Of a stretch of 64,000 bases of DNA, positions 1 through 64,000 are shown piece after piece. Location of the stretch: assembly GCF_000234355.1 (NCBI RefSeq), contig NZ_AGQV01000001.1:558001-622000 (forward strand), read 5' to 3'. A program made the position numbers and the translations under genes. The DNA is from Gluconobacter morbifer G707. GTDB taxonomy: Bacteria > Pseudomonadota > Alphaproteobacteria > Acetobacterales > Acetobacteraceae. Below the pieces are notes generated by a model. The model was given only the letters and a program-made list of their open reading frames with translations. It had not been told where the DNA came from and ran no database searches. Each line of letters opens with the position of its first letter. Position 1 is the stretch's first letter.

Positions 1-372
1 GGCACGACCGTCCTGAAGGCAATGGCTGCGCTGGATATCGGGCAGGGCTGTGTGGTGCAGAATGGTCTTGTTCTGGCGGTTGAAGCGCTGGAGGGGACTG
101 ACGCCATGCTGAGCCGCTGTGGCAAGCTCATGCAGGCAGGGAGCGGCGGTGTCCTGGTCAAAATGCCCAAGACAGGACAGGATCTGCGCGCCGACATGCC
201 GACCATCGGCCCGGCAACGCTGGAAAATGCGGCACGAAACGGACTGCGCGGTGTGGCGTTTCAGCCCGGTGTCACCCTCATGACGGACCCTGTCCATTGT
301 GTGGAACTGGCAGATCGTTACGGCCTGTTCCTCTATGGGCTGACCGAAGAAGACCTGAAGGAAAAAGCATGA
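1..372 (+). CDS. lpxI: UDP-2,3-diacylglucosamine pyrophosphatase LpxI (3' part only)
   Basis: The reading frame is open from base 1 and ends at the TGA at 370-372, so only the last 123 residues are present. They match the C-terminal LpxI (DUF1009) domain: GQGCVVQNGLVLAVEALEGTD, then VLVKMPKTGQDLRADMPTIG and a GVTL...DRYGLFLYGL tail. LpxI hydrolyses UDP-2,3-diacylglucosamine to lipid X in lipid A synthesis, replacing LpxH in most alphaproteobacteria. The full protein is usually about 270-290 residues, so more than half lies to the left of the window. Its stop overlaps the gloA start (ATGA), which suggests co-transcription. The family call rests on motif recognition and is fairly secure. Confidence 0.85.
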   Translation, partial: GTTVLKAMAALDIGQGCVVQNGLVLAVEALEGTDAMLSRCGKLMQAGSGGVLVKMPKTGQDLRADMPTIGPATLENAARNGLRGVAFQPGVTLMTDPVHCVELADRYGLFLYGLTEEDLKEKA

Positions 373-758
373 GTTCGTTTCTCCACACCATGATCCGGGT
401 TCGGGACATTGACCGGAGCCTGGCGTTTTACAGCCTCCTGGGCATGAAGGAACTGCGGCGCAAGGAAGTCCGTGAAGGCCGCTATACCCTTGTTTTCATC
501 GGATTCGCGGATAACGCTGCCGGGCAGGCCGAAATCGAGCTGACCTATAACTGGGATCAGGAAGAGGACTACAAGATCGGGACCGGTTTCGGTCATTTCG
601 CGATCGGCGTTCCTGATGTGGCGGCGACCGTTGAAAAGGTCCGGACCGGTGGTGGCCTCGTAACGCGGGAAGCCGGGCCACTCAAGTTTGGAACGGTGGT
701 TATTGCCTTCGTGCAGGACCCCGACGGTTACAAGACCGAACTCATCGAGAAGAAGTAG
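369..758 (+). CDS. gloA: Lactoylglutathione lyase (glyoxalase I)
   Basis: This 129-residue single-domain glyoxalase I isomerises the hemithioacetal of methylglyoxal and glutathione to S-lactoylglutathione in the cytosol. It is very close to the E. coli GloA pattern. The four metal ligands expected for the Ni/Co type are visible as His6 (SFLHTMIRV), Glu57 (EIELTYNW), His76 (GFGHFAIGV) and Glu124 (DGYKTELIE). I chose the ATG at 369, overlapping the lpxI stop by four bases; an upstream in-frame start at 297 would lie inside lpxI and add non-homologous residues. Together with gshB and the glutathione peroxidase in this window it indicates an active glutathione economy. Its 3' end overlaps the convergent small gene at 742-954 by 17 bases. 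Confidence 0.95.
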   Translation: MSSFLHTMIRVRDIDRSLAFYSLLGMKELRRKEVREGRYTLVFIGFADNAAGQAEIELTYNWDQEEDYKIGTGFGHFAIGVPDVAATVEKVRTGGGLVTREAGPLKFGTVVIAFVQDPDGYKTELIEKK

Positions 759-954
759 TTTTCTTCAGCAGATCCATGGCCTTTTCCAGCGATTCGACAA
801 TCATTTCGGCATTCTGACGGACCTTTTTGTCTGAATGGCTGGTCAGGGCATCTGCGCAGAGGAGAGCGGGGGCCAGCGCGTTGCGGAGATCGTGACGGAA
901 GGTTCCCGAACTGAAGCGGGATGTGGGCGGGGATGTCTTGGCGGGAAAAGTCAT
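742..954 (-). CDS. Stand-alone histidine-kinase H-box (DHp-like) small protein
   Basis: This 70-residue protein has a low-complexity Ser/Thr/Pro start and then one segment resembling the first dimerisation/phosphoacceptor helix of sensor kinases: FRHDLRNALAPALLCADAL with the candidate phospho-His at 21, followed by a second helix (VRQNAEMIVESLEKAMDLL). There is no ATPase domain and no membrane segment. I prefer the ATG at 954, which has AGGAA about nine bases upstream; an ATG at 981 would add nine residues but lacks a Shine-Dalgarno. It converges on gloA and is divergent from the rpmH operon. The name reflects motif similarity by eye; whether it is phosphorylated is unknown. It could be a degenerate relict of a kinase. 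Confidence 0.6.
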   Translation of the reverse strand: MTFPAKTSPPTSRFSSGTFRHDLRNALAPALLCADALTSHSDKKVRQNAEMIVESLEKAMDLLKKTTSSR

Positions 955-980
955 GACATGAAGTTCCTGTAGGTCTGGCA

Positions 981-1008
981 TTGACAGAAAAGGTCGGCCT
1001 GTTTTAAA
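981..1008 (+). promoter_or_regulatory. Candidate sigma-70 promoter for the rpmH operon
   Basis: A perfect TTGACA at 981-986 is followed after 16 bases by TTTAAA at 1003-1008, giving a plausible -35/-10 pair about 95 bases before the rpmH start. It lies in the gap between the divergent small H-box gene and rpmH. This is a sequence match only; no start-site data are available. Confidence 0.5.
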
Positions 1009-1101
1009 GCCCGGGTCTCATTCACCGGGCGTTCCGTGCGCCCGTTCGGTGCGGATGTCCATAACGCAGGGACGCCGCTATGGATTTTAAGGATCGACGT
1101 C

Positions 1102-1236
1102 ATGAAGCGCACGTATCAACCCTCCAAGCTGGTTCGTAAGCGTCGTCACGGTTTCCGTGCACGCACCGAGACTGTAGGCGGCCGCCGCATTCTCGCGAAC
1201 CGCCGCTCCAAGGGTCGTAAGAAGCTGTCCGCCTGA
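1102..1236 (+). CDS. rpmH: 50S ribosomal protein L34
   Basis: This 44-residue, highly basic protein begins [20 protein letters not shown] and ends RKKLSA, the universal L34 pattern, and binds 23S rRNA in the large subunit. The ATG at 1102 gives exactly the family length; the in-frame ATG at 1036 would add 22 residues not seen in L34. It opens the classical rpmH-rnpA-yidD-yidC block, and the TGA at 1234-1236 is followed at once by the rnpA coding frame. A TTGACA-type promoter lies upstream. Confidence 0.98.
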
Positions 1237-1580
1237 GTATTACCCGCACTCCCGGCCGCCTGAAAAAGCGGCCCCAGTTCCTGCGCGTCGCCAGCAGGGG
1301 GCGGAAAGTTGCCGTACCCGGGATGGTCGTGCAGTTACTGCCGGATGACAGTTCTGCTGAAGCACGTGTCGGTTTTACGGTCACGAAAAAAGTAGGCAAT
1401 TCTGTTATCCGTAACCGGACACGGCGCCGCCTTCGGGAAGCGCTTCGTCTGGTGGCCAAGGAGGAAGGTCTGCCGACAGGAGACTTCGTACTGATTGGCC
1501 GTGACAAGACACGACTCCGTGATTTTTCCGAACTGAAGGAGGACCTGAAAAGGGCGCTCCGCAAATGTCTGGAAAAATGA
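1233..1580 (+). CDS. rnpA: Ribonuclease P protein component (non-ATG start likely)
   Basis: RnpA is the protein cofactor of RNase P, which trims tRNA 5' ends. The signature [25 protein letters not shown] (the RNR motif region, shown here as family landmark) is intact. The only in-frame ATG is at 1323, but that would drop the conserved N-terminal stretch [17 protein letters not shown] that is encoded in frame just upstream. The frame opens at 1221 with no ATG, GTG or TTG before 1323, so initiation must use a rare codon: CTG at 1233 (CTGA overlapping the rpmH stop) or ATT at 1239. I give 1233, for 115 residues. The 3' end overlaps yidD by 16 bases. The function is certain; the exact start is not. 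Confidence 0.85.
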
Positions 1581-1825
1581 GAGGGATCATCAGTCGGGCC
1601 GTGACTGCCCTGATGCTGTCCCTCATCGATTCCTACAAGCTGTTCATCAGTCCGTATCTGGGGCGTAACTGCCGGTTTGAGCCGGGGTGCAGTACCTATG
1701 CCCTGCAGGTCATCAGGAGCCATGGTCCTCTGCGCGGCGGGTGGCTTGCCTGCCGGCGAATTCTGCGCTGCCACCCGTGGGCGAAGGGTGGAATCGACCT
1801 CCCTCCGGGCCCCCATCACCATTAA
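1565..1825 (+). CDS. yidD: Membrane protein insertion efficiency factor YidD
   Basis: This 86-residue protein carries the YidD core, [29 protein letters not shown] followed by [20 protein letters not shown], with the conserved cysteines of the family and a C-terminal His-rich tail (PPGPHHH). YidD is an inner-membrane-associated protein that helps YidC-dependent insertion. The ATG at 1565 lies inside the end of rnpA, and the gene is followed by yidC, so the three are likely translated in a coupled way. Length and neighbours are exactly as expected. Confidence 0.95.
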
Positions 1826-1915
1826 AAACGCGATGCGCCTATTGTTTTGAGCGCGGTTTTCGGCCACTTGAGGCGCAAGTACTTCTCAGTAAGACGAAAG
1901 ACCGGCATCCGCCCG

Positions 1916-3634
1916 ATGGACATCAAGCGTATTCTTGCGGCCACCATTCTCTCGGCCCTCATCCTGATCGGTTTCGACTATTTCATGCCGAAACCCCATC
2001 AGGACAGTCATCCCGTGATCCCTCATACGCCTGCGGCACAGGTCCAGAGCAGCCCGTCTGCACCGGCGGCTTCTGCCCCGGCTGCTGAAACCAGTGTGGT
2101 GGCGCGGCGGATTCCGGTCAGCAGTCCTGATGTCAGGGGTTCGCTGAATCTGAAGGGGGCCATGCTGGATGATCTGGTCTTGACGCATTATCGCGAGACG
2201 CTGGCCAAGGACAGTCCGCTGGTGCGTCTGCTGGACAATGCAGGCAGCAAGACGCCGACGTTCGTCGTGATCGGCTGGACCAATGCTCCGGGTTCCAACG
2301 CTGTGGTTCCTGACCTGAACACGGTGTGGGACAGTTCGGATGCGCAGCTTTCGCCGGAGCGTCCGGTCACGCTACGCTGGGATAACGGGCACGGTCTGAC
2401 ATTCATCATCCGGATTTCCCTGGATCAGCATTACATGTTCTCCGTCGAGCAGACGGTCGAGAACCATTCGGGTCAGCCGGTGTCGCTTCTGCCGTTCCAG
2501 CGTGTGCAGCGGGATTATCTGGCGCATGAAGGGACATGGACTGCTCATGAAGGCCCCATTGCCGTCATGGATGGCCGTCTGGAAGACGAAAGCTACAAGA
2601 ATCTCCGCAAGGCCGCTGATCATCCGGACAACACCTACTGGGCCCAGAGTGGCACGCAGGGCTGGGACGGGATCAGTGACAAGTACTGGCTGACGGCCAT
2701 TGCGCCGGAAGCGGGTGCGCCCGTTACGGCCGGTTTCAGGTATATTCCGGGTGCGCCGGGTTCATACCAGATCGGTTTTGCGAGCCAGAATGCCGTCCAG
2801 CTCATGCCGAACGCCTCCATCAGCCAGAAGACGCATGTCTTTGCCGGTGCAAAGGTGGTCAGCATGTTGCAGGCCTACAGCCATGACCTGCGAATCCCCG
2901 GTTTCGACAAGGCGATCGATTTCGGGTGGTTCAGCTTCCTGACCCGGCCGATCCTGTATCTTCTGCACTGGCTGTATGTGCATCTGGGCAATTTCGGTCT
3001 GGCGCTGATGGCTCTGACGCTGATCGTGAAGATCGTGCTGTTCCCGCTGGCGTCCAAGGCGGCGGTCTCTTCCGCACGGATGCGGATGCTGGCGCCAAAG
3101 ATCAAGGAGATCCGGGAGAAGTTCAAGGACGATCCCATGGCGATGAACCAGCGGGTCATGGGGTTGTATCGGGAAGAGGGCGTCAATCCGGCCAGTGGCT
3201 GTCTGCCCGTTCTGATCCAGGCGCCGATCTTCTTCTGTCTTTACAAGATGCTCAACATCAGCATCGACGAGCGCCACGCGCCTTTCTTTGGCTGGATCCG
3301 TGATCTTTCGGTGCCGGACCCGACGAATGTGTTCAATCTGTTCGGTCTGCTGCCATTTGACCCGACGGCTTATGGTTCGTTCCTGCATGTCAGCGTCTGG
3401 GGCGTGGCCCTTGGTCTGACCTTCTGGCTGCTCCAGCGCCAGACGACGGTCAGTCTCGACCCCGCGCAGGCCCGTGTCATGCAGTTCACGCCGTTGATGT
3501 ACGTGTTCATCATGTCCGGCTTCCCGGCCAGTCTTCTGGTGTACTACACGTGGAACAACCTGCTGACGTTTGCCCAGCAGACCTTCATCCAGCGGCGTAC
3601 AAAGCTGCCGGTTCCCGTTTCGCCGCGTCGCTGA
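1916..3634 (+). CDS. yidC: Membrane protein insertase YidC
   Basis: YidC inserts and folds inner-membrane proteins, alone or with SecYEG. The 572-residue protein starts MDIKRILAATILSALILIGFDYF, a typical signal-anchor, followed by a Pro/Ala-rich linker, the large periplasmic beta domain (about residues 70-340) and the conserved C-terminal five-helix region (about 350-560: WFSFLTRPILYLLHWLY, then the LMALTLIVKIVLFPL helix and the NPASGCLPVLIQAPIFF helix). The TTG at 1847 would add 23 residues without homology, so I use the ATG at 1916. It is followed after six bases by engB. Function is secure. Confidence 0.97.
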   Translation: MDIKRILAATILSALILIGFDYFMPKPHQDSHPVIPHTPAAQVQSSPSAPAASAPAAETSVVARRIPVSSPDVRGSLNLKGAMLDDLVLTHYRETLAKDSPLVRLLDNAGSKTPTFVVIGWTNAPGSNAVVPDLNTVWDSSDAQLSPERPVTLRWDNGHGLTFIIRISLDQHYMFSVEQTVENHSGQPVSLLPFQRVQRDYLAHEGTWTAHEGPIAVMDGRLEDESYKNLRKAADHPDNTYWAQSGTQGWDGISDKYWLTAIAPEAGAPVTAGFRYIPGAPGSYQIGFASQNAVQLMPNASISQKTHVFAGAKVVSMLQAYSHDLRIPGFDKAIDFGWFSFLTRPILYLLHWLYVHLGNFGLALMALTLIVKIVLFPLASKAAVSSARMRMLAPKIKEIREKFKDDPMAMNQRVMGLYREEGVNPASGCLPVLIQAPIFFCLYKMLNISIDERHAPFFGWIRDLSVPDPTNVFNLFGLLPFDPTAYGSFLHVSVWGVALGLTFWLLQRQTTVSLDPAQARVMQFTPLMYVFIMSGFPASLLVYYTWNNLLTFAQQTFIQRRTKLPVPVSPRR

Positions 3635-3640
3635 GGAAGC

Positions 3641-4321
3641 ATGAAAGAAATCGCCGGTCCCCCGACCGAAGAGCAGATCGAAGCTGGCCGTCTCCTGTTT
3701 GCGGGGGACTGCCAGTTTTTCTTTGGCTCGCAGACCATTGACCAGCTTCCGCCCGTCGGGCGGCCGGAAGTGGCTTTTGCCGGGCGCTCCAATGTGGGCA
3801 AGTCCAGCCTGATCAATGCCCTGACGAACCGCAGGGCTCTCGCGCGGGCATCCTCCGAGCCGGGGCGGACGAAGCAGCTCAATTTCTTCAATCTGGCGGA
3901 TCGTCTGACGCTGGTGGACATGCCGGGATACGGTTTCGCCAAGGCCTCCAAATCGGTCAAGGAAGACTGGCAGGGCATGATGTTCGCCTATCTGCGCGGA
4001 CGGACGACATTGAGCCGGGTCATTCTTCTGCTGGATGCCCGGATCGAACTGAAGAAGTCCGACCGTGAGGTGATGGAACTGCTGGACCGTGCTGCGGTGG
4101 TTTTCCAGATTGTTCTCACGAAGTGCGATCAGGTCCGTCCCAAGGCACTTGAAGCCAGGACGGCGGAGGTTGAAGCCCTCGCGTTGAAACATGCGGCGGC
4201 CTATCCCCGCATCGTCTGCACCAGCAGCGAAACGGGCGAAGGCATTGAAGACCTGAGGGCGGAAATTGCCCGTTTTGCGGATCCGGTTCCAGCGGCAGGG
4301 GAAGGAGAGCGTCATCCATGA
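3641..4321 (+). CDS. engB: Ribosome biogenesis GTP-binding protein EngB (YsxC/YihA)
   Basis: This 226-residue TRAFAC GTPase is needed for 50S subunit assembly. G1 is GRSNVGKSS (48-56), the switch region reads [10 protein letters not shown]3 is VDMPGYGFA and G4 is TKCD. The N-terminal 25 residues are a short extension. It sits six bases after yidC and its stop overlaps the argB start (ATGA), the usual alphaproteobacterial order yidC-engB-argB. All nucleotide-binding motifs are intact. Confidence 0.96.
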
Positions 4322-5253
4322 GCAAGAAGACCCATAGCCAGAAACTGCCGGAAGTTCCGCCGGTGGTTGATATGCAGGATGCCCAGCAGCAGGCGGCGAT
4401 CCTGGCCAGGGCACTGCCCTATCTCCGCCGTTATGCAGGCGATACCATCGTCGTGAAATATGGCGGCCATGCCATGGGCGACGGCACGCTGGCCAGTGCG
4501 TTCGGATATGATATCGCGCTTCTCAAGCTCGTCGGGATCAATCCGATCGTGGTGCATGGTGGTGGCCCCCAGATCAGCGTGATGCTGGACAGGCTGAACC
4601 TGCGTTCGGAATTTGTGGATGGCTTGCGGGTGACGGACCAGGAAATGGTCGAAGTCATCGAGATGGTGCTCTCCGGGCGCGTGAACAAGCAGGTGGCTGA
4701 GCTGATCAACCGCGCCGGTGCCATGGCCGTCGGTATTTCCGGCAAGGATGGCAGCCTGCTTCAGGCCCGCAAGCTGATCCGGACGAAACGTGACGCAAAG
4801 ACGGGCGCGGAGCAGGCTCTGGATCTCGGTTTTGTGGGACAGCCCCACAAGGTTGACCCGCGTGTGCTCTACGCTCTTCTGGGGTCGGGACTGATCCCGG
4901 TGGTCGCGCCCGTCGGGATTGGTGAGGATGGGGAGACCTACAACATCAATGCCGATACGGCAGCGGGCGCCATCGCAGGGGCAGTCAATGCATCCCGTCT
5001 GCTGATGCTGACGGATGTGCCGGGTGTTCTGGATGAAAATGGCAGTCTGATCGAGGAGCTGACGGCTGACGAAGCCTATCGTCGCATTGCCAATGGTTCG
5101 ATTTCCGGCGGGATGATCCCGAAGGTCGAGACGTGCCTGGAAGCCGTCAAGGCCGGTGCGAAGGCAGCCGTCATTCTGGACGGACGGGTACCACATAGCT
5201 GCCTGCTGGAGCTCTTTACGCGGGCCGGCCCGGGAACGCTCATCAAGACCTGA
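4318..5253 (+). CDS. argB: Acetylglutamate kinase
   Basis: ArgB phosphorylates N-acetyl-L-glutamate, the second step of the acetylated arginine route, in the cytosol. The 311-residue protein has the amino-acid-kinase landmarks [10 protein letters not shown] near residue 45, GGGPQIS near 80, the ADTAAGAIA region and the TDVPGV motif, then [12 protein letters not shown] near 260. The N-terminal helix ([24 protein letters not shown]) is the type found in arginine-sensitive hexameric ArgB enzymes, so feedback control is likely though not shown. It is the last gene of the rpmH operon block; the gene after it is convergent. Confidence 0.96.
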
Positions 5254-5269
5254 GACGGACCGGCAGGCT

Positions 5270-6547
5270 TTATGGCGCTTCGTGTGAGAAGCACCATGTC
5301 CTGTTTTCGGCCTGTGCTTTCTGCAGGGCCTGCGTTGCGCGTTCCAGCAGATCATCCGGTGTTTCCGTCGCCCCTGCCTCGCGCGAGACAAGGCCGATGA
5401 ACAGCGGCAGATGCACGGGAGGATCAATGATGATCGGGGCGCCGTGGGCCGTCATGCGTTCGGCCCGTTCCGCCATGGCGAAGCGGTCACCGCCATCGAG
5501 CCACAAGCCGAAACTGTTGTTCCCCAGCCGGGCAATGACATCCGTGGGGCGGATGGCCTTGCGCAGAACGGCGATGCACTGTCTGAGCGCCTCCTCGCCG
5601 GCCATGAAGCCATGGGTGAGGGCAATTTCGGTCAGGCCGGGGACATGCACCACCATGAGAGTTGCGGCCAGCTGTTCCTGGTCAAGCCGGCGGCTGCGGC
5701 GCTCCATTTCTTCTTTCAGTCCGTTCCAGTTCAGAAGATTGGAGGAAATGTCATAACAGGCTCCGGCCAGAAGCCTGCGATGAACGCTGTCGAGTTCCCA
5801 GAAACCTGCCAGCAGGCCGCAGACGGTCCGGACCAGTTCAGCCTCAGCGGATGAAAAGGGCTTTTCACGCCAGAGGACGAGGAAAAGCGGCGATTGGCTG
5901 CGGATGTTTTCGGTGAGCAGAAGGGCGTGCAGATGTCCGGTCTGGAGAAAACGGATCTGGTCCCCCAGGACGGAAGAGGGGGCGGGCGCCTGTGTCAGCA
6001 GGTTGGCCGGGGTTGGCCGGGATTCATGGAGCGGTTTTTCTGGTGCGGCCATGTCCGTCAGCGCGCCATCCGCTTTCAGTGCAGCCAGAAGGACGTCCAT
6101 GGCGGAAGCGACGGCCAGACGCGGGACGATGGTGCATCGCAGAGCCTGGATGACCTGCTGGATGGTGCCGATGCCGCTGTTGTCAGGGGGAGAGGGCGGC
6201 TGGAGCTGCTGCTCGGGACCAATCCGGGCGGCAAGGCGGCGCAGTGTTCCCCGGAGGCCGGTCCTGTTGCCCTGTGTATCCAGAAGCTCGGAAGAGGAGA
6301 GAACGGCCATGCAGTGCAATCCTTTGAAGGTGGTGGGGTTCAGCAGGGTGCCTTTGTGCGGCCGCGAGAAATCCGTGTCAGGCCAGAGTGTTCTGACGTT
6401 CTGGCCAAGAAGCGGCTCTGTCGGCTGACCATCCAGCTGGTCCGGAAGGACGAGGGTGATGTTGCCGTCACGATCGGTTTCGAAAATCAGGTCGACAGAC
6501 TGATGAAGCAGAAGACGCCAGCGTTCACGGCTTTTCAGGGCGGCCAT
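5270..6547 (-). CDS. PAS and degenerate GGDEF domain protein
   Basis: The 425-residue product has an N-terminal PAS-like part (RERWRLLLHQSVDLIFETDRDG), a middle region about 130-265 that could be GAF-like, and a C-terminal GGDEF-fold domain from about 275. In the last domain the stretch DVIARLGNNSFGLWL aligns with the usual DVIARLGGDEFAVLL, so the GGDEF signature has become GNNSF (342-346). Diguanylate cyclase activity is therefore unlikely; a binding or regulatory role is possible. No EAL domain or membrane helix is present. The frame stays open upstream of the ATG at 6547 as far as 6607; a CTG at 6574 is preceded by GGAAGGA nine bases upstream and could be the true start (434 residues). It converges on argB. 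Confidence 0.75.
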   Translation of the reverse strand: MAALKSRERWRLLLHQSVDLIFETDRDGNITLVLPDQLDGQPTEPLLGQNVRTLWPDTDFSRPHKGTLLNPTTFKGLHCMAVLSSSELLDTQGNRTGLRGTLRRLAARIGPEQQLQPPSPPDNSGIGTIQQVIQALRCTIVPRLAVASAMDVLLAALKADGALTDMAAPEKPLHESRPTPANLLTQAPAPSSVLGDQIRFLQTGHLHALLLTENIRSQSPLFLVLWREKPFSSAEAELVRTVCGLLAGFWELDSVHRRLLAGACYDISSNLLNWNGLKEEMERRSRRLDQEQLAATLMVVHVPGLTEIALTHGFMAGEEALRQCIAVLRKAIRPTDVIARLGNNSFGLWLDGGDRFAMAERAERMTAHGAPIIIDPPVHLPLFIGLVSREAGATETPDDLLERATQALQKAQAENRTWCFSHEAP

Positions 6548-6785
6548 CAGTAGAGGAAGCAGGTCCGGGGACAGGTCTTTGGTTCCTTCCGGCAGGATAA
6601 AGCTGTTTCAGATAAATCGCGGGAAAAAAGCCGCATATCTGGTGTCAGTGGGAATGGACTGTAGAGAAGCCTGCGGTTCGGGTCTGGTTTATTTCTCTAA
6701 ACAGTAAGAGTTAAGCATCCTTTAACATTCCGCAAGGCCTTTCCATCCGGCAAGGGCCGTTGACAGAATCCGCCTTCAACCGCAT

Positions 6786-6818
6786 GGTCCGGCGGTTTTC
6801 TGCTTCTTTTTCCGGACC
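6786..6818 (+). promoter_or_regulatory. Hairpin in the dapD leader
   Basis: A perfect 7-bp inverted repeat, GGTCCGG at 6786-6792 and CCGGACC at 6812-6818, encloses a T-rich 19-base loop and ends six bases before the dapD ATG. dapD has no clear Shine-Dalgarno, so the stem occupies the place where a ribosome would bind. A TTGACA lies upstream at 6760-6765 without a good -10. Whether this structure regulates dapD is unknown. Confidence 0.4.
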
Positions 6819-6824
6819 GACCTC

Positions 6825-7655
6825 ATGCAGCCTGATACTCTCCGCACTGCCATCGAAGCCCTCTGGGAGCGCCGCGCCACTCTGAACGCCCGCACCGAAG
6901 GGGCGGATCGTGATGTGGTGGAGCAGGCTCTGAGCGCACTGGACTCCGGCACGCTGCGCGTTGCCGAACCGTCTGAAAGCGGCTGGACGGTGCATGAATG
7001 GCTGAAAAAGGCTGTTCTGCTGTCTTTCCGTCTGAATGACAGCCGCGTCATGGAACGCGGATGCGGTGGCGAGCCGGCTTTTGACAAGGTGCCGCTGAAA
7101 TTTGACGGCTGGGACCAGTTCCGCTTCGCCGAAGCCGGTTTCCGGGCTGTTCCGGGGGCGATCGTGCGCCGGTCCGCCTATATCGCTCCGAACGTGGTGC
7201 TGATGCCGAGCTTCGTGAATGTGGGTGCTCATGTGGCGAGCGGCACGATGGTCGATACCTGGGCCACGGTCGGTTCCTGCGCCCAGATCGGGAAGAACTG
7301 CCATATCAGCGGCGGTGCGGGTATCGGTGGTGTTCTTGAACCGCTTCAGGCTGCGCCGGTCATCATCGAGGATGACTGTTTCATCGGCGCGCGGTCCGAA
7401 GTGGCCGAGGGCGTGGTTGTCGAGAAGGGCTCCGTCCTGTCGATGGGTGTTTTTCTCGGCGCGTCCACCAAGATCGTGGACCGGGCGACCGGAGAGGTAT
7501 TCATGGGGCGTGTTCCGGCCTATTCCGTGGTGGTCCCCGGGACGCTGCCGCCAAAGGAGCCGGGCATGCCTGCGCTGGCCTGCGCGGTGATCGTAAAGCG
7601 GGTGGATGAGCGGACCCGCTCGAAGACCTCCATCAACGATCTCCTGCGGGACTGA
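6825..7655 (+). CDS. dapD: 2,3,4,5-tetrahydropyridine-2,6-dicarboxylate N-succinyltransferase
   Basis: DapD transfers succinyl from succinyl-CoA to tetrahydrodipicolinate in the lysine/diaminopimelate route that also feeds peptidoglycan. The 276-residue length is exact for the family. The C-terminal half is a left-handed beta-helix of hexapeptide repeats ([37 protein letters not shown], then [23 protein letters not shown]). The ATG at 6825 gives the standard N-terminus ([17 protein letters not shown]). dapE follows after three bases, so this is a dapD-dapE pair. Confidence 0.97.
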
Positions 7656-7658
7656 ACC

Positions 7659-8804
7659 ATGCCAGACTCCTCTTTTCCAACCGATCCTGTTCCGCTGGCG
7701 CGGGATCTGCTGCGATGCAGGTCCGTTACGCCGGCTGATGACGGGGCTCAGGCGCTTCTGGCGGCTGAACTGGAAAAGATGGGGTTCGAGGTTTTTGCGC
7801 TGCCTTTCGGGCCGCCTGATGCTCCGACGCCCAATCTGTATGCCCGGATCGGGCAGGGCCGTCCTTCCCTCTGCTTTGCCGGACATACGGATGTTGTTCC
7901 GCCGGGCGCGGGATGGACGCATGACCCGTTTGCCGCCGAACTGCGCGACGGGCGGCTGTACGGGCGGGGCATTGCGGACATGAAGGGCGGAGTGGCCTGT
8001 TCCGTGGCCGCCATTGCGCGGTTTCTGGAAAAGCATCCGCTGAACGGCTCCATTTCTCTCCTGCTGACGGGGGATGAGGAAGGGCCGGCCCGTTTCGGTA
8101 CGAAACCTGTCATCGCATGGCTGGCGGTGCGGGACGAGCTGCCGGATTTCTGCCTGCTGGGTGAGCCGACCAATCCGACGGCCCTGGGGGATACGATCAA
8201 GATCGGGCGGCGTGGCAGCATGAATGCCGAGATCGTCGTCAATGGGGTGCAGGGTCATGTGGCTTATCCCCATCTGGCCGATAATCCGGTCCACCGTCTG
8301 CTGGCGGTCCTGATGGATCTGACCGGGCGGACGCTTGATGATGGAACGGAGTGGTTTGCACCGTCCTCCCTTCAGGTCACGAGCGTGGATGTCGGGAATG
8401 CGGCGACCAACGTCATCCCTGCAGACGCACGCGCTCGTCTGAATATCCGTTTCAATGACCGGCATACGGGCGCGGCCCTTTCGGACTGGATCAGGGCGAC
8501 AGTGGCCCGACATGCTCCGGATGCGACGGTGGATATCGCCATCAGCGGCGAGGCGTTCCTGACGCAGCCGGGCAAGGCTGTGGAAGAACTTTCGCAAGCC
8601 GTCCGGCAGGTTACGGGCCGCACACCGAAGCTCGATACGGGGGGAGGGACGTCGGATGCGCGGTTCATCGCGCCGTTCTGCCCCGTGGCGGAATTCGGGC
8701 TTGTGGGTGCGACGATGCACAAGCGGGACGAGCATGTGGATGTCTCGACGCTTGAGGACCTGACACGCATCTATCTGACATTCATGGAAGGATTTGGCCT
8801 GTGA
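7659..8804 (+). CDS. dapE: Succinyl-diaminopimelate desuccinylase
   Basis: DapE is a zinc aminoacylase-type (M20) enzyme that removes succinate from N-succinyl-LL-diaminopimelate. The 381-residue protein shows the metal-site motifs CFAGHTDVVPPG (about 68-79), GRGIADMKGG (about 104-113, with the bridging Asp), TGDEEGPA (catalytic Glu pair), LGEPT and, near the end, MHKRDEHVD. The gene lies directly behind dapD, and its stop overlaps the GTG start of the next membrane-protein gene (GTGA). Function is secure from motifs and context. Confidence 0.97.
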   Translation: MPDSSFPTDPVPLARDLLRCRSVTPADDGAQALLAAELEKMGFEVFALPFGPPDAPTPNLYARIGQGRPSLCFAGHTDVVPPGAGWTHDPFAAELRDGRLYGRGIADMKGGVACSVAAIARFLEKHPLNGSISLLLTGDEEGPARFGTKPVIAWLAVRDELPDFCLLGEPTNPTALGDTIKIGRRGSMNAEIVVNGVQGHVAYPHLADNPVHRLLAVLMDLTGRTLDDGTEWFAPSSLQVTSVDVGNAATNVIPADARARLNIRFNDRHTGAALSDWIRATVARHAPDATVDIAISGEAFLTQPGKAVEELSQAVRQVTGRTPKLDTGGGTSDARFIAPFCPVAEFGLVGATMHKRDEHVDVSTLEDLTRIYLTFMEGFGL

Positions 8805-9424
8805 CTCCAGAACGTCCAAACGGGCTTCCGCCAGTCAATGGCATGAGCATTCCGCTTGGGGTCTGGCTGCTGGGCCGCGGTCGGGCGGAGGGGATGAACT
8901 GTTTCGCCCCGGGGGCACAGGCGCTGCTGGGCGCTCTGGCCCCGACGATCGCAATGGCGCTGATCGGGCTCGGGCTGTCGTTCCTGCTACCGCACGACCA
9001 GCGTGGCATGGGACTGACGCGGGCGCTGGTCCCGCTGGTCTGTACGCTGGTCCAGCTTCTGGTTTCCGAACTCTATGCCAGTGCCCTGAGCCGCAAGGGC
9101 CTCTGGACGCGGTATGCCACGGCGTCGCTGTGGTGTGGGTGGCTTCCGCTGGTCATGCTGATCGTGGCGCAGGGCGTTCTGCGGCTGCTGCTGCCGGATG
9201 CCGCCGCGTCATCCTCGACGCTTGCCGGCATGGGGCTCGGGGTTCAGATCTACAGCCTGTGGCTCACCTGGTACGTGACGAAAGTGGGGCTGCTAACCAC
9301 GGGCTGGCAGGCGGCTCTGATGACCGTCCTGCAGACTGTCGCTGTCATGATTCTGCTGACCGTTCTCTGGCTGCTGCCGCCCCATTACAACGCAGTCGTT
9401 GACATGTTTGGCACCGCCTACTGA
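8801..9424 (+). CDS. Multi-pass membrane protein of unknown function
   Basis: The 207-residue product starts from a GTG that overlaps the dapE stop by four bases. It contains about five hydrophobic segments (around residues 42-64, 77-95, 108-135, 142-165 and 172-195) separated by short loops, and no enzyme motif. I do not recognise a characterised family; the overall form recalls Yip1-type bacterial membrane proteins, but this is weak. The translational overlap with dapE suggests it is co-expressed with the lysine/peptidoglycan precursor genes. Its 3' end overlaps the convergent truA by seven bases, so the two stop codons interlock. Confidence 0.75.
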   Translation: MTPERPNGLPPVNGMSIPLGVWLLGRGRAEGMNCFAPGAQALLGALAPTIAMALIGLGLSFLLPHDQRGMGLTRALVPLVCTLVQLLVSELYASALSRKGLWTRYATASLWCGWLPLVMLIVAQGVLRLLLPDAAASSSTLAGMGLGVQIYSLWLTWYVTKVGLLTTGWQAALMTVLQTVAVMILLTVLWLLPPHYNAVVDMFGTAY

Positions 9425-10224
9425 CGGGCCTGTTGGCTGAAGGGGTCTTCCGGGTAACCGACGCCCGTCAGGCACAGGCCTTCTGGCGGAGAGGTGGGGC
9501 CTGCCATGCAGCGGTTTCTGGCGGCCAGGGCCTCGCCCATCCTGTCGGGTGTCCATTGTCCCGAGCCGACGAGGGCCAGGGAGCCCACCATGTTCCTGAC
9601 CTGATGATGCAGGAATGACCGGGCTTTCGTGTTGATGATGACGCATTCGCCTTCCCGGTGAACCGTCAGGACGTCAAGGGTGCGGATCGGGCTGTTCGCC
9701 TGACAGGCCGCGGCCCGGAAAGACGTGAAATCATGCTGCCCCAGCAGATGGTTTGCTCCCTCCTGCATGGCCTGCACATCGAGCCGGCGTCTGACGTGCC
9801 AGACCTGTCCTTCCATCAGGGCGGGACGGCTGGCGCGGTTCAGGATCGTGAAGCGGTAGCTGCGCCAGATAGCGGAGAAGCGGGCGCTCCAGTCCGCGGG
9901 GACGGAGGCGGCCTGCAGAACGACGACGCGGTGGGGCTTGAGGTGATAGTTCATGCCGTCCCGGATCTGACGGGCATCAATCTTTCCATCGGCCGGGAAA
10001 TCGAGATGCACGACCAGCCCGGTGGCATGGACGCCGGCATCCGTCCGGCCCGCCGTAATGCTCGGAACGGGGCGGCCGCGAACCAGTTTCGTGGCGGCTG
10101 CTTCGATCAGTCCCTGGATGGACACGCCATTGGTCTGACGCTGCCAGCCGACATAGCCGGTACCGTCATATTCGATCCGGATGGCCCAGCGGACGAAGGC
10201 GGCTCCGGCGTCCGTTTCAGCCAA
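9418..10224 (-). CDS. truA: tRNA pseudouridine(38-40) synthase TruA
   Basis: TruA isomerises uridines 38-40 in the anticodon stem of many tRNAs. The 268-residue protein has the motif I GYVGWQRQ near residue 24, the catalytic loop AGRTDAGVHA (58-67, nucleophile Asp62), the FHHQVRNMVG-type motif as FLHHQVRNMVGSL, and a C-terminal APPEGL-like element (SPPEGLCLTGVGYP). Its start overlaps the end of fmt by eight bases, forming a def-fmt-truA operon on the minus strand. This order is common in alphaproteobacteria. Confidence 0.96.
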   Translation of the reverse strand: MAETDAGAAFVRWAIRIEYDGTGYVGWQRQTNGVSIQGLIEAAATKLVRGRPVPSITAGRTDAGVHATGLVVHLDFPADGKIDARQIRDGMNYHLKPHRVVVLQAASVPADWSARFSAIWRSYRFTILNRASRPALMEGQVWHVRRRLDVQAMQEGANHLLGQHDFTSFRAAACQANSPIRTLDVLTVHREGECVIINTKARSFLHHQVRNMVGSLALVGSGQWTPDRMGEALAARNRCMAGPTSPPEGLCLTGVGYPEDPFSQQARQ

Positions 10225-11128
10225 AACGCGTCCCTTTCGGCACGGGACGTCCGCGCAGGAAGTCCGGGACGCTCATCATGCTGCGTCCCGGTAGCTGAAG
10301 CCGCTCGAGGCGGATGGCGCCGTCTCCGCAGGCAATGGTCAGGTCGTCATCCAGCGTTACGCCCGCTTCGGCGCCCTGCCGGTCGGGGAGTGGTGTGACG
10401 GCGCCGATCTTGAGAACTGTGTCGCCCCATGTCGTGAAAGCGCCGGGCCATGGCGTGAAGCCCCGGACCTGACGGTCGATCTCGGCGCAGGAGCGTGTCC
10501 AGTCGATGCGTCCGTCTTCCCGTGTCAGGCGTTCGGCATAGGTGACACCGGTGCTGGGCTGCGGAACGGCGGGCGGCTGTTCTGCCAGTGCCCGCACGAT
10601 CAGGCGGCCACTCATGGTTGCCAGACGGTCATGGAGGGTGGTTGCGGTATCCGTGGCGGAAATCGGTGTTGCCTCTTCCAGAAGCACGGCGCCGGTGTCC
10701 AGTCCTTCGTCCATCTGCATGATGGAAATTCCCGTCCGGGTGTCTCCCGCGACGAGAGCGGACTGGATGGGGGAGGCGCCGCGCCACCGGGGGAGAAGGC
10801 TGGCATGGATGTTCAGGCAGCCGAGACGGGGGGCGTCCAGCATCTCGCGCGGCAGGATCAGGCCATAGGCCGCCACGACGGCGGCATCGGCTTCAAGGGC
10901 TGCGAAGGCCGCATGTTCGGCCGGGTCCCGACGGACGCGCGCAGGTGTGCGGACTTCGATCCCCGCAGCCTCGGCGGCGTCATGGACGGGTGAGCGCCTG
11001 AGCGCCTTGCCCCGGCCCGCCGGGCGCGGGGGCTGCGTGTAGACGGCCAGAATGTCGTGACCTGCCTTCAGCAGGGCCTGAAGTGCCGGAACCGCAAAGT
11101 CCGGTGTTCCCATGAAGATCAGCCGCAT
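10217..11128 (-). CDS. fmt: Methionyl-tRNA formyltransferase
   Basis: Fmt formylates initiator Met-tRNA using 10-formyl-tetrahydrofolate. The 303-residue protein begins MRLIFMGTPDFAVPALQALL, has the catalytic NIHASLLPRWRGASPIQ segment near residues 107-123 and the MDEGLDTGAVL motif, and ends in the OB-fold C-terminal domain. It sits between def (six bases upstream) and truA (overlapping), so modification and removal of the formyl group are co-encoded. No oddity seen. Confidence 0.97.
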   Translation of the reverse strand: MRLIFMGTPDFAVPALQALLKAGHDILAVYTQPPRPAGRGKALRRSPVHDAAEAAGIEVRTPARVRRDPAEHAAFAALEADAAVVAAYGLILPREMLDAPRLGCLNIHASLLPRWRGASPIQSALVAGDTRTGISIMQMDEGLDTGAVLLEEATPISATDTATTLHDRLATMSGRLIVRALAEQPPAVPQPSTGVTYAERLTREDGRIDWTRSCAEIDRQVRGFTPWPGAFTTWGDTVLKIGAVTPLPDRQGAEAGVTLDDDLTIACGDGAIRLERLQLPGRSMMSVPDFLRGRPVPKGTRFG

Positions 11129-11134
11129 GGGATC

Positions 11135-11689
11135 TCAGCGCCTTTTCAGTTTCTGCTCTTTGGCGAGACGGCGCATGATCATGTTGCGCTTGATGGTTGA
11201 AAGATGATCCACGAAAAGGATGCCTTCCAGATGGTCCATCTCATGCTGGATGCAGGTGGCCAAAAGATCGGATGCTTCCTTTTCGATGATGTCACCGGCC
11301 AGGTTGCGATACCGCACGCGAATGGATTCGGGACGGACCACTTCCGCGTACTGGTTCGGCAGGGAAAGGCAGCCTTCCTCGCGGACGGCCATCTGCTCGG
11401 AATCCGATACGATCTCCGGGTTGATCAGGACGATCGGTTCGCGCGGTGCATCCTCTTCGGCGACATCCACTAGGGCAAAACGCAGGCTGTGTCCGACCTG
11501 GGGGGCGGCCAGGCCAATGCCGGGCGCCTTGTACATGGCGGAAAACATGCCCGGAAGCTGCTCGCGGATGAAAGCCATGTCTTCGGGGCGGACGTCGCGC
11601 GTGACCTGCCGGAGGACCGGCTGCGGGGCGATCAGAATCGGGGTCGGCGGCACTTCGTCGATGCCGGACAGGAAATCGAATTCGCTCAT
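11135..11689 (-). CDS. def: Peptide deformylase
   Basis: Def removes the N-formyl group from nascent proteins. The 184-residue protein holds all three family motifs: GIGLAAPQVG (57-66), EEGCLSLP (104-111, metal ligand Cys107) and QHEMDHLEG (148-156, metal ligands His149 and His153 with catalytic Glu150). This is the type 1 arrangement used by Gram-negative bacteria with Fe(II). It is the first gene of the def-fmt-truA operon; the divergent hsp20 gene starts 180 bases away. Confidence 0.97.
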   Translation of the reverse strand: MSEFDFLSGIDEVPPTPILIAPQPVLRQVTRDVRPEDMAFIREQLPGMFSAMYKAPGIGLAAPQVGHSLRFALVDVAEEDAPREPIVLINPEIVSDSEQMAVREEGCLSLPNQYAEVVRPESIRVRYRNLAGDIIEKEASDLLATCIQHEMDHLEGILFVDHLSTIKRNMIMRRLAKEQKLKRR

Positions 11690-11765
11690 ATCCTGCGATG
11701 TAGCGGGAGGCAGCGTCTTGTGCCAGTCCCGCAGGCTCTTTCAGGCAGGGTTTGCGCCGTGAACG

Positions 11766-11791
11766 CTTGCATCCGGATCGCTCCCGCCCAT
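11766..11791 (+). promoter_or_regulatory. Candidate sigma-32 (heat-shock) promoter
   Basis: CTTGCA at 11766-11771 is followed after 15 bases by CCCAT at 11787-11791 (CCCATAT). This resembles the RpoH consensus CTTGAA-N13-17-CCCCATnT and lies about 80 bases before an hsp20 gene, where such a promoter is expected. The -35 has one mismatch in the core. Sequence match only. Confidence 0.5.
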
Positions 11792-11868
11792 ATTCTTCCA
11801 GACACCCGGATGCCTCGAGGAGGGTCCGACGCCACGACTGTCTCGCTCATGGAGGAGGCTCAGCCCTT

Positions 11869-12381
11869 ATGTCCGGTCGCCTGTTCACATCTCCGATGTT
11901 TCTCGGTTTCGATCATCTCGAGCAGATGCTCGAGCGTGCCGCGAAATCCACTTCGGACGGTTATCCTCCCTATAACATCGAACAGCTCAGTTCCACGGCC
12001 CTGCGGATCACGCTGGCGGTTGCCGGGTTCGTGATGGAAGACCTTCAGATCACGCAGGAAGACAACCAGCTCGTTATTCGTGGCCGTCAGACCGATGACA
12101 GTCAGGGGCGTGTCTTCCTGCACCGGGGGATCGCCGCGCGGCAGTTCCACAAGGCTTTTGTGCTAGCTGAGGGAATCGAAATCGGCGGCGCGTGGCTTGA
12201 CAATGGCCTGCTGCACATCGATCTCCTCCGTCCCGAGCCGGAAGTCCGCGTCAAGCGGATCGCCATCACACAGGGGCGGCGGTCATCTTCTCCGTCCCAG
12301 ACCGTCGATCATGATGTCGTTTCTCCCGTCATCAAGCCGCGGCGACCGCGTCCTGCGGCCCGTGATCTGGAAGACGACTGA
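11869..12381 (+). CDS. Small heat-shock protein (Hsp20/alpha-crystallin family)
   Basis: The 170-residue product is an IbpA-like holdase chaperone. The N-terminus (PMFLGFDHLEQMLERA) and the PPYNIEQL entry strand are typical of bacterial class A small Hsps; the alpha-crystallin domain spans about residues 30-125 and contains GVAARQF-like GIAARQFHKAF and a GLLHIDL strand. A Ser/Pro/Arg-rich tail follows, with VKRIAI as a possible I-x-I anchor. I use the ATG at 11869 because GGAGGAGG (11851-11858) sits ten bases upstream; the longer frame from 11752 is unconvincing. A sigma-32-like promoter precedes it. DUF1150 and RidA genes follow on the same strand. Confidence 0.92.
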   Translation: MSGRLFTSPMFLGFDHLEQMLERAAKSTSDGYPPYNIEQLSSTALRITLAVAGFVMEDLQITQEDNQLVIRGRQTDDSQGRVFLHRGIAARQFHKAFVLAEGIEIGGAWLDNGLLHIDLLRPEPEVRVKRIAITQGRRSSSPSQTVDHDVVSPVIKPRRPRPAARDLEDD

Positions 12382-12469
12382 GCTTTTTACGTCCGTTTCC
12401 GCGGATTTCTTCTCCTTTTTTCTCCTATTTCAGCCCGGCCCTGTCGCCGGGTTTCAGAAGGAACCGGCC

Positions 12470-12721
12470 TTGAACAACACCTTCCAAAACGGCGAGCCGG
12501 CGGAAGAAGTCCTTCCCGCCGATCTGCGTCAGATCACGGGACAGCAGCTTCGTACACTGGGCCTGTCCCAGCTGGCTTATGTGAAGTCCGTCATCCATGA
12601 CGGAGAACTGGTCGTGGCGATCCATGCTGCGGACGGAACTCCGATGGCTGTGGCGGATGATGAGGAAAGCGCGCTGGACGCGATCCTCGAACATGAGATG
12701 ATCCCCACCCTCCTGCAGTAA
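12470..12721 (+). CDS. DUF1150 family protein
   Basis: An 83-residue protein read from the TTG at 12470 (AGAAGGA lies about eight bases upstream). It contains the DUF1150 pattern LRTLGLSQLAYVKSV followed by VVAIHAADGTPMAVADDEESA, ending in an acidic helix. The family is small, soluble and of unknown function, and in alphaproteobacteria is typically found beside an hsp20 gene, as here; a link to heat-shock response is therefore inferred from context only. The RidA gene follows after 12 bases. Confidence 0.85.
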   Translation: MNNTFQNGEPAEEVLPADLRQITGQQLRTLGLSQLAYVKSVIHDGELVVAIHAADGTPMAVADDEESALDAILEHEMIPTLLQ

Positions 12722-12733
12722 AGGACCACCCGG

Positions 12734-13096
12734 GTGAGCTCCACTTCCACCATTGCCCGTCACCTTGAGGAAGACCGTCTCTGCGGTGTCGTTGTCCATA
12801 ACGGTCTCGCCTATCTCGCCGGGCAGGTCGCGGATGACGCCACGCTGGATACGGAAGGTCAGACGATCGATATCCTGCGCCAGATCGATTCTCTTCTGGC
12901 GTCCCTGGGGACGGACAAGACGAGGCTCCTTTCCGTGCAGATCTTTCTGACGGATATCAGCGAGATCGGCGCCATGAACCGGGCATGGGATGCGTGGCTT
13001 GACCCGGATCACAAACCGGCCCGGGCGACTGTTGAAGCCCGTCTTGCCGATCCTGACTGGCGGGTGGAAATCACGGCGATTGCTGCCCTGCGCTGA
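12734..13096 (+). CDS. RidA/YjgF/YER057c family protein
   Basis: A 120-residue protein from a GTG start. It shows the RidA trimer fold landmarks: VVHNGLAYLAGQVADD near residues 20-35, LRQIDSLLASLG, and the SVQIFLTD strand followed by the PARATVEARLADPDWRVEITAIA end, with the Arg of PARATVE that binds the carboxylate of imine substrates. Archetypal RidA hydrolyses reactive enamine/imine intermediates from PLP enzymes; this copy is of the 'Rid subfamily' type often called endoribonuclease-like, and its substrate is not known. Last gene before a strong hairpin terminator. Confidence 0.9.
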   Translation: MSSTSTIARHLEEDRLCGVVVHNGLAYLAGQVADDATLDTEGQTIDILRQIDSLLASLGTDKTRLLSVQIFLTDISEIGAMNRAWDAWLDPDHKPARATVEARLADPDWRVEITAIAALR

Positions 13097-13122
13097 CATC
13101 GGGTCTTTTTCGTCCCGAAAGG

Positions 13123-13160
13123 AAAAAAGCACGTCCCGTCAGCGTCAGGCGTGCTTTTCT
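13123..13160. terminator. Bidirectional intrinsic terminator
   Basis: AAAAGCACG at 13125-13133 pairs perfectly with CGTGCTTTT at 13150-13158 around a 16-base loop. The A-run on one side and T-run on the other give an intrinsic terminator in both directions, serving the hsp20-DUF1150-RidA unit and the convergent lptABC-rpoN operon. Confidence 0.8.
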
Positions 13161-13163
13161 GTT

Positions 13164-14486
13164 TCAGTCTTCCCGGATCATCCGTCGGCGCTGACTGGAT
13201 TTCGCAAGGCCCAGCCCTTCACGATACTTGGCGACCGTTCGTCTCTGGATGGAAAAACCTTCTTTCTGCAAGCAGGCGGTCAGAGCGTCATCCGACATGA
13301 TGTCCTTGCCTTCATTTGCGATCAGGGTGCGGATGCGGTGCTGGATCGTCCCTGCGCTCCGGGCTGTTCCGTCCGCGCCGGGCAGGGCGGTCGAAAAGAA
13401 CATGCGCAGGGGTAAAATCCCGCGTGGCGTGTCCATGTACTTTCCGTTCACGATACGACTGACCGTGCTGTCATGCAGCCCCGTTCGGCTCGCGACGTCC
13501 TGCATGGTCAGGGGACGCAGGGCAGATAGGCCATCGTGCAGGAATGCCGCCTGCTGTTTCACGAGTTCCGCACCGATTTTCAGGATGGATTGACGGCGAT
13601 TTTCCATCGCTCTGACCAGCGCCTGTGCCTCACCCGCCAGAGCCAGCAGGGCGCGCCCGGTTTCGCTCCGGCTGTCGAGACGGCCCTGCATGTCCATGTC
13701 CACGCTGATGGTCGGGAGCAGGCGTGCATTGAAACTCAGCCGGAAGCCTGTCCCATGCGCACGGACGATCAGGTCTGGCTCTACAGGCTGCACGGGGTGT
13801 TGCGGATCAAAGCTCGGGCGGGGATCAAGACGCTGGATTTCCGCCAGCATGTCCAGCAGATCGCTTTGTTCCACGCTGCATTTTTCGCGGAGTTTTCGCC
13901 AGTCCCGGCGGGCGAGAAGGTCAAGATGCCCGAGCAGCGCCTCCATGGCGGGATCAAGGCGGTTTCTGACACGAAGCTGCGCTGCCAGACATTCTTCCAG
14001 CGACCGGGCAAATATTCCGACAGGCTCCAGAAACAGAAGGGTCTGACGGATGGCTTCCAGCCGTTCGGCCGGGAAGCCGAGTATTCCTGACAGGTCCGTT
14101 ATGGAAACGGGCAGCCGTCCTGCATCATCCAGACAATCCAGAAGATATAATGCTGCGGCCTGTTCGGTGGGGTCAGGGAAGGAAAGCCGGATCTGCTGAC
14201 TGATGCCGTCCCGCAGGGAGGGAGGGGGAGCCGCGGTTTCGGGACGCTCCTGCGCGCTGGTGAAACGCTCCGGATCATCGTCATGGAATTCTGTCGGCTC
14301 CATGGCCTCGGGAGCAGGCGCCGTATCGGCACGCTCCAGCACCAGAAGGGGATTCTGTTCCGCGATCTGCTGGAGATGCTGCGCCAGATCCACCTGCGTC
14401 ATTTGCAGCAGTGCGATCGCCTGACGCAGTTGTGGCGTCATGACGGGAGATTGTGACTGGCGCTGGATCAGACCGGGAGCAAGCAT
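13164..14486 (-). CDS. rpoN: RNA polymerase sigma-54 factor
   Basis: This 440-residue sigma factor recognises -24/-12 promoters and needs an AAA+ activator. Region I is Gln/Leu-rich (MTPQLRQAIALLQMTQVDLAQHL), an acidic region II follows, then the core-binding domain, the helix-turn-helix (TMQDVASRTGLHDSTVSRIVNGKY) and the RpoN box (RRTVAKYREGLGL near residue 420). It is at the short end of the family. It is the last gene of the lpt operon, 31 bases after lptB. The hpf and ptsN genes that usually follow are missing: a terminator comes immediately. Its regulon probably includes nitrogen genes, but no activator gene is in the window. Confidence 0.96.
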   Translation of the reverse strand: MLAPGLIQRQSQSPVMTPQLRQAIALLQMTQVDLAQHLQQIAEQNPLLVLERADTAPAPEAMEPTEFHDDDPERFTSAQERPETAAPPPSLRDGISQQIRLSFPDPTEQAAALYLLDCLDDAGRLPVSITDLSGILGFPAERLEAIRQTLLFLEPVGIFARSLEECLAAQLRVRNRLDPAMEALLGHLDLLARRDWRKLREKCSVEQSDLLDMLAEIQRLDPRPSFDPQHPVQPVEPDLIVRAHGTGFRLSFNARLLPTISVDMDMQGRLDSRSETGRALLALAGEAQALVRAMENRRQSILKIGAELVKQQAAFLHDGLSALRPLTMQDVASRTGLHDSTVSRIVNGKYMDTPRGILPLRMFFSTALPGADGTARSAGTIQHRIRTLIANEGKDIMSDDALTACLQKEGFSIQRRTVAKYREGLGLAKSSQRRRMIRED

Positions 14487-14517
14487 CCCGGTATTCTATC
14501 TCGTTACGCTACAGTGA

Positions 14518-15276
14518 TTACAGGGAGAAGTTTTCGCCCAGATAGACGCGGCGGACATCCTCGTTGGCCACGATGGCTTCCGGCGTTCCTTCCATCAGGA
14601 CCTGGCCACTATGCATGATATAGGCGCGGTCAATGACTTCGAGCGTTTCACGGACGTTATGGTCCGTGATCAGCACGCCGATGCCACGATCCTTCAGGTG
14701 CGAAACCAGATCACGGATTTCTCCCACCGCAATGGGGTCAATACCGGCGAGCGGTTCATCCAGAAGGATGTAATTCGGCTGACTGGCCAGGGCACGGGCA
14801 ATTTCGAGACGTCGCCGCTCACCACCGGACAGGGCGAGGGACGGTGAGCGCCGCAGATGCGTGATGCCGAACTCCGCCAGAAGCCCGTTCAGCATGAGGT
14901 CGCGTTTTTCCGGGTCGGGCTCGACCACTTCCAGCGCGGCCATGATGTTCTGTTCCACGTTCAGGCCGCGGAAAATGCTGGCTTCCTGCGGTAGATATCC
15001 GACGCCTAGACGCGCGCGGCGGTACATCGGCAACTGCGTGATGTCAGCCCCGTCAAGCGTGATGGAGCCCGTATCCGGCTGCACCAGACCGACGATCATG
15101 TAGAAGCTGGTCGTCTTGCCTGCGCCATTCGGTCCGAGGAGCCCGACGGCTTCGCCGCGCTGGACCTGGAGGGAGACATTCCGCACCACGGCGCGTTTCT
15201 TGTATGTCTTGCCGATACCACTGGCGACCAGCCCGGTCGCGGGCACGTCAGTTTCGGGGCTGTAGGGTTCTGTCAC
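14518..15276 (-). CDS. lptB: LPS export ABC transporter ATP-binding protein LptB
   Basis: LptB powers extraction of lipopolysaccharide from the inner membrane with LptF/LptG and feeds the LptC-LptA bridge. The 252-residue protein has Walker A GPNGAGKTT (about 49-57), Q-loop, the LSGGERRRLEIARAL signature and Walker B YILLDEPLAGIDP, then the switch His (ITDHNVRETL). The start overlaps the end of lptA by four bases. The genes for LptFG are not in this window. Confidence 0.96.
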   Translation of the reverse strand: MTEPYSPETDVPATGLVASGIGKTYKKRAVVRNVSLQVQRGEAVGLLGPNGAGKTTSFYMIVGLVQPDTGSITLDGADITQLPMYRRARLGVGYLPQEASIFRGLNVEQNIMAALEVVEPDPEKRDLMLNGLLAEFGITHLRRSPSLALSGGERRRLEIARALASQPNYILLDEPLAGIDPIAVGEIRDLVSHLKDRGIGVLITDHNVRETLEVIDRAYIMHSGQVLMEGTPEAIVANEDVRRVYLGENFSL

Positions 15277-16214
15277 TTGGGGGCAGCCTCATTCGGTACG
15301 ACCAGACCCTGGATCGGCGAGTCTGTTCCCGGCAGCATGGTGGCGATGCCGGTCTTCATGTTGACGATGGCCTGTGAGCCATTGTTCTGGTTCTGCCCCT
15401 GCGTCACATGCACATGACCGACCAGGCGGGCAATCTGCGTGTCGAACATGTAAACGCCGCGGTCTCCCGTTGCAGTCTGCGTCTGGGTGCGGAGGACAAC
15501 ATGCCCCCAGCCATAGGCGCGGTCCAGCTTGGACGATCCGCCGCCGAGCGGGCCTGCGGCATCGTTCTGGCTGGCCTGCTGGGGCTGTCCGGCTGGTGGG
15601 GGCGCTTCCGGCTTGCTGAACGAGACCAGGACATCCGCCTTGACCTGCTTGCCGTCATTGGTCGTGACGGTTGCGTCTCCACGGCCGACCGACATGCGGG
15701 TTCTGGAATGATATTCCATGACGTCCCGCGCGGTCAGGACATCCTGTGGCGTGGTCAGCTTCAGGTGTTTGCCCGTCATGACCATGACCGCCTGGTCCAT
15801 GTCATAAAGGGCATGATCGCCCCAGCCCTGATCGGTCTGGTTGTAGATATGGACATGCCCGCGTGCCTCGATCCGGTACAGTTCGAGAGAACCGCCCATC
15901 GGGTCCGCGCCGCCGCCGGACTGGCTGTTATCCGCCGGTGGGGGAGGCGCGGGCTGTCCGGGTGGCGGGGTTTTCTTGCGGAGATATCCGATGAGCGTGT
16001 CCGCATCCACGGTCACGTCTCCCCTGACGGCACGCGCACCGCCCGTGAGGGTAACGGTCTGGGCGTTGCGGTCGTAGATTTCCTCGTTTTTCCAGAACAG
16101 GCGCACAGCTTCACCGTGGGACATGTCCAGTCCTTCGGCATGTGCGGCAGGCTCATGGGGCAGGCCCAGAACCAGACCGGCAGCAACAAGAAAAGGGGCG
16201 GTGCGGCTCATCAT
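15273..16214 (-). CDS. lptA: LPS transport periplasmic protein LptA
   Basis: LptA forms the periplasmic beta-jellyroll bridge that carries LPS to the outer membrane. The 313-residue precursor has a signal peptide (hydrophobic residues about 7-19, probable cleavage after AHA at 23-25) and OstA-like repeats (TLTGGARAVRGDVTVDADTL; DVMEYHSRTRMSVGRGDATV; VLVSFSKPE). It is much longer than the 185 residues of E. coli LptA; the extra length is in Pro/Gly/Gln-rich loops (around 87-110 and 200-225). Four-base overlaps link it to lptC upstream and lptB downstream. Function is assigned by position and OstA pattern. Confidence 0.9.
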   Translation of the reverse strand: MMSRTAPFLVAAGLVLGLPHEPAAHAEGLDMSHGEAVRLFWKNEEIYDRNAQTVTLTGGARAVRGDVTVDADTLIGYLRKKTPPPGQPAPPPPADNSQSGGGADPMGGSLELYRIEARGHVHIYNQTDQGWGDHALYDMDQAVMVMTGKHLKLTTPQDVLTARDVMEYHSRTRMSVGRGDATVTTNDGKQVKADVLVSFSKPEAPPPAGQPQQASQNDAAGPLGGGSSKLDRAYGWGHVVLRTQTQTATGDRGVYMFDTQIARLVGHVHVTQGQNQNNGSQAIVNMKTGIATMLPGTDSPIQGLVVPNEAAPK

Positions 16215-16981
16215 TTCTCTGTCCTGGTCCCTTCCGTACGGAGGCGCGCCGCCTGGGAAGGGGGGCCGTTATCGTCATTGCGGACCGTCAGACCCGGCCC
16301 CGTAAACTGCATGATACCCGCGTGCTGGTCCAGAAAATACCCCTGGGCATCCTGCGTGCCGAAGGGGCCTTCCGCATGGACCCAGTCGCGGGAGGCGATC
16401 ACATCCTGCTTGAGATCCAGATCGGCTGACGGGCCGTTCATCAGGGTGCCGTCGTCGCGATACAGCACGACATGATCGTCAAGGTCGAGCGTCTGTTCGT
16501 GCTGCATGTAAACACCGCGATCCGCCCGGATATGGGCCCAGGAATCACCGGAGAGCTGGATATCCGCGACCGGCTCGGTCAGGTCCACCCGGTCCGGGCC
16601 TTCCTGATGGGTGATGCGCGCGGTGATCATATAAAGGTGGTTGTGTGCGTCCAGCCCGCGATAGACGGCTTCTTCCATGTTGCCACTCTCGACCCGCAGC
16701 CGGGCCATTTCCCGCAGGGCGGCGCGGTTCTGGTTCACGAGATGGGAGATCTCGGGCCAGGCCGCGATGGAACTCAGCAGAACGAGCGCGAGCCCCGGCA
16801 GCGCCCATTTGGCGAATCCGAGAAGCGAGCGGCGGCGGGCAAGCTGCTCGGCGTTGGGAGGAAGGCGCACGCGATGAAATGCCGCGCGCCGCAGGGCGTC
16901 CAGCCGTGCCAGACTTTCCGTGCGATCGGTTGCAAAATCATCGCGTTGCGGGCGTCTGTCATCCGGCTGTCGTTCGGTCAT
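16211..16981 (-). CDS. lptC: LPS export protein LptC
   Basis: LptC is a bitopic inner-membrane protein whose periplasmic domain hands LPS from LptFG to LptA. The 256-residue product has a charged N-terminus (about 1-50), one membrane helix (WALPGLALVLLSSIAAWPEI, about 54-73) and an OstA-like beta domain (YMITARITHQEGPDRVDLTEPVADI; GVYMQHEQTLDLDDHVVLYRDDG). Sequence conservation in this family is low; the order kdsD-lptC-lptA-lptB and overlapping starts make the call secure. Confidence 0.9.
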   Translation of the reverse strand: MTERQPDDRRPQRDDFATDRTESLARLDALRRAAFHRVRLPPNAEQLARRRSLLGFAKWALPGLALVLLSSIAAWPEISHLVNQNRAALREMARLRVESGNMEEAVYRGLDAHNHLYMITARITHQEGPDRVDLTEPVADIQLSGDSWAHIRADRGVYMQHEQTLDLDDHVVLYRDDGTLMNGPSADLDLKQDVIASRDWVHAEGPFGTQDAQGYFLDQHAGIMQFTGPGLTVRNDDNGPPSQAARLRTEGTRTEK

Positions 16982-17964
16982 GTAAGCCCCGCGCGCAGGA
17001 GATCATGCAGATGGATGATGCCGATGGGGTGGCGTCCCTCATCCAGAACGAACAGGCTCGTGATGGGTTTGAAGCGATCGTTCATCAGACGCAGTACATC
17101 CTGCGCCATGGTGGCGGGATCGGTCGTGACCGGGCCGCGGTTCATGATCTCACCGGCCGTTGTCGTGTCCAGATCACGGGTGAGCGCCTGTCGGAGGTCA
17201 GCATCCGTGATGAGGCCCTGCAATACACCTTCATCATCGACCACACCCATGCACCCGAATGCCTTGCGTGTCATCTCGATAATGACCGAGCGGAGTGGAA
17301 GGCTGATGTGTCCCAGAGGCAGGGCGTCGCCTTCATGCATGAGTTCGCGGATGGGCCGCAGGCGCGCGCCGAGCCGTCCACCCGGATGGAAAGCGCCAAA
17401 ATCTCGGGCCGTGAAACCGCGTTTTTCCAGCAGGGCCAGAGCGAGCGCATCGCCCAGCGCCAGTTGCAGCAGGGTGCTGGTGGTCGGGGCCAGCCCCATC
17501 GGGCAGGCTTCACTCACGGCGGGCAGGATCAGCGCGATTTCCGCCGCGCGGGCCAGCGCGGATGTCGCCACGGCCGTAATCGCGATGACGCACAGCGACT
17601 GCCGGGCCGCGTAGGACAGGATGGCTGCGAGTTCGGTGGTTTCACCGGAATTGGAAAGAGCGAGGATGATATCGCCCGGCGCAACCATGCCCAGATCGCC
17701 ATGAGCGGCTTCTGCCGGATGAACGAACAGGGACGGCGTGCCGGTTGAGGCCAGCGTTGCCTGGATCTTGCGGCCGATATGACCGGATTTGCCGATTCCC
17801 GTAACGATCAGACGCCCGTTCGTGGAAACGATTTTTTCCACGGCGCTGACAAACGCCTCTCCCAGTGCACCATGCAGTCCGGCTTCAAGTGTCTGAAGCC
17901 CCTCGCGCTCGACGGCGAGGGTATGGATGGCGGATTCAAGCGGTGGGCGCGTTAGGAGCGTCAT
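16978..17964 (-). CDS. kdsD: D-arabinose 5-phosphate isomerase (KpsF/GutQ family)
   Basis: KdsD converts ribulose 5-phosphate to arabinose 5-phosphate, the first step of Kdo synthesis for the LPS core. The 328-residue protein has an N-terminal SIS domain (about 35-190) with GIGKSGHIGRKIQATLASTGTPS and HPAEAAHGDLGMV, SNSGET and the conserved His of the active site, then two CBS domains (about 205-325; LPLRSVIIEMTRKAFGCMGVVDDEG and the final GIIHLHDLLRAGL). It starts the overlapping kdsD-lptCAB-rpoN series, so Kdo supply and LPS export are co-encoded. Confidence 0.94.
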   Translation of the reverse strand: MTLLTRPPLESAIHTLAVEREGLQTLEAGLHGALGEAFVSAVEKIVSTNGRLIVTGIGKSGHIGRKIQATLASTGTPSLFVHPAEAAHGDLGMVAPGDIILALSNSGETTELAAILSYAARQSLCVIAITAVATSALARAAEIALILPAVSEACPMGLAPTTSTLLQLALGDALALALLEKRGFTARDFGAFHPGGRLGARLRPIRELMHEGDALPLGHISLPLRSVIIEMTRKAFGCMGVVDDEGVLQGLITDADLRQALTRDLDTTTAGEIMNRGPVTTDPATMAQDVLRLMNDRFKPITSLFVLDEGRHPIGIIHLHDLLRAGLT

Positions 17965-17985
17965 GGACTTCGTCCGGTCCGGTTC

Positions 17986-18630
17986 TTACGCGCGATGGGA
18001 GAAAATGTCTGGCTCTTCGTATCCGAGCAGATCGAGCCGCGCTCGTGCCGGAAGGAAGTCGAAGCAGGCCTGGGCCAGGTCGCGGCGTCCTTCGCGCACG
18101 AGCATGGCTTCCAGCTTTTCCCACAGGGCAGGAAGATGAAGGACGTCTGACGCGGCATAGCGGAGCTGATCCTGCGTCAGGGTTTCGGCGCCCCAGTCGG
18201 AACTCTGCTGATGCTTGGACATCTCGACTCCCAACAGCTCGCGACACAGATAGGCCAGCCCGTGCCGGTCCGTGAATGTATAGACGAGGCGGGCGGCGAT
18301 CTTTGTGCAGATGACGGGGGCAACGGTTACGTTCAGCGTGTGCTGGAGCACGGCGACGTCGAAACGTCCGAAATGCATCAGCTTCGTGACAGTATCATCC
18401 GCCATGAAGGCCTTGAGATTCGGGCAGTCATATCCGCGCCCACCCATGGAGACCGGTTTGATCTGCACCAGATGCGCTTCCCCGTCGCCAGCAGAAAGCT
18501 GAACGAGGCAGAGACGGTCACGATGGGGATTGAGACCCATGGTCTCGGTATCGACGGCAACAGAAGGGCCAAGATCGAAATCATCCGGCAGATCGCCGTC
18601 ATGAAGATGGATGGCGTTCTGCTGGCTCAT
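17986..18630 (-). CDS. rnd: Ribonuclease D family 3'-5' exonuclease
   Basis: A 214-residue DEDDy exonuclease acting in 3' processing of tRNA and other stable RNAs. The three exonuclease motifs are visible: VAVDTETMGL (Exo I), MHFGRFDVAVL (Exo II) and RYAASDVLHLPAL (Exo III with Tyr). It is a single-domain form without the HRDC domains of E. coli RNase D, which is normal in alphaproteobacteria. I prefer the ATG at 18630 (GGTGA about eight bases upstream); an ATG at 18657 would add nine residues and has no Shine-Dalgarno. It lies 21 bases before kdsD, downstream of the tRNA-Leu gene. Confidence 0.92.
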   Translation of the reverse strand: MSQQNAIHLHDGDLPDDFDLGPSVAVDTETMGLNPHRDRLCLVQLSAGDGEAHLVQIKPVSMGGRGYDCPNLKAFMADDTVTKLMHFGRFDVAVLQHTLNVTVAPVICTKIAARLVYTFTDRHGLAYLCRELLGVEMSKHQQSSDWGAETLTQDQLRYAASDVLHLPALWEKLEAMLVREGRRDLAQACFDFLPARARLDLLGYEEPDIFSHRA

Positions 18631-18689
18631 GTTGTCGTCACCAAATTTCTTGATCATCAGGTGAAGAGGCCATGAAGCCTGATCGCCTG

Positions 18690-18776
18690 TGGTGCCCAGA
18701 AGAAGACTCGAACTTCCACGTCCTTTCGGACACAGGTACCTGAAACCTGCGCGTCTACCAATTCCGCCATCTGGGC
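18690..18776 (-). tRNA. tRNA-Leu (anticodon CAG)
   Basis: Read on the minus strand, the gene begins GCCCAGATGGCGGAATTGG, has an anticodon stem CAGGT/ACCTG around a loop containing CAG, a long class II variable arm (TGTCCGAAAGGACG), a T-arm GTTCGAGTC and an acceptor 3' strand TCTGGGC followed by discriminator A and an encoded CCA at 18690-18692. Acceptor pairing GCCCAGA/TCTGGGC is perfect. The long variable arm and the anticodon identify leucine (CUG codons). Confidence 0.97.
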
Positions 18777-18880
18777 TCAGAGGCTACCGGGTTTTTTCAC
18801 ATCCGTGAGGCATCCCGGCTCGGTGAAGAGGCGTTTAGCCCGGGCGGTATGAGGCGTCAACAGGCATTACGAAAGAAAAC

Positions 18881-19843
18881 GTGGAAATGCAGAAAGTTTT
18901 TTCGGGGAACATCGGTCGCACGGTTGCCGTCCTTGGGGGAGGGGGATTTATCGGCCGTACGCTCGTGAGCCGTCTGGTTGCCAGAGGGCATGTCGTGCGC
19001 GTGGGCGGCCGTCATCCCGAGCGTGATCAGGATCTGGCCCATCTTCCCGGTGAGGGGCGTGTGGAATTCGTGCGGGCTTCCGTCACGGACCGCGAAAGCC
19101 TGCGTCAGCTTTTCATCGGGGCCGAGGCAGCGGTGAATCTCGTATCCATCATGTCTCCCGATACAAGGGAGCTTCACCGGATCAATGTCGATGGTGCGCA
19201 GTGTACTGCCCAGATGGCTCAACAGGCTGGCGTGAAGCACTATGTTCACATGTCGGCCATCGGGGCTTCCCGGACGTCTCCCGCCAGTTACGGCAGGAGC
19301 AAGGGATGGGCAGAGAAGGTCGTGCGCGATGTCTTTCCCACTGCCGGCCTGCTGCGTCCGTCGGTTGTCTTCGGGCCGGAAGACAGCTTCCTGAACATGT
19401 TCGCCCTGATGGCCAAAGTGTCACCGGTCCTGCCGGTTTTCGGGGCCCGTACGCATTTCCAGCCCGTCTATGTCAATGACGTTGCCGATGCCGCCATCCG
19501 CCTTCTGGCGGAAGAGAACGCCGGACGGACCGTTGAAGCCGGTGGGCCGGAGGTTCTGACGATGCGTGAACTGATGACCTTCATCCTTCAGGTCACGGGG
19601 CGCCATCGGCTGCTGCTTTCCGTCCCGATGCCGGTTGCGCGTCTGGAGGCACGGATTCTGGAAAAACTGCCGGGCCATCTCCTGACGCGGGATCAGGTGA
19701 CGCTGCTGGGTCAGGATAATGTTGTGCAGCCCGGCGCCGATACCCTTCAGGATCTGGGCATCGTTCCGGCAGCGCTTCGCAAGGTCGCTCCCGGCTATCT
19801 GGCGGGAGGGATTTTTGAGAGCTGGCGGCGGTTCCGGGCCTGA
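18881..19843 (+). CDS. NAD(P)-binding epimerase-like protein (NDUFA9-type)
   Basis: A 320-residue short-chain-dehydrogenase-fold protein. The N-terminal Rossmann motif is VAVLGGGGFIGRTLVSRLV, followed by a VRVGGRHPER strand, the NLVSIMS segment and a shifted YxxxK (SPASYGRSKGWAEKVV). This is the atypical SDR group that includes the mitochondrial complex I accessory subunit NDUFA9 and its alphaproteobacterial relatives. Its substrate is unknown; it may be a quinone/complex I-related or simply a NADPH-binding protein. Start is the GTG at 18881 or the ATG at 18887. A weak hairpin follows. Its divergent neighbour is tRNA-Leu. Confidence 0.85.
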   Translation: MEMQKVFSGNIGRTVAVLGGGGFIGRTLVSRLVARGHVVRVGGRHPERDQDLAHLPGEGRVEFVRASVTDRESLRQLFIGAEAAVNLVSIMSPDTRELHRINVDGAQCTAQMAQQAGVKHYVHMSAIGASRTSPASYGRSKGWAEKVVRDVFPTAGLLRPSVVFGPEDSFLNMFALMAKVSPVLPVFGARTHFQPVYVNDVADAAIRLLAEENAGRTVEAGGPEVLTMRELMTFILQVTGRHRLLLSVPMPVARLEARILEKLPGHLLTRDQVTLLGQDNVVQPGADTLQDLGIVPAALRKVAPGYLAGGIFESWRRFRA

Positions 19844-19845
19844 AT

Positions 19846-19864
19846 GGTCCATAACGGACCTTTT
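19846..19864 (+). terminator. Weak intrinsic terminator
   Basis: GGTCC (19846-19850) and GGACC (19856-19860) form a 5-bp stem with a 5-base loop followed by TTTT. It sits directly after the epimerase-like stop codon. The short stem makes strong termination doubtful. Confidence 0.4.
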
Positions 19865-19912
19865 GGGGACGTTGATTTTTCCTGTCTGAGCCTGAAAAGA
19901 GATATCTTTACC

Positions 19913-19940
19913 TTGAAAGGTCAGTGTCACTGACTGTTAT
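19913..19940 (+). promoter_or_regulatory. Candidate gltDB promoter with internal palindromic operator
   Basis: TTGAAA at 19913-19918 and TGTTAT at 19935-19940 are separated by 16 bases. The spacer holds a perfect palindrome, GTCAGTG-T-CACTGAC (19920-19934), filling almost the entire space between -35 and -10. A protein bound there would block polymerase, so this is a candidate repressor operator for gltD-gltB. The regulator is unknown. Seen directly; function is inference. Confidence 0.5.
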
Positions 19941-20025
19941 TGCGAAAGGCAAGGGAATAGCTGCTCTTCAACAGGTTTGATGCGTCCTTTCTGATGGAAG
20001 GGGCATGGTTAAGGAGACACGCCGC

Positions 20026-21474
20026 ATGGCCGACCGGATGTTGCAGTTCGTCACCCGCCCCCAGGTACTTCCCGAAAAGCGCGATGCGGACGAGCGGCGG
20101 AATGATTTCGGTGAAATCTATCGCGGTTTCGCCGTCAGTCGTGCGGAGGAGCAGGCTTCCCGCTGCTCCCAGTGCGGGATTCCCTTCTGCTCGGTTCACT
20201 GTCCCCTGGGGAACAATATTCCCGACTGGCTGAGGTTGACGGCGGAAAACCGGCTTGAAGAAGCCTATGAGATGTCCTGCGCGACCAATACCTTTCCAGA
20301 GATCTGTGGGCGCATCTGTCCGCAGGATCGTCTGTGCGAAGGCAACTGTGTCATCAACAAGGGCTTCGAGAGTGTCACGATCGGTGCCGTTGAGCGTTTC
20401 ATCACGGAAAACGCCTTCGAACAGGGCTGGGTCCAGCCGGCCATTCCGGCGATGGAAATCGGGCGCAGCGTGGGCATCGTGGGGTCTGGTCCGGCGGGAC
20501 TTGCCTGTGCCGAGCGTCTGCGGGCCTATGGGTACGAGGTTCATGTCTATGAGCGGCAGGATCGCGTCGGTGGGCTTCTGACCTATGGCATCCCCAGCTT
20601 CAAGCTGGAGAAGCATGTGGTCGCGCGGCGTCATGTCCTTCTGGAAGAGCAGGGAATCATCTTCCATCTGTCCACGCCCGTGGGGACGGGCGCGGGTGCC
20701 ATTCCGCTTGATGACCTGCGGGACCGCCATGATGCGGTTTTTCTGGCGACGGGTGTGTACCGTTCCCGGGATGTCGGCGTTTCGGGCGCCGGGCTGTCCG
20801 GTGTTGTGGATGCCATTGACTTCCTGACGGCCTCGAACCGTCGCGGGTATGATGAAGACCCGGGGGAAGATGCGGGACTGCATGCGAAAGGCCGGCGCGT
20901 GGTGGTCATTGGTGGTGGCGACACCGCCATGGACTGCGTGCGGACGTCCATCCGGCAGGGTGCGGCCTCCGTCACCTGCGCCTATCGCCGTGACCGGCAG
21001 AACATGCCCGGGTCCCGTCAGGAAGTTTACAATGCCGAGGAGGAAGGCGCGCAGTTCGAATGGCTCGCGTCTCCCGAGGCGTTTCTCGGGGAGGATCATG
21101 TCACGGGTGTGCGCGTCATGAAGATGCGCCTTGGTGCGCCTGATCCGGGTGGGCGGCGCTCCATTGAAGGAACGGGGCAGCATGCCGTCATTGAAGGCAA
21201 TCTTGTCATCAAGGCGCTCGGTTTCGATCCGGAAGACCTGCCGGGGCAGTGGGAGCAGCCGGACCTCGCCGTGACGCGGTGGGGTACGCTAACGGTTCCG
21301 CCCGGGGGGGGCCAGACCAGCCTGCCCGGCGTGTTCGCCGGGGGTGACATCGTGCGCGGCGCGAGCCTTGTGGTCTGGGCCATCAAGGACGGACGTGATG
21401 CCGCCGCCGCCATTCATCAGCATCTCTCTGAAAAGCCTGCCACTACGCCTCACGAACTGGAGACCGCGGAATGA
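20026..21474 (+). CDS. gltD: Glutamate synthase (NADPH) small subunit
   Basis: GltD takes electrons from NADPH through FAD and passes them to GltB via Fe-S clusters, for glutamate formation from 2-oxoglutarate and glutamine. The 482-residue protein has an N-terminal cysteine-rich domain (C47-x2-C50-x4-C55-x3-C59, then a second group ending CGRICPQDRLCEGNC), the FAD Rossmann motif VGIVGSGPAGLACAERL and the NADPH motif VVVIGGGDTAMDCVRT. AAGGAG at 20011-20016 sets the start at the ATG 20026 rather than the ATG at 20005. Its stop overlaps the gltB start (ATGA). The order gltD-gltB is the reverse of that in E. coli. Confidence 0.96.
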   Translation: MADRMLQFVTRPQVLPEKRDADERRNDFGEIYRGFAVSRAEEQASRCSQCGIPFCSVHCPLGNNIPDWLRLTAENRLEEAYEMSCATNTFPEICGRICPQDRLCEGNCVINKGFESVTIGAVERFITENAFEQGWVQPAIPAMEIGRSVGIVGSGPAGLACAERLRAYGYEVHVYERQDRVGGLLTYGIPSFKLEKHVVARRHVLLEEQGIIFHLSTPVGTGAGAIPLDDLRDRHDAVFLATGVYRSRDVGVSGAGLSGVVDAIDFLTASNRRGYDEDPGEDAGLHAKGRRVVVIGGGDTAMDCVRTSIRQGAASVTCAYRRDRQNMPGSRQEVYNAEEEGAQFEWLASPEAFLGEDHVTGVRVMKMRLGAPDPGGRRSIEGTGQHAVIEGNLVIKALGFDPEDLPGQWEQPDLAVTRWGTLTVPPGGGQTSLPGVFAGGDIVRGASLVVWAIKDGRDAAAAIHQHLSEKPATTPHELETAE

Positions 21475-24400
21475 CCATGCAGCCGAAAGATTTCATCCGC
21501 GATTACGCCGAAAACGTCGAGCGTCTCGAGGGACTGTACGATCCGACGCAGGAGCGTGACTCCTGTGGCGTGGGGCTGGTCGCCTCACTGGATGGCAAAC
21601 CCTCGCGCAATGTGGTGAAGGCCGGGATCGAAGCCCTGCGCAACATCTGGCACCGTGGGGCCGTGGATGCGGACGGAAAGACGGGTGACGGCGCGGGCAT
21701 TCATGTGGAAATCCCGCAGGATTTCTTTGCCGAGGCCATTCATAACGGCTCCAGCGACGATACGATCGATGGCCGCATCGCCGTGGGCATGGTTTTTCTG
21801 CCCAAGACCGATCTGGGCGCGCAGGAGCGTGGGCGGCAGATCATCGAGACCGAGATCCTGAATTTCGGTTACGGCATCTACGGCTGGCGTCAGGTGCCGA
21901 TCGATACGGCCTGCATCGGCGAGAAGGCCAACCAGACCCGCCCCGAGATCGAGCAGATCATGATCCGCAACCGTCTCGGCCGCTCCGAGGACGCGTTCGA
22001 GCGGGACCTGTATGTCATCCGTCGCCGCATCGAAAAGCAAGCCACGCTCCAGCAGGTTGATGTCTACATCTGCTCGCTTTCCTGCCGGTCGCTCATCTAC
22101 AAGGGCATGTTCCTTGCGGAGAACCTGACGGATTTCTATCCCGACCTGCTGGATGACCGTTTCGTCTCCCGGTTTGCGATCTATCACCAGCGCTACTCGA
22201 CCAATACCTTCCCGACATGGAAGCTGGCGCAGCCTTTCCGCAAGATCGCCCATAATGGTGAGATCAACACGATCTCCGGCAACACGAACTGGATGCGCTC
22301 GCACGAGACGCGCCTGTCCGATCCGGATCTCGATCCATACATGGAAGATCTCAAGCCGGTCGTGCAGGCGGCCGGGTCCGATACGGCGGCGCTTGATAAT
22401 GTGTTCGAGTTGCTGACCTTTGCCGGACGCGATGCGCCGATGGCGAAGACGCTGCTTGTCCCGGCGTCCAGCGGTGCGAATTCCGCCATCTCTGATGCTG
22501 CCCGCGCCCTGTTCCGGTACTGCAATGCGGTCATGGAGCCTTGGGATGGGCCGGCCGCCCTGTGCGCCACGGATGGGCGCTGGGTGGTGGCGGGTCTGGA
22601 CCGCGCCGGCCTTCGTCCCCTGCGCTACAGCATCACGAAGGATGGTTTGCTGATCGTCGGGTCCGAGACTGGGATGGTCCGCGTGCCGGATGCGCGTGTG
22701 GAGCGTCGTGGACGTCTTGGTCCGGGGCAGACACTGGCGCTGGATCTGCGCGAAGGGCGTCTGTACCAGCCGGATGATCTGCTGGAGATGCTGGCGTCCC
22801 GTCGGGATTTTCAGGGCTGGGTCAGTCATATCCGCAATATCGAGCCGATCGTGCGCGATGTGGTGGAACCCGGGAAACTAGACGTCGAGCGTCTGCGCCG
22901 TCTTCAGGTCTCGGTCAGTCTGACGCATGAGGAACTGGAGACCATCCTTCACCCGATGGTGGAGAACGCCGCCGAGGCGCTGGGCTCCATGGGGGACGAC
23001 ACGCCGCTTCAGGTTCTTTCCACGATCTATCGCGGTCTGGCGCATTATTTCCGTCAGGGTTTCAGTCAGGTGACGAACCCGCCCATCGACTCTCTGCGTG
23101 AAACGCGGGTGATGAGTCTTGTCACGCGATTGGGTAATCTCGGGAATATCCTCGACCAGTCAGCACATCAGTGCGACCTGCTGCAGTTGCCCAGCCCGAT
23201 CCTGACGAATGGTGAATTCGACGAACTGCGCAAGGTCTGCGGCGAGGATGCGGCCCTGATCGACTGCACCTTCCCGGCGGCGGACGGTGAGGAAGGGCTG
23301 CGGGCCGCCATTGCCTCCATCCGTGCACAGGCGGAAGACCATGTCCGGGGCGGTTGCACGCATCTCTTCCTGACGGATGAGAACACGAATGCCGAGCGGG
23401 CCGCCATTCCGATGATTCTCGCCACCGCGGCGGTTCACATCTATCTGGTGCGCAATTCGCTGCGGACGTTCACGTCCCTGAATGTCCGCACGTCGGATGC
23501 GATCGACGTCCATGCGATTGCGGTGACGATCGGTGTGGGCGCCACGACGGTCAATCCTTCCCTGGCCCAATACTGCATCGCCGATCGGCTGCGTCGCGGT
23601 CTGTTCGGGGAGATGACGCTGCGTCAGGCCATGGAGCGCTATCGCAAGGCGGTGGACAAGGGTCTGCTCAAGATCATGTCCAAGTTCGGCATCTCGATCA
23701 TTTCCGCCTATCGGGGTGGCTATAATTTCGAGGCGATCGGTCTGTCCCGCGCTCTGGTGGCGGAGTTCTTCCCCGGCATGCCGTCGCGGATCTCCGGCAT
23801 CGGTCTGCCCGGCATTGCCCGGAACATCCTTGGCGCTCATGCGGCTGCCTGGAACCGCAAGGTCGAGGCGCTCCCGGTGGGTGGGCGTTACAAGCTGCGC
23901 CGCAAGGGCGAGACCCATGCCTTCTCGGGTCATCTGGTGCACATGCTCCAGAGCGCGGTTTCGGCCAACAGCTTCACCCTGTATCGCCGCTATGCCGATG
24001 CCGTGCGCCAGATGCCGCCGGTCGCCCTGCGCGACCTGCTGGATTTCAGGCCGCATCATGCCCCCATTCCGGTTGATGAGGTGGAGAGCATCACGCAGAT
24101 CCGCCGCCGTCTGGTCGCGCCCGGTATTTCGCTGGGCGCCCTGAGCCCCGAGGCGCATGAGACGCTGGCCATCGCCATGAATCGGATTGGCGCGAAGTCC
24201 GATTCCGGTGAGGGTGGCGAGGATGCCGAGCGCTCGAAGCCGCGTCCGAACGGGGACAATGCGTCTTCCGCCATCAAACAGGTGGCGTCCGGTCGTTTCG
24301 GTGTGACGGCGCAGTATCTGAATGACTGCCGCGAGATCGAGATCAAGATGGCCCAGGGCGCGAAGCCGGGCGAGGGCGGGCAGCTTCCGGGCTTCAAGGT

Positions 24401-25994
24401 CACGGAACTGATCGGTCGCCTGCGTCATGCGACGCCGGGGGTGACGCTGATCTCGCCGCCGCCGCATCATGATATCTATTCGATCGAGGATCTGGCGCAG
24501 CTCATCTATGACCTGAAACAGATCAATCCGACCGCGACCGTCACCGTGAAACTGGTGGCCCGGACGGGAATCGGCACGATTGCGGCCGGCGTTGCGAAAG
24601 CGAAGGCGGATGCGATCCTGATTTCCGGTCATTCCGGCGGAACAGGTGCCAGCCCGCAGTCCTCCATCCACTATGCCGGTCTGCCGTGGGAAATGGGTCT
24701 GTCGGAGGCGCATCAGGTCCTGATGCTCAATCGCCTGCGCCATCGCCTGACGCTGCGGACGGATGGCGGTATCAAGACGGGACGTGATGTCGTCATGGCG
24801 GCCATGCTCGGTGCCGAGGAATTCGGCATTGGTACGGCGGCGCTGGTGGCCATGGGCTGCATCATGGTGCGCCAGTGCCACTCCAACACCTGCCCGGTCG
24901 GTGTATGCGTCCAGGACGAGAAACTGCGGGCCAAGTTCGAAGGCTCGCCCGAGAAGGTCATCAACCTTTTCACACTGATCGCCGAGGATATCCGCCATAT
25001 CCTGGCAGATCTGGGTGTGCGGTCGCTGGAAGAGGTCATCGGTCGGACGGATATGCTCCGGCAGGTCTCCCGTGGTGCGGATTATCTTGACGATCTCGAC
25101 CTGAACTCCCTGCTCGTGCAGGCTGATCCCGGCGGTCATGCCCGGTACTGTACGCGTGAGGGCCGCAATGAGGTGCCTGAAACGCTGGACGGGCAGATCA
25201 TCCCGGATGCCACGGCGCTGTTCGAGCGGCGGGAGAAGCTGCACCTGCATTACAATGTGCAGAACACGCATCGCGCTATTGGTACCCGCGTTTCGGGTCT
25301 GATTACGCGGAAATTCGGCATGAATGTGCTGCCGGAGGGACAGCTTACGCTTTCCCTGCGCGGTTCTGCCGGGCAGTCGCTCGGGGCGTTTGCGGTGCAG
25401 GGGGTGAAGATCGAGGTCGAGGGGGATGCCAACGACTATGTCGGCAAGGGGCTCTCCGGTGCGACGATCGTCGTGCGCAAGTCACCGCAGGCGGAATGGG
25501 CGTCGGAAGAAAATGCCATCATCGGCAATACTGTCCTGTACGGTGCGACGGCGGGGAGTCTTTTCGCCGCCGGTCAGGCCGGTGAACGCTTTGCCGTCCG
25601 CAACTCCGGCGCAACGGCCGTGGTCGAAGGCTGTGGTTCCAATGGCTGTGAGTACATGACCGGTGGCACGGTTGTGATCCTTAGTGAGACGGGCGACAAT
25701 TTCGGCGCCGGTTTCACGGGGGGCATGGCCTATGTGCTGGATCGCAATGGCCGGTTCGAGGCCCGCATCAATCCCGATACGGTGATCTGGAACCGCGTCC
25801 AGCCCGGCAGCCGCTGGGACGCTGAACTGCGCGCGTTGGTCGAACGGCACGTGCAGGAAACGGGAAGCGCCTATGCGGGCGAACTCCTGCATGACTGGGA
25901 GCGGACGCTGGAACAGTTCTGGCATGTCGTACCGCGCGATTATGCCCGGATCATCGGTTACGTTCAGGAAGACCTGTCTCAGCTTTCAGCCTGA
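21471..25994 (+). CDS. gltB: Glutamate synthase (NADPH) large subunit
   Basis: The 1507-residue GltB is the catalytic subunit of GOGAT. The short propeptide ends before Cys32 (ERDSCGVGLVASLDG), the glutaminase nucleophile after cleavage. The class II amidotransferase domain covers about 32-430 and contains RYSTNTFPTW and HNGEINTI; the central domain follows, then the FMN/synthase domain (about 830-1200) with SGHSGGTGASP and the 3Fe-4S cysteines C1130, C1136 and C1141 (CIMVRQCHSNTC); a beta-helix GXGXG domain closes the protein. All key residues are present. With glnD and rpoN also in the window, this is core nitrogen assimilation. Confidence 0.97.
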   Translation: MTMQPKDFIRDYAENVERLEGLYDPTQERDSCGVGLVASLDGKPSRNVVKAGIEALRNIWHRGAVDADGKTGDGAGIHVEIPQDFFAEAIHNGSSDDTIDGRIAVGMVFLPKTDLGAQERGRQIIETEILNFGYGIYGWRQVPIDTACIGEKANQTRPEIEQIMIRNRLGRSEDAFERDLYVIRRRIEKQATLQQVDVYICSLSCRSLIYKGMFLAENLTDFYPDLLDDRFVSRFAIYHQRYSTNTFPTWKLAQPFRKIAHNGEINTISGNTNWMRSHETRLSDPDLDPYMEDLKPVVQAAGSDTAALDNVFELLTFAGRDAPMAKTLLVPASSGANSAISDAARALFRYCNAVMEPWDGPAALCATDGRWVVAGLDRAGLRPLRYSITKDGLLIVGSETGMVRVPDARVERRGRLGPGQTLALDLREGRLYQPDDLLEMLASRRDFQGWVSHIRNIEPIVRDVVEPGKLDVERLRRLQVSVSLTHEELETILHPMVENAAEALGSMGDDTPLQVLSTIYRGLAHYFRQGFSQVTNPPIDSLRETRVMSLVTRLGNLGNILDQSAHQCDLLQLPSPILTNGEFDELRKVCGEDAALIDCTFPAADGEEGLRAAIASIRAQAEDHVRGGCTHLFLTDENTNAERAAIPMILATAAVHIYLVRNSLRTFTSLNVRTSDAIDVHAIAVTIGVGATTVNPSLAQYCIADRLRRGLFGEMTLRQAMERYRKAVDKGLLKIMSKFGISIISAYRGGYNFEAIGLSRALVAEFFPGMPSRISGIGLPGIARNILGAHAAAWNRKVEALPVGGRYKLRRKGETHAFSGHLVHMLQSAVSANSFTLYRRYADAVRQMPPVALRDLLDFRPHHAPIPVDEVESITQIRRRLVAPGISLGALSPEAHETLAIAMNRIGAKSDSGEGGEDAERSKPRPNGDNASSAIKQVASGRFGVTAQYLNDCREIEIKMAQGAKPGEGGQLPGFKVTELIGRLRHATPGVTLISPPPHHDIYSIEDLAQLIYDLKQINPTATVTVKLVARTGIGTIAAGVAKAKADAILISGHSGGTGASPQSSIHYAGLPWEMGLSEAHQVLMLNRLRHRLTLRTDGGIKTGRDVVMAAMLGAEEFGIGTAALVAMGCIMVRQCHSNTCPVGVCVQDEKLRAKFEGSPEKVINLFTLIAEDIRHILADLGVRSLEEVIGRTDMLRQVSRGADYLDDLDLNSLLVQADPGGHARYCTREGRNEVPETLDGQIIPDATALFERREKLHLHYNVQNTHRAIGTRVSGLITRKFGMNVLPEGQLTLSLRGSAGQSLGAFAVQGVKIEVEGDANDYVGKGLSGATIVVRKSPQAEWASEENAIIGNTVLYGATAGSLFAAGQAGERFAVRNSGATAVVEGCGSNGCEYMTGGTVVILSETGDNFGAGFTGGMAYVLDRNGRFEARINPDTVIWNRVQPGSRWDAELRALVERHVQETGSAYAGELLHDWERTLEQFWHVVPRDYARIIGYVQEDLSQLSA

Positions 25995-26002
25995 ACCAGA
26001 CA

Positions 26003-26037
26003 GGGCGGGAATGGGTGTTTTGCCCGTCCCGCTTTCT
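26003..26037 (+). terminator. Intrinsic terminator after gltB
   Basis: GCGGGA (26005-26010) pairs with TCCCGC (26027-26032), with an inner GGG/CCC (26013-26015 with 26023-26025) making a compound stem, followed by TTT. It lies between the convergent gltB and acyltransferase genes. The T-run is short. Confidence 0.6.
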
Positions 26038-27154
26038 ATGCCTGTCTGGGGCGCAGTTTCAGGCAGGGACGTTCAATCAGACGCCATGACAGCGCCGCGC
26101 CTCCGAGCGTGGTGATCAGTGTGAACACAACGCCTTCCCATCGGCTGAACCCGTGCCGGACCTGAAGGTCTCCCGCCACAAGCACCAGCGGCAGGTGACA
26201 CAGATACAGCCCGTAGCTATGTGTGCTGACTGAACGGACCAGCGCGCCGGGCAGGGGCGGTAACCTGCGGAGCGCCATCATGGCGGGCATGCAGAGCGCA
26301 TAGCCGGCCCCGACGACATCAAAAATCGCCATGGCTTTCAGATGCGGGCCCCAGAGCGGAAAGGGCAGCAGGTCCGACCACCAGATAATGCCGACGATCG
26401 ATGCGCCGAGTAGGAGGGGCGGCAGCCAGCGCTGGCGGAAGGTCGGGCTGCACCGGTAGAGCCACGCCGCCGCTACGCCCCAGGCGATCGAATCGAACCG
26501 GCAGGTCACGATTTTGCTCGTCACTTCCACCCAGTCCACGGAATGGGGCAGGGCCAGGCGCCAGCAGAGGGGCAGCAGAAAAAAGACGCCCAGAACGGCC
26601 CCGAAGGCCACGCGGCGCGGAATACGGCACATCAGGAGCCCGACCAGCAGGACCGGGAACCCCAGATAGAACCATTCCTCCACGGACAGGGACCACGTTA
26701 CGGCGAACCATTCCGCCACCATGGGCCAGGCGAGGTTCTGCGTCATCGTCAGGAAACGGGGCAGGGCATGGCGGGCGGTGTCCCAGGTGACGCCGTAGGG
26801 TCCGAAATAGGCCAGTGGCACCAGAACCAGCAGAAGCCAGCCGTAATAGGCCGGAAGCGTTCTCAGCCAGCGTCGGATCAGGAACGTGCCCCAGCCACGC
26901 AGGGACGTGCCGTTGTCCAGCAGGTCCAGCATGATCGTCCCGATCAGGAAGCCGCTGAGGACGAAGAACATCATCACGCCGAAGAAGCCCAGAACGGCCA
27001 GATGGAAGTCCAGCGTCCGGTGCCACCAGGAGAGGAACACCGTTCCGTCATGGCAGACTAGGACGTCGATGATGGCCAGTGAGCGGACGAGATCCGGCCC
27101 TGCCAGCCGCTGCCGGGTGTTTTCAAAAGAAGGCAGGGACGGCGGGACAGTCAT
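26036..27154 (-). CDS. Acyltransferase 3 family integral membrane protein
   Basis: The 372-residue protein is of the OafA/NodX/acyltransferase-3 type: an N-terminal DLVRSLAIIDVLVCHDG segment with the His of the conserved R-x10-H motif, FFGVMMFFVLSGFLIG, WFAVTWSLSVEEWFYL and about ten hydrophobic helices, ending SWRLIERPCLKL. Such proteins O-acylate surface sugars (LPS, exopolysaccharide or other carbohydrates) using acyl-CoA on the cytoplasmic side. There is no C-terminal SGNH domain. Its acceptor is unknown. It stands alone, convergent with gltB and divergent from the oligopeptidase gene. Confidence 0.9.
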   Translation of the reverse strand: MTVPPSLPSFENTRQRLAGPDLVRSLAIIDVLVCHDGTVFLSWWHRTLDFHLAVLGFFGVMMFFVLSGFLIGTIMLDLLDNGTSLRGWGTFLIRRWLRTLPAYYGWLLLVLVPLAYFGPYGVTWDTARHALPRFLTMTQNLAWPMVAEWFAVTWSLSVEEWFYLGFPVLLVGLLMCRIPRRVAFGAVLGVFFLLPLCWRLALPHSVDWVEVTSKIVTCRFDSIAWGVAAAWLYRCSPTFRQRWLPPLLLGASIVGIIWWSDLLPFPLWGPHLKAMAIFDVVGAGYALCMPAMMALRRLPPLPGALVRSVSTHSYGLYLCHLPLVLVAGDLQVRHGFSRWEGVVFTLITTLGGAALSWRLIERPCLKLRPRQA

Positions 27155-27262
27155 GGGATGGGCGGTTCTTCGGCGTTCGGGATGGGAGGACGTTCTTTTA
27201 CACTACAGAATTGTCATCAACACCCCGTTTGACCCGAGGGCATGTCGTTCTAAGCTGTCATC

Positions 27263-29080
27263 ATGAATAGTCAGCTTCCATTCGCTCCTTCCGAACCCGC
27301 TTCACAGACAGCCCCGGGGGAGACCCCGCCACGCTGGGATCTGTCGGATCTTTACGCATCTTCCGAAGATCCGAAGATCCAGCCTGATTTTGCCGCGCTC
27401 GAGCAGGCGGCGCGTGCGTTTTCCGAGGCATGGAAAGGCAGGCTGGAAACGCTTTCCGGAGCGGAACTGGCGAAGGCCTTCGCGGAATACGAGCAGATTG
27501 AGGAAGGGCTGGGCCGGATTGGCTCCTTCGCGCAGCTTGGCTTTGCGGCCCACACGACCGATCCTGTCAGGGGCCGTTTCGCACAGGGCGTGCAGGAGAA
27601 ACTGACGGATATTTCCGCCCATCTCCTGTTCTTCGGGCTGGAACTGAACCGTTTGTCCGATGAGGTTCTGGACCGGATCTCGGCTGCGCCGGAAATGGCG
27701 AAGTGGAAGCCTTATTTGCGTGATCTGCGGGTTTTTCGTCCCTATCAGCTTTCTGACGAGGTGGAGCAGGTCCTGCTGGACAAGTCCGTGACAGGGCGCA
27801 GCGCCTGGAACCGCCTGTTTGATGAGACCATGGCGACGCTGAGTGTCGATCTGGACGGTGAGACGAAGCCGTTGGGTGATGCGTTCAACACGCTCACCAG
27901 TGCCGAGCGTGAGAAACGTGAAGCCGCGGCCGGTCAGATCAGCGCCGTTCTGGCCGATCAGTCCCGTCTGCTGACCATGATCACCAATACGCTCGCCAAG
28001 GACAAGGCGATTGGTGACAGGCTGCGCGGCTATCCCCGGCCGTCCAGCAGTCGCAACCGTGCGAACATGGTCGAGGATGAGGTGGTCGATGCGCTTGTGA
28101 GCGCGGTCGATGAGTCCTATCCGCGGCTGTCTCACCGTTATTATGCCCTGAAGGCGAAATGGCTCGGGCTAGAGAAGCTGGAGCACTGGGACCGGAATGC
28201 GCCTCTGCCGGGCGTACCGGACACCACTTTGTCCTGGCCGGAAGGCAAGAGCATTGTCCTGAACGCCTATACGGGGTTTGATCCGGCGCTCGGTGAACTG
28301 GTCAACCGTTTCCTGACGCATCCGTGGATCGATGCCGCTCCGGTGGCAGGCAAGTCATCGGGGGCGTTCGCCCATCCGACCGTGCCGTCCGTCCATCCCT
28401 ATATCCTAATGAACTATCATGGTCGTCCGCGCGACGTGATGACGCTGGCGCATGAACTGGGCCACGGTGTCCATCAGGTCCTTGCCGGGCAAAAGCAGGG
28501 TTACCTGAATTCAGGTACGCCGCTGACGTTGGCCGAAACGGCTTCGGTCTTCGGGGAAATGCTGACCTTCCAGTCCCTGCTGGATGCGGAAAAGGATCCG
28601 AAGCGCCGCCGGCATCTTCTGGCCGCCAAGGTCGAGGACATGCTGAACACGGTGGTGCGCCAGATTGCGTTCTACCAGTTCGAGGTGCGTGTTCATGATG
28701 AGCGGGCGAAGGGGGAACTCTCTGCCGAGCGGATTGGCGCCATCTGGCGGGATGTGCAGGAACGCAGTCTTGGGCCGGCTTTTCATTTCACGCCGGACTA
28801 TGACCTCTACTGGTCCTATATCCCGCATTTCATTCACTCTCCGTTCTATGTTTACGCCTATGCGTTCGGAGACTGTCTGGTGAATGCGCTTTACGGCGTT
28901 TACCGGGAAAAACCGGATGGCTTTGCGCAGAAATACCGGGCAATGCTGGAAGCCGGAGGCACCCTGCGCCATCAGGAACTCCTGGCGCCGTTCGGTCTTG
29001 ATGCGACCGATCCGGATTTCTGGCGTAAGGGACTGGATGTAATCTCGGGGCTGATCGACCAGCTCGAGAAGGAGGACTGA
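27263..29080 (+). CDS. pepF: M3 family oligoendopeptidase (PepF type)
   Basis: A 605-residue zinc metallopeptidase that hydrolyses short peptides in the cytosol. The zinc site HELGH starts at residue 397 (TLAHELGHGVHQVLAG), with the third ligand Glu in the downstream LAETASVFGEML helix, as in the PepF/M3B group. The N-terminus has the usual WDLSDLYASSEDP element. No signal peptide. The next gene (ABC1 kinase) starts seven bases later, so they are probably co-transcribed; I know of no functional reason for that. Confidence 0.93.
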   Translation: MNSQLPFAPSEPASQTAPGETPPRWDLSDLYASSEDPKIQPDFAALEQAARAFSEAWKGRLETLSGAELAKAFAEYEQIEEGLGRIGSFAQLGFAAHTTDPVRGRFAQGVQEKLTDISAHLLFFGLELNRLSDEVLDRISAAPEMAKWKPYLRDLRVFRPYQLSDEVEQVLLDKSVTGRSAWNRLFDETMATLSVDLDGETKPLGDAFNTLTSAEREKREAAAGQISAVLADQSRLLTMITNTLAKDKAIGDRLRGYPRPSSSRNRANMVEDEVVDALVSAVDESYPRLSHRYYALKAKWLGLEKLEHWDRNAPLPGVPDTTLSWPEGKSIVLNAYTGFDPALGELVNRFLTHPWIDAAPVAGKSSGAFAHPTVPSVHPYILMNYHGRPRDVMTLAHELGHGVHQVLAGQKQGYLNSGTPLTLAETASVFGEMLTFQSLLDAEKDPKRRRHLLAAKVEDMLNTVVRQIAFYQFEVRVHDERAKGELSAERIGAIWRDVQERSLGPAFHFTPDYDLYWSYIPHFIHSPFYVYAYAFGDCLVNALYGVYREKPDGFAQKYRAMLEAGGTLRHQELLAPFGLDATDPDFWRKGLDVISGLIDQLEKED

Positions 29081-29087
29081 GAACATC

Positions 29088-30449
29088 ATGGCGCGGGATC
29101 TCGATAATACCGGTCTTCTGGGTGAACTCCGACGCATGGCGCGTACGTCCGGGGCGGTCGGCGGCATTGCCGCGCGGATGGCGGGAAGCCGGTTCGGTTT
29201 CAAGACGGACAAGAACGTCCACGCCGAGGATCTGAAATCGGCTCTGGGAAACCTCAAGGGACCGCTGATGAAAGCGGCGCAGCTCTTGTCCACCATTCCC
29301 GGCGCCCTTCCTGACGAATACGCCGAGGAATTGGCGCATCTTCAATCCAACGCACCGCCCATGGGCTGGAACTTCGTCCGTCGTCGCATGACGGCGGAAC
29401 TCGGGGGCGGCTGGGAAAAGAATTTCCGGTCTTTCAGTCATGAGGCGGTGGCCGCCGCATCGCTGGGGCAGGTCCATCGTGCGCGTCTGATCGATGGCCG
29501 GGAAGTGGCGTGCAAGCTCCAGTATCCGGACATGCAGGCCGCCGTGGATTCCGACCTGCGGCAGTTCCGGGCCGCGCTGGGTGTTTACAAACGCTTCGAG
29601 ACCACCATCCGTCAGGAAGAGGTCTATACGGAACTGGCCGATCGTTTGCGGGAAGAGCTGGATTACCGCCGCGAGGCCAGCCATCTGCGTCTTTACCGTG
29701 ACATGCTGTCCGCAACGCCTGAAGTGACGGTCCCCGCGCCGGTGGAAGCTCTTTCAACCGGGCGTTTGTTGACCATGGACTGGGTCACTGGTCGCGGAAT
29801 GAAGAGTGTTCTGCAGGAGAACCTGCCGCTGGAAGAGCGGAATGCCATGGCTATGGCCCTGTTCAAGGCCTGGTATACCCCGGTCTATCGTTATGGTGTC
29901 ATCCACGGCGATCCGCATATGGGCAACTTTACCGTGCGGGATGATTACGGGCTGAACCTGTTCGATTTCGGCGCCGTGCGGGTCTTTTCGCCGCGTTTCG
30001 TGGAAGGTGTTGTGGATCTGTTCGCCGCTCTTCGGGACAATAACGAGGAGCAGGCTTTCCATGCCTACAGCAAATGGGGGTTCAAGAACCTCTCGCGGGA
30101 AACGGCGCAGGTTCTGAACGAATGGGCGCGGTTCTTCTATCGCCCGCTCATGACGGACCGCGTCTGTGCGATGCAGGAGAGCAACGACCCGGCGGAAGCC
30201 CGTCAGGTTCTGGAGCGCGTTTACGAAGGACTGAAACGGACAGGCGGCGTTCAGCTTCCACGGGAATTCGTACTGATGGACCGATCTGCCATCGGTCTGG
30301 GGAGCGCCTTCCTGCGTCTGGGGGCGCGTCTGAACTGGCATCAGATGTTCCAGGAACTGATCGAAGGCTTCAATGTCGAGGATCTGGCCGCGCGTCAGAG
30401 AGCCGCTCTCGACAAGGCCAAGGTGCCACCGGCCCTGTCGTCGCTATAA
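29088..30449 (+). CDS. ABC1/AarF (UbiB-like) atypical kinase
   Basis: The 453-residue protein belongs to the ABC1 atypical kinase family that includes UbiB and mitochondrial COQ8, linked to ubiquinone synthesis or lipid homeostasis. Landmarks are the KxGQ-type motif, here KAAQLLSTIPGALPDEY (near residue 62), the Ala-rich loop HEAVAAASLGQVHRARL (near 122), the VACKLQYPD lysine strand and the HGDPHMGNF catalytic/metal loop followed by LFDFGAV. There is no C-terminal transmembrane pair such as E. coli UbiB has, so it is likely a UbiB paralogue rather than UbiB itself. A strong terminator follows. Confidence 0.88.
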   Translation: MARDLDNTGLLGELRRMARTSGAVGGIAARMAGSRFGFKTDKNVHAEDLKSALGNLKGPLMKAAQLLSTIPGALPDEYAEELAHLQSNAPPMGWNFVRRRMTAELGGGWEKNFRSFSHEAVAAASLGQVHRARLIDGREVACKLQYPDMQAAVDSDLRQFRAALGVYKRFETTIRQEEVYTELADRLREELDYRREASHLRLYRDMLSATPEVTVPAPVEALSTGRLLTMDWVTGRGMKSVLQENLPLEERNAMAMALFKAWYTPVYRYGVIHGDPHMGNFTVRDDYGLNLFDFGAVRVFSPRFVEGVVDLFAALRDNNEEQAFHAYSKWGFKNLSRETAQVLNEWARFFYRPLMTDRVCAMQESNDPAEARQVLERVYEGLKRTGGVQLPREFVLMDRSAIGLGSAFLRLGARLNWHQMFQELIEGFNVEDLAARQRAALDKAKVPPALSSL

Positions 30450-30463
30450 ACCGGATCAGGTCT

Positions 30464-30506
30464 GAAAAAAGGGGCGCTTCCCGCAGTGGGAGCGCCCTTT
30501 TTTTTG
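30464..30506 (+). terminator. Strong intrinsic terminator
   Basis: GGGCGCTTCC (30472-30481) pairs with GGGAGCGCCC (30488-30497) as a 10-bp stem including one G-T pair, followed by eight T residues (30498-30505). It ends the pepF-ABC1 unit. Confidence 0.85.
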
Positions 30507-30519
30507 TTTCTGTAATCCG

Positions 30520-30536
30520 GGGGCGGTATCCGCCCC
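30520..30536 (-). terminator. Second hairpin, possibly ending the PQQ dehydrogenase mRNA
   Basis: GGGGCGG (30520-30526) and CCGCCCC (30530-30536) form a 7-bp GC-only stem with a 3-base loop just past the stop of the convergent PQQ dehydrogenase gene. There is no T-run in either direction, so it may act with the neighbouring terminator or only protect the mRNA end. Confidence 0.4.
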
Positions 30537-30552
30537 TCGGAGAATTGGCGTT

Positions 30553-32916
30553 TTATTCGGAAGGCAGGCTATAGGCGATGACATAGTCGCCGCGGTTCTT
30601 GTCAACACCGGAGCGGGTCAGGCCGCCTGCCGTAACGACGATATACTGTCTGCCTGTCTGATCCGACAGGTAGCTCATGGGCGCTGCCTGCGAGGCAACC
30701 GGAAGCCGGGCTTTCCAGATGACTTCTCCTGTGTCGGTGTTGAGTGCGCGGACGTAATTGTCGAGCGTGCCTGAAAAGAAGACCAGGCCGCTGTGCGTAA
30801 CCAATGGGCCGCTCATGGTTGGCATGCCGAGTGGAATTTCCAGTCCCGGCACGAAGCCGTGGATAGGCATGTCACGGATCGAGCCCAGGGGCATGCTCCA
30901 TTTGATCCTGCCACTCTGAAGATCAATCGCGTTCATCGTGCCGTATGGTGGCTTTACGCAGGGGAGACCCGCTGGTGAGAAGAACATGGAGCGCACGACA
31001 CCCCAGGGTGTCCCTTTCTGTTCGGAGTATTCTCCCTCTGCTGTGGGTTTGAAGCCGATGCGCCGTGCCTCATCCTGCTTGATGAATTTGCCCCACTGCG
31101 CCATGCGGATGTCATTGACGAGAAGCGTTCCGGTGCTTTCGTCCACCGCGCCGCCGCCCCAGTTGATGCCGCCATAATAGCCTGGATAAATAATGGCGGC
31201 CTGCTTTTCGTTGATGGGTGTGAATTCTCCTTCGTAACGATATGAGGCGAACTGAATGCGGCACAGGAGCTGGTCAAAGATCGTTCCGCCCCACATGTCA
31301 CTGGCTTTCAGCCGATCCGTCCCGATGGAAAGGGCGGAAAAGGGCTGTTCAGGCGCCAGATACTGGCCAGCGGGCGCGCCATCCTGCGGAACCTTGCGCA
31401 TTTCGACGGGAATGATGGGCGTCCCGTCACGCCGGTCCAGCACGAAAATCTGGCCACGTTTGGTCATGGCGATGATGGCGGGGCGTGTTCCACCGTGACC
31501 ATCCGGGATATCGTAGAGAATGGGTTGCGCCGTTGCGTCGTAGTCCACGAGGTCATGATTGGTCGTGCGGAAGTGCCAGCGTTCGTCGCCGGTTTTTGCG
31601 TCCACGGCTACAAAGGCGTCGTTATATTCATCCGAAGCCTTGCTGCGGTTGCCGCCCCAAAAATCAGGCGTCTGGTTGCCGAGGGGGAAAAAGACGAGAT
31701 TGAGTTTCGGATCGTAGCTGGCCGTTCCCCACAGGTTGGGGGTTTCGGGCGGGTAGATCTCACCCGGTGCGAGCGGTGTGGTGCCCCGGTGTGGGTTGGT
31801 GGCGTCCCACGCCCAGACCTGCGCGCCGGTGCGGACGTCATAGCCGCGGACGACACCGGAAGGTTCGCCGGTGCGTTCGTTATCGGCAATGCGCCCGCCA
31901 ATGACGACAATATCGCCTGCTATGAGGGGAGCGGCCGTTGGATAATAGGAGCCGGGGGCGGTCGGCCCCAGGCCGGTCAGAAGATTGACGGCCCCGTTGT
32001 CACCAAAGCCCGGGCAGGTCTGACCTGTGCGTGCGTCAAGGGTGAAGAGGCGGGCGTCGATGGTTGTGAGCACGATGCGGGATGCGCAGGGTGCGTTTGC
32101 ATCGGTCGCCGTGCTGTCATGCCAATATCCGACGCCGCGGCAGCGCTGCCATACCTTCGTGTGGGCATGGGGGTCGAAGTTCCATTTTTCTGTTCCCGTG
32201 TCCGGGTCGAGTGCTGAAACGATGTTATGGGGCGAACAGATATAGACCGTGTCGCCGATCTTGATGGGTGTGCCCTGAAATTCCGCGCCGTTGAGCGCCA
32301 TGTCTCCGGTGCGATAAGTCCAGGCGACCCGGAGATGGCGGACATTGTCGCGGTTGATCTGCGTGAGATCCGCATAGCGCGTGCCTGATGCGGTCCGTCC
32401 GTAGGCCGGCCAGTCATGCTCCATTTGGCCGGGTTTGCTGGCGGAGGCGGTTTCCCGGGGATGGGACTGACCGTCCGGCGCAATGGCAGGGTGCACGCGG
32501 AACATTCCGCCCAGAAAAGCCAGAAGTGCTACGCCAAGTACGCCTGCCGTTGCGCCCGTGACGGTCCGTGAAAAAAACTGCCGTCCCGCTCCATTGAGCC
32601 ATGGCGCCATCAGTGTGGCGATCAGGGCGATGCACAGGAACACGATCAGGCGGGAAAAACTTGGCCAGAAGGCAAATCCGACTTCAGACAGCGACCACAG
32701 GATGGTCGCAGTCAGAAGCCCGAGGGCGATCCAGGTCGAGAGAATGTTTCGACGGATCATGTAGAAGCTGCTGGTGGCGAGAGCGATCCCGGCGATCGCA
32801 TAGAACCATGAACCACCCCAGAGGATGAGGCGGCCGCCTTCGACGATGAGAAAGGCGGCCATGAGGGCGCCCAGGATGCCGATTGCCGTCGAAAGCATGC
32901 GCAGGCTGCTGGACAT
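30553..32916 (-). CDS. Membrane-bound PQQ-dependent dehydrogenase, glucose/quinate/shikimate family
   Basis: The 787-residue protein has five hydrophobic helices in the first 137 residues (the quinone-docking anchor typical of mGDH) and an eight-bladed PQQ beta-propeller from about 168 to the end. Key regions are intact: CSPHNIVSALD (His230), HDLVDYD (454-460), MTKRGQIFVLDRRDG with Lys486, and several tryptophan-docking repeats such as AWTYRTG and VIWKARLP. It oxidises a sugar or polyol in the periplasm and reduces ubiquinone. The WQRCRGVGYW segment at 256-265, instead of QHxTCRGVSYHE of true glucose dehydrogenases, points to the quinate/shikimate/inositol branch. The substrate cannot be fixed from sequence. 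PQQ synthesis genes are not in the window. Confidence 0.9.
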   Translation of the reverse strand: MSSSLRMLSTAIGILGALMAAFLIVEGGRLILWGGSWFYAIAGIALATSSFYMIRRNILSTWIALGLLTATILWSLSEVGFAFWPSFSRLIVFLCIALIATLMAPWLNGAGRQFFSRTVTGATAGVLGVALLAFLGGMFRVHPAIAPDGQSHPRETASASKPGQMEHDWPAYGRTASGTRYADLTQINRDNVRHLRVAWTYRTGDMALNGAEFQGTPIKIGDTVYICSPHNIVSALDPDTGTEKWNFDPHAHTKVWQRCRGVGYWHDSTATDANAPCASRIVLTTIDARLFTLDARTGQTCPGFGDNGAVNLLTGLGPTAPGSYYPTAAPLIAGDIVVIGGRIADNERTGEPSGVVRGYDVRTGAQVWAWDATNPHRGTTPLAPGEIYPPETPNLWGTASYDPKLNLVFFPLGNQTPDFWGGNRSKASDEYNDAFVAVDAKTGDERWHFRTTNHDLVDYDATAQPILYDIPDGHGGTRPAIIAMTKRGQIFVLDRRDGTPIIPVEMRKVPQDGAPAGQYLAPEQPFSALSIGTDRLKASDMWGGTIFDQLLCRIQFASYRYEGEFTPINEKQAAIIYPGYYGGINWGGGAVDESTGTLLVNDIRMAQWGKFIKQDEARRIGFKPTAEGEYSEQKGTPWGVVRSMFFSPAGLPCVKPPYGTMNAIDLQSGRIKWSMPLGSIRDMPIHGFVPGLEIPLGMPTMSGPLVTHSGLVFFSGTLDNYVRALNTDTGEVIWKARLPVASQAAPMSYLSDQTGRQYIVVTAGGLTRSGVDKNRGDYVIAYSLPSE

Positions 32917-33129
32917 CAGCCGTGTCCTCCCATGAGGGAGGCCGGAGCGGCGTCTGAAACAGATAAGGGTCTGATGGACATTGCGCTGAAATCCTTTGAT
33001 CAGGATCGATCAGAGCGATGCATGACATGAGTTAAGCTATGTTATATGTAACATTACCATGAGATAATATATTGAAATATCACATGTTGAATAAGAAAAT
33101 GATGCTCTCCGGACCCGGCGTCAGAAGGG
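32917..33129. promoter_or_regulatory. AT-rich intergenic region with inverted repeat upstream of the PQQ dehydrogenase
   Basis: These 213 bases separate two minus-strand genes and are clearly richer in A+T than the surroundings, especially 33030-33105. A perfect inverted repeat ATGTTA-TATG-TAACAT occupies 33039-33054, and TGATC/GATCA repeats lie near 32997-33012. The region should hold the promoter of the dehydrogenase. I could not choose one -35/-10 pair with confidence. Confidence 0.5.
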
Positions 33130-33546
33130 TCAGAAGATTTCCTTGATGAGATCGTTTCCGATGCTGAAACCCGCTCCGGCTTCAACGGAGCGTGCAAATC
33201 CGGAATTCAGGATGTTGTTGACGAAATTGTCGGACTGCTGCTGTGGTTCGACGGCCTGAACGGGCGGGCGGGCCTCGTAAGGGGCGGGTGTATAGTTCTG
33301 GGGCTGTGGGGTCTGGGCGTTGGCCAGCGCGGCGTGAAGCTGCTGGAGGAGATTGGTGACTTCCTGCTGTTCCGCCTGGAAGGAGAGGGCCAGTTCGCGA
33401 AGATCCAGCGACCACTCACGGGCCTGCATGTCTCCGCCCTGCGCTGCGGCCTGCATTTTGGTACCCAGAGCCTGAAGAGCCTGTGCGGATTGCTGGGCCT
33501 GCTGCTGAAGCTGGTTGTATGTCTGCTCGATCGTCTGAACGTCCAT
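33130..33546 (-). CDS. Gln-rich coiled-coil protein of unknown function
   Basis: The 138-residue product starts with a Gln-rich helical region (IEQTYNQLQQQAQQSAQAL...) that looks like a coiled coil to about residue 75, continues with a Pro/Gln linker (QTPQPQNYTPAPYEARPPV) and ends in the hydrophobic motif AGFSIGNDLIKEIF. GAAGGA lies about ten bases before the ATG. No signal peptide or membrane helix. I do not recognise the family; the length of the frame, ribosome site and ordered composition support a real gene. It is divergent from uvrB. Confidence 0.7.
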   Translation of the reverse strand: MDVQTIEQTYNQLQQQAQQSAQALQALGTKMQAAAQGGDMQAREWSLDLRELALSFQAEQQEVTNLLQQLHAALANAQTPQPQNYTPAPYEARPPVQAVEPQQQSDNFVNNILNSGFARSVEAGAGFSIGNDLIKEIF

Positions 33547-33704
33547 GACGGCTGATCCTTCAAAGATGCGTCAGAAGTGATAGCGCTGGTGGACGAGTCT
33601 CTCCACCCTTTTGGCAATGGATTGTCACAAAGATACTGAACCGGAACGCTCGCGGACCGTAGAGCCCACTTGCCGTATCGTTTCCTCTTTCCCACCTTGG
33701 ACCC

Positions 33705-35912
33705 ATGGCCAGAAAACCTTCCGCTCTCCGCAATGCCGATGCCATGCCTCTGACGGCATTCATCCCCGAAAAGCAGCCTCCTAAACCCAAGACACGGAAA
33801 TTCGTCGTCAAATCCGACTATGAACCCGCTGGCGATCAGCCCACGGCGATCGCCGAACTGGTGGAAGGCGTGGAAAACGGGGAGCGCAATCAGGTTCTTC
33901 TGGGTGTGACCGGGTCGGGCAAGACCTTCAGTATGGCGAAGGTCATCGAGAAGACCCAGAAACCGACGCTGATCCTTGCGCCGAACAAGACGCTGGCCGC
34001 TCAGCTCTATGGGGAGATGAAGCAGTTCTTTCCGGATAATGCGGTCGAGTATTTCGTCTCGTACTATGATTACTACCAGCCGGAGGCCTACGTTCCGCGC
34101 TCGGACACGTATATCGAGAAAGACAGCCAGATCAACGAGCAGATCGACCGGATGCGCCATGCCGCCACCCAGGCGCTGCTGGAGCGTAACGATGTCATCA
34201 TCGTCGCATCCGTCTCCTGCATCTACGGTATCGGTTCGGTCGAGACCTATTCGAAAATGGTCGTGCGACTCGAAGTGGGCGGTACGATCGACCGGGAAAA
34301 ACTGATCAAGGCGCTGGTCGAACTCCAGTACCGCCGCAACGATGCCGCTTTCGAGCGCGGGACGTTTCGTGTCCGCGGTGAGCAGATCGATATTTTTCCG
34401 GTCCAGAATGAAGACCGTGCCTGGCGTGTGTCCCTGTTCGGGGATGAGATTGATCAGATCATCGAGTTTGATCCCCTGACGGGGAACAAGACGGCGGATC
34501 TGGCGGAAATCAGCGTTTACGCCAATTCCCACTACGTCACGCCGCGGCCGACGCTCAATCAGGCGATGATCGGGATCAAGAACGAGCTGCGCGGGCGGTT
34601 GACGGAGTTTACCGAAGAGGGGAAGCTACTGGAGGCCGAGCGTCTGTCACAGCGGACAACTTTCGATCTCGAGATGATCGAGACGACCGGTGCGTGCAAG
34701 GGGATTGAGAACTATTCCCGCTATCTCTCCGGGCGTGGTCCCGGTGATCCGCCGCCAACCCTGTTTGAATATCTTCCCGAAGATGCGCTGCTGATCGTGG
34801 ATGAAAGTCACGTCACAGTGCCTCAGATCGGCGGCATGGAACGTGGGGACAGGGCGCGGAAAAGCGTGCTGTCGGATTATGGTTTCCGCCTTCCGTCCTG
34901 CATTGACAACCGTCCGCTGGCTTTCGGGGAGTGGAATGCCTTTCGCCCGCAGTCCATTTTCGTCTCCGCGACGCCGGGGCCGTGGGAAATGGAGCAGACA
35001 GGGGGTGTCTTTGCTGAACAGATCATCCGTCCGACCGGACTGATCGACCCTGTTACCATCGTCAAGCCTGTGGAAGGGCAGGTGGATGATCTATTGCATG
35101 AGGCACGCGAAACCATTGCCCAGGGCGGGCGCGTCCTTGTCACGACGCTGACCAAGCGTATGGCGGAAGATCTGACGGAATATCTCGGGGAAGCCGGGAT
35201 CAAGGTCCGGTACCTGCATTCGGACGTGGATACGCTGGAGCGTATCGAGATCATCCGTGACCTGCGTCTGGGCGCGTTCGATGTGCTGGTGGGTATCAAC
35301 CTGCTGCGCGAGGGGCTCGACATTCCCGAATGTGCGCTCGTCGCCATTCTGGATGCGGACAAGGAAGGTTTTCTCCGTTCCCGAACTTCCCTGATCCAGA
35401 CAATTGGTCGTGCGGCCCGTAACATTGAAGGGCGTGTTCTGTTGTATGCCGACAAGATGACGGACAGTCTGAACTTCGCCATCGAGGAAACGGCCCGCCG
35501 CCGCGCCCGCCAGATGGAATGGAATACGGAGCACGGCATTACGCCGCAGACCGTCCGCTCGAAGATCGGCGATGCGCTGTCTTCCATCTTCGAGCAGGAT
35601 TACGTCACCGTTACGCCCGACGCGGCTGGGGACACCGAAGAATTCGTGGGCAAGTCGCTGCCTGTCACGATTGGCGAACTTGAAAAACGGATGCGGGATG
35701 CTGCCGCCAATCTGGATTTCGAGCAGGCTGCCAGGCTGCGCGATGAAATTCGCCGCCTTGAAGCCATCGATATGGGGCTGGAGCCACCTCCTGTTGCCAC
35801 TTCGGTCGCAGGTAGGCCGGGAGCCGGCCGGAAGTCCAAAACCCCGACGCCTCTTGGTCCGGGTGGTGGCGGTTATGATCCGGCGAAGAAAAAGCGCGGC
35901 CGGGGACGCTGA
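33705..35912 (+). CDS. uvrB: Excinuclease ABC subunit UvrB
   Basis: UvrB is the damage-verifying helicase-like component of nucleotide excision repair. The 735-residue protein has Walker A GVTGSGKT (67-74), the beta-hairpin region [24 protein letters not shown] box ([16 protein letters not shown]), the helicase VI region QTIGRAARN and a C-terminal UVR domain ([21 protein letters not shown]) that contacts UvrC. About 45 extra residues with a basic Gly/Lys end follow the UVR domain. The N-terminal 25 residues are also an extension. Monocistronic by spacing. Confidence 0.97.
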
Positions 35913-36005
35913 CCGTGTCACGCCGCAGGACTGGCTGCGGCATTCATGGTAGCAGGACGATCTTTGCGTCCGCGGACGGGACATGTTTCAGGATCAGGAG
36001 CCACG

Positions 36006-36515
36006 ATGTCTGAAAAGACACCGCTTTCCCACTATCTCTCTCCACGTGGTGCGGAGGTTATGCGCGCCGAACTGAAAGAACTAGCCCAGAAGGAACGTCC
36101 CCGTATCGTCGAGATCGTCTCATGGGCGGCGGGAAACGGTGACCGGTCTGAAAACGCGGATTACCAGTACGGCAAGCGGCGCCTGCGCGAAATCGACAGG
36201 CGGCTGCGTTTCCTGTCCAAACGGCTTGAAAAGGCGGTGATCGTCAATCCCGCCGACCAGACCACGCGGGACCGGGTCTTTTTTGGCGCTACTGTCACGT
36301 ATGTCGATGAAGATGACGTCGAACACACCGTGACAATCCTCGGGGTGGACGAATCCGATCTGGCGCGTGGGGAGGTCAGCCTTGTCTCACCCATCGCCCG
36401 TGCGCTGATGCGTACGCGAGTCGGAGATGTTGCAATGCTTCAAACCCCGCGTGGTCCGGTCGAGATCGAAATCCTGAAAATATCCTATCCTGCCAGGGGT
36501 TCCGATGCAGACTGA
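36006..36515 (+). CDS. greB: Transcription elongation factor GreB
   Basis: GreB binds the secondary channel of RNA polymerase and stimulates cleavage of backtracked RNA. The 169-residue protein starts with the coiled-coil domain and has the loop GNGDRSENADYQYGKRRLREIDRR (here the tip acidic residues D and E are present), then the FKBP-like C-terminal domain. The length and the basic patch fit GreB rather than GreA. AGGAG at 35996-36000 sets the ATG at 36006. It overlaps the nudix gene by 11 bases. Confidence 0.93.
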   Translation: MSEKTPLSHYLSPRGAEVMRAELKELAQKERPRIVEIVSWAAGNGDRSENADYQYGKRRLREIDRRLRFLSKRLEKAVIVNPADQTTRDRVFFGATVTYVDEDDVEHTVTILGVDESDLARGEVSLVSPIARALMRTRVGDVAMLQTPRGPVEIEILKISYPARGSDAD

Positions 36516-36930
36516 ACCGCGCATTGGATGTGGCGCGGCCATTCTGGTGGATGGCCGTCTGCTTCTGATCCGGCGGAAACGGGATCCCGAGGCCGGATGC
36601 TGGGGGCTTCCGGGAGGGAAGGTGGATCTTTTCGAACCCGTTCGGGCTGCCGTAGAGCGGGAAGTCATGGAAGAGACGGGTCTGCGGGTCAGCGCCTCGG
36701 ACCTGTTATGTGTGATTGATCAGATTGACCGCGATGCCGGAACCCACTGGATCGCGCCTGTCTGGCTCGTGGTGCGTCCGGAGGGCACGGCGCGTCTGAT
36801 GGAGCCGGAGAAGCACGGCGCGTTTGGCTGGTTCGCGCTGGATGCCCTGCCTGGGCCCCTGACCGCTGCTGCGGTGCAGGCCATTAGTGCGCTTCGTGCG
36901 CGCGGTTCGGGAAAGACCGCTTCCACCTGA
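36505..36930 (+). CDS. NUDIX hydrolase (MutT-like)
   Basis: A 141-residue NUDIX enzyme with a complete nudix box: G38-x5-E44-x7-R52-E53-V-x-E56-E57-x-G59-L60 (within GGKVDLFEPVRAAVEREVME). These enzymes hydrolyse nucleoside diphosphates linked to another moiety; the architecture (short, ADP-ribose/CTP type) does not fix the substrate. The start is inside the end of greB, suggesting translational coupling. gshB follows after 78 bases. Confidence 0.9.
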   Translation: MQTEPRIGCGAAILVDGRLLLIRRKRDPEAGCWGLPGGKVDLFEPVRAAVEREVMEETGLRVSASDLLCVIDQIDRDAGTHWIAPVWLVVRPEGTARLMEPEKHGAFGWFALDALPGPLTAAAVQAISALRARGSGKTAST

Positions 36931-37008
36931 AGCGGAACGGCGCCGGCTTTGAAAAAAGAGTTCTGCCCGCTACAGCTTACGAACGCTTTTTTTACGGAGT
37001 TTTCCTTC

Positions 37009-37986
37009 ATGTCCCGCTTGCTCCGGGTTGCCGTACAGATGGACCCGCTCGAACAGGTCAACATCGACGCCGACTCCACTTTTGCCCTCATGCTCGAAGC
37101 CCAGAGCCGGGGATATGAACTCTGGGTCTATCCGGTCACGTCCCTCAGTCTGGTGGAAGGGCAGGGACGCGGTGGTCGTGTTCAGGCCCGTGCACGGCGT
37201 GTGGATGTCCGGCGGCAGAAAGGCGATCACGCCCTGTTCGGAGACGAGCAGATGCTGGATCTGGGTGAAACGGATGTCATCCTGATGCGTCAGGATCCTC
37301 CCTTTGACATGGGGTACATCACTGCCACGCATATGCTCGAACATATTCATGGCGTGGGAGAGGGGCTTTCCCTTGTGGTGAATGATCCGGTCGCAGTTCG
37401 CAATGCGCCCGAAAAGCTGCTCGTGACGCATTTTCCGCATCTGATGCCACCGACTCTCATCACCTGGGATCCGCGCGAAATCACGGCTTTCCGTGAAAAG
37501 TACGAGGATATCATCGTCAAGCCGCTCTATGGCAATGGCGGTGCGGGCATCTTCCGAATCAAGCCGGGAGACGAAAATCTGGGGGCTCTGCTGGAGATGC
37601 ATTTCGCACGTTCCCGTGAGCCGCTGATGATCCAGCGCTATGAACCGGCGGTCCGGCAGGGTGACAAACGGATCATTCTCGTGGATGGAAAACCCATTGG
37701 CGGGATCAACCGTGTTCCCGCTACGGGAGAGGCGCGGTCCAACATGCATGTCGGAGGACGTGCCGAACGCGCAGCCCTGACGGACAGGGATCTCGAGATC
37801 TGCGCGGCAATCGGCCCCTATCTGCGGGAACATGGCCTGATTTTCACCGGGATCGACGTTATCGGAGACTGGCTGACCGAGATCAACGTCACTTCTCCGA
37901 CGGGCCTGCAGGAGCTGGATCGCTTTGAAGGAATCAACAGCGCGGCGCTGATCTGGGATGCCATCGAGGCACGTCTGGCCTCCTGA
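37009..37986 (+). CDS. gshB: Glutathione synthetase
   Basis: GshB joins glycine to gamma-glutamylcysteine with ATP. The 325-residue protein is the proteobacterial ATP-grasp form: [22 protein letters not shown] at the N-terminus, [16 protein letters not shown] near 96, the [14 protein letters not shown] glycine-rich ATP loop, and the C-terminal [16 protein letters not shown] use the ATG at 37009 (CGGAG about eight bases upstream); the ATG at 36949 would add 20 residues of no similarity. Its end is six bases from a convergent small gene. Confidence 0.96.
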
Positions 37987-37991
37987 GAAAG

Positions 37992-38189
37992 CTATTTCTG
38001 CCCGTTTTCCTGTGGCTTTTCGTAACTGAAGGGGAGAGAGACCTCTAATATTTCTCCCTCTGTGTTTTCAACGGGTTTGTCACGACCGAAGCGGTTCGCA
38101 AACCAGTCCGAAATCTGCTCGCGGAAAAAGATGCAGTAAACGGTTGGCCAGACGATGATACAGAGCAGGATCAGGAAATAATTCAGCAT
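37992..38189 (-). CDS. Small single-pass membrane protein
   Basis: Starting at the ATG 38189, which has GGAAGGAG about six bases upstream, the frame gives 65 residues: MLNYFLILLCIIVWPTVYCIF forms one membrane helix, followed by a cytoplasmic, mostly charged tail ending KPQENGQK. A longer frame to 38405 exists but lacks a ribosome site. I do not recognise the family. Convergent with gshB (six-base gap), divergent from pmtA. Confidence 0.65.
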   Translation of the reverse strand: MLNYFLILLCIIVWPTVYCIFFREQISDWFANRFGRDKPVENTEGEILEVSLPFSYEKPQENGQK

Positions 38190-38355
38190 GAGAGCTCCTT
38201 CCTGAGCGGCGTGTGGATCAGGATGTGAACCGCTCATCTGCATGGTGTGTCTTGCCAGATGCCTGTCCGGAAGGGCAAGAAGGACCCAGCTGAACAGGTT
38301 TCGGACATGCTTTCTCACTTTTGGTGAAAAGCTGACACAGAAGGTCCTATATTCT

Positions 38356-39036
38356 ATGTCCTCCACTCTCTCCCCGCGTTCTGCACTGGACGCGGAGGCC
38401 GTCAAAACGGCCTATCGCCGATGGGCGCGTGTTTATGATACGGTTTTCGGCGGAATTTCCGGTTACGGGCGCAAGCGTGCCGTCGCCGCCGTCAACGCCC
38501 TGCCCGGGGAGAAAGTACTGGAAGTCGGCGTCGGGACGGGCCTTGCCCTGCCAGCCTATTCCAAAAACAAACGCATCACGGGCATTGATCTTTCCGAGGA
38601 CATGCTCGAACGCGCCCGTCTGCGTGTTCTTCAGGATCATCTGACGAATGTCGATGACCTGCTGGAAATGGACGCTGAAGCGACCACGTTCGCTGATGAC
38701 AGCTTCGATATCGCGGTTGCGATGTTCGTTGCATCCGTCGTCCCGCATCCGGACCGTCTTCTGGCGGAACTCAAGCGCGTCGTGCGTCCGGGTGGTCATA
38801 TCCTGTTCGTGAACCACTTCCTGGCCACTGGTGGTCTGCGTCTGACGGTCGAACGGGGCATGGCGCGCGCTTCCCGCTCGCTGGGCTGGCATCCGGACTT
38901 CGCCATCGAGTCTCTGCTGCCGCCGGAAGACCTGCGCCGGGCGACCCTGACCCCTGTTCCACCTGCCGGACTGTTTACACTCGTGACATTGCCGCAATGC
39001 GAGAGTAAAAGCGACGCAGCAGCCCTGGTCGCCTGA
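38356..39036 (+). CDS. pmtA: Phosphatidylethanolamine N-methyltransferase (PmtA type)
   Basis: A 226-residue SAM-dependent methyltransferase (Rhodobacter PmtA-like) that methylates phosphatidylethanolamine towards phosphatidylcholine. SAM motif I is VLEVGVGTGLALPAY, motif II region VDDLLEMDAEA, and the post-motif FDIAVAMFVASVVPHP and VVRPGGHILFVNHF are present. The assignment to PmtA comes from the YRRWARVYDTVFGG start and overall length; it might also be a related class I methyltransferase. It lies 84 bases before the oxidase-like gene. Acetic acid bacteria make phosphatidylcholine, which supports the call. Confidence 0.85.
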   Translation: MSSTLSPRSALDAEAVKTAYRRWARVYDTVFGGISGYGRKRAVAAVNALPGEKVLEVGVGTGLALPAYSKNKRITGIDLSEDMLERARLRVLQDHLTNVDDLLEMDAEATTFADDSFDIAVAMFVASVVPHPDRLLAELKRVVRPGGHILFVNHFLATGGLRLTVERGMARASRSLGWHPDFAIESLLPPEDLRRATLTPVPPAGLFTLVTLPQCESKSDAAALVA

Positions 39037-39120
39037 TCGGCGTATGGTTCCGGTTCTGCCGGCGCCGAGTATTCCGACGCTCGCTGCGGTATTCCTTGGC
39101 AAGGGACCGAATACGCGATC

Positions 39121-40293
39121 ATGATACCTCAGGCCTACGACTCCAGTTCTTCTCTTTCCAGCCGTCGTTTGGGAACGTCCTTCATTCTTCTGGCACTTTT
39201 CGCCGGACTGCTGGGAGGAGCACTGGCCCTTCCGGTACTTCAGGTTCATCCAACGGCTGGTCAGACGCTGTGTCACGGGATCCTGATGACGTTCTTCGTG
39301 GTCTGTCCCGCAGCACTGGGCGGGTTCGGGCAATGGCTTCTGCCAGAGGAACTGGGAACCTCCCGAAGTGTCCTGCCGGGCGCGACCCTTGCAGGATTTG
39401 GGTTCCTCTCCGCAGGGATTGTTCTGCTTCCCGTCATGCCGCTGGCTGCACTGCTTCTCTGGGCTCTTGGTAGCCTGTCCGTCGCAACGGATGTCATCAC
39501 CACCTGTCTGGAAGGGCGGACAGTCCGCTTCCGCGGGATGTCCCCGCTGGCTTGGTCTCTTCTCGCTACGGCGTCTGGTGTGGTGGTGATCGCGCCGGTT
39601 CTGGCTGCTATCGTAACGCGCGTGTTCTGGACCGGTTCCCGTACCGTTACTCCGGAAACCCTGGTGCAGATGCTGCATCTGCCCGAGACGGCCCTGATGC
39701 TGACGCCGGCTCTCGGACTGATCACATATCTGCTGCCCCAGAAGGCAGGACAGTCCGCCTGCTGGAAAGTCGCTCCCTATGTCTTTGCAGTCACCGGGGT
39801 GCTGGGGCCGCTGGTCTGGGTGAACAGCTTTTTTGGTAATGTGCCGGCACCGGTTGTCCATAACCTTCTTCTGCTCAGCCAGATCGTGCCATCCGTTCTT
39901 CTGATTGGTGCCCTGTGCCGTGATGTCTGGACACAGCATCGCGAACTGGACGGAACGGCGTTCTGGGCGCTGGGCAGTCTCGTCCTGTTCACCGCAGGCT
40001 GGCTGTCGGACGTCATGCCCGGACATGTCATTGATCATTCCGCTGCTGCTTTCGGCGGGGTTATGGCGATCTGCGGAGGCTTTTATGCCTGGCTCCAGGC
40101 CCAGTTGCCGAATCGCGTTCCCGGGGCTCTTATCCGTGGCCATGCTCTCCTGACCGTGGTGGGCGCCATCTGCTCGGTGCTGCCGCAGTTCATGGTGGTG
40201 GGCGATGCCGTGATGGGGCTTAGTCTGATGACATTCGGGCTTCTTGGGCTTTTCCTGATCAGGGAGACCGGTCGCAACCGGGTATCCGCATGA
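39121..40293 (+). CDS. Degenerate heme-copper oxidase subunit I-like membrane protein
   Basis: The 390-residue protein has about twelve hydrophobic helices and aligns by eye along most of CtaD despite being about 140 residues shorter. LGTSFILLALFAGLLGGAL matches helix I; LCHGILMTFFVVCPAALGGFGQW matches helix II with low-spin heme ligand His52; LPETALMLTPALGLITYLL replaces HPEVYILILPGFGIISH of helix VI; PYVFAVTGVLGPLVWVNSFFG has Asn-Ser where helix VII has the His-His CuB pair; VIDHSAAAFGGVMAICGGFYAW matches helix X, keeping the second low-spin ligand (His306) but with Ile304 at the high-spin position. So oxygen reduction is not expected. It overlaps ctaB by four bases and is intact, hence probably selected for another role. 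Confidence 0.85.
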   Translation: MIPQAYDSSSSLSSRRLGTSFILLALFAGLLGGALALPVLQVHPTAGQTLCHGILMTFFVVCPAALGGFGQWLLPEELGTSRSVLPGATLAGFGFLSAGIVLLPVMPLAALLLWALGSLSVATDVITTCLEGRTVRFRGMSPLAWSLLATASGVVVIAPVLAAIVTRVFWTGSRTVTPETLVQMLHLPETALMLTPALGLITYLLPQKAGQSACWKVAPYVFAVTGVLGPLVWVNSFFGNVPAPVVHNLLLLSQIVPSVLLIGALCRDVWTQHRELDGTAFWALGSLVLFTAGWLSDVMPGHVIDHSAAAFGGVMAICGGFYAWLQAQLPNRVPGALIRGHALLTVVGAICSVLPQFMVVGDAVMGLSLMTFGLLGLFLIRETGRNRVSA

Positions 40294-41240
40294 GCAAAGC
40301 TGTAACGCCCCTGAACCCTCAGGGGATTTTTTCTGTTCCGGGTCATAATGGTGATCCGTCCCTGCGGGAGTGGCTGGCGCTCCTGAAGCCGAGGGTGATT
40401 TCCCTCGTTGTCTTCACGGGAGCCGCTGGCATGGCCGTCGCGCCCCGCTGGCCGTCCATCCCGGTGGGGCTGGTGACCATTCTGTGCATCTGCATCGGGG
40501 CAGGGGCGGCTGGCGCCATCAATATGTGGTATGACCGCGACATTGATGCGGTCATGCGTCGTACCAATGTTCGCCCCATTCCGGATGGGCGGATGCCGGA
40601 GCAGAGCGCGCTGGTTTATGGCGTGGTGCTGTCCGTCATGTCCGTGCTGGTCCTGTGGGTTGCCACAAACGCCCTGGCAGCCGGGATTCTGGCGTTTTCG
40701 ATTTTCTTTTACAGCGTCATCTACACGATGTGGCTCAAGCGCAGTACGCCGCAGAACATCGTGATCGGCGGGGCGGCGGGGGCTTTTCCGCCCATGATCG
40801 GCTGGGCTGCCTCCATGGATTCCATGGCCATCCTGCCTGTGGCGATGTTTGCCATCGTTTTCCTGTGGACGCCGCCGCATTTCTGGTCCCTGTCCCTGTA
40901 TGCCTGCAAGGATTACGACAAGGCGGGCATCCCCATGCTGCCGGTTGTTCGTGGTGCGCGGCATACGCGCTGGCAGATCCTGATCTACACCTTCATCCTG
41001 ACGGCTGTTTCGCTGGTGCCGTCCTTTGTCCATGAATGCGGCATGACCTATACGGTCGTGACCAGTCTTCTGGATCTTGGCTTCATTCTCTGTGCTGTCC
41101 GCGTCCTGATGGACAAGCAGGACGCCAATGGCGTCAGCCTGACGAAGGACAAGCCGGCGCGTTTCGCTTTCCGCTACTCGCTGGCCTATCTTTTCCTGCT
41201 GTTCTGTGGACTGCTCGTTGACCGGGTGCTTCTGGCATGA
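40290..41240 (+). CDS. ctaB: Protoheme IX farnesyltransferase (heme O synthase)
   Basis: CtaB (CyoE/Cox10) adds a farnesyl group to heme b to make heme O, needed by bo3-type and aa3-type oxidases. The 316-residue UbiA-family protein shows AGAAGAINMWYDRDIDAVMRRTN-type allylic diphosphate motif (N-x3-D-x-x-x-D: NMWYDRDID near 81-90), the YTMWLKRSTPQNIVIGGAAGA loop and the second aspartate-containing loop YACKDYDKAGIPMLPV. It starts four bases inside the oxidase-like gene, and the coxF-like mini gene starts four bases before its end, so all three are coupled. Confidence 0.95.
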   Translation: MSKAVTPLNPQGIFSVPGHNGDPSLREWLALLKPRVISLVVFTGAAGMAVAPRWPSIPVGLVTILCICIGAGAAGAINMWYDRDIDAVMRRTNVRPIPDGRMPEQSALVYGVVLSVMSVLVLWVATNALAAGILAFSIFFYSVIYTMWLKRSTPQNIVIGGAAGAFPPMIGWAASMDSMAILPVAMFAIVFLWTPPHFWSLSLYACKDYDKAGIPMLPVVRGARHTRWQILIYTFILTAVSLVPSFVHECGMTYTVVTSLLDLGFILCAVRVLMDKQDANGVSLTKDKPARFAFRYSLAYLFLLFCGLLVDRVLLA

Positions 41241-41347
41241 AAACCGATCCTGCAACCTTCCGCCGGCAAAGCCGGATTGTCGGCATTGTCGGCGGTGTCA
41301 TTCTTCTGGCAGTCGTCTTTTATATGGTTGCGCTTGTCAGACTCTGA
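41237..41347 (+). CDS. CoxF-like short membrane peptide
   Basis: An ATG overlapping the ctaB stop (ATGA) opens a 36-residue frame: MKTDPATFRRQSRIVG then a single helix GIVGGVILLAVVFYMVALV ending VRL. A short Arg-rich head plus one helix is the form of the CoxF/CtaF protein that follows ctaB in alphaproteobacterial cytochrome c oxidase operons. Its role there is unclear. The overlap, position and composition make a real gene likely; it is too short for many gene finders. It ends just before a strong inverted repeat. Confidence 0.75.
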   Translation: MKTDPATFRRQSRIVGIVGGVILLAVVFYMVALVRL

Positions 41348-41360
41348 CGGGCGCATCTGT

Positions 41361-41392
41361 CCTTTCAGCCAGCCTGCTGGATGGCTGAAAGG
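41361..41392. terminator. 11-bp perfect inverted repeat between convergent genes
   Basis: CCTTTCAGCCA (41361-41371) and TGGCTGAAAGG (41382-41392) are perfect inverted repeats with a 10-base loop. The hairpin includes the stop codon and last codons of the Tim44-like gene and follows coxF by 13 bases. There is no T-run, so it is either a Rho-assisted end or an mRNA-protecting stem for both units. Confidence 0.5.
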
Positions 41393-42288
41393 ATCCAGTT
41401 GCCGCGACCATCGGCCCGGACGAACGTCCAGAGCTCCGTCACGGTGACGGGCTGGGTGGAACTGCCGTCAATCACGTTTCCGAACGAATCGGTCGTTACG
41501 TCCGTCATCGAGTATCGCATTGCGACCGTGGCGTAGGTCAGGTTGCCCTCGCGCCATGCCTCGGACAGGTCTCCGCGCAGGAACTGGATATTGGACACGA
41601 TGTTGCGTGCGCCACGGCTGGCAAGGTCCGAAAGCTGCTCACTGAAATAGCTGGCCATTTCCGGTGTCACCATCGTGGTGATGGCGCGCATGTTCTGCGC
41701 GCTCCAGGCTGCCTGGATATCCAGCAGAAGCTTCTGGAAGCTCCGGTAGTCCTCGTTTGTCAGGGTAACCGGCACGCTGTTGCCTCCAGCCGGACGGGCC
41801 GTTCCGGGCATGGCCATGCCGCTGCCCAGACCACCGGACATGCGGCGCTGGCCGAACATCCGCAGCAGGAACACGATCAGTGCGCCGATGATCAGAACCT
41901 GAAGCAAGAAGCCGAACAGGGACGTAAAGCCGGTCATTCCGCCAAACATGCCATGTCCGCTCAACAGGCCGAACAGTCCTGCACCCAGAAGACCGCCCGC
42001 AAAGCCGGTCATGAAAGGATGCCGGTTGGCGTAACCGGGCCCATAGGGCGGTCGTGCTCCATAGCCGGGCATGGGGCGTGGCGCCGCGGGAGCGAACTCC
42101 TGACGCGGTGTCATTGTCCGGTCCATGGGGCGGGCCCAGCCGGGTGTGAGAGAGGTCCGGGGCGGGGCGCTCCACGTATGGGAGCCACGGCTTCCCATGG
42201 AACCACCGCCGCCGGGGCGGGCGTCAGCGGTTCCCAGAACGCAGAGCAGCGCCAGGGCGAGGGGGAAAAGGCGGTTCTTACGCATCAA
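41365..42288 (-). CDS. Tim44-like domain protein
   Basis: The 307-residue precursor has a signal peptide (about 5-23), a Gly/Pro/Arg/Ser-rich region to about 95, two hydrophobic helices (GFAGGLLGAGLFGLLSG about 95-111, and FGFLLQVLIIGALIVFLLRMFG about 124-146) and a C-terminal Tim44-like domain (TNEDYRSFQKLLLDIQAAWSAQN to the end, about 175-305) with the alternating strand pattern of the family. In bacteria such proteins lie in or at the inner membrane; their role is unknown, whereas mitochondrial Tim44 tethers Hsp70 at the import pore. It overlaps the PmbA gene by four bases. Confidence 0.85.
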   Translation of the reverse strand: MMRKNRLFPLALALLCVLGTADARPGGGGSMGSRGSHTWSAPPRTSLTPGWARPMDRTMTPRQEFAPAAPRPMPGYGARPPYGPGYANRHPFMTGFAGGLLGAGLFGLLSGHGMFGGMTGFTSLFGFLLQVLIIGALIVFLLRMFGQRRMSGGLGSGMAMPGTARPAGGNSVPVTLTNEDYRSFQKLLLDIQAAWSAQNMRAITTMVTPEMASYFSEQLSDLASRGARNIVSNIQFLRGDLSEAWREGNLTYATVAMRYSMTDVTTDSFGNVIDGSSTQPVTVTELWTFVRADGRGNWILSAIQQAG

Positions 42289-43619
42289 AGTCCTGCAATG
42301 TTCATGCCGTCAATCCGAAGGCTTGGAGCGTTAACGCTTCTCCGGAATGTAAGATCACTGGCAGGCACCATCCGGGCCAGCATGTCACGCAGATTTCCGG
42401 CGATCGTCAGTTCCGCCACGGGTTCGGCAATTTCCCCGTTCCGGATCATGAAGCCGGATGCGCCCCGGCTGTAATCGCCGGTCAGCATGTTGACCGATGA
42501 GCCCATGAGCTCCGTTACCAGTATTCCTTCCCTGATATCGGAACGCAGGGCTTCTGGTGAAAGGGTTCCGGCCGCGAGATGAAGATTTGTCACGCTTGGG
42601 CTGGGAGGGGAGGTGACGCCACGGCTGGCGCGGCCATTGGACGGCAGGTCAAGCTGCCGTCCGCTCCGGGAATCCAGAAGCAAGGTCTGGAGAATGCCAT
42701 CCTCCACCAGATCAAGCGGTCCGGCAAAGCATCCTTCCCCGTCGAATGGACGGGACGCAGGTCCTCTCGGGCGCCTTGGGTCATCGTGAACGCGCAGTCC
42801 GGCCCCTAGGACACGGGTCTTCATGGCGTCCTTGAGGAAAGAGGTTCCGCGCGCCACGGCTGCTCCGTTGATTCCCGCAACCAGGTGCCCCAGCAACGTG
42901 CTGGAGACCCTTGGATCGTAAATGACGCTGTAGGTTCCCGTTTTCGGGCGTCCGGGACTGAGGCGCGCCAGAACGCGCTCTGCAGCCTCCTGGCCTATAA
43001 CCTCTGGCGCGTCCAGATCGGACAGGTGGACCGCGCTGTGATAGGCGTAATCCCGCTGCATGGACGGCCCTTCACCCGCAAGAACGCTGGCGCTGATCGA
43101 ATGGGAGGTGCGGCTGTAGCAGCCCATGAAGCCGGCTGATGTTCCCAGAACCACCGTGGCGCGTCCCCGGCTTGCGGAAGCGCCGTTGGTGTTGGTGATG
43201 CCTGTATGGGACAGTGCGACCTCTTCCGCCAGTCGGGCGTGGGCCAGCAGCGCATCCATGTCCAGCTGGGCGGGATCATCCAGATCAAGGCCCGTGGCAT
43301 CGAAATGTCCGGTCAGGGCATTGGGGGCGAGCCCTGCAAAGCGGTCTTCCGGCACCACAAGCGCCATGGCGCAGGCCTGTTCGGCCAGCCGGTCGAATTC
43401 TCGCTCGTCAAGAACGCTCGTTGAAACGGCTGCTGCCCGTTTGCCCCGGAAGACCCGCAGGCCCAGCGTCACGTCCTCCGACCGTTCGATGTCTTCGGGG
43501 ACGCCCTTGCGGACAAGGGCGGCTTCGGCCTCGTTACGGATCAGGATGGCGTCCGCCTGATCCGCGCCGTGGCGTCTGGCCGCTGCCAGAAGGGCTTCAA
43601 CGTGCGTGGTGATTGTCAT
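42285..43619 (-). CDS. pmbA: TldD/PmbA family protein (PmbA-like)
   Basis: A 444-residue member of the PmbA/TldE subgroup. TldD-TldE form a metalloprotease that matures peptides and degrades unfolded ones; the E subunit lacks the zinc site. Present are the N-terminal VTLGLRVFRGKRAAAVSTS block, the TYSVIYDPRVSSTLLGHLVAGINGAAVARG region, and the C-terminal NLHLAAG...GILVTELMG and TGDYSRGASGFMIRNGEI motifs. No HExxxH zinc helix was seen, in keeping with PmbA. The tldD partner is not in the window. Overlapping starts link it to the M16 gene upstream and the Tim44-like gene downstream. Confidence 0.92.
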   Translation of the reverse strand: MTITTHVEALLAAARRHGADQADAILIRNEAEAALVRKGVPEDIERSEDVTLGLRVFRGKRAAAVSTSVLDEREFDRLAEQACAMALVVPEDRFAGLAPNALTGHFDATGLDLDDPAQLDMDALLAHARLAEEVALSHTGITNTNGASASRGRATVVLGTSAGFMGCYSRTSHSISASVLAGEGPSMQRDYAYHSAVHLSDLDAPEVIGQEAAERVLARLSPGRPKTGTYSVIYDPRVSSTLLGHLVAGINGAAVARGTSFLKDAMKTRVLGAGLRVHDDPRRPRGPASRPFDGEGCFAGPLDLVEDGILQTLLLDSRSGRQLDLPSNGRASRGVTSPPSPSVTNLHLAAGTLSPEALRSDIREGILVTELMGSSVNMLTGDYSRGASGFMIRNGEIAEPVAELTIAGNLRDMLARMVPASDLTFRRSVNAPSLRIDGMNIAGL

Positions 43620-44881
43620 GCTGCCAGCCTTGCTGTGATGTCCTCAATGGATGGCATGTTTCCAACCGGGCCGATGGCTGTAAAGGTCGGGGTGCCGGAG
43701 AAGATGGTCCGGGCGACGCGCAGGATGTCCTCTTCCGTCACGCTGTCGATACGGCCTACGGTCTCCGCCGTCGGGACAGGGCGTCCGTGAACCTGCATCT
43801 GCCGGGCCAGCTGTTCGCACCGGCTGCCCGTGCTTTCAAGCGACATCAGCAGGGAGGATTTGAGCTGCGCCCGCGCCCGCGCGAGTTCTTCCGTTCCAAG
43901 GCCATCCTGAAGGCGCTTGAGTTCATCGATCATGACAGGGATGAGTTCAGCCGTCTGTTCCTCGCCCGTTCCGGCATAGAGACCGAACAGCCCGCTGTCG
44001 CTGAAGGGGGAGGCAAAGGCGTAGACACTGTACACAAGTCCGCGCCGCTCCCGGATTTCCTGGAACAGCCGCGATGACATGCCGCCGCCCAGCAGCGTGG
44101 AGAGGATCATCACGGCGTAATGGTCGGGATGATGATAGTCCACGGAGGGGAAGCCCATGACCAGATGGGCCTGGTCCAGTTCCCGTGTGGTGCGCAGGTC
44201 GCCGCCTGCATAGGCTGCGCTGCGCGGCTGGGGCGTGCGGTGGGTTGGCAGATCCTGGAAATGCTCCTTTACCAGGTCCACGACCTGCTGGTGATGCAGG
44301 TTGCCGGCTGCCGCAACCGTGATGTTGTGGGTGGTGTAATGCTCGCGCATGTAGGTCATGAGCGTCTCGCGCGTCATGTCCGAGACGAGCTTCTCCGTTC
44401 CCAGTGTCGGACGTCCCATGGGCTGCTCTGGGAAGGCGCGTTCCTGAAACTGGTCGAAGATGATGTCATCGGGTGTGTCGTTGGCCTGTCCGATTTCCTG
44501 CAGGATCACGCCCCGTTCACGCTCGATTTCGGCGTCCAGGAAGGTGCTGTGCGTCAGGATGTCGCCAATGATATCCACGCCGAGCGCCAGGTCGTTCTTG
44601 AGGAGCTTGACGTAATAGGCCGTTGTTTCCCGCGCGGTATAGGCGTTGATGAAGCCGCCGACATTCTCGATCTCCTCGGCGATCCGGATGGCGGAGCGTC
44701 GTTCGGTTCCCTTGAAGGCCATGTGTTCGAGAAAGTGGGAAACGCCATTGTTCTCCACGGTTTCATCGCGGGTGCCGATGGAGACATAGGCACCGAAGGA
44801 TACGGTCTCGACGCGTTCCATCCGTTCAGTGACGATGGTCAGGCCGTTTTCGAGCGTGGTGACTTCAATCGTGTCGGGCAT
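43616..44881 (-). CDS. M16 family zinc peptidase (processing peptidase-like)
   Basis: A 421-residue pitrilysin-family peptidase of the size and pattern of the mitochondrial processing peptidase beta subunit. The inverted zinc motif HFLEH is at 49-53 (SHFLEHMAFKGTERR) and the third ligand Glu lies near 128 (EIERERGVILQE). The substrate-binding Gly-rich loop ILSTLLGGGMSSRLFQEIRERRGL is intact. Bacterial copies are soluble or periplasmic; I see no signal peptide. It lies downstream of the thrC terminator and heads a coupled trio with pmbA and the Tim44-like gene. Confidence 0.93.
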   Translation of the reverse strand: MPDTIEVTTLENGLTIVTERMERVETVSFGAYVSIGTRDETVENNGVSHFLEHMAFKGTERRSAIRIAEEIENVGGFINAYTARETTAYYVKLLKNDLALGVDIIGDILTHSTFLDAEIERERGVILQEIGQANDTPDDIIFDQFQERAFPEQPMGRPTLGTEKLVSDMTRETLMTYMREHYTTHNITVAAAGNLHHQQVVDLVKEHFQDLPTHRTPQPRSAAYAGGDLRTTRELDQAHLVMGFPSVDYHHPDHYAVMILSTLLGGGMSSRLFQEIRERRGLVYSVYAFASPFSDSGLFGLYAGTGEEQTAELIPVMIDELKRLQDGLGTEELARARAQLKSSLLMSLESTGSRCEQLARQMQVHGRPVPTAETVGRIDSVTEEDILRVARTIFSGTPTFTAIGPVGNMPSIEDITARLAA

Positions 44882-44899
44882 GAGGATCCGTAATGTCAG

Positions 44900-44932
44900 A
44901 AAAAGAACAGGCTCCCTGAGATGGGGAGCCTG
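44900..44932 (-). terminator. Intrinsic terminator of thrC
   Basis: On the minus strand CAGGCTCCC (from 44932) pairs with GGGAGCCTG (to 44908) around a 7-base loop, followed by TTCTTTTT. It sits between the stop of thrC and the start of the M16 peptidase gene on the same strand, separating the two units. Confidence 0.75.
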
Positions 44933-44950
44933 GGGAAAGCTGCAAGTTGG

Positions 44951-46351
44951 TCAGCCGTGACGGATATGGGCGCGAACGGCGTCCTGTATGGTGGCAAGCT
45001 GGCTGCTCATTGTATCGTAACGCTCCTGCCGTTCGAACAGATCGGCAAGATGGGGGGGGAGTTCGGGTTTGATCCCTGTTGCGGCGAAAACGGCATCCGG
45101 GAACTTGGCGGGGTGGGCGGTGGCCGCGGCGACCATTGGAATGCCCGGCTCCTTGAACTGCCGTCCGACCGCCAGTCCTATGGCCGTATGGGGGTCCGCG
45201 AGATACAGGCTCTCGTTATAGAAGAGCCGCATGGCCTCTGAAGTCTGTTCGTCCGTCAGCGTCATGCCCTGGAAGACGTCCCTCATGCGCATCCATGCGT
45301 CATGGGGTACGGCCATGCGTCCCGTTTCCCGGAATTCGCGCATGATGGCGGCGCAGCGGGTTGCATTGCGGTCGAGCAGTTCGAACAGCAGGCGCTCGAA
45401 ATTGGACGAAACCTGAATATCCATGGACGGAGACAGGCTTGGCTCCACGCGGCGGACGCTCATGTCATTATCGAGCAGGAACCGCGTCAGGATATCGTTG
45501 CGGTTGGAGCCGATGCAGAGATGTCGGATCGGTAGTCCCATTTCCCGTGCGGCCCAGGCGGCGAGGACATTGCCGAAATTTCCTGTCGGGACTGCGAAGG
45601 AGACTTCCCGGTCCGGCGCGCCCAGCGCAAGCGCGGCGCGGACATAATATGGAATCTGTGCAGCAATGCGCGCCCAGTTGATGGAATTGACCGCCGAGAG
45701 AGAGACTTCGTCACGGAAAGTATGATCCGCGAACATGGCCTTCATCAGATCCTGACAGGTGTCGAAATCCCCGTCGACGGCGATGTTCAAAATGTTGCTG
45801 TCCTGCACGGTCGTCATCTGGCGCCGCTGCACTTCCGATGTCCGGCCTTTGGGGTGCAGGATCACGACGGACAGACGTTCGCGGCCGCGGCAGGCCTCGA
45901 TGGCGGCGGAGCCGGTATCTCCGGAGGTTGCGCCAACGATGGTGACATGGCGGTTGCGCTGCGTCAGGACATGATCGAACAGACGGCCCAGCATCTGCAT
46001 CGCCATGTCCTTGAAGGCGAGCGTGGGGCCGTGGAACAGTTCCAGTGAGAACAGGTCCTGCTCAACCTCGCAGAGCGGCGCGATGGCGGCGTGATCGAAT
46101 CCTGCATAGGCGTCACGGCACATGGTCCGCAGGGTATCGCAATCAATGGCGCCTTCGGAAAACAGGGCAATGACTTCCGCTGCCAGATCCGGATAGGACA
46201 GGGCCCGCCAGTCACGGAACGTCTGAGCGCTGATCCGGGGCCAGCTTTCTGGCATGTAGAGCCCTCCGTCACCGGCAAGGCCGGCAAGGAGAATGTCAGA
46301 GAAATTCGGGGCGTCGGCGGTCAGGTCGCCGCGAGTGGAACGGTAGCGCAT
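44951..46351 (-). CDS. thrC: Threonine synthase
   Basis: ThrC converts O-phosphohomoserine to threonine with PLP. The 466-residue length and the N-terminal MRYRSTRGDL with GGLYMPESWP match the large class II threonine synthases. The PLP lysine is Lys114 in GPTLAFKDMAMQ; the VGATSGDTGSAA phosphate-binding loop follows near 145. No other threonine gene is next to it; the royal-jelly-like gene lies 23 bases upstream on the same strand. Confidence 0.95.
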   Translation of the reverse strand: MRYRSTRGDLTADAPNFSDILLAGLAGDGGLYMPESWPRISAQTFRDWRALSYPDLAAEVIALFSEGAIDCDTLRTMCRDAYAGFDHAAIAPLCEVEQDLFSLELFHGPTLAFKDMAMQMLGRLFDHVLTQRNRHVTIVGATSGDTGSAAIEACRGRERLSVVILHPKGRTSEVQRRQMTTVQDSNILNIAVDGDFDTCQDLMKAMFADHTFRDEVSLSAVNSINWARIAAQIPYYVRAALALGAPDREVSFAVPTGNFGNVLAAWAAREMGLPIRHLCIGSNRNDILTRFLLDNDMSVRRVEPSLSPSMDIQVSSNFERLLFELLDRNATRCAAIMREFRETGRMAVPHDAWMRMRDVFQGMTLTDEQTSEAMRLFYNESLYLADPHTAIGLAVGRQFKEPGIPMVAAATAHPAKFPDAVFAATGIKPELPPHLADLFERQERYDTMSSQLATIQDAVRAHIRHG

Positions 46352-46374
46352 GGAGCGGTTTATATCATGACCTT

Positions 46375-47352
46375 TTACGGCAAGGCGATGCGAAGAATAT
46401 GGGTTGTTCCGTTCTCGTCTGTCAGGACGGCGATCTGCCGGTTTGGGGCAACGGCAAGTGCACCGGCATCGATCATGCGGCGGTCCCGCATAAGACGTTG
46501 TGGAATCCGGTCAGCGCCGAATTTGAGCAGCGCCCCTTCTGTGATGTCTGACATGTAAAAGACATTGTCGGGGGAAAGCGTCAGGCCACCCAGACCGGGC
46601 GTGTCACGCCATTCGACGATTCCGTCCAGCTGCTCCACGGGCGTAAAGTTCGGGTCTGTCAGCAGGGCTGTGTCAATCCGGTACAGTGGACCGCAGGCGG
46701 GCTGGTAAAACAGCCACTGTCCCTTGTTGTCCAGAGCCAGAAAGCGGACATTTCCACCCGCCTGAGGACGGCCATCCGGTCCGTAGCTGATTTTTCCGTC
46801 CCGCAGGAGAGGGCGCCGTCCTGTCAGGGAGGCATCATATCCCAAGAAGCGTTTGGACTTCCCATCAGAGAGATTGGCCACGACGAGCGCAGGTTTGGCC
46901 TCGTCAACCAGATAGGCATGGCCTCGGCTGACCTGCAACGCCACAAGATGGCTTCCCGCGATCGTTGCGTCTTTCAGGGGCACGGTGCCCACAACATTTC
47001 CCTGAGCAGAAAAATGGACAAGGGATAACTGGTCGCTGTCTGTCAGGCCCCAGATGTCCGCGTCATCGCGTGTCAGGGCAACCAGTTTTCCGGGCGCATC
47101 CGAACCGAAAGGATGTGCCACGTTTTCCGAATCGATCTGGACAGGGTGTCCCTGTGGATCGAGCGCGAGAAAACGTCCGTCTCCCATTGCGAGCAGGACC
47201 GTGGAACCAACACTGGCAACGGGAGAATCCTGCACTACATGCGCGGGGCTGGAAACGTCCTGCCACGGATGGTCGGCGCGGGCCGGTGAGGATAGGGCGC
47301 AGACTGCCAAGGCAGTCGTTACGGCAATGGAAGACAGAAACCGGCTTTTCAT
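46375..47352 (-). CDS. Exported beta-propeller protein, major royal jelly/yellow family-like
   Basis: The 325-residue precursor has a clear signal peptide (about 5-25, ending SSPARA) and then a six-bladed beta-propeller-like sequence. VQVSRGHAYLVDEAKPALVVANLSDGKS, RFLALDNKGQWLFYQPACGPLYRIDTALL and GGLTLSPDNVFYMSD resemble the royal-jelly/yellow and SMP-30 pattern. Function in bacteria is unknown; a periplasmic sugar or lactone-related role is possible. It precedes thrC by 23 bases on the same strand. The family call rests on eye comparison. Confidence 0.78.
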   Translation of the reverse strand: MKSRFLSSIAVTTALAVCALSSPARADHPWQDVSSPAHVVQDSPVASVGSTVLLAMGDGRFLALDPQGHPVQIDSENVAHPFGSDAPGKLVALTRDDADIWGLTDSDQLSLVHFSAQGNVVGTVPLKDATIAGSHLVALQVSRGHAYLVDEAKPALVVANLSDGKSKRFLGYDASLTGRRPLLRDGKISYGPDGRPQAGGNVRFLALDNKGQWLFYQPACGPLYRIDTALLTDPNFTPVEQLDGIVEWRDTPGLGGLTLSPDNVFYMSDITEGALLKFGADRIPQRLMRDRRMIDAGALAVAPNRQIAVLTDENGTTHILRIALP

Positions 47353-47397
47353 GCTTCTGACATTGACCTGACAGCCTGCTTTGGCAACCCCTGAAGT

Positions 47398-47751
47398 TCA
47401 GAAGTGTTCCGGAGTCATTTTGTTCGACGGCCCTGCATCCCCGGGCAGAAGGGTTCTGGTGACGCGTCTGTCTTCAGCCGCCATTCGCTCTGCCGGGAAA
47501 GGCGCAGGGCGCGGATTTGCCAGCCAGGGCGACTGCTCCTGTTCCACAGGGAAAACCATGGCAGCGTACATGAGAAGGGCAGCCTCGACCGTCAGGCATT
47601 CGATGGACCAGCGGTTGTCGGGCATGAGGGCAACATAATGGCCAGACGCCGTGCGGCGGACTTCAATGGGGAAAGTACGGGTCGTCATGCCCTGACGGAC
47701 GGTGGCATAAACCAGTCCTGGCACGGATCCTGTCCGTTGTTCGAGATGCAT
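47398..47751 (-). CDS. Hypothetical protein
   Basis: From the ATG at 47751 (AGAGG nine bases upstream) this is a 117-residue soluble protein with a beta-rich N-terminal half (GLVYATVRQGMTTRTFPIEVRRTASGHYVALMPDNRW), a short hydrophobic helix (VEAALLMYAAMVFPV) and a Pro/Arg-rich end. An ATG at 47802 would add 17 residues without a ribosome site. I do not recognise it. It is divergent from the TPR gene; the intervening ~170 bases are AT-rich. Confidence 0.65.
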   Translation of the reverse strand: MHLEQRTGSVPGLVYATVRQGMTTRTFPIEVRRTASGHYVALMPDNRWSIECLTVEAALLMYAAMVFPVEQEQSPWLANPRPAPFPAERMAAEDRRVTRTLLPGDAGPSNKMTPEHF

Positions 47752-47849
47752 GATCTGAAACCTCTGGCTCGGTCTTGCTAGGGGCGCAACATATACATTC
47801 AATAATGAAGACTTTGTTAACGTTAAAGTTGTTTATGAGGAGGAAATCC

Positions 47850-47948
47850 TTGGAAAATCCCACATTATTTATGAAGTTTATGAACGCCGGAATTGGTCAG
47901 ACGTTCCCGACAAAACGGCAGGCTGATGAAACCGTCCGATCCCTCTGA
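47850..47948 (+). CDS. Possible 32-residue leader peptide
   Basis: AGGAGG at 47838-47843 precedes a TTG at 47850 that opens a 32-codon frame ending at the TGA 47946-47948, overlapping the start of the TPR gene in another frame by 23 bases. The TPR gene itself has a weak ribosome site, so translation of this short frame might be coupled to it. The encoded peptide (MENPTLFMKFMNAGIG...) has no recognisable domain. Low confidence as a real gene. Confidence 0.3.
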   Translation: MENPTLFMKFMNAGIGQTFPTKRQADETVRSL

Positions 47949-49626
47949 CCTGATACGTCAGGCTTTCGCATTTTTCGCGGCAGGAGCTTCCGATCGTGCC
48001 GAGGGGCTTTTCCGCGGGATTCTCAAGGATCATCCCGGGCAGCCGGATGCCATGCATGGCATGGCCTGTCTGGCCCGGGCCAGGGGACAGAACGCCACGG
48101 CTATCGCGCTGACTGGACGTGCCCTTCAGGACAGAACTCTTTCAGCGGACCGTTCGGGGCCGATGCATGTCACGCTGGGTCTGGCGCTCGTGGCCGAGAA
48201 GCATGTGGAAGCGGGGCGGGCTGCCCTGTCCGTTGCCGTCGCGCTTCAGCCTGACAGTCCTCAGGCGCTGGCGGCTCTGGGTGAAGTGCTCTGGCTGCTC
48301 GGGAGACGCGAAGAGGCCCGGCAGACGCTCGAAAAAGCCGTGGCCCTGTCTCCTGCGGATGTCAGTCTGCAAACCCGGCTCGGAGAGCTGTATCTGGAAG
48401 ACGGTCTGTCAGCTGCTGCGCTATCGCATTTCCGAGCGGTCGCAACCCGGCGGCCCCATGACGGGGCTGCCCTGGCCAATCTGGGGGCTGTGCTTTTTGA
48501 ACTGAATGAACTGACGGAAGCGCGTCTGATTCTGCAAAGAGCGTGCCGTTCAGGGGCCGTGACACCCGAGACGCTGAACAGTCTCGGGCTTGTGGACATG
48601 GCGATGGGTCATCTGGGAGCGGCACGGTCCGCGCTGGAGCAGGCATTGGCTCGGCGGCCGGATGATGGCCGTCTGGCCGGAAGTCTTGGAACGCTGTTGA
48701 TGGACATGGGCGAAGAAGACCGGGCCGAGCAGGTCTTTGCGGCCATCATGAGCCGCGAAAACGGTATTGAAGCTATCCGTGCGCGCTTCAATCGCGCGAC
48801 CGTCCTGCTGGGGCAGGGCCGGTTTGCCGAAGGCTGGAAGGATTTCGAGAGCCGGCGCGTCCTGCTCGGGCACAGGGACGTAGCTCCATTGTGGGATGGA
48901 TCGTGTGGGAGCGGTCCTGTCGCCGTAACGGCGGAACAGGGGCTGGGTGACATGCTCCAGTTCCTGCGCTTCCTGCCCGAAGCGGCGCGAAGGCGACCGT
49001 TGCGGCTGCGATTTGCCGCTGCCAGTCTGACGACCTTCATGCCGGAACTGACAAAGGACCGTCTGTTGCCTTCGAAAGGGCCTGTGGACGCGGAAATCAG
49101 TTTACTGAGTCTGCCTTTCGTGCTCGGCATGACGGAAGCGCCATCCACACTGCCTTATCTGACCGTGCCGGTTTGCCCGGAACCGGATCTGGTTGGTCTC
49201 GCCTGGGCTGGAAATCCGTCCTATCGCTTTGACCGCCGGCGTTCTCTCCGTCCGGAATGGCTCGCGCCCCTGCTTGAGACGAAGGGGGTGCGCTTTCTCT
49301 CACTTCAGAGAGAACATGCTCTGACCGGAATGGAAAAGGCCCCTCTCGATACCCTCGACGATCTGGCCCGCGCGGTTGCCCGCTGTTCGCTGGTGCTGAG
49401 CGTCGATACGCTGGCAGCGCACATGGCCGGTGCGATCGGGCGTCCTTTATGGCTCTTGAATCGCCCGGGCGGAGACTGGCGCTGGAAAGACGTGCCATGG
49501 TACGAAAATGTCCGGCAGTTCCGCCCGGAACGGGACGGACCACCGGAAAAGACATGGCCTGTCACCCTCGACAGGGTTGCTGCGGAACTCAGGCAGTGGG
49601 TGCAGTCGCGGGTTGAGGGGGCGTAA
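47926..49626 (+). CDS. TPR protein with glycosyltransferase-9-like C-terminal domain
   Basis: The 566-residue product has about seven tetratricopeptide repeats in residues 5-265 (for example the LGEVLWLLGRREEARQTLEKAV and LGAVLFELNELTEARLILQRA units) and then a domain like GT-B glycosyltransferases of family 9: GPVAVTAEQGLGDMLQFLRF, a VGLAWAGNPSYRFDRRRS segment and LVLSVDTLAAHMAGAIGRPLWLL. No membrane helix. TPR-transferase fusions act on proteins or surface sugars; the acceptor here is unknown. The ATG at 47926 is used; a GTG at 47893 is weaker. The last 38 bases overlap the end of glnD on the opposite strand. Confidence 0.85.
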   Translation: MKPSDPSDLIRQAFAFFAAGASDRAEGLFRGILKDHPGQPDAMHGMACLARARGQNATAIALTGRALQDRTLSADRSGPMHVTLGLALVAEKHVEAGRAALSVAVALQPDSPQALAALGEVLWLLGRREEARQTLEKAVALSPADVSLQTRLGELYLEDGLSAAALSHFRAVATRRPHDGAALANLGAVLFELNELTEARLILQRACRSGAVTPETLNSLGLVDMAMGHLGAARSALEQALARRPDDGRLAGSLGTLLMDMGEEDRAEQVFAAIMSRENGIEAIRARFNRATVLLGQGRFAEGWKDFESRRVLLGHRDVAPLWDGSCGSGPVAVTAEQGLGDMLQFLRFLPEAARRRPLRLRFAAASLTTFMPELTKDRLLPSKGPVDAEISLLSLPFVLGMTEAPSTLPYLTVPVCPEPDLVGLAWAGNPSYRFDRRRSLRPEWLAPLLETKGVRFLSLQREHALTGMEKAPLDTLDDLARAVARCSLVLSVDTLAAHMAGAIGRPLWLLNRPGGDWRWKDVPWYENVRQFRPERDGPPEKTWPVTLDRVAAELRQWVQSRVEGA

Positions 49627-52426
49627 GGGACGCGAGAAGGGCCTCACGGATGCGGTTCAGACGCACCGGATCGACAATTTTCATTCCCAGCAGATCGCGG
49701 ACATAGAATACGTCCACGGCCCGCATTCCGTAGGTGGTGATATGGGCGGAGGAAATTTGGAGGGACTGACCGCTGAGAGCGGATGTCACGTCGTGCAGTA
49801 GGCCAGGCCGGTCCCGCCCGTTGACCTCGATCACCGTATGGCGGTCCGAAGCCGTGTTGTCGATGACGACGCGCGGTGGAACATGAATGGCGCGCATCCG
49901 GCGGGACAAGCCGTGATGACTGGCTTCCGCAATGCCCTGCCGGATGTCGAGCCGTCCGGACAGGGCCTGCTCCACCAGATGGTTCAGACGGCCGAGCTGA
50001 TGCGGTTCCTCGAAGGAGCATCCTTCGGCGTCCTGGACCCAGAACGTATCGAGCGCCATGCCGTCACTGAGGGTGTGAATCCGCGCATCCACGATAGACG
50101 CGCCCGCTACGGCCAAGGCGCCGGCAATCTGTGAGAACAGCCCGGGATGGTCCGCGCACAGGACGGTCAGTTCCGTGACGCCACGATCCGGGATGGGATA
50201 GGCCTCGACCGTAACAGGCGAACGGTAGCGGTCCGAATCATGGATCATGCGCGCATGGCGCATGTGCGTATCGGTGTCGAAACCGAGCCAGTAGCTGGGA
50301 TAGCCGAGGTCCAGGAAGCGCGCGATGCTCTTTTCGGGCAGCAAGGAGGCCAGCCCGTCACGCGCCAGTTCGCGGGCGTGGTTGACGCGGCTGTCGCGTT
50401 CAGTGGCGGCCAGCCCGCCTTCCAGCACTTCCGCAACGCGCGAGAACAGTTCCCGCAGGAGCGTGGCTTTCCAGGCGTTCCAGACCTTCGGGCTGACGGC
50501 GCGCATATCCGCGATGGTCAGCAGAAGCAGCAGGCGCAGGCGCTCGGGAGACTGGATGGTGTCCGCAAGGTCAAGGATCGTGCGGGGGTCGTCGATGTCG
50601 CGTGTGAAGGCGGTTTGGGAGAGGAGAAGGTGGTGCAGGACCAGCCATGAGACCGTGTCGGTTTCTTCGGAATCCAGGCCGAGTTGCGGGCAGATGCTCA
50701 GGGCGAGATCCGCTCCGATTTCCGAATGATCGCCTCCGCGTCCCTTGCCGATGTCATGCAGCAGGACGGCTACATAAAGTGCGCGTCGGGAGCGCAGATC
50801 GCTGGCCAGCGCATAGGCGAGGGGGATTTCGTCCGCCATGTGCCCGGCTTCGATCTGTCCCATCATCCGTACGGCTTCGACGATATGCTCGTCCACCGTG
50901 TAGATATGGTAGCTGTCGAACTGCATCTGCCCCACAACGCGAGACCAGTCCGGCAGCAGACGTCCCAGCAGTCCGGTTTCATTGAGGATCGGGAGCCAGA
51001 AAGGGACGGCGCGCGTCTCATCCGCACTGGGCGCACAGAGAAGATCGAGGAAAGTCCGCGCTGTCTCGGGGTCATGTCTCAGGGCAACCGCATGGCGTTC
51101 GTTGCGGATAATCTGCTGGATGGCGACGGGATGAAGCTGGAGGTCCATCCGCCGGGCGCAATCCAGGATCCGGAACATTTCCCGGGGCTGCTTCCCGAAA
51201 TCAACCGGCTCGACCGGACAGATCCGGCCTGCGATGCGCTGGAATTCTTCCGGCCCGGCCACGGGCTGTGGTGGCTCCTGCGTGCTCTGGTCCTGAAGAT
51301 GCATCAGGATCACGGGCTGGAGCACATGCGTCAGACGCATGACATCCCGTGCCGTGAGGAAATAGTGACGCATGAAGCGCTCGACACCCCGCTGGCGGCC
51401 GTGGGTCGCATAGCCCATGCGGCCCCCGATGACGGGCTGGACGTCGAAGGTCAGGCGCTCTTCCGCGCGTCCGGTAATGTAGTGAAGATGCAGCCGGACC
51501 GTCCACAGGAAGTCCCAAGCGCGGCGTGCACGGTGGGCTTCCCGGGAGGTCAGCATCCCGAAAGACGAGAAAGATGGCGTCATCGGGGCTGCGGACGGCG
51601 CGCTGCCATGATCGGGACTGCTGACCGCGCAGCCAAGGGCCGCGCGTCCCATCCAGTTCAGGGTCTGGATATCGCGCAGGCCCCCGCGGCCTTCCTTGAT
51701 GTTCGGCTCCACCATGTAGGGGTTGTCGCCATAGCGGCGATGGCGCTGCTCGCGTTCCCTGATCTTGCCACGGACGAAGTCCCCCAGCGTATCGTTCTGG
51801 AGGTCATTGCCCAGCGCGGAACTCAGATCCCGTGCAAGGGCACGTTCTCCGTGAAGAAAGCGCAGATCGAGCAGGGCGGTCCGGATGGTCAGGTCCGTGA
51901 AGGCGTCTTTCCGGCAGGCCGCAATGGAGCGTGTGGCATGGCCGACCCGAAGCCCCAGATCCCACAGGGCGTAGAGAATGAACTCGATCCGCGTGGTCAG
52001 GGAGGGGGTGGCATCTCCCGGGATCAGGAAGAGAATGTCGATGTCGCTGAACGGGGCCAGCAGACCGGCGCCATATCCACCCGTTGCACACAGACAGAGC
52101 GGCTCGTCCGAAATTCCCTCCTGCCGGGCTGAGAGGTCAGCCAGGGCGCAGATCATGCCATCGGCCTGCGCCGCCAAGGCGCGTGCCGCCGTGATGCCGG
52201 AGAGCTGGCGGCTCTCGAAACGGCGGCGGATATCGGCATGTCCTGCGCCCAGATGGCGGCGCAGGATGGAAAGAACGTCCTCGCGGGAGGTCAGGCCCTG
52301 CATCGAAGCGGTCTCAAGAGCGCTTTGCAGGGACGGGGCCAGGCTGGTTCGGTCGGGCAGGGGCTTATCCGTATTGTCAGCGAAAGAGAAAGCATGATCT
52401 TCGTCCCAGAAGCCGATGTCTTTCAA
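49589..52426 (-). CDS. glnD: PII uridylyltransferase / uridylyl-removing enzyme
   Basis: GlnD senses glutamine and uridylylates or deuridylylates PII proteins. The 945-residue protein has the nucleotidyltransferase motif GGYGAGLLAPFSDIDILF (about 117-134), the HD hydrolase domain (VLLHDIGKGRGGDHSEIG near 556) and two C-terminal ACT domains (from about 740, ELTVLCADHPGLFSQIAGAL, and from about 855, IEVNGRDRPGLLHDVTSAL). All modules are present. It overlaps mutS by four bases and ends in a 38-base overlap with the convergent TPR gene. PII targets (glnA, glnB) are not in the window; gltBD and rpoN are. Confidence 0.97.
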   Translation of the reverse strand: MKDIGFWDEDHAFSFADNTDKPLPDRTSLAPSLQSALETASMQGLTSREDVLSILRRHLGAGHADIRRRFESRQLSGITAARALAAQADGMICALADLSARQEGISDEPLCLCATGGYGAGLLAPFSDIDILFLIPGDATPSLTTRIEFILYALWDLGLRVGHATRSIAACRKDAFTDLTIRTALLDLRFLHGERALARDLSSALGNDLQNDTLGDFVRGKIREREQRHRRYGDNPYMVEPNIKEGRGGLRDIQTLNWMGRAALGCAVSSPDHGSAPSAAPMTPSFSSFGMLTSREAHRARRAWDFLWTVRLHLHYITGRAEERLTFDVQPVIGGRMGYATHGRQRGVERFMRHYFLTARDVMRLTHVLQPVILMHLQDQSTQEPPQPVAGPEEFQRIAGRICPVEPVDFGKQPREMFRILDCARRMDLQLHPVAIQQIIRNERHAVALRHDPETARTFLDLLCAPSADETRAVPFWLPILNETGLLGRLLPDWSRVVGQMQFDSYHIYTVDEHIVEAVRMMGQIEAGHMADEIPLAYALASDLRSRRALYVAVLLHDIGKGRGGDHSEIGADLALSICPQLGLDSEETDTVSWLVLHHLLLSQTAFTRDIDDPRTILDLADTIQSPERLRLLLLLTIADMRAVSPKVWNAWKATLLRELFSRVAEVLEGGLAATERDSRVNHARELARDGLASLLPEKSIARFLDLGYPSYWLGFDTDTHMRHARMIHDSDRYRSPVTVEAYPIPDRGVTELTVLCADHPGLFSQIAGALAVAGASIVDARIHTLSDGMALDTFWVQDAEGCSFEEPHQLGRLNHLVEQALSGRLDIRQGIAEASHHGLSRRMRAIHVPPRVVIDNTASDRHTVIEVNGRDRPGLLHDVTSALSGQSLQISSAHITTYGMRAVDVFYVRDLLGMKIVDPVRLNRIREALLASLTPPQPATAPTA

Positions 52427-55050
52427 GTGCCGTCTCCTGCCGCGAGGCGTTTAAGTTCATATAATGCTGCCAGTGCCTCCCGGGGAGAGAGATCATCCGG
52501 TCTGAGGGCATCCACGGCCTCCAGAAGTGGCGAAGAAGCCACAGGTTGCGCCTCGGGCGGCGTAGCTTCGGGGGCGGCTTCAAACAGGGGCAGGGAAGAC
52601 TGTGCCTCGGCCTGTTCACGCTCGAACTGGGTCAGCAGACGTCCTGCGCGGCTGACGACGGACGGCGGGATTCCCGCCAGCTTCGCAACATGCAGTCCCC
52701 AGCTTTTGCGTGCTGCGCCGGGACGGACTTCATGCTGGAAAATGACTTCTCCGCGCCATTCCCGCACGGCCATCGTGTAGGGTGCGAGTCGAGGCAGGAA
52801 TTCGGTCAGGGCGCCTAGTTCATGAAAATGTGTGGCAAAGATGGTCCGTGATCCGAGCTGCGTATGCAGTGCTTCCAGAGTCGCCCAGGCAATGGCCAGG
52901 CCGTCCAGTGTGGCGGTGCCACGCCCGATTTCGTCCACGACCACAAGCGATTTTGGACCGGCCTGATTGAGAATTGCGGCGGTTTCCGTCATTTCGACCA
53001 TAAAGGTCGACCGGCCGCGCGCCAGGTCGTCCGCTCCGCCCACGCGGGAGAACAGCCGGTCCACCACCCCGATCCGGGCTTCCTTCGCCGGAACCGGCAG
53101 GCCGGCCTGCGCCAGAATGACGGCCAGGGCTGTCTGCCGCAGGAAGGTGGATTTGCCGGCCATGTTCGGGCCGGTCAGCAGCATGGCGCGATGTTGGGGC
53201 GGTAGCGAACAGTCATTGGGAATGAAGCGCGCATCCGCGCTGCCCGATTCCGTGAGTGCTGCCTCGACCACCGGATGGCGGCAGGCCACGAGATGAAAGT
53301 CCGTGCCGTCCGTCACATCAGGGCGACACCATGTTCCGCCTTCCGCCAGCAGGACACAGGATCGCAGGACATCGGCCAGGGCGAGAAATCCGGCGACCTC
53401 ATCCAGTGCCGGCGTTTTCAGGATCCGTGCGCAGAGATCGTTGAAAAGTGCGCGTTCCAGACTGGCTGCCTTATCGGCCGCTTCCAGAATGGCCCGGTCC
53501 AGCGCGGCCAGTTCCTCCGTCGAGAACCGGGCGAGACTGGCTGTGCCCTGACGGAAGGACAGTTCCGGCCGATCCTTCAGCTTTGCGCCGGCCGCGGCCG
53601 GGACCTCGATGACGTATCCGAGCTGTGCGTGGTGCTTGATCCGCAGGTTTCCGATGCCGTACCGGGCGGAAAGCTCGCCCTGCATTCCGGCGATGATCCG
53701 GCGGCTTTCATCGCGCAGATTGCGATAATGGTCGAGTTCGGCGCTGAACCCGGGCGCAATGAAGCCTCCATCCTCGATCCGGGCCGGAAGCTCTGTGGCC
53801 AGCGCGGCCTGCAACTGTTCCAGCAGCGTGTCTGCCCGCCCGTAAAGCCCCGCTGTCAGGCTGCGGATCAGGGCAGGTGTGTCCGCATTGCAGACAGGCT
53901 GGAGCAGTGCCGTCACCTCGTCCGCCGCGATCAGTGTATCGCGGATGGATGCGAGATCCCGTGGCTGCCCCCGTCCGGCGGAAAGCCGCCCGAGCGCCCG
54001 TGCGGGGTCGGGCGTGCGCTTCAGGATGTCTCCGAGCGCGCCCGTCAGGCCTGGGACGGAGCCGAGCCACAGCCATCCGTCCTGACGCGCCGTGATCCGG
54101 GCGGCGTCCGTCAGCGGGGAGGCCAGCCACTGGGAGAGCAGGCGCGATCCTGCTGCCGTAATGGTCCGGGCCACGGCGCCGAACAGGCTGTGTTTTGTCT
54201 CTCCATCGCGGGTGCGCAGGATGTCGAGGCTGGCGCGGGTGGCCGGATCAATTCCGAGAGCGCCGCTGACGCCCTGCGGGGAGGGACGTGACAGACGCGG
54301 CAGGGCGCCGGCCTGACTGCGCTGGATGTAGTTCAGCGCCATGGCGCAGGCGATGGCCTGTTCGTCTAGGAAGTCTCCCAGCGCGTCCATCTGCGCCACG
54401 CCATAGGCCCGGGCCACGAGGGTGCGCGCGCTGTCGAGGCCAGGCGGAACGGCGACGGGGGCGAGGCGGGAAGACTGCTCAGGCGGCACGAGATCCGGCT
54501 CGGCTAGGATCTCCGCCGCGTCCAGCCGGGCCAGAAGTTCTGTCAGCCCCGTTTCCGGAACGGATGCTGTTTCGAAAGCGCCCGTCGAGATGTCGATCCA
54601 GGCTGCCCCGATCATGGACGAGCGGCGGTTCGGACTGCGGGCAATGGCCAGCAGCAGATTGGCCCGCCCGGCTTCCAGCAGTTCGTCTTCCGTCAGGGTG
54701 CCCGGTGTGACGACGCGTACGATGGCGCGGGGCAGGGGGCCTTTCTGGCCCTTCTGCGGGGCCTGCGTCTGTTCTGCCACGGCCACCCGGAAGCCGCGCC
54801 GGATCAGCCGGGACAGATAGGCCGGGGCCGCCGCGACCGGCACGCCGCACATGGGGATGGGTTCCCCGTCATGGTTGCCGCGGGCGGTCAGGGCGATGTC
54901 GAGCGCCATGGCCGCGGCCTGTGCATCGCCGAAAAACAGTTCGTAGAAATCACCCATGCGGAAGAACAGGAGGGCTTCGGGCTCCTGATGCTTGAGTTCA
55001 AACCACTGGGCCATGGCAGGGGTCGCATTCGCGGCAGAAGGCAAAGACAT
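52423..55050 (-). CDS. mutS: DNA mismatch repair protein MutS
   Basis: MutS recognises mismatches and starts repair with MutL. The 875-residue protein has the mismatch-contacting Phe-x-Glu in MGDFYELFF (near residue 35), lever and clamp domains and the ABC-type ATPase with Walker A GPNMAGKSTF near residue 626, Walker B LVVVDEIGRGT and ATHFHELG. The C-terminal tail is about 60 residues beyond the ATPase. It sits between murJ (104-base gap) and glnD (four-base overlap). Confidence 0.97.
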   Translation of the reverse strand: MSLPSAANATPAMAQWFELKHQEPEALLFFRMGDFYELFFGDAQAAAMALDIALTARGNHDGEPIPMCGVPVAAAPAYLSRLIRRGFRVAVAEQTQAPQKGQKGPLPRAIVRVVTPGTLTEDELLEAGRANLLLAIARSPNRRSSMIGAAWIDISTGAFETASVPETGLTELLARLDAAEILAEPDLVPPEQSSRLAPVAVPPGLDSARTLVARAYGVAQMDALGDFLDEQAIACAMALNYIQRSQAGALPRLSRPSPQGVSGALGIDPATRASLDILRTRDGETKHSLFGAVARTITAAGSRLLSQWLASPLTDAARITARQDGWLWLGSVPGLTGALGDILKRTPDPARALGRLSAGRGQPRDLASIRDTLIAADEVTALLQPVCNADTPALIRSLTAGLYGRADTLLEQLQAALATELPARIEDGGFIAPGFSAELDHYRNLRDESRRIIAGMQGELSARYGIGNLRIKHHAQLGYVIEVPAAAGAKLKDRPELSFRQGTASLARFSTEELAALDRAILEAADKAASLERALFNDLCARILKTPALDEVAGFLALADVLRSCVLLAEGGTWCRPDVTDGTDFHLVACRHPVVEAALTESGSADARFIPNDCSLPPQHRAMLLTGPNMAGKSTFLRQTALAVILAQAGLPVPAKEARIGVVDRLFSRVGGADDLARGRSTFMVEMTETAAILNQAGPKSLVVVDEIGRGTATLDGLAIAWATLEALHTQLGSRTIFATHFHELGALTEFLPRLAPYTMAVREWRGEVIFQHEVRPGAARKSWGLHVAKLAGIPPSVVSRAGRLLTQFEREQAEAQSSLPLFEAAPEATPPEAQPVASSPLLEAVDALRPDDLSPREALAALYELKRLAAGDGT

Positions 55051-55154
55051 GAACGCGCCGATGGGTCCGTCTCCAGGCTGTGAGAAAGATCTGCGAAAGG
55101 GAAAGAAAAACTATCCTGTCCCCACCGTCCTGTGAACCGGCGGGAACAGGCTTT

Positions 55155-56711
55155 TCAGCGTCCGCGCCGCCGAGCGATGCGCGTCTGCAACGCTCCGGCC
55201 GCATCGCGCAGGCGCAGCACCTTCAGCACGTCGAGCGAAACGGCATAGACCAGGACGCCGAAGACGATCAGCGCCATCAGCATCGCCAGCCTGACGGGAC
55301 TGTGCCATGCGGGGAGGTCGGGCGCCGTAATCTTCTGGGCCGCCATGACCCACAGCGCCATCATAACGGACGATCCCGCGATCCGCAGTCCGCGTGATTT
55401 CAGGAGCGCGCTGGCAACGAACACCTGGCGGCGATGCAGGATGACGGCGAGAATCGCCACGTTGACATAAGCTGCGATCGTGCTGGCCAGGGGCGGCCCT
55501 ACATGCGCCAGGGGGCGGTACAGCATCAGGTTGAGGCCAAGGTTCAGGGCCAGCGTGAAAAACCCGATCCGGACGGGGGTGGATGTGTCTCCCTCGGCGA
55601 AGAATCCGGGCGAAAGAACCTTGATCAGCACGAAAGCCGGCAGTCCCAGCGCATAGGCCCGCAGCGACTGTCCGGACAGGATGGCGTCCCGGACCGTGAA
55701 ATGTCCGTAGCTGAACAGTCCAGCCATGATGGAAGGGGCAAGGGCGATCAGACCCGTCATCGCGGGTAGTGTCAGAAGGAGCGTATAGTCGATGGCGCGG
55801 TTGAGGCTGGCATGTACGGCATTCCGGTCCCCGTTGGCGACGTGTTTCGTCAGCAGGGGCAGAAGCGCCGTGCCTGCCGCGGCACCCAGCACTCCGAGGG
55901 GAAGCTGGTTGATGCGGTCTGCGAAATAAAGCAGGGACGGGGAGCCGGGTGGCAGCTTGGTGGAAATGATGGTGTCCACCGTCAGGTTGAGTTGTGTCAC
56001 GCCGGATCCGACCAGCCCCGGCCCCATGCGGCGCATGAGCGCGCGGATATCCGCCGAGAAGGATGGACGGACAAGATGGGGAGCAATTCCGGCCCGATGC
56101 GCCGCCCAGTACAGGGCCCCGAGCTGCACGACGCCGGAAATCGTGACGCCCCATGCGCTGGTTATAGCCGTCTCATGCCAGACATACGCGCCCAGCAGGA
56201 TGGCGATGATGCCGATGACGTTGAAGGTGACGTAAGCAGCGGAGGCCGCTCCGAATTTCCCCCGCCCGTTCAGGACACCCGACACAAGGGCCGCGCCGCA
56301 GATCAGGACCATGTAGGGGAAGGTGATGCGCGTCAGCGTTACCGCCATCTCGAAGCGCGACCCCGTATAGCCCCAGGCGATCGCATGGATGACGAGCGGC
56401 ATGAAGATCTCGCACAGCACTGTCAGGATCACGAGCCATGCCATGAGGCCCGACAGCGCCTGCCCCGCGAAACGCAGGGCTGCGGCCTGTCCTTCCGTTT
56501 CGTATTTGGCGGTGAACATCGGCACGAAAGCGGCGTTGAATGCCCCTTCACCGAAAAGCCGCCGGAACATGTTCGGCAGCCGGAACGCGATCAGATAGGC
56601 GTCCTGTACGGGGCCGGCCCCGAGGAAAGCGGCGAGAAGCTGGTCACGGATCAGGCCGAGAACACGCGAGAGCATGGTCCAGCTGCCGACGGTCAGGAAA
56701 TTGCGAAGCAT
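55155..56711 (-). CDS. murJ: Lipid II flippase MurJ
   Basis: MurJ flips undecaprenyl-linked lipid II to the periplasm for peptidoglycan synthesis. The 518-residue MOP-family protein has about 14 helices, with the N-terminal TVGSWTMLSRVLGLIRDQLLA, the FRLPNMFRRLFGEGAFNAAFVP motif, and the PGFFAEGDTSTPVRIG loop. The ATG at 56711 gives the standard N-terminus; AGGAG abuts it without the usual spacer, so the ribosome site is odd. mutS follows. Function is secure. Confidence 0.96.
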   Translation of the reverse strand: MLRNFLTVGSWTMLSRVLGLIRDQLLAAFLGAGPVQDAYLIAFRLPNMFRRLFGEGAFNAAFVPMFTAKYETEGQAAALRFAGQALSGLMAWLVILTVLCEIFMPLVIHAIAWGYTGSRFEMAVTLTRITFPYMVLICGAALVSGVLNGRGKFGAASAAYVTFNVIGIIAILLGAYVWHETAITSAWGVTISGVVQLGALYWAAHRAGIAPHLVRPSFSADIRALMRRMGPGLVGSGVTQLNLTVDTIISTKLPPGSPSLLYFADRINQLPLGVLGAAAGTALLPLLTKHVANGDRNAVHASLNRAIDYTLLLTLPAMTGLIALAPSIMAGLFSYGHFTVRDAILSGQSLRAYALGLPAFVLIKVLSPGFFAEGDTSTPVRIGFFTLALNLGLNLMLYRPLAHVGPPLASTIAAYVNVAILAVILHRRQVFVASALLKSRGLRIAGSSVMMALWVMAAQKITAPDLPAWHSPVRLAMLMALIVFGVLVYAVSLDVLKVLRLRDAAGALQTRIARRRGR

Positions 56712-56811
56712 CTCCTGTCACTACCCGATCCCGTCAGCCAGTAACATATCCCTCGATGCGGGAAACGTACGCGGGCAGACAGGGACCGGTCTGGGGTCGG
56801 GTTTGCCGGCT

Positions 56812-57057
56812 TCAGCGGAGAACGGAAATGCGGCGTCTGGGCTGTTTGTCGGTGGCCATCTGCCGGTTCATGGCCGGACGCACGGCTGCAAGGCCGATGC
56901 AGAGCATGATGATCTCGAGTGTCAGCATGGCGCTGGCCCAGAAAATCCCCGGCAGGCCGAGGAAAAAGGACACGTGATGGGCGACGGCAGGGGTCAGCGC
57001 ACCAAGCGAGGCGACAACGAGCAAAGGCAGGATGGGCTGAAGCAAAGAACCTTTCAT
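56812..57057 (-). CDS. Small membrane protein
   Basis: AGGAGG six bases upstream sets the ATG at 57057, giving 81 residues with two hydrophobic helices (PILPLLVVASLGALTPAVAHHVSFFLG and IFWASAMLTLEIIMLCIGLAAV) and a basic C-terminal tail (NRQMATDKQPRRRISVLR). I do not recognise the family. It lies between murJ and DUF4112 and is divergent from the latter. The strong ribosome site supports a real gene. Confidence 0.7.
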   Translation of the reverse strand: MKGSLLQPILPLLVVASLGALTPAVAHHVSFFLGLPGIFWASAMLTLEIIMLCIGLAAVRPAMNRQMATDKQPRRRISVLR

Positions 57058-57162
57058 CTGGGGCCTCCTGTCATATTCCTGCCATGACTGTGGCGGGAAT
57101 CGATCCGGATTTTCAAGGAAAAAGCGAACTTCTACCGCCCTCGCTGCGTGATAATGTATGTC

Positions 57163-57594
57163 ATGAGCGATTTCAGCCATTTTGCCGCCCCGGCGGACAT
57201 CCAGGACCTCCGGCGGAGGCTCGAACGTATCCGCCGTCTGGCCTGGTTGCTCAACTCAGCCGCCCGCATCCCCGGTCTGCGTCTGCGCGCCGGGCTGGAC
57301 ACCCTGCTGGGTCTTCTGCCTGGCGGGGGCGATCTGATCGGCGCGTTCCTGTCTCTCTATATCGTATGGGAAGGCTATCGCATGGGGGTCGACAGGGCCA
57401 CGGTTCGGAAGATGGTGATGAATGTGGCCATTGAGCTGGCCGTTGGTATTGTGCCCCTGCTGGGCGATGCGTTCGATACGGTCTTCAAGGCCGATCTGCG
57501 TAATATCGCCCTGATCGAACGCGCCCTTGTCGCACAGGGACGGGGCTCAGTCTTCCAGAAGGACCCGCCGGACCGCTTCTTCGACGCGGTGTGA
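57163..57594 (+). CDS. DUF4112 family membrane protein
   Basis: The 143-residue protein has the DUF4112 pattern RLAWLLNSAARIPGLRLRAGLDTLLGLLPGGGDLIGAFLSLY, followed by the VGIVPLLGDAFDTVFKADLRNIALI motif. Two short hydrophobic stretches make it a probable membrane protein; function is unknown. I use the ATG at 57163; GTG 57148 and ATG 57154 in the same frame are less likely. Its 3' end overlaps the convergent glutathione peroxidase gene by 48 bases. Confidence 0.85.
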   Translation: MSDFSHFAAPADIQDLRRRLERIRRLAWLLNSAARIPGLRLRAGLDTLLGLLPGGGDLIGAFLSLYIVWEGYRMGVDRATVRKMVMNVAIELAVGIVPLLGDAFDTVFKADLRNIALIERALVAQGRGSVFQKDPPDRFFDAV

Positions 57595-58041
57595 CGCCGG
57601 TTTGGTCAGGGGAGTGAACCATTTCACAAGCCGCCCGTGCCGGTCGATGAGATACTTGTAGAAGTTCCAGCGTGGGCGGGACAGGAAGCCGCCCTGGCTG
57701 TCCAGCCACCGGAAGAGCGGAATGGCGTCCGGTCCCCGTACATGTGCCTTCGCTGCCATGGGAAAGCTGACGCCATAATTGCGGTGGCAGAAGGTGCTGA
57801 TATCCTTGGCCGTGCCCGGCTCCTGCTGTCCGAAATCGTTGGAGGGCACGCCCAGAACGACCAGTCCATCATCGGTGTCCCGTCCATATTGGGACCAGAG
57901 ATGCTGGAGATCCTCGTACTGGGGCGTGAAACCGCATTGTGAGGCCGTATTGACGATCAGGATCGGACGGTCACGATAGGCAGACAGGTCGATCGTCTGA
58001 CCATCAAGCCCCGGAAGGCTGAAATCATAGGCACAGGTCAT
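57547..58041 (-). CDS. Glutathione peroxidase family thiol peroxidase
   Basis: A 164-residue BtuE/GPx-fold peroxidase that reduces hydroperoxides. The peroxidatic Cys36 is in VNTASQCGFTPQYEDL; the Gln of GVPSNDFGQQEPG and the Trp of RWNFYKYLID complete the catalytic triad with Cys in place of selenocysteine. Bacterial forms usually draw electrons from thioredoxin rather than glutathione. It overlaps DUF4112 convergently by 48 bases. Confidence 0.94.
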   Translation of the reverse strand: MTCAYDFSLPGLDGQTIDLSAYRDRPILIVNTASQCGFTPQYEDLQHLWSQYGRDTDDGLVVLGVPSNDFGQQEPGTAKDISTFCHRNYGVSFPMAAKAHVRGPDAIPLFRWLDSQGGFLSRPRWNFYKYLIDRHGRLVKWFTPLTKPASHRVEEAVRRVLLED

Positions 58042-58169
58042 GGGTTTTCTCCCTGTTGATTTGCCTCATCCTACCTCTACTGCACGCGACACGCGAGGGA
58101 GGGGTGGACAGTTTCCCGCAGGATCGACAGTTTCACTGACCATTCTGTTTCTGAAAGGAGTCATCGCGC

Positions 58170-59378
58170 ATGGTCCTGCTGCGTGTCCTGACCGGTATGA
58201 TCGGTCTTCTGGCTGTGGGCGCGCTGTTTTCCACGGACCGGCGGCAGATCGACTGGACACTGGCCGGGCGTGCACTGCTGCTGCAGCTCGGGCTGGCCTG
58301 GATCGTGCTGTGGAATCCGGCCGGCGCCCATGCGCTGCATGTCCTGTCCGCAGGGGTGACGAAAATCCTGTCCTATGGCGATAACGGGAGCGCGTTTCTC
58401 TTCGGGGGGCTCGTCGGTCCGAGGATGGATCAGCTTTTCGGGAAGGAGAGCTTTGTCTTCGCCCTCCGGGTTCTGCCGGAGATCGTCTATGTCGCGGCCC
58501 TTCTCAGCCTCCTCCAGCACTGGGGCGTTCTTCACGCATTGTCGCGGCTGATCGGCAGTCTCCTGGCAAAGGTTCTGGGCACGACGCGGCTGGAGTCCTT
58601 TTCCGCTGTTCTGACCATTTTCCTGGGGCAGAGCGAAATGCCGATCGCGCTTCAGTCCTGTCTGCGGACCCTGTCGAAGCCCGAACTGGCGACTGTCCTG
58701 TGCAGTGGGACGGCTTCCATCGCGGGGTCCGTTCTTGCGGGATATGCCTCGCTGGGTGTGCCGATGGAGAACCTGCTTGCGGCGTCCTTCATGGCCATTC
58801 CGGGCGGCGTGCTGTTTGCCCGTATCCTGTTTCCCGGGCCGCGCCCGGAAGGATCGGACATCGCCGGAGCGGATCACGGTCATCACAGCATGTTCGAAGC
58901 CATTGCCGAGGGGGCCATGAACGGCGCAAAGATCGCGGTGGCGGTAGGTTCGGTTCTGATCGCGTTTGTGGGGCTGATTGCCCTGACCGACGGGCTGCTC
59001 TCTACGGTCGGGTTGTCACTGGCGCGAGTTTTCGGGGTCATGTTCGCGCCTTTTGCCTGGCTTCTGGGTATTCCCTGGGGGGAATGCGCGACTGCCGGCA
59101 GTCTTCTCGGACAGAAAATCGCATTCAATGAATTCGTGGCCTATCTCAGCCTCTCGCCCCTTATTCATGCGCATGCCCTGTCGGAACGGACCCTGACGAT
59201 CCTGTCCTTTGCCTTGTGCGGTTTCGCCAATATCTCAACCATCGGTATTCTGATCGGCGCGTTTGGAAGTGCCGCACCGGAGCGGCGCACGGATGTCGCG
59301 GGGCTGGCAGTCCGGGCCGTTCTTGCGGGAACGCTGTCCAACGCTATGAGCGCAGTGATTGCCGGGCTGTTTGTCTGA
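58170..59378 (+). CDS. Concentrative nucleoside transporter (NupC/CNT family)
   Basis: The 402-residue membrane protein has about ten helices and the CNT landmarks: FFGGLVGPRMDQLFG, FALRVLPEIVYVAALLSLLQHWGV, FLGQSEMPIALQSCLRTLSKPEL, SGTASIAGSVLAGYASLGV, and the C-terminal NEFVAYLSL...FALCGFANISTIGI. These proteins import nucleosides with Na+ or H+. AAAGGAG is nine bases upstream of the ATG. A hairpin covers its stop codon. Confidence 0.93.
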   Translation: MVLLRVLTGMIGLLAVGALFSTDRRQIDWTLAGRALLLQLGLAWIVLWNPAGAHALHVLSAGVTKILSYGDNGSAFLFGGLVGPRMDQLFGKESFVFALRVLPEIVYVAALLSLLQHWGVLHALSRLIGSLLAKVLGTTRLESFSAVLTIFLGQSEMPIALQSCLRTLSKPELATVLCSGTASIAGSVLAGYASLGVPMENLLAASFMAIPGGVLFARILFPGPRPEGSDIAGADHGHHSMFEAIAEGAMNGAKIAVAVGSVLIAFVGLIALTDGLLSTVGLSLARVFGVMFAPFAWLLGIPWGECATAGSLLGQKIAFNEFVAYLSLSPLIHAHALSERTLTILSFALCGFANISTIGILIGAFGSAAPERRTDVAGLAVRAVLAGTLSNAMSAVIAGLFV

Positions 59379-59406
59379 CCGCTGGTCTCGTGCCGGAGAC
59401 GGTCAG
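59375..59406. terminator. Compound hairpin between convergent genes
   Basis: CTGACC (59375-59380) pairs with GGTCAG (59401-59406), with a left-side bulge and an inner GTCTC/GAGAC stem. It spans the stop codons of the nucleoside transporter and the methyltransferase gene, and may end both mRNAs. There is no T-run. Confidence 0.45.
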
Positions 59407-60128
59407 GCCGCGAGATTGTCTGTGTATGCCTGACGGATGATCATGGCCTGCGTGGTGGGAAATTCGATGATCCGTTCCGGGCGGTTGGCGAAAAATGTTT
59501 TGAAGGCGTCGGAAACGCCGGGAATGATGGAGTAGTCGTGCGTCAGGATGATGCCGCCGGGCACCATGCGCGGATAGAAGAACTCCAGTCCGGCCAGTGT
59601 GGCGTCGTGCAGGTCCACGTCCAGATGCACGAAAGAAAAGCGGAGATGATCCAGACCTTCCGTCGTGCCGGGAAACATCCCCTGATGGAAATGGACGCCC
59701 TGGTATGGGGAGAGGAGGCGCTGGACGACGGGTAGCGTGCCAACGAATTCGCCCTGTCTGAATACCGCACGTTCGCTCCTGCCGTGCCCTTCGGGCAGCC
59801 CTTCGAATGTATCGAAGAGGTGAAGCTGGCGACTGTCCTTGACCTCGCACAGGAGTGCTGCGGATGCCCCGCGATAGACTCCGAATTCCGCGAAGTCCCC
59901 CGCGATCCGGGCCTGTGCATGGGCGAATTCATGCAGGATGAAGGCTTCATCGGCACTGAGAAGCGAGTGCGCGTTGCGGGAGCAGGCCCGCAGACGCCGG
60001 ACCGTATCGGGATTTTTATGTCCGGACAGTAGCGTCAGTTGCAGGAAGTTCTGCACCCCGAAGGTCAGTTTGCGGGCAATACGGCTGTGTCCGACAAAGC
60101 GGCGCAGCCTCTCGTTTCTCATCCACAT
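59403..60128 (-). CDS. TylF/MycF family class I methyltransferase
   Basis: The 241-residue protein has the TylF (macrocin O-methyltransferase) form: GDFAEFGVYRGASAALL as the SAM-binding start, LHLFDTFEGLPEG, then FVHLDVDLHDATLAGLEFFYPRMVPGGIILTHDY with the metal-binding Asp residues. These enzymes O-methylate sugars or other small molecules. In this genomic position it might act on a surface polysaccharide; the substrate is unknown. Upstream it is 10 bases from the end of gpsA on the same strand, so it may be expressed with it. Confidence 0.85.
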   Translation of the reverse strand: MWMRNERLRRFVGHSRIARKLTFGVQNFLQLTLLSGHKNPDTVRRLRACSRNAHSLLSADEAFILHEFAHAQARIAGDFAEFGVYRGASAALLCEVKDSRQLHLFDTFEGLPEGHGRSERAVFRQGEFVGTLPVVQRLLSPYQGVHFHQGMFPGTTEGLDHLRFSFVHLDVDLHDATLAGLEFFYPRMVPGGIILTHDYSIIPGVSDAFKTFFANRPERIIEFPTTQAMIIRQAYTDNLAA

Positions 60129-60138
60129 TTTGTCACAA

Positions 60139-61110
60139 TTACTCCAGCGTCGGCGGCCGGTCCAGCAGGAGGTGTCTTGCGTCGTCCGGGGTGAATTCCC
60201 CGGCCAGCAGGCGTGTCACTGTTTCCATGATGGGTGCACTGACATCTGTTGCCCGTGCAAGGGCCTGCATTGCGGGTGCGGTGTGAACACCTTCTGCCAC
60301 CGTGGTCCGGGCGGCAAGGATGTCCGCGAGTGGCCGGCCTTCCCCCAGTTCAAGGCCGAGGCTGTAGTTTCGTGATCCCCGGCCTGTACAGGTCAGGATC
60401 AGATCGCCCATGCCAGCCAGCCCTGCGATGGTTGATGCCCGTCCTCCCGTCGCTTCCGCCAGGCGTCCGATTTCCGCAACGGCGCGGGTGATCAGGGCCG
60501 CCCGGGCGTTCTCGCCCAGTCCGGCCCCGATCGTGATGCCTGCGCCGATGGCCACCACGTTCTTCGCGGCCCCGGCAAGCTGGACGCCTTTCGGGTCGTC
60601 GCTGGCGTAGAGACGGAAGGACGATGTGTTCAGCAGTTCGGTCAGTTGCACGGCAAGGGCAAGTTCCGCACAGGCCAGCGTTGCGGCGGCGGGGAGTCCG
60701 CGCGCCACCTCGATGGCGAAGTTCGGGCCTGAGAGCACCCCGCAGGGTCGGCCCGGCATGGTTTCGGCCAGAACCTCCAGCGGCAGGCGGGATGTGCCCT
60801 CTTCCAGTCCCTTGCAGCAGGTAATGACGGGAATCGACGGAGCCAGGACCGTTTCCAGCCGGGTGGAAACGTCCCGCAGGGTCTGCATCGGCACGACCAG
60901 AAGCACCACATCGGCTGACTGCGGGAAGGTGCCGGTGATGGTGACGTTCTCCGGCAGGCGCACGGTCGGCAGGCGAGGCAGGACCCGGGTCCCCGGTGGC
61001 ACGGGAGAACGCATCCACAGCGTGATGTCCGCTCCGGTGGCTGCGGTGGCGCAGGCCAGCGCCGTTCCCCAGGCTCCGGCACCGATCACCGCGATATGAG
61101 GCTTCGTCAT
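60139..61110 (-). CDS. gpsA: Glycerol-3-phosphate dehydrogenase (NAD(P)+)
   Basis: GpsA reduces dihydroxyacetone phosphate to sn-glycerol 3-phosphate for phospholipid synthesis. From the ATG at 61110 (GGAGGA about six bases upstream) the protein has 323 residues, with the Rossmann GAGAWGTALA (10-19), VLSGPNFAIEVARGLP and the catalytic Lys in GAAKNVVAIGAGI, then GLGENARAALITRAVAEI and GLAGMGDLILTCTG. A longer frame to 61266 has no ribosome site. It follows rlmJ by 17 bases. Confidence 0.96.
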   Translation of the reverse strand: MTKPHIAVIGAGAWGTALACATAATGADITLWMRSPVPPGTRVLPRLPTVRLPENVTITGTFPQSADVVLLVVPMQTLRDVSTRLETVLAPSIPVITCCKGLEEGTSRLPLEVLAETMPGRPCGVLSGPNFAIEVARGLPAAATLACAELALAVQLTELLNTSSFRLYASDDPKGVQLAGAAKNVVAIGAGITIGAGLGENARAALITRAVAEIGRLAEATGGRASTIAGLAGMGDLILTCTGRGSRNYSLGLELGEGRPLADILAARTTVAEGVHTAPAMQALARATDVSAPIMETVTRLLAGEFTPDDARHLLLDRPPTLE

Positions 61111-61127
61111 GGATGGGTCCTCCGTTT

Positions 61128-61964
61128 TCATTCGTCGGCCAGACGTTCGATATTGACCGTGATGGTGTCGCCATCTTCCGGAGAGAGGGCTGTCTGTAAC
61201 GCTGCCAGAATGGCCTGTGCGTCCTGCTCGAAGCCATATGGCGGATTGACCACCAGCACTCCGCAACCGTTCAGGCGCGACGGGTCCAGCGGCGGGCGCA
61301 GCAGGAATTCACAGGCGATCATGTCGCGGATGCCGGCTTCCAGCAGGGCTGTCTGGAAGGCCCGGACCGGCGTGCGGTGCTTGACGGGGTACCAGATCGC
61401 GATGATTCCGGCCCGGAACCGGGACTGGATCAGGGACACTGCGCGGGCGCATTGCGCAAAATCATCCGGCTTCTCGAAAGGCGGATCGATCAGGACCAGT
61501 CCGCGCTTGAGGTCTTTGGGCGGCAGCAGGGCCCGCAATGCCTCATAGCCATCCCGGTGATGGACGGAAACTTGTGGGTCGTTGCGAAACAGCCGCCGCA
61601 GGGGCCGCACGTCTTCGGGGTGAAGTTCACAGGCCGCTAGCCGGTCCTGCGGGCGCAGGGCGTATCGCGTGAATTGGGGCGAGCCGGGATAAAGGCCCAG
61701 CGCCCGCACTGCGCCGAGATAATCCTGTAATGCGGCTGGGGAGGTGTCTTCGGTCTCTTCAAGAAGGCGTCCGATTCCTGCACGCCATTCCCCGGTCTTT
61801 TCTGCCTCTTCGGATGATAGATCGTAATGTCCGCATCCGGCATGTGTATCGAGAACGAAGAAACCCGCCGGTTTGCGGGAAAGGAACTTCAGAAGCGCCA
61901 GAAGGAGTGCATGCTTGACGCAATCCGCGAAATTCCCGGCGTGATAGGCGTGACGATAGTTCAA
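61128..61964 (-). CDS. rlmJ: 23S rRNA (adenine(2030)-N6)-methyltransferase RlmJ
   Basis: The 278-residue protein starts MNYRHAYHAGNFADCVKHA, the family signature, followed by the SAM-binding DTHAGCGHYDL and the catalytic LIDPPFEK motif (DPPF) near residues 160-170. RlmJ methylates A2030 of 23S rRNA. It lies between gpsA and tsaD on the minus strand, where many relatives have only tsaD-gpsA. Confidence 0.95.
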   Translation of the reverse strand: MNYRHAYHAGNFADCVKHALLLALLKFLSRKPAGFFVLDTHAGCGHYDLSSEEAEKTGEWRAGIGRLLEETEDTSPAALQDYLGAVRALGLYPGSPQFTRYALRPQDRLAACELHPEDVRPLRRLFRNDPQVSVHHRDGYEALRALLPPKDLKRGLVLIDPPFEKPDDFAQCARAVSLIQSRFRAGIIAIWYPVKHRTPVRAFQTALLEAGIRDMIACEFLLRPPLDPSRLNGCGVLVVNPPYGFEQDAQAILAALQTALSPEDGDTITVNIERLADE

Positions 61965-62244
61965 GGTGACGATGTCCTGAGAGAGGGGACGCTGGGTTCA
62001 GGGTGTGCAGGGTCGGTCCCTCGGTCTGTCAGGGAGAGGTCCAAACCGTTTTCCATGGGGAGCCACCCGGTAAAAGGCGCGGTCCGCGCAGGGCGGTGCA
62101 TGTCATGGGTTGAACGGGGCACGGACATCAGGGTTTTCCGTTCCCTGCAGGTCCGACGAGACGGGAATGCCAGGAAGGGAGGTTCGAACAGAGGTCTGTT
62201 CGGACTGAGCGGGTTTCCATCGACCGTTATGGGCAGGCGCGGGC
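61965..62244. other. Intergenic region with no supported gene
   Basis: These 280 bases separate tsaD from rlmJ on the minus strand. Reading frames are open on both strands but show only Pro/Arg-rich shadow sequence and no good ribosome site. It should contain the rlmJ-gpsA promoter, which I could not fix. Confidence 0.5.
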
Positions 62245-63303
62245 TCATGCGTGGGCCGGCTGGCGTTCCGAAAGGGGCCAGCGTGGGCGGGCTGCGGTGT
62301 CGGTTTCGTCCGGGGTTTCCCCGGCGTGGAGGCGTTCCAGTGCGGCCCAGCCAACCATGACGGCATTGTCCGTGCACAGCCGCAGGGGCGGAGCGATGAA
62401 CGGAATGCCGTGTCTGGCGGCCACCTTTTCAAGGCGGGCGCGCAGCATCTGGTTGGCCGCGACCCCTCCGGCCACCACCAGCGCGGTGGATGCCGGGGCG
62501 AGCGCCAGTGCATGCTCGGCCCGGTCCGCCATGACGTCTGCCACGGCGCGCTGAAAGGATGCGGCCACATCCGCGGCAAACTGGCGGGAAAGGGCGCCTT
62601 TTCCCTGCGGTTCGATCAGGCGGCTGACGGCGGTTTTCAGGCCGGAAAACGAAAAATCGCATCCGTCGCGTCCTCTGAGAGGGCGGGGGAGGTCGAAGGC
62701 ATCATCCCGTCCTTCCAGCGCAAGTTTTTCCAGCGCCGGGCCACCGGGCCAGCCAAGGCCAAGCATTTTCGCCACCTTGTCGAAAGCCTCGCCCGCCGCA
62801 TCGTCGATCGTCCCGCCCAGCCGGACATAATGCCCCGTGCCTTCCACGGAAACGCACTGGCAATGGCCGCCGGAGACCAGCATCGTCAGATAGGGGAACC
62901 GGAGTCCCGCGCCAAGGGATGGCAGGCGCGGCGTCAGGATATGCGCCTCGATATGGTTGACCGCGATGAAAGGGCGTCCCAGCGCCATGGCCAGCCCCTT
63001 GGCATAGGAACTCCCCACGATCAGTCCCCCGATCAGCCCCGGCCCCGTCGTGGCGGCAAAGGTGTCGATGTCCGGCAGGGCCAGACCCGCTTTGTCCAGC
63101 ACGGTCCGCACCAGGGCGGGCAGGGCGTCCAGATGCGCGCGGGCTGCAATCTCCGGGACGACGCCCCCCAGAATTTCATGATCCTTCTGCGATACGACGC
63201 CTTCGGCCAGGATGTCGCCCGCATGGCTGAGGATGGCGCAGCCGGTGTCATCGCAGGACGTTTCAATTGCTAGAAGGGGGCGGCATGACGGGGAGTAGGA
63301 CAT
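62245..63303 (-). CDS. tsaD: tRNA N6-adenosine threonylcarbamoyltransferase TsaD
   Basis: TsaD is the ASKHA-fold subunit that attaches the threonylcarbamoyl group to A37 of ANN-decoding tRNAs. The 352-residue protein has the start LLAIETSCDDTGCAIL, EIAARAHLDAL, the metal motif NHIEAH, the VSGGHCQ and GGTIDDAAGEAFDKVAKMLGL motifs and VVAGGVAANQMLR. The ATG at 63303 or the ATG at 63312 may be used; an ATG further up lacks similarity. The divergent hemC starts 67 bases away across an inverted repeat. Confidence 0.95.
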   Translation of the reverse strand: MSYSPSCRPLLAIETSCDDTGCAILSHAGDILAEGVVSQKDHEILGGVVPEIAARAHLDALPALVRTVLDKAGLALPDIDTFAATTGPGLIGGLIVGSSYAKGLAMALGRPFIAVNHIEAHILTPRLPSLGAGLRFPYLTMLVSGGHCQCVSVEGTGHYVRLGGTIDDAAGEAFDKVAKMLGLGWPGGPALEKLALEGRDDAFDLPRPLRGRDGCDFSFSGLKTAVSRLIEPQGKGALSRQFAADVAASFQRAVADVMADRAEHALALAPASTALVVAGGVAANQMLRARLEKVAARHGIPFIAPPLRLCTDNAVMVGWAALERLHAGETPDETDTAARPRWPLSERQPAHA

Positions 63304-63323
63304 GCCATGCATTATGACCGAGT

Positions 63324-63340
63324 CTGTCAGATCATGACAG
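63324..63340. promoter_or_regulatory. Inverted repeat between tsaD and hemC
   Basis: CTGTCA (63324-63329) and TGACAG (63335-63340) form a perfect inverted repeat with a 5-base spacer, in the 67 bases between two divergent genes. On the minus strand CTGTCA is followed 18 bases later by CATAAT, a possible tsaD promoter. The repeat may be an operator or the -35 pair of back-to-back promoters. Confidence 0.45.
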
Positions 63341-63370
63341 TCCTGCCGGAATGGAGTACAGGTGCGGTTC

Positions 63371-64000
63371 ATGAATGCTCCCGTCCTGGCTTCCGACGCC
63401 CTCCAGAAGGTCGCCGCGGAAGCCGTCCGTCGCTCCCATGCTGTCGAGACGCCGTCCCGACGCACTCTTCCCCTGCGTGTCGGAACCCGTGCCTCGCCGC
63501 TGGCTCTCGTTCAGACGCGCAATTTCCTGACGCGCCTGACACGGTTCTGTCCCATCCTGCGTGATATGGGGGCTTTCCAGGAGCACCAGATCAGCACGGA
63601 AGGGGATCGTAACCTCGTCCAGCGTCTGGCGGAGATTGGCGGAAAGGGGCTTTTCGCCAAGGAAATTCACGAGGCCCTTCTGGCCGGTCGCATCGATTTT
63701 GCGGTGCACAGCCTCAAGGATCTCGAGACCAATCTTCCCCCCGGCCTCGTTCTGGCCTGCACGCTCAAGCGCGAAGACGCCCGCGACACCATTCTCCTCC
63801 GGGACCGGACGGTCGAAGTTGATCCCGCCCGTCCGTATGACTGCCTTCCTGAAGGTGCGCTGATCGGCTGTGCCTCCGTCCGCCGTCAGGCGCAGATGCT
63901 GCATGTCCGTCCGGACCTGAAGTTCTGTCTTCTGCGCGGTAACGTCCAGACACGTCTGGACAAGCTGCGGGCCGGTGCCTGTGACGCCACGCTTCTGGCG
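63371..64000 (+). CDS. hemC: Hydroxymethylbilane synthase (5' part only)
   Basis: The frame opens at the ATG 63371 and runs off the right end after 210 codons. A 35-residue N-terminal extension precedes LPLRVGTRASPLALVQTR; then ISTEGDRNL, GGKGLFAKEIHEALLAGRIDFAVHSLKDL and IGCASVRRQAQM follow, which are the porphobilinogen deaminase landmarks including the catalytic Asp of the HSLKDL region. HemC polymerises four porphobilinogen units in heme synthesis. The dipyrromethane-binding Cys (near the C-terminal domain) lies outside the window. Heme supply fits the oxidase-related genes here only loosely. Confidence 0.95.
   Translation, partial: MNAPVLASDALQKVAAEAVRRSHAVETPSRRTLPLRVGTRASPLALVQTRNFLTRLTRFCPILRDMGAFQEHQISTEGDRNLVQRLAEIGGKGLFAKEIHEALLAGRIDFAVHSLKDLETNLPPGLVLACTLKREDARDTILLRDRTVEVDPARPYDCLPEGALIGCASVRRQAQMLHVRPDLKFCLLRGNVQTRLDKLRAGACDATLLA

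Follow-up and report, generated by a model that had tools for sequence, protein, structure and literature searches.

Gluconobacter morbifer G707 carries, directly in front of its heme O synthase gene ctaB, a gene for a deranged cytochrome oxidase subunit I (CtaD, COX1) that has kept both axial histidines of the low-spin heme a site and lost the residues of the oxygen-reduction site. Overall, we consider an oxidase remnant that holds one heme and takes part in heme handling beside CtaB to be the best explanation, with about an even chance of being correct.

The gene occupies positions 39121..40293 (+) of the window, i.e. of the whole 64,000-nucleotide stretch of DNA analyzed here. As stated in the original prediction, the reading frame is intact: it runs from ATG to TGA without an internal stop and encodes 390 amino acids. 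In a Pfam scan with E-values up to 1, COX1 (PF00115) was the sole family matched, with an E-value of 3.1e-13 and 49.8 bits (cut-off 34.8). The cut-off of the NCBIfam CtaD model TIGR02891 was not reached (43.1 versus 670.75 bits). The protein is thus homologous to COX1, but it lies well outside the model of the working oxidase. Homology had been proposed from helices I, II, VI, VII, X and XI of CtaD. This homology stands, whereas the restriction to six helices does not: structure prediction and superposition on COX1 resulted in a match over the complete fold.

His52 (codon 39274..39276, +) aligns with residue 102 of the Rhodobacter structure (1m56) and residue 94 of the Paracoccus structure (1ar1) in helix II, and His306 (codon 40036..40038, +) aligns with the second histidine of the HFH motif in helix X. 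We take these positions in Rhodobacter and Paracoccus to be the axial ligands of heme a. The alignment to solved structures therefore bears out the proposed match of His52 and His306 to the low-spin heme ligands, and in this respect the protein has what a CtaD has. In the predicted model, His52 is located near the start of a helix formed by residues 46–72 and His306 immediately before a helix formed by residues 307–328.

To follow these positions through the relatives, we ran a profile search over 397 genomes of the family. It gave matches in 357 genomes, true CtaD included, and none of the matches among those listed contained an internal stop. The deranged sequences compared numbered 107, all of them distinct and spread over 19 genus groups (74 distinct sequences, 31 further loci and 4 sequences beside ctaB that had escaped the first profile, minus 2 duplicates). 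The census is to be read as at least 107 deranged sequences, several relatives of group g65 being outside the matches listed. Sequences L113/L031 (at a contig edge, His52 present, C-terminal half missing) as well as the duplicates L127 and L076 were dropped. Of the 40 genomes without a profile match, 20 were examined further. Four of these (G104, G119, G165 and G179) do carry the gene beside ctaB, and one (G026) has ctaB in the same gene order without it. The others, partly resolved, had genuine oxidase genes, loci cut off at a contig end or no convincing match to ctaB.

The 107 sequences share a median pairwise identity of 28% (minimum 14%). Nevertheless, His306 is present in all of them and His52 in 106; the remaining sequence, L194, has a gap at this position, because it is a frameshifted reading frame whose N-terminal part with the HG motif sits in another frame. 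A homologue with a replaced His52 or His306 was thus not encountered in this set. Even the divergent L149 keeps both histidines, although it has no Pfam match at E-values up to 1. MAFFT may favour histidine-on-histidine pairing in very distant rows; the alignment of L147–L150 was inspected by eye. Trp145 and Trp233 are present in 107/107 sequences and are as invariant as the heme-ligand histidines, while residue 341 is histidine in 95 and glutamine in 12. Out of 302 columns that are invariant in the seven true CtaD proteins of the family, four remain free of substitutions among the deranged sequences, the heme a ligands accounting for two of them. The probability of this happening by chance for two named columns is 1.3e-4, a figure that ignores that histidine and tryptophan are slowly changing kinds of residue.

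The oxygen-reduction site, in contrast, is gone. LPETA (residues 187–191, 39679..39693, +) replaces HPEVY, so that one CuB histidine and the catalytic tyrosine are lost, and Asn235-Ser236 (39823..39828, +) replaces the His-His pair of CuB. The HFH motif reads Ile304-Asp305-His306, with Ile304 (40030..40032, +) at the position of the heme a3 ligand; GGFGQ is also present. These motifs were all found as originally described. The protein thus lacks the three CuB histidines, the heme a3 histidine and the cross-linked tyrosine of a CtaD. Among the 107 relatives, the three CuB histidines are retained singly in 0, 45 and 10 sequences and all together in none, the heme a3 histidine in 2, and the tyrosine, the K-channel lysine and the propionate arginine pair in 0. 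The arginine near the heme a formyl group is retained in 10, with 56 gaps. For all of these residues we assume the roles assigned to them in true CtaD. The expectation that the CuB residues would always be absent therefore holds for the full triad, whereas two of the single histidines persist in part of the relatives. Neither of the two outcomes named beforehand as refuting the original prediction was observed.

The original prediction regarded the gene as an undescribed system, which is not the case. Matsutani 2014 is said to have described a loss of ctaD function through accumulated mutations. APA386B_609 of Acetobacter pasteurianus 386B is listed as a cytochrome c oxidase that is incomplete and probably inactive (PMC3751514), and ctaB and ctaD, whose locus tags are neighbours, are listed among the genes that three strains have in common (PMC5158111). 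PMC10715153, citing Matsutani 2014, describes the Acetobacter protein as lacking all conserved metal-cofactor residues and as probably stabilizing CtaB. Gene, neighbourhood and bacterial group are the same as here, including the clustering of a COX1-like gene with ctaB in acetic acid bacteria reported in PMC10715153. Our protein differs from the published description of an inactive COX1 without any metal ligand in that the heme a pair is kept. According to a citing paper, CtaB and CtaA of A. pasteurianus have been shown to be functional (PMC6915089), and a table note marks this species as cytochrome c oxidase-positive (PMC4596401), which speaks against the view that the oxidase was lost. The available text of a paper on a Gluconobacter knockout collection (PMC12041372) yielded nothing on the deranged ctaD. 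Within the open-licence PMC literature, as far as its text was accessible, we found no statement on retained heme a ligands; Matsutani 2014 may say more. The gene is known; as far as searches of that literature go, the retained bis-His site and its implications are new.

That the gene is under selection had been considered probable, and dN/dS ratios reveal purifying selection. From 122 pairs of more than 75% identity, 120 had a dS above 0.1; aligned pairwise, these non-independent pairs, which share branches, gave a median dN/dS of 0.086 (range 0.024–0.261). Eighteen listed pairs from outside Gluconobacter ranged from 0.077 to 0.316, two of them with a dS under 0.1. A cruder run on a many-row alignment (272 pairs picked by a ctaB dS of 0.05–1, distant ones included) resulted in a median of 0.42 (5–95%: 0.07–0.80), compared with 0.19 for ctaB. 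We blame the value of 0.42 on distant, poorly aligned or saturated pairs, an attribution that is unproven. As judged from these coding sequences, the deranged ctaD evolves faster than ctaB, yet under constraint. A 598-residue open frame lies antisense to it (38347-40143, −); the low dN/dS of the plus frame suggests that this is a mere by-product of composition.

The adjacent ctaB (40290..41240, +) scored above the cut-offs of TIGR01473 and NF003349 and is the only heme O synthase gene found in the genome, the next best match elsewhere having 21 bits. In agreement with the original prediction, the two genes adjoin: the stop codon of the deranged ctaD overlaps the ctaB start in ATGA (40290..40293, +). 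This four-base overlap recurs in many relatives, and in the others a few bases separate the two genes. A ctaB homologue directly follows the gene in 31/31 and 4/4 loci of two sets and in a further set in all but L113 at its contig edge. Occurrence in front of ctaB, seen in every complete relative examined, is far beyond chance. Upstream lies a methyltransferase gene (38356..39036, +; PF08241), and the order gshB, methyltransferase, deranged ctaD, ctaB was found in 60/60 loci carrying the gene. A Tim44-like gene comes next in most loci long enough to include it. Between gshB and the methyltransferase gene, a 137-residue reading frame without a Pfam match above cut-off (37992-38405, −) recurs in many relatives.

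The true ctaD genes of the family likewise adjoin ctaB. In three of seven loci with a true ctaD the methyltransferase gene is located farther upstream, which would leave space for one more gene, ctaC for example. A tree computed from 50 deranged and 9 true sequences separates the two sets completely by a single branch with an SH-aLRT of 100, supporting a single origin of the deranged gene. The tree was built by a quick method and contains several long branches, two of which are joined, and its inner order was not relied on. Together with the shared gene order, the single branch indicates a ctaD orthologue in its old position, from which the rest of the operon has gone. The coupling to ctaB, which had been taken as a sign of selection, is consequently weak evidence for it. 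The linkage is ancestral, and the flanking order survives without the gene in genome G026 (L151, about 2637-4569), a natural loss in which the deranged ctaD has been removed and ctaB kept beside the methyltransferase gene.

Neither CtaA (heme A synthase) nor COX11 was found in the G. morbifer genome, and COX3-family matches lie only beside its two cyoB genes. The heme A supply, COX11 and separate COX3 of an aa3-type oxidase are thus missing here. The two full-length COX1-family proteins of this genome, with 662 and 682 residues, match CyoB (subunit I of bo3 quinol oxidase) best, with 1120 and 901 bits (cut-off 1020). In contrast to the deranged protein, CyoB is a complete oxidase subunit. The second, divergent copy with the score under cut-off is located outside the window (L002 976-3021, −, contig C15). 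In all 19 gene-carrying genomes checked there is a COX1-family protein that is full-length and about as large as CyoB. Four small genomes (G078, G114, G118 and G164; 1.9–2.1 Mb) have no match to the gene, ctaB matches of at most 29 bits, COX1-family matches of at most 145 bits and no protein of CyoB size. In three of them we observed a COX1-family protein in a frame of 785–833 residues (139–145 bits).

Co-occurrence was counted in 36 acetous genomes, of which 32 carry the gene and 4 do not. CtaA was matched in 14/32 and 0/4 of these, leaving 18/32 gene-carrying genomes without a CtaA match, and cytochrome c1 in 25/32 and 4/4. SURF1 was found in 0/36, compared with 7/7 genomes with a true CtaD. 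According to these counts, presence of the gene tracks ctaB and CyoB and requires neither heme A synthesis nor the bc1 complex. The clear exception is G026, which has ctaB and two full-length COX1-family proteins without the gene; SURF1 is also absent there. In another small genome, the cytochrome c1 match (G109:C3:1150482-1151075) contains one in-frame TAA, and its bc1 complex is perhaps decaying. Heme A is unlikely as a general ligand of the deranged protein, since CtaA was found neither here nor in 18/32 gene-carrying genomes and the formyl arginine is retained in only 10/107 sequences (56 gaps).

Based on these results we propose the following history and function. A ctaD orthologue would have been left behind when the rest of the oxidase was lost, and retained as a working membrane protein. 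O2 reduction, CuB, heme a3 and the residues of the proton routes have been given up, and the COX1 fold and the low-spin axial histidines kept. One six-coordinate heme is probably held near the periplasmic side. A single bis-His heme best explains why the axial pair is invariant and the remaining cofactor ligands have disappeared, and judged by its residues the protein quite probably binds heme. Because no heme A synthase was detected in the G. morbifer genome, this heme would be b or o. Where the gene lies and in which genomes it occurs suggest a connection with the heme O path, and without SURF1 there is scope for a heme carrier. The most likely job of the protein would be to take or park farnesylated heme O (or the heme b substrate) beside CtaB and to help pass it to CyoB of the bo3 oxidase. 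To this hand-off role we give somewhat less than an even chance. More tentatively still, an oxidase subunit may have turned once, in ancestral acetic acid bacteria, into a carrier of heme O from CtaB to bo3, replacing SURF1. SURF1 would be a working analogue only: according to PMC5249081 it acts in the membrane between the synthesis of heme and subunit I of the oxidase, and it belongs to another Pfam family. Its domain (PF02104) was absent from the deranged protein in the Pfam scan with E-values up to 1.

Several observations stand against the hand-off. G026 has ctaB without the gene, so CtaB does not always need the deranged protein. In E. coli, heme O reaches bo3 with no specific assembly protein known besides heme O synthase (PMC9145763, available text); both cases indicate that bacteria can manage without such a step. 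The reported functionality of CtaB and CtaA in A. pasteurianus (PMC6915089) also counts against it. The ctaB linkage is ancestral, SURF1 is also missing in the four acetous genomes without the gene, which also fits oxidase loss, and the invariant Trp145 and Trp233 are not accounted for by the proposed heme role.

Alternatively, the protein could be a structural partner that stabilizes CtaB in the membrane and needs no heme. This suggestion is already in print (PMC10715153, available text) and agrees with the position beside ctaB in all complete loci examined. We regard it as rather unlikely: a pure scaffold has no need of an unchanging pair of heme ligands when those of the other cofactors drift, the linkage is ancestral, and G026 keeps ctaB without the gene. 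A one-heme membrane electron carrier, oxidizing for example quinol or an orphan cytochrome c reduced by bc1, would have its redox site in a bis-His heme at the heme a position, and cytochrome c1 occurs in 25/32 gene-carrying genomes, with no true CtaD beside ctaB. The same distribution, however, weakens a bc1 partnership, as 7/32 genomes with the gene lack a cytochrome c1 match and 4/4 without it have one. We also consider this function unlikely because only one heme site is left, neither a CuA domain nor an acceptor site is present, and the linked gene encodes a heme synthase. The ligand and linkage data would equally suit a heme sensor or store that tunes CtaB activity to the demand for heme O, but no signalling domain accompanies COX1 in the Pfam scan, and we consider such a role quite improbable. 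A decaying pseudogene, or a frame kept merely for translational coupling to ctaB, is very improbable and was rejected, for despite one frameshifted copy (L194), one clean loss (G026), faster evolution than ctaB and start-stop overlap in many genomes, no stop interrupts any of the matches listed, dN/dS is low in the 120 pairs, histidines and tryptophans are invariant at 28% median identity, a conservation that mere coupling would not produce, and in some groups the two genes are spaced apart instead of overlapping.

The retained heme a pair corrects the published claim that all metal-cofactor residues are gone (PMC10715153, available text). A COX1 with only the low-spin site persists beside heme O synthase across a large bacterial group and represents a natural separation of function, one of the two heme sites being kept and the other lost. 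Heme O delivery to CyoB thereby becomes a question that can be tested in easily handled industrial bacteria. If the heme-handling reading is true, a fossil enzyme would have found a new use as the chaperone of its own successor.
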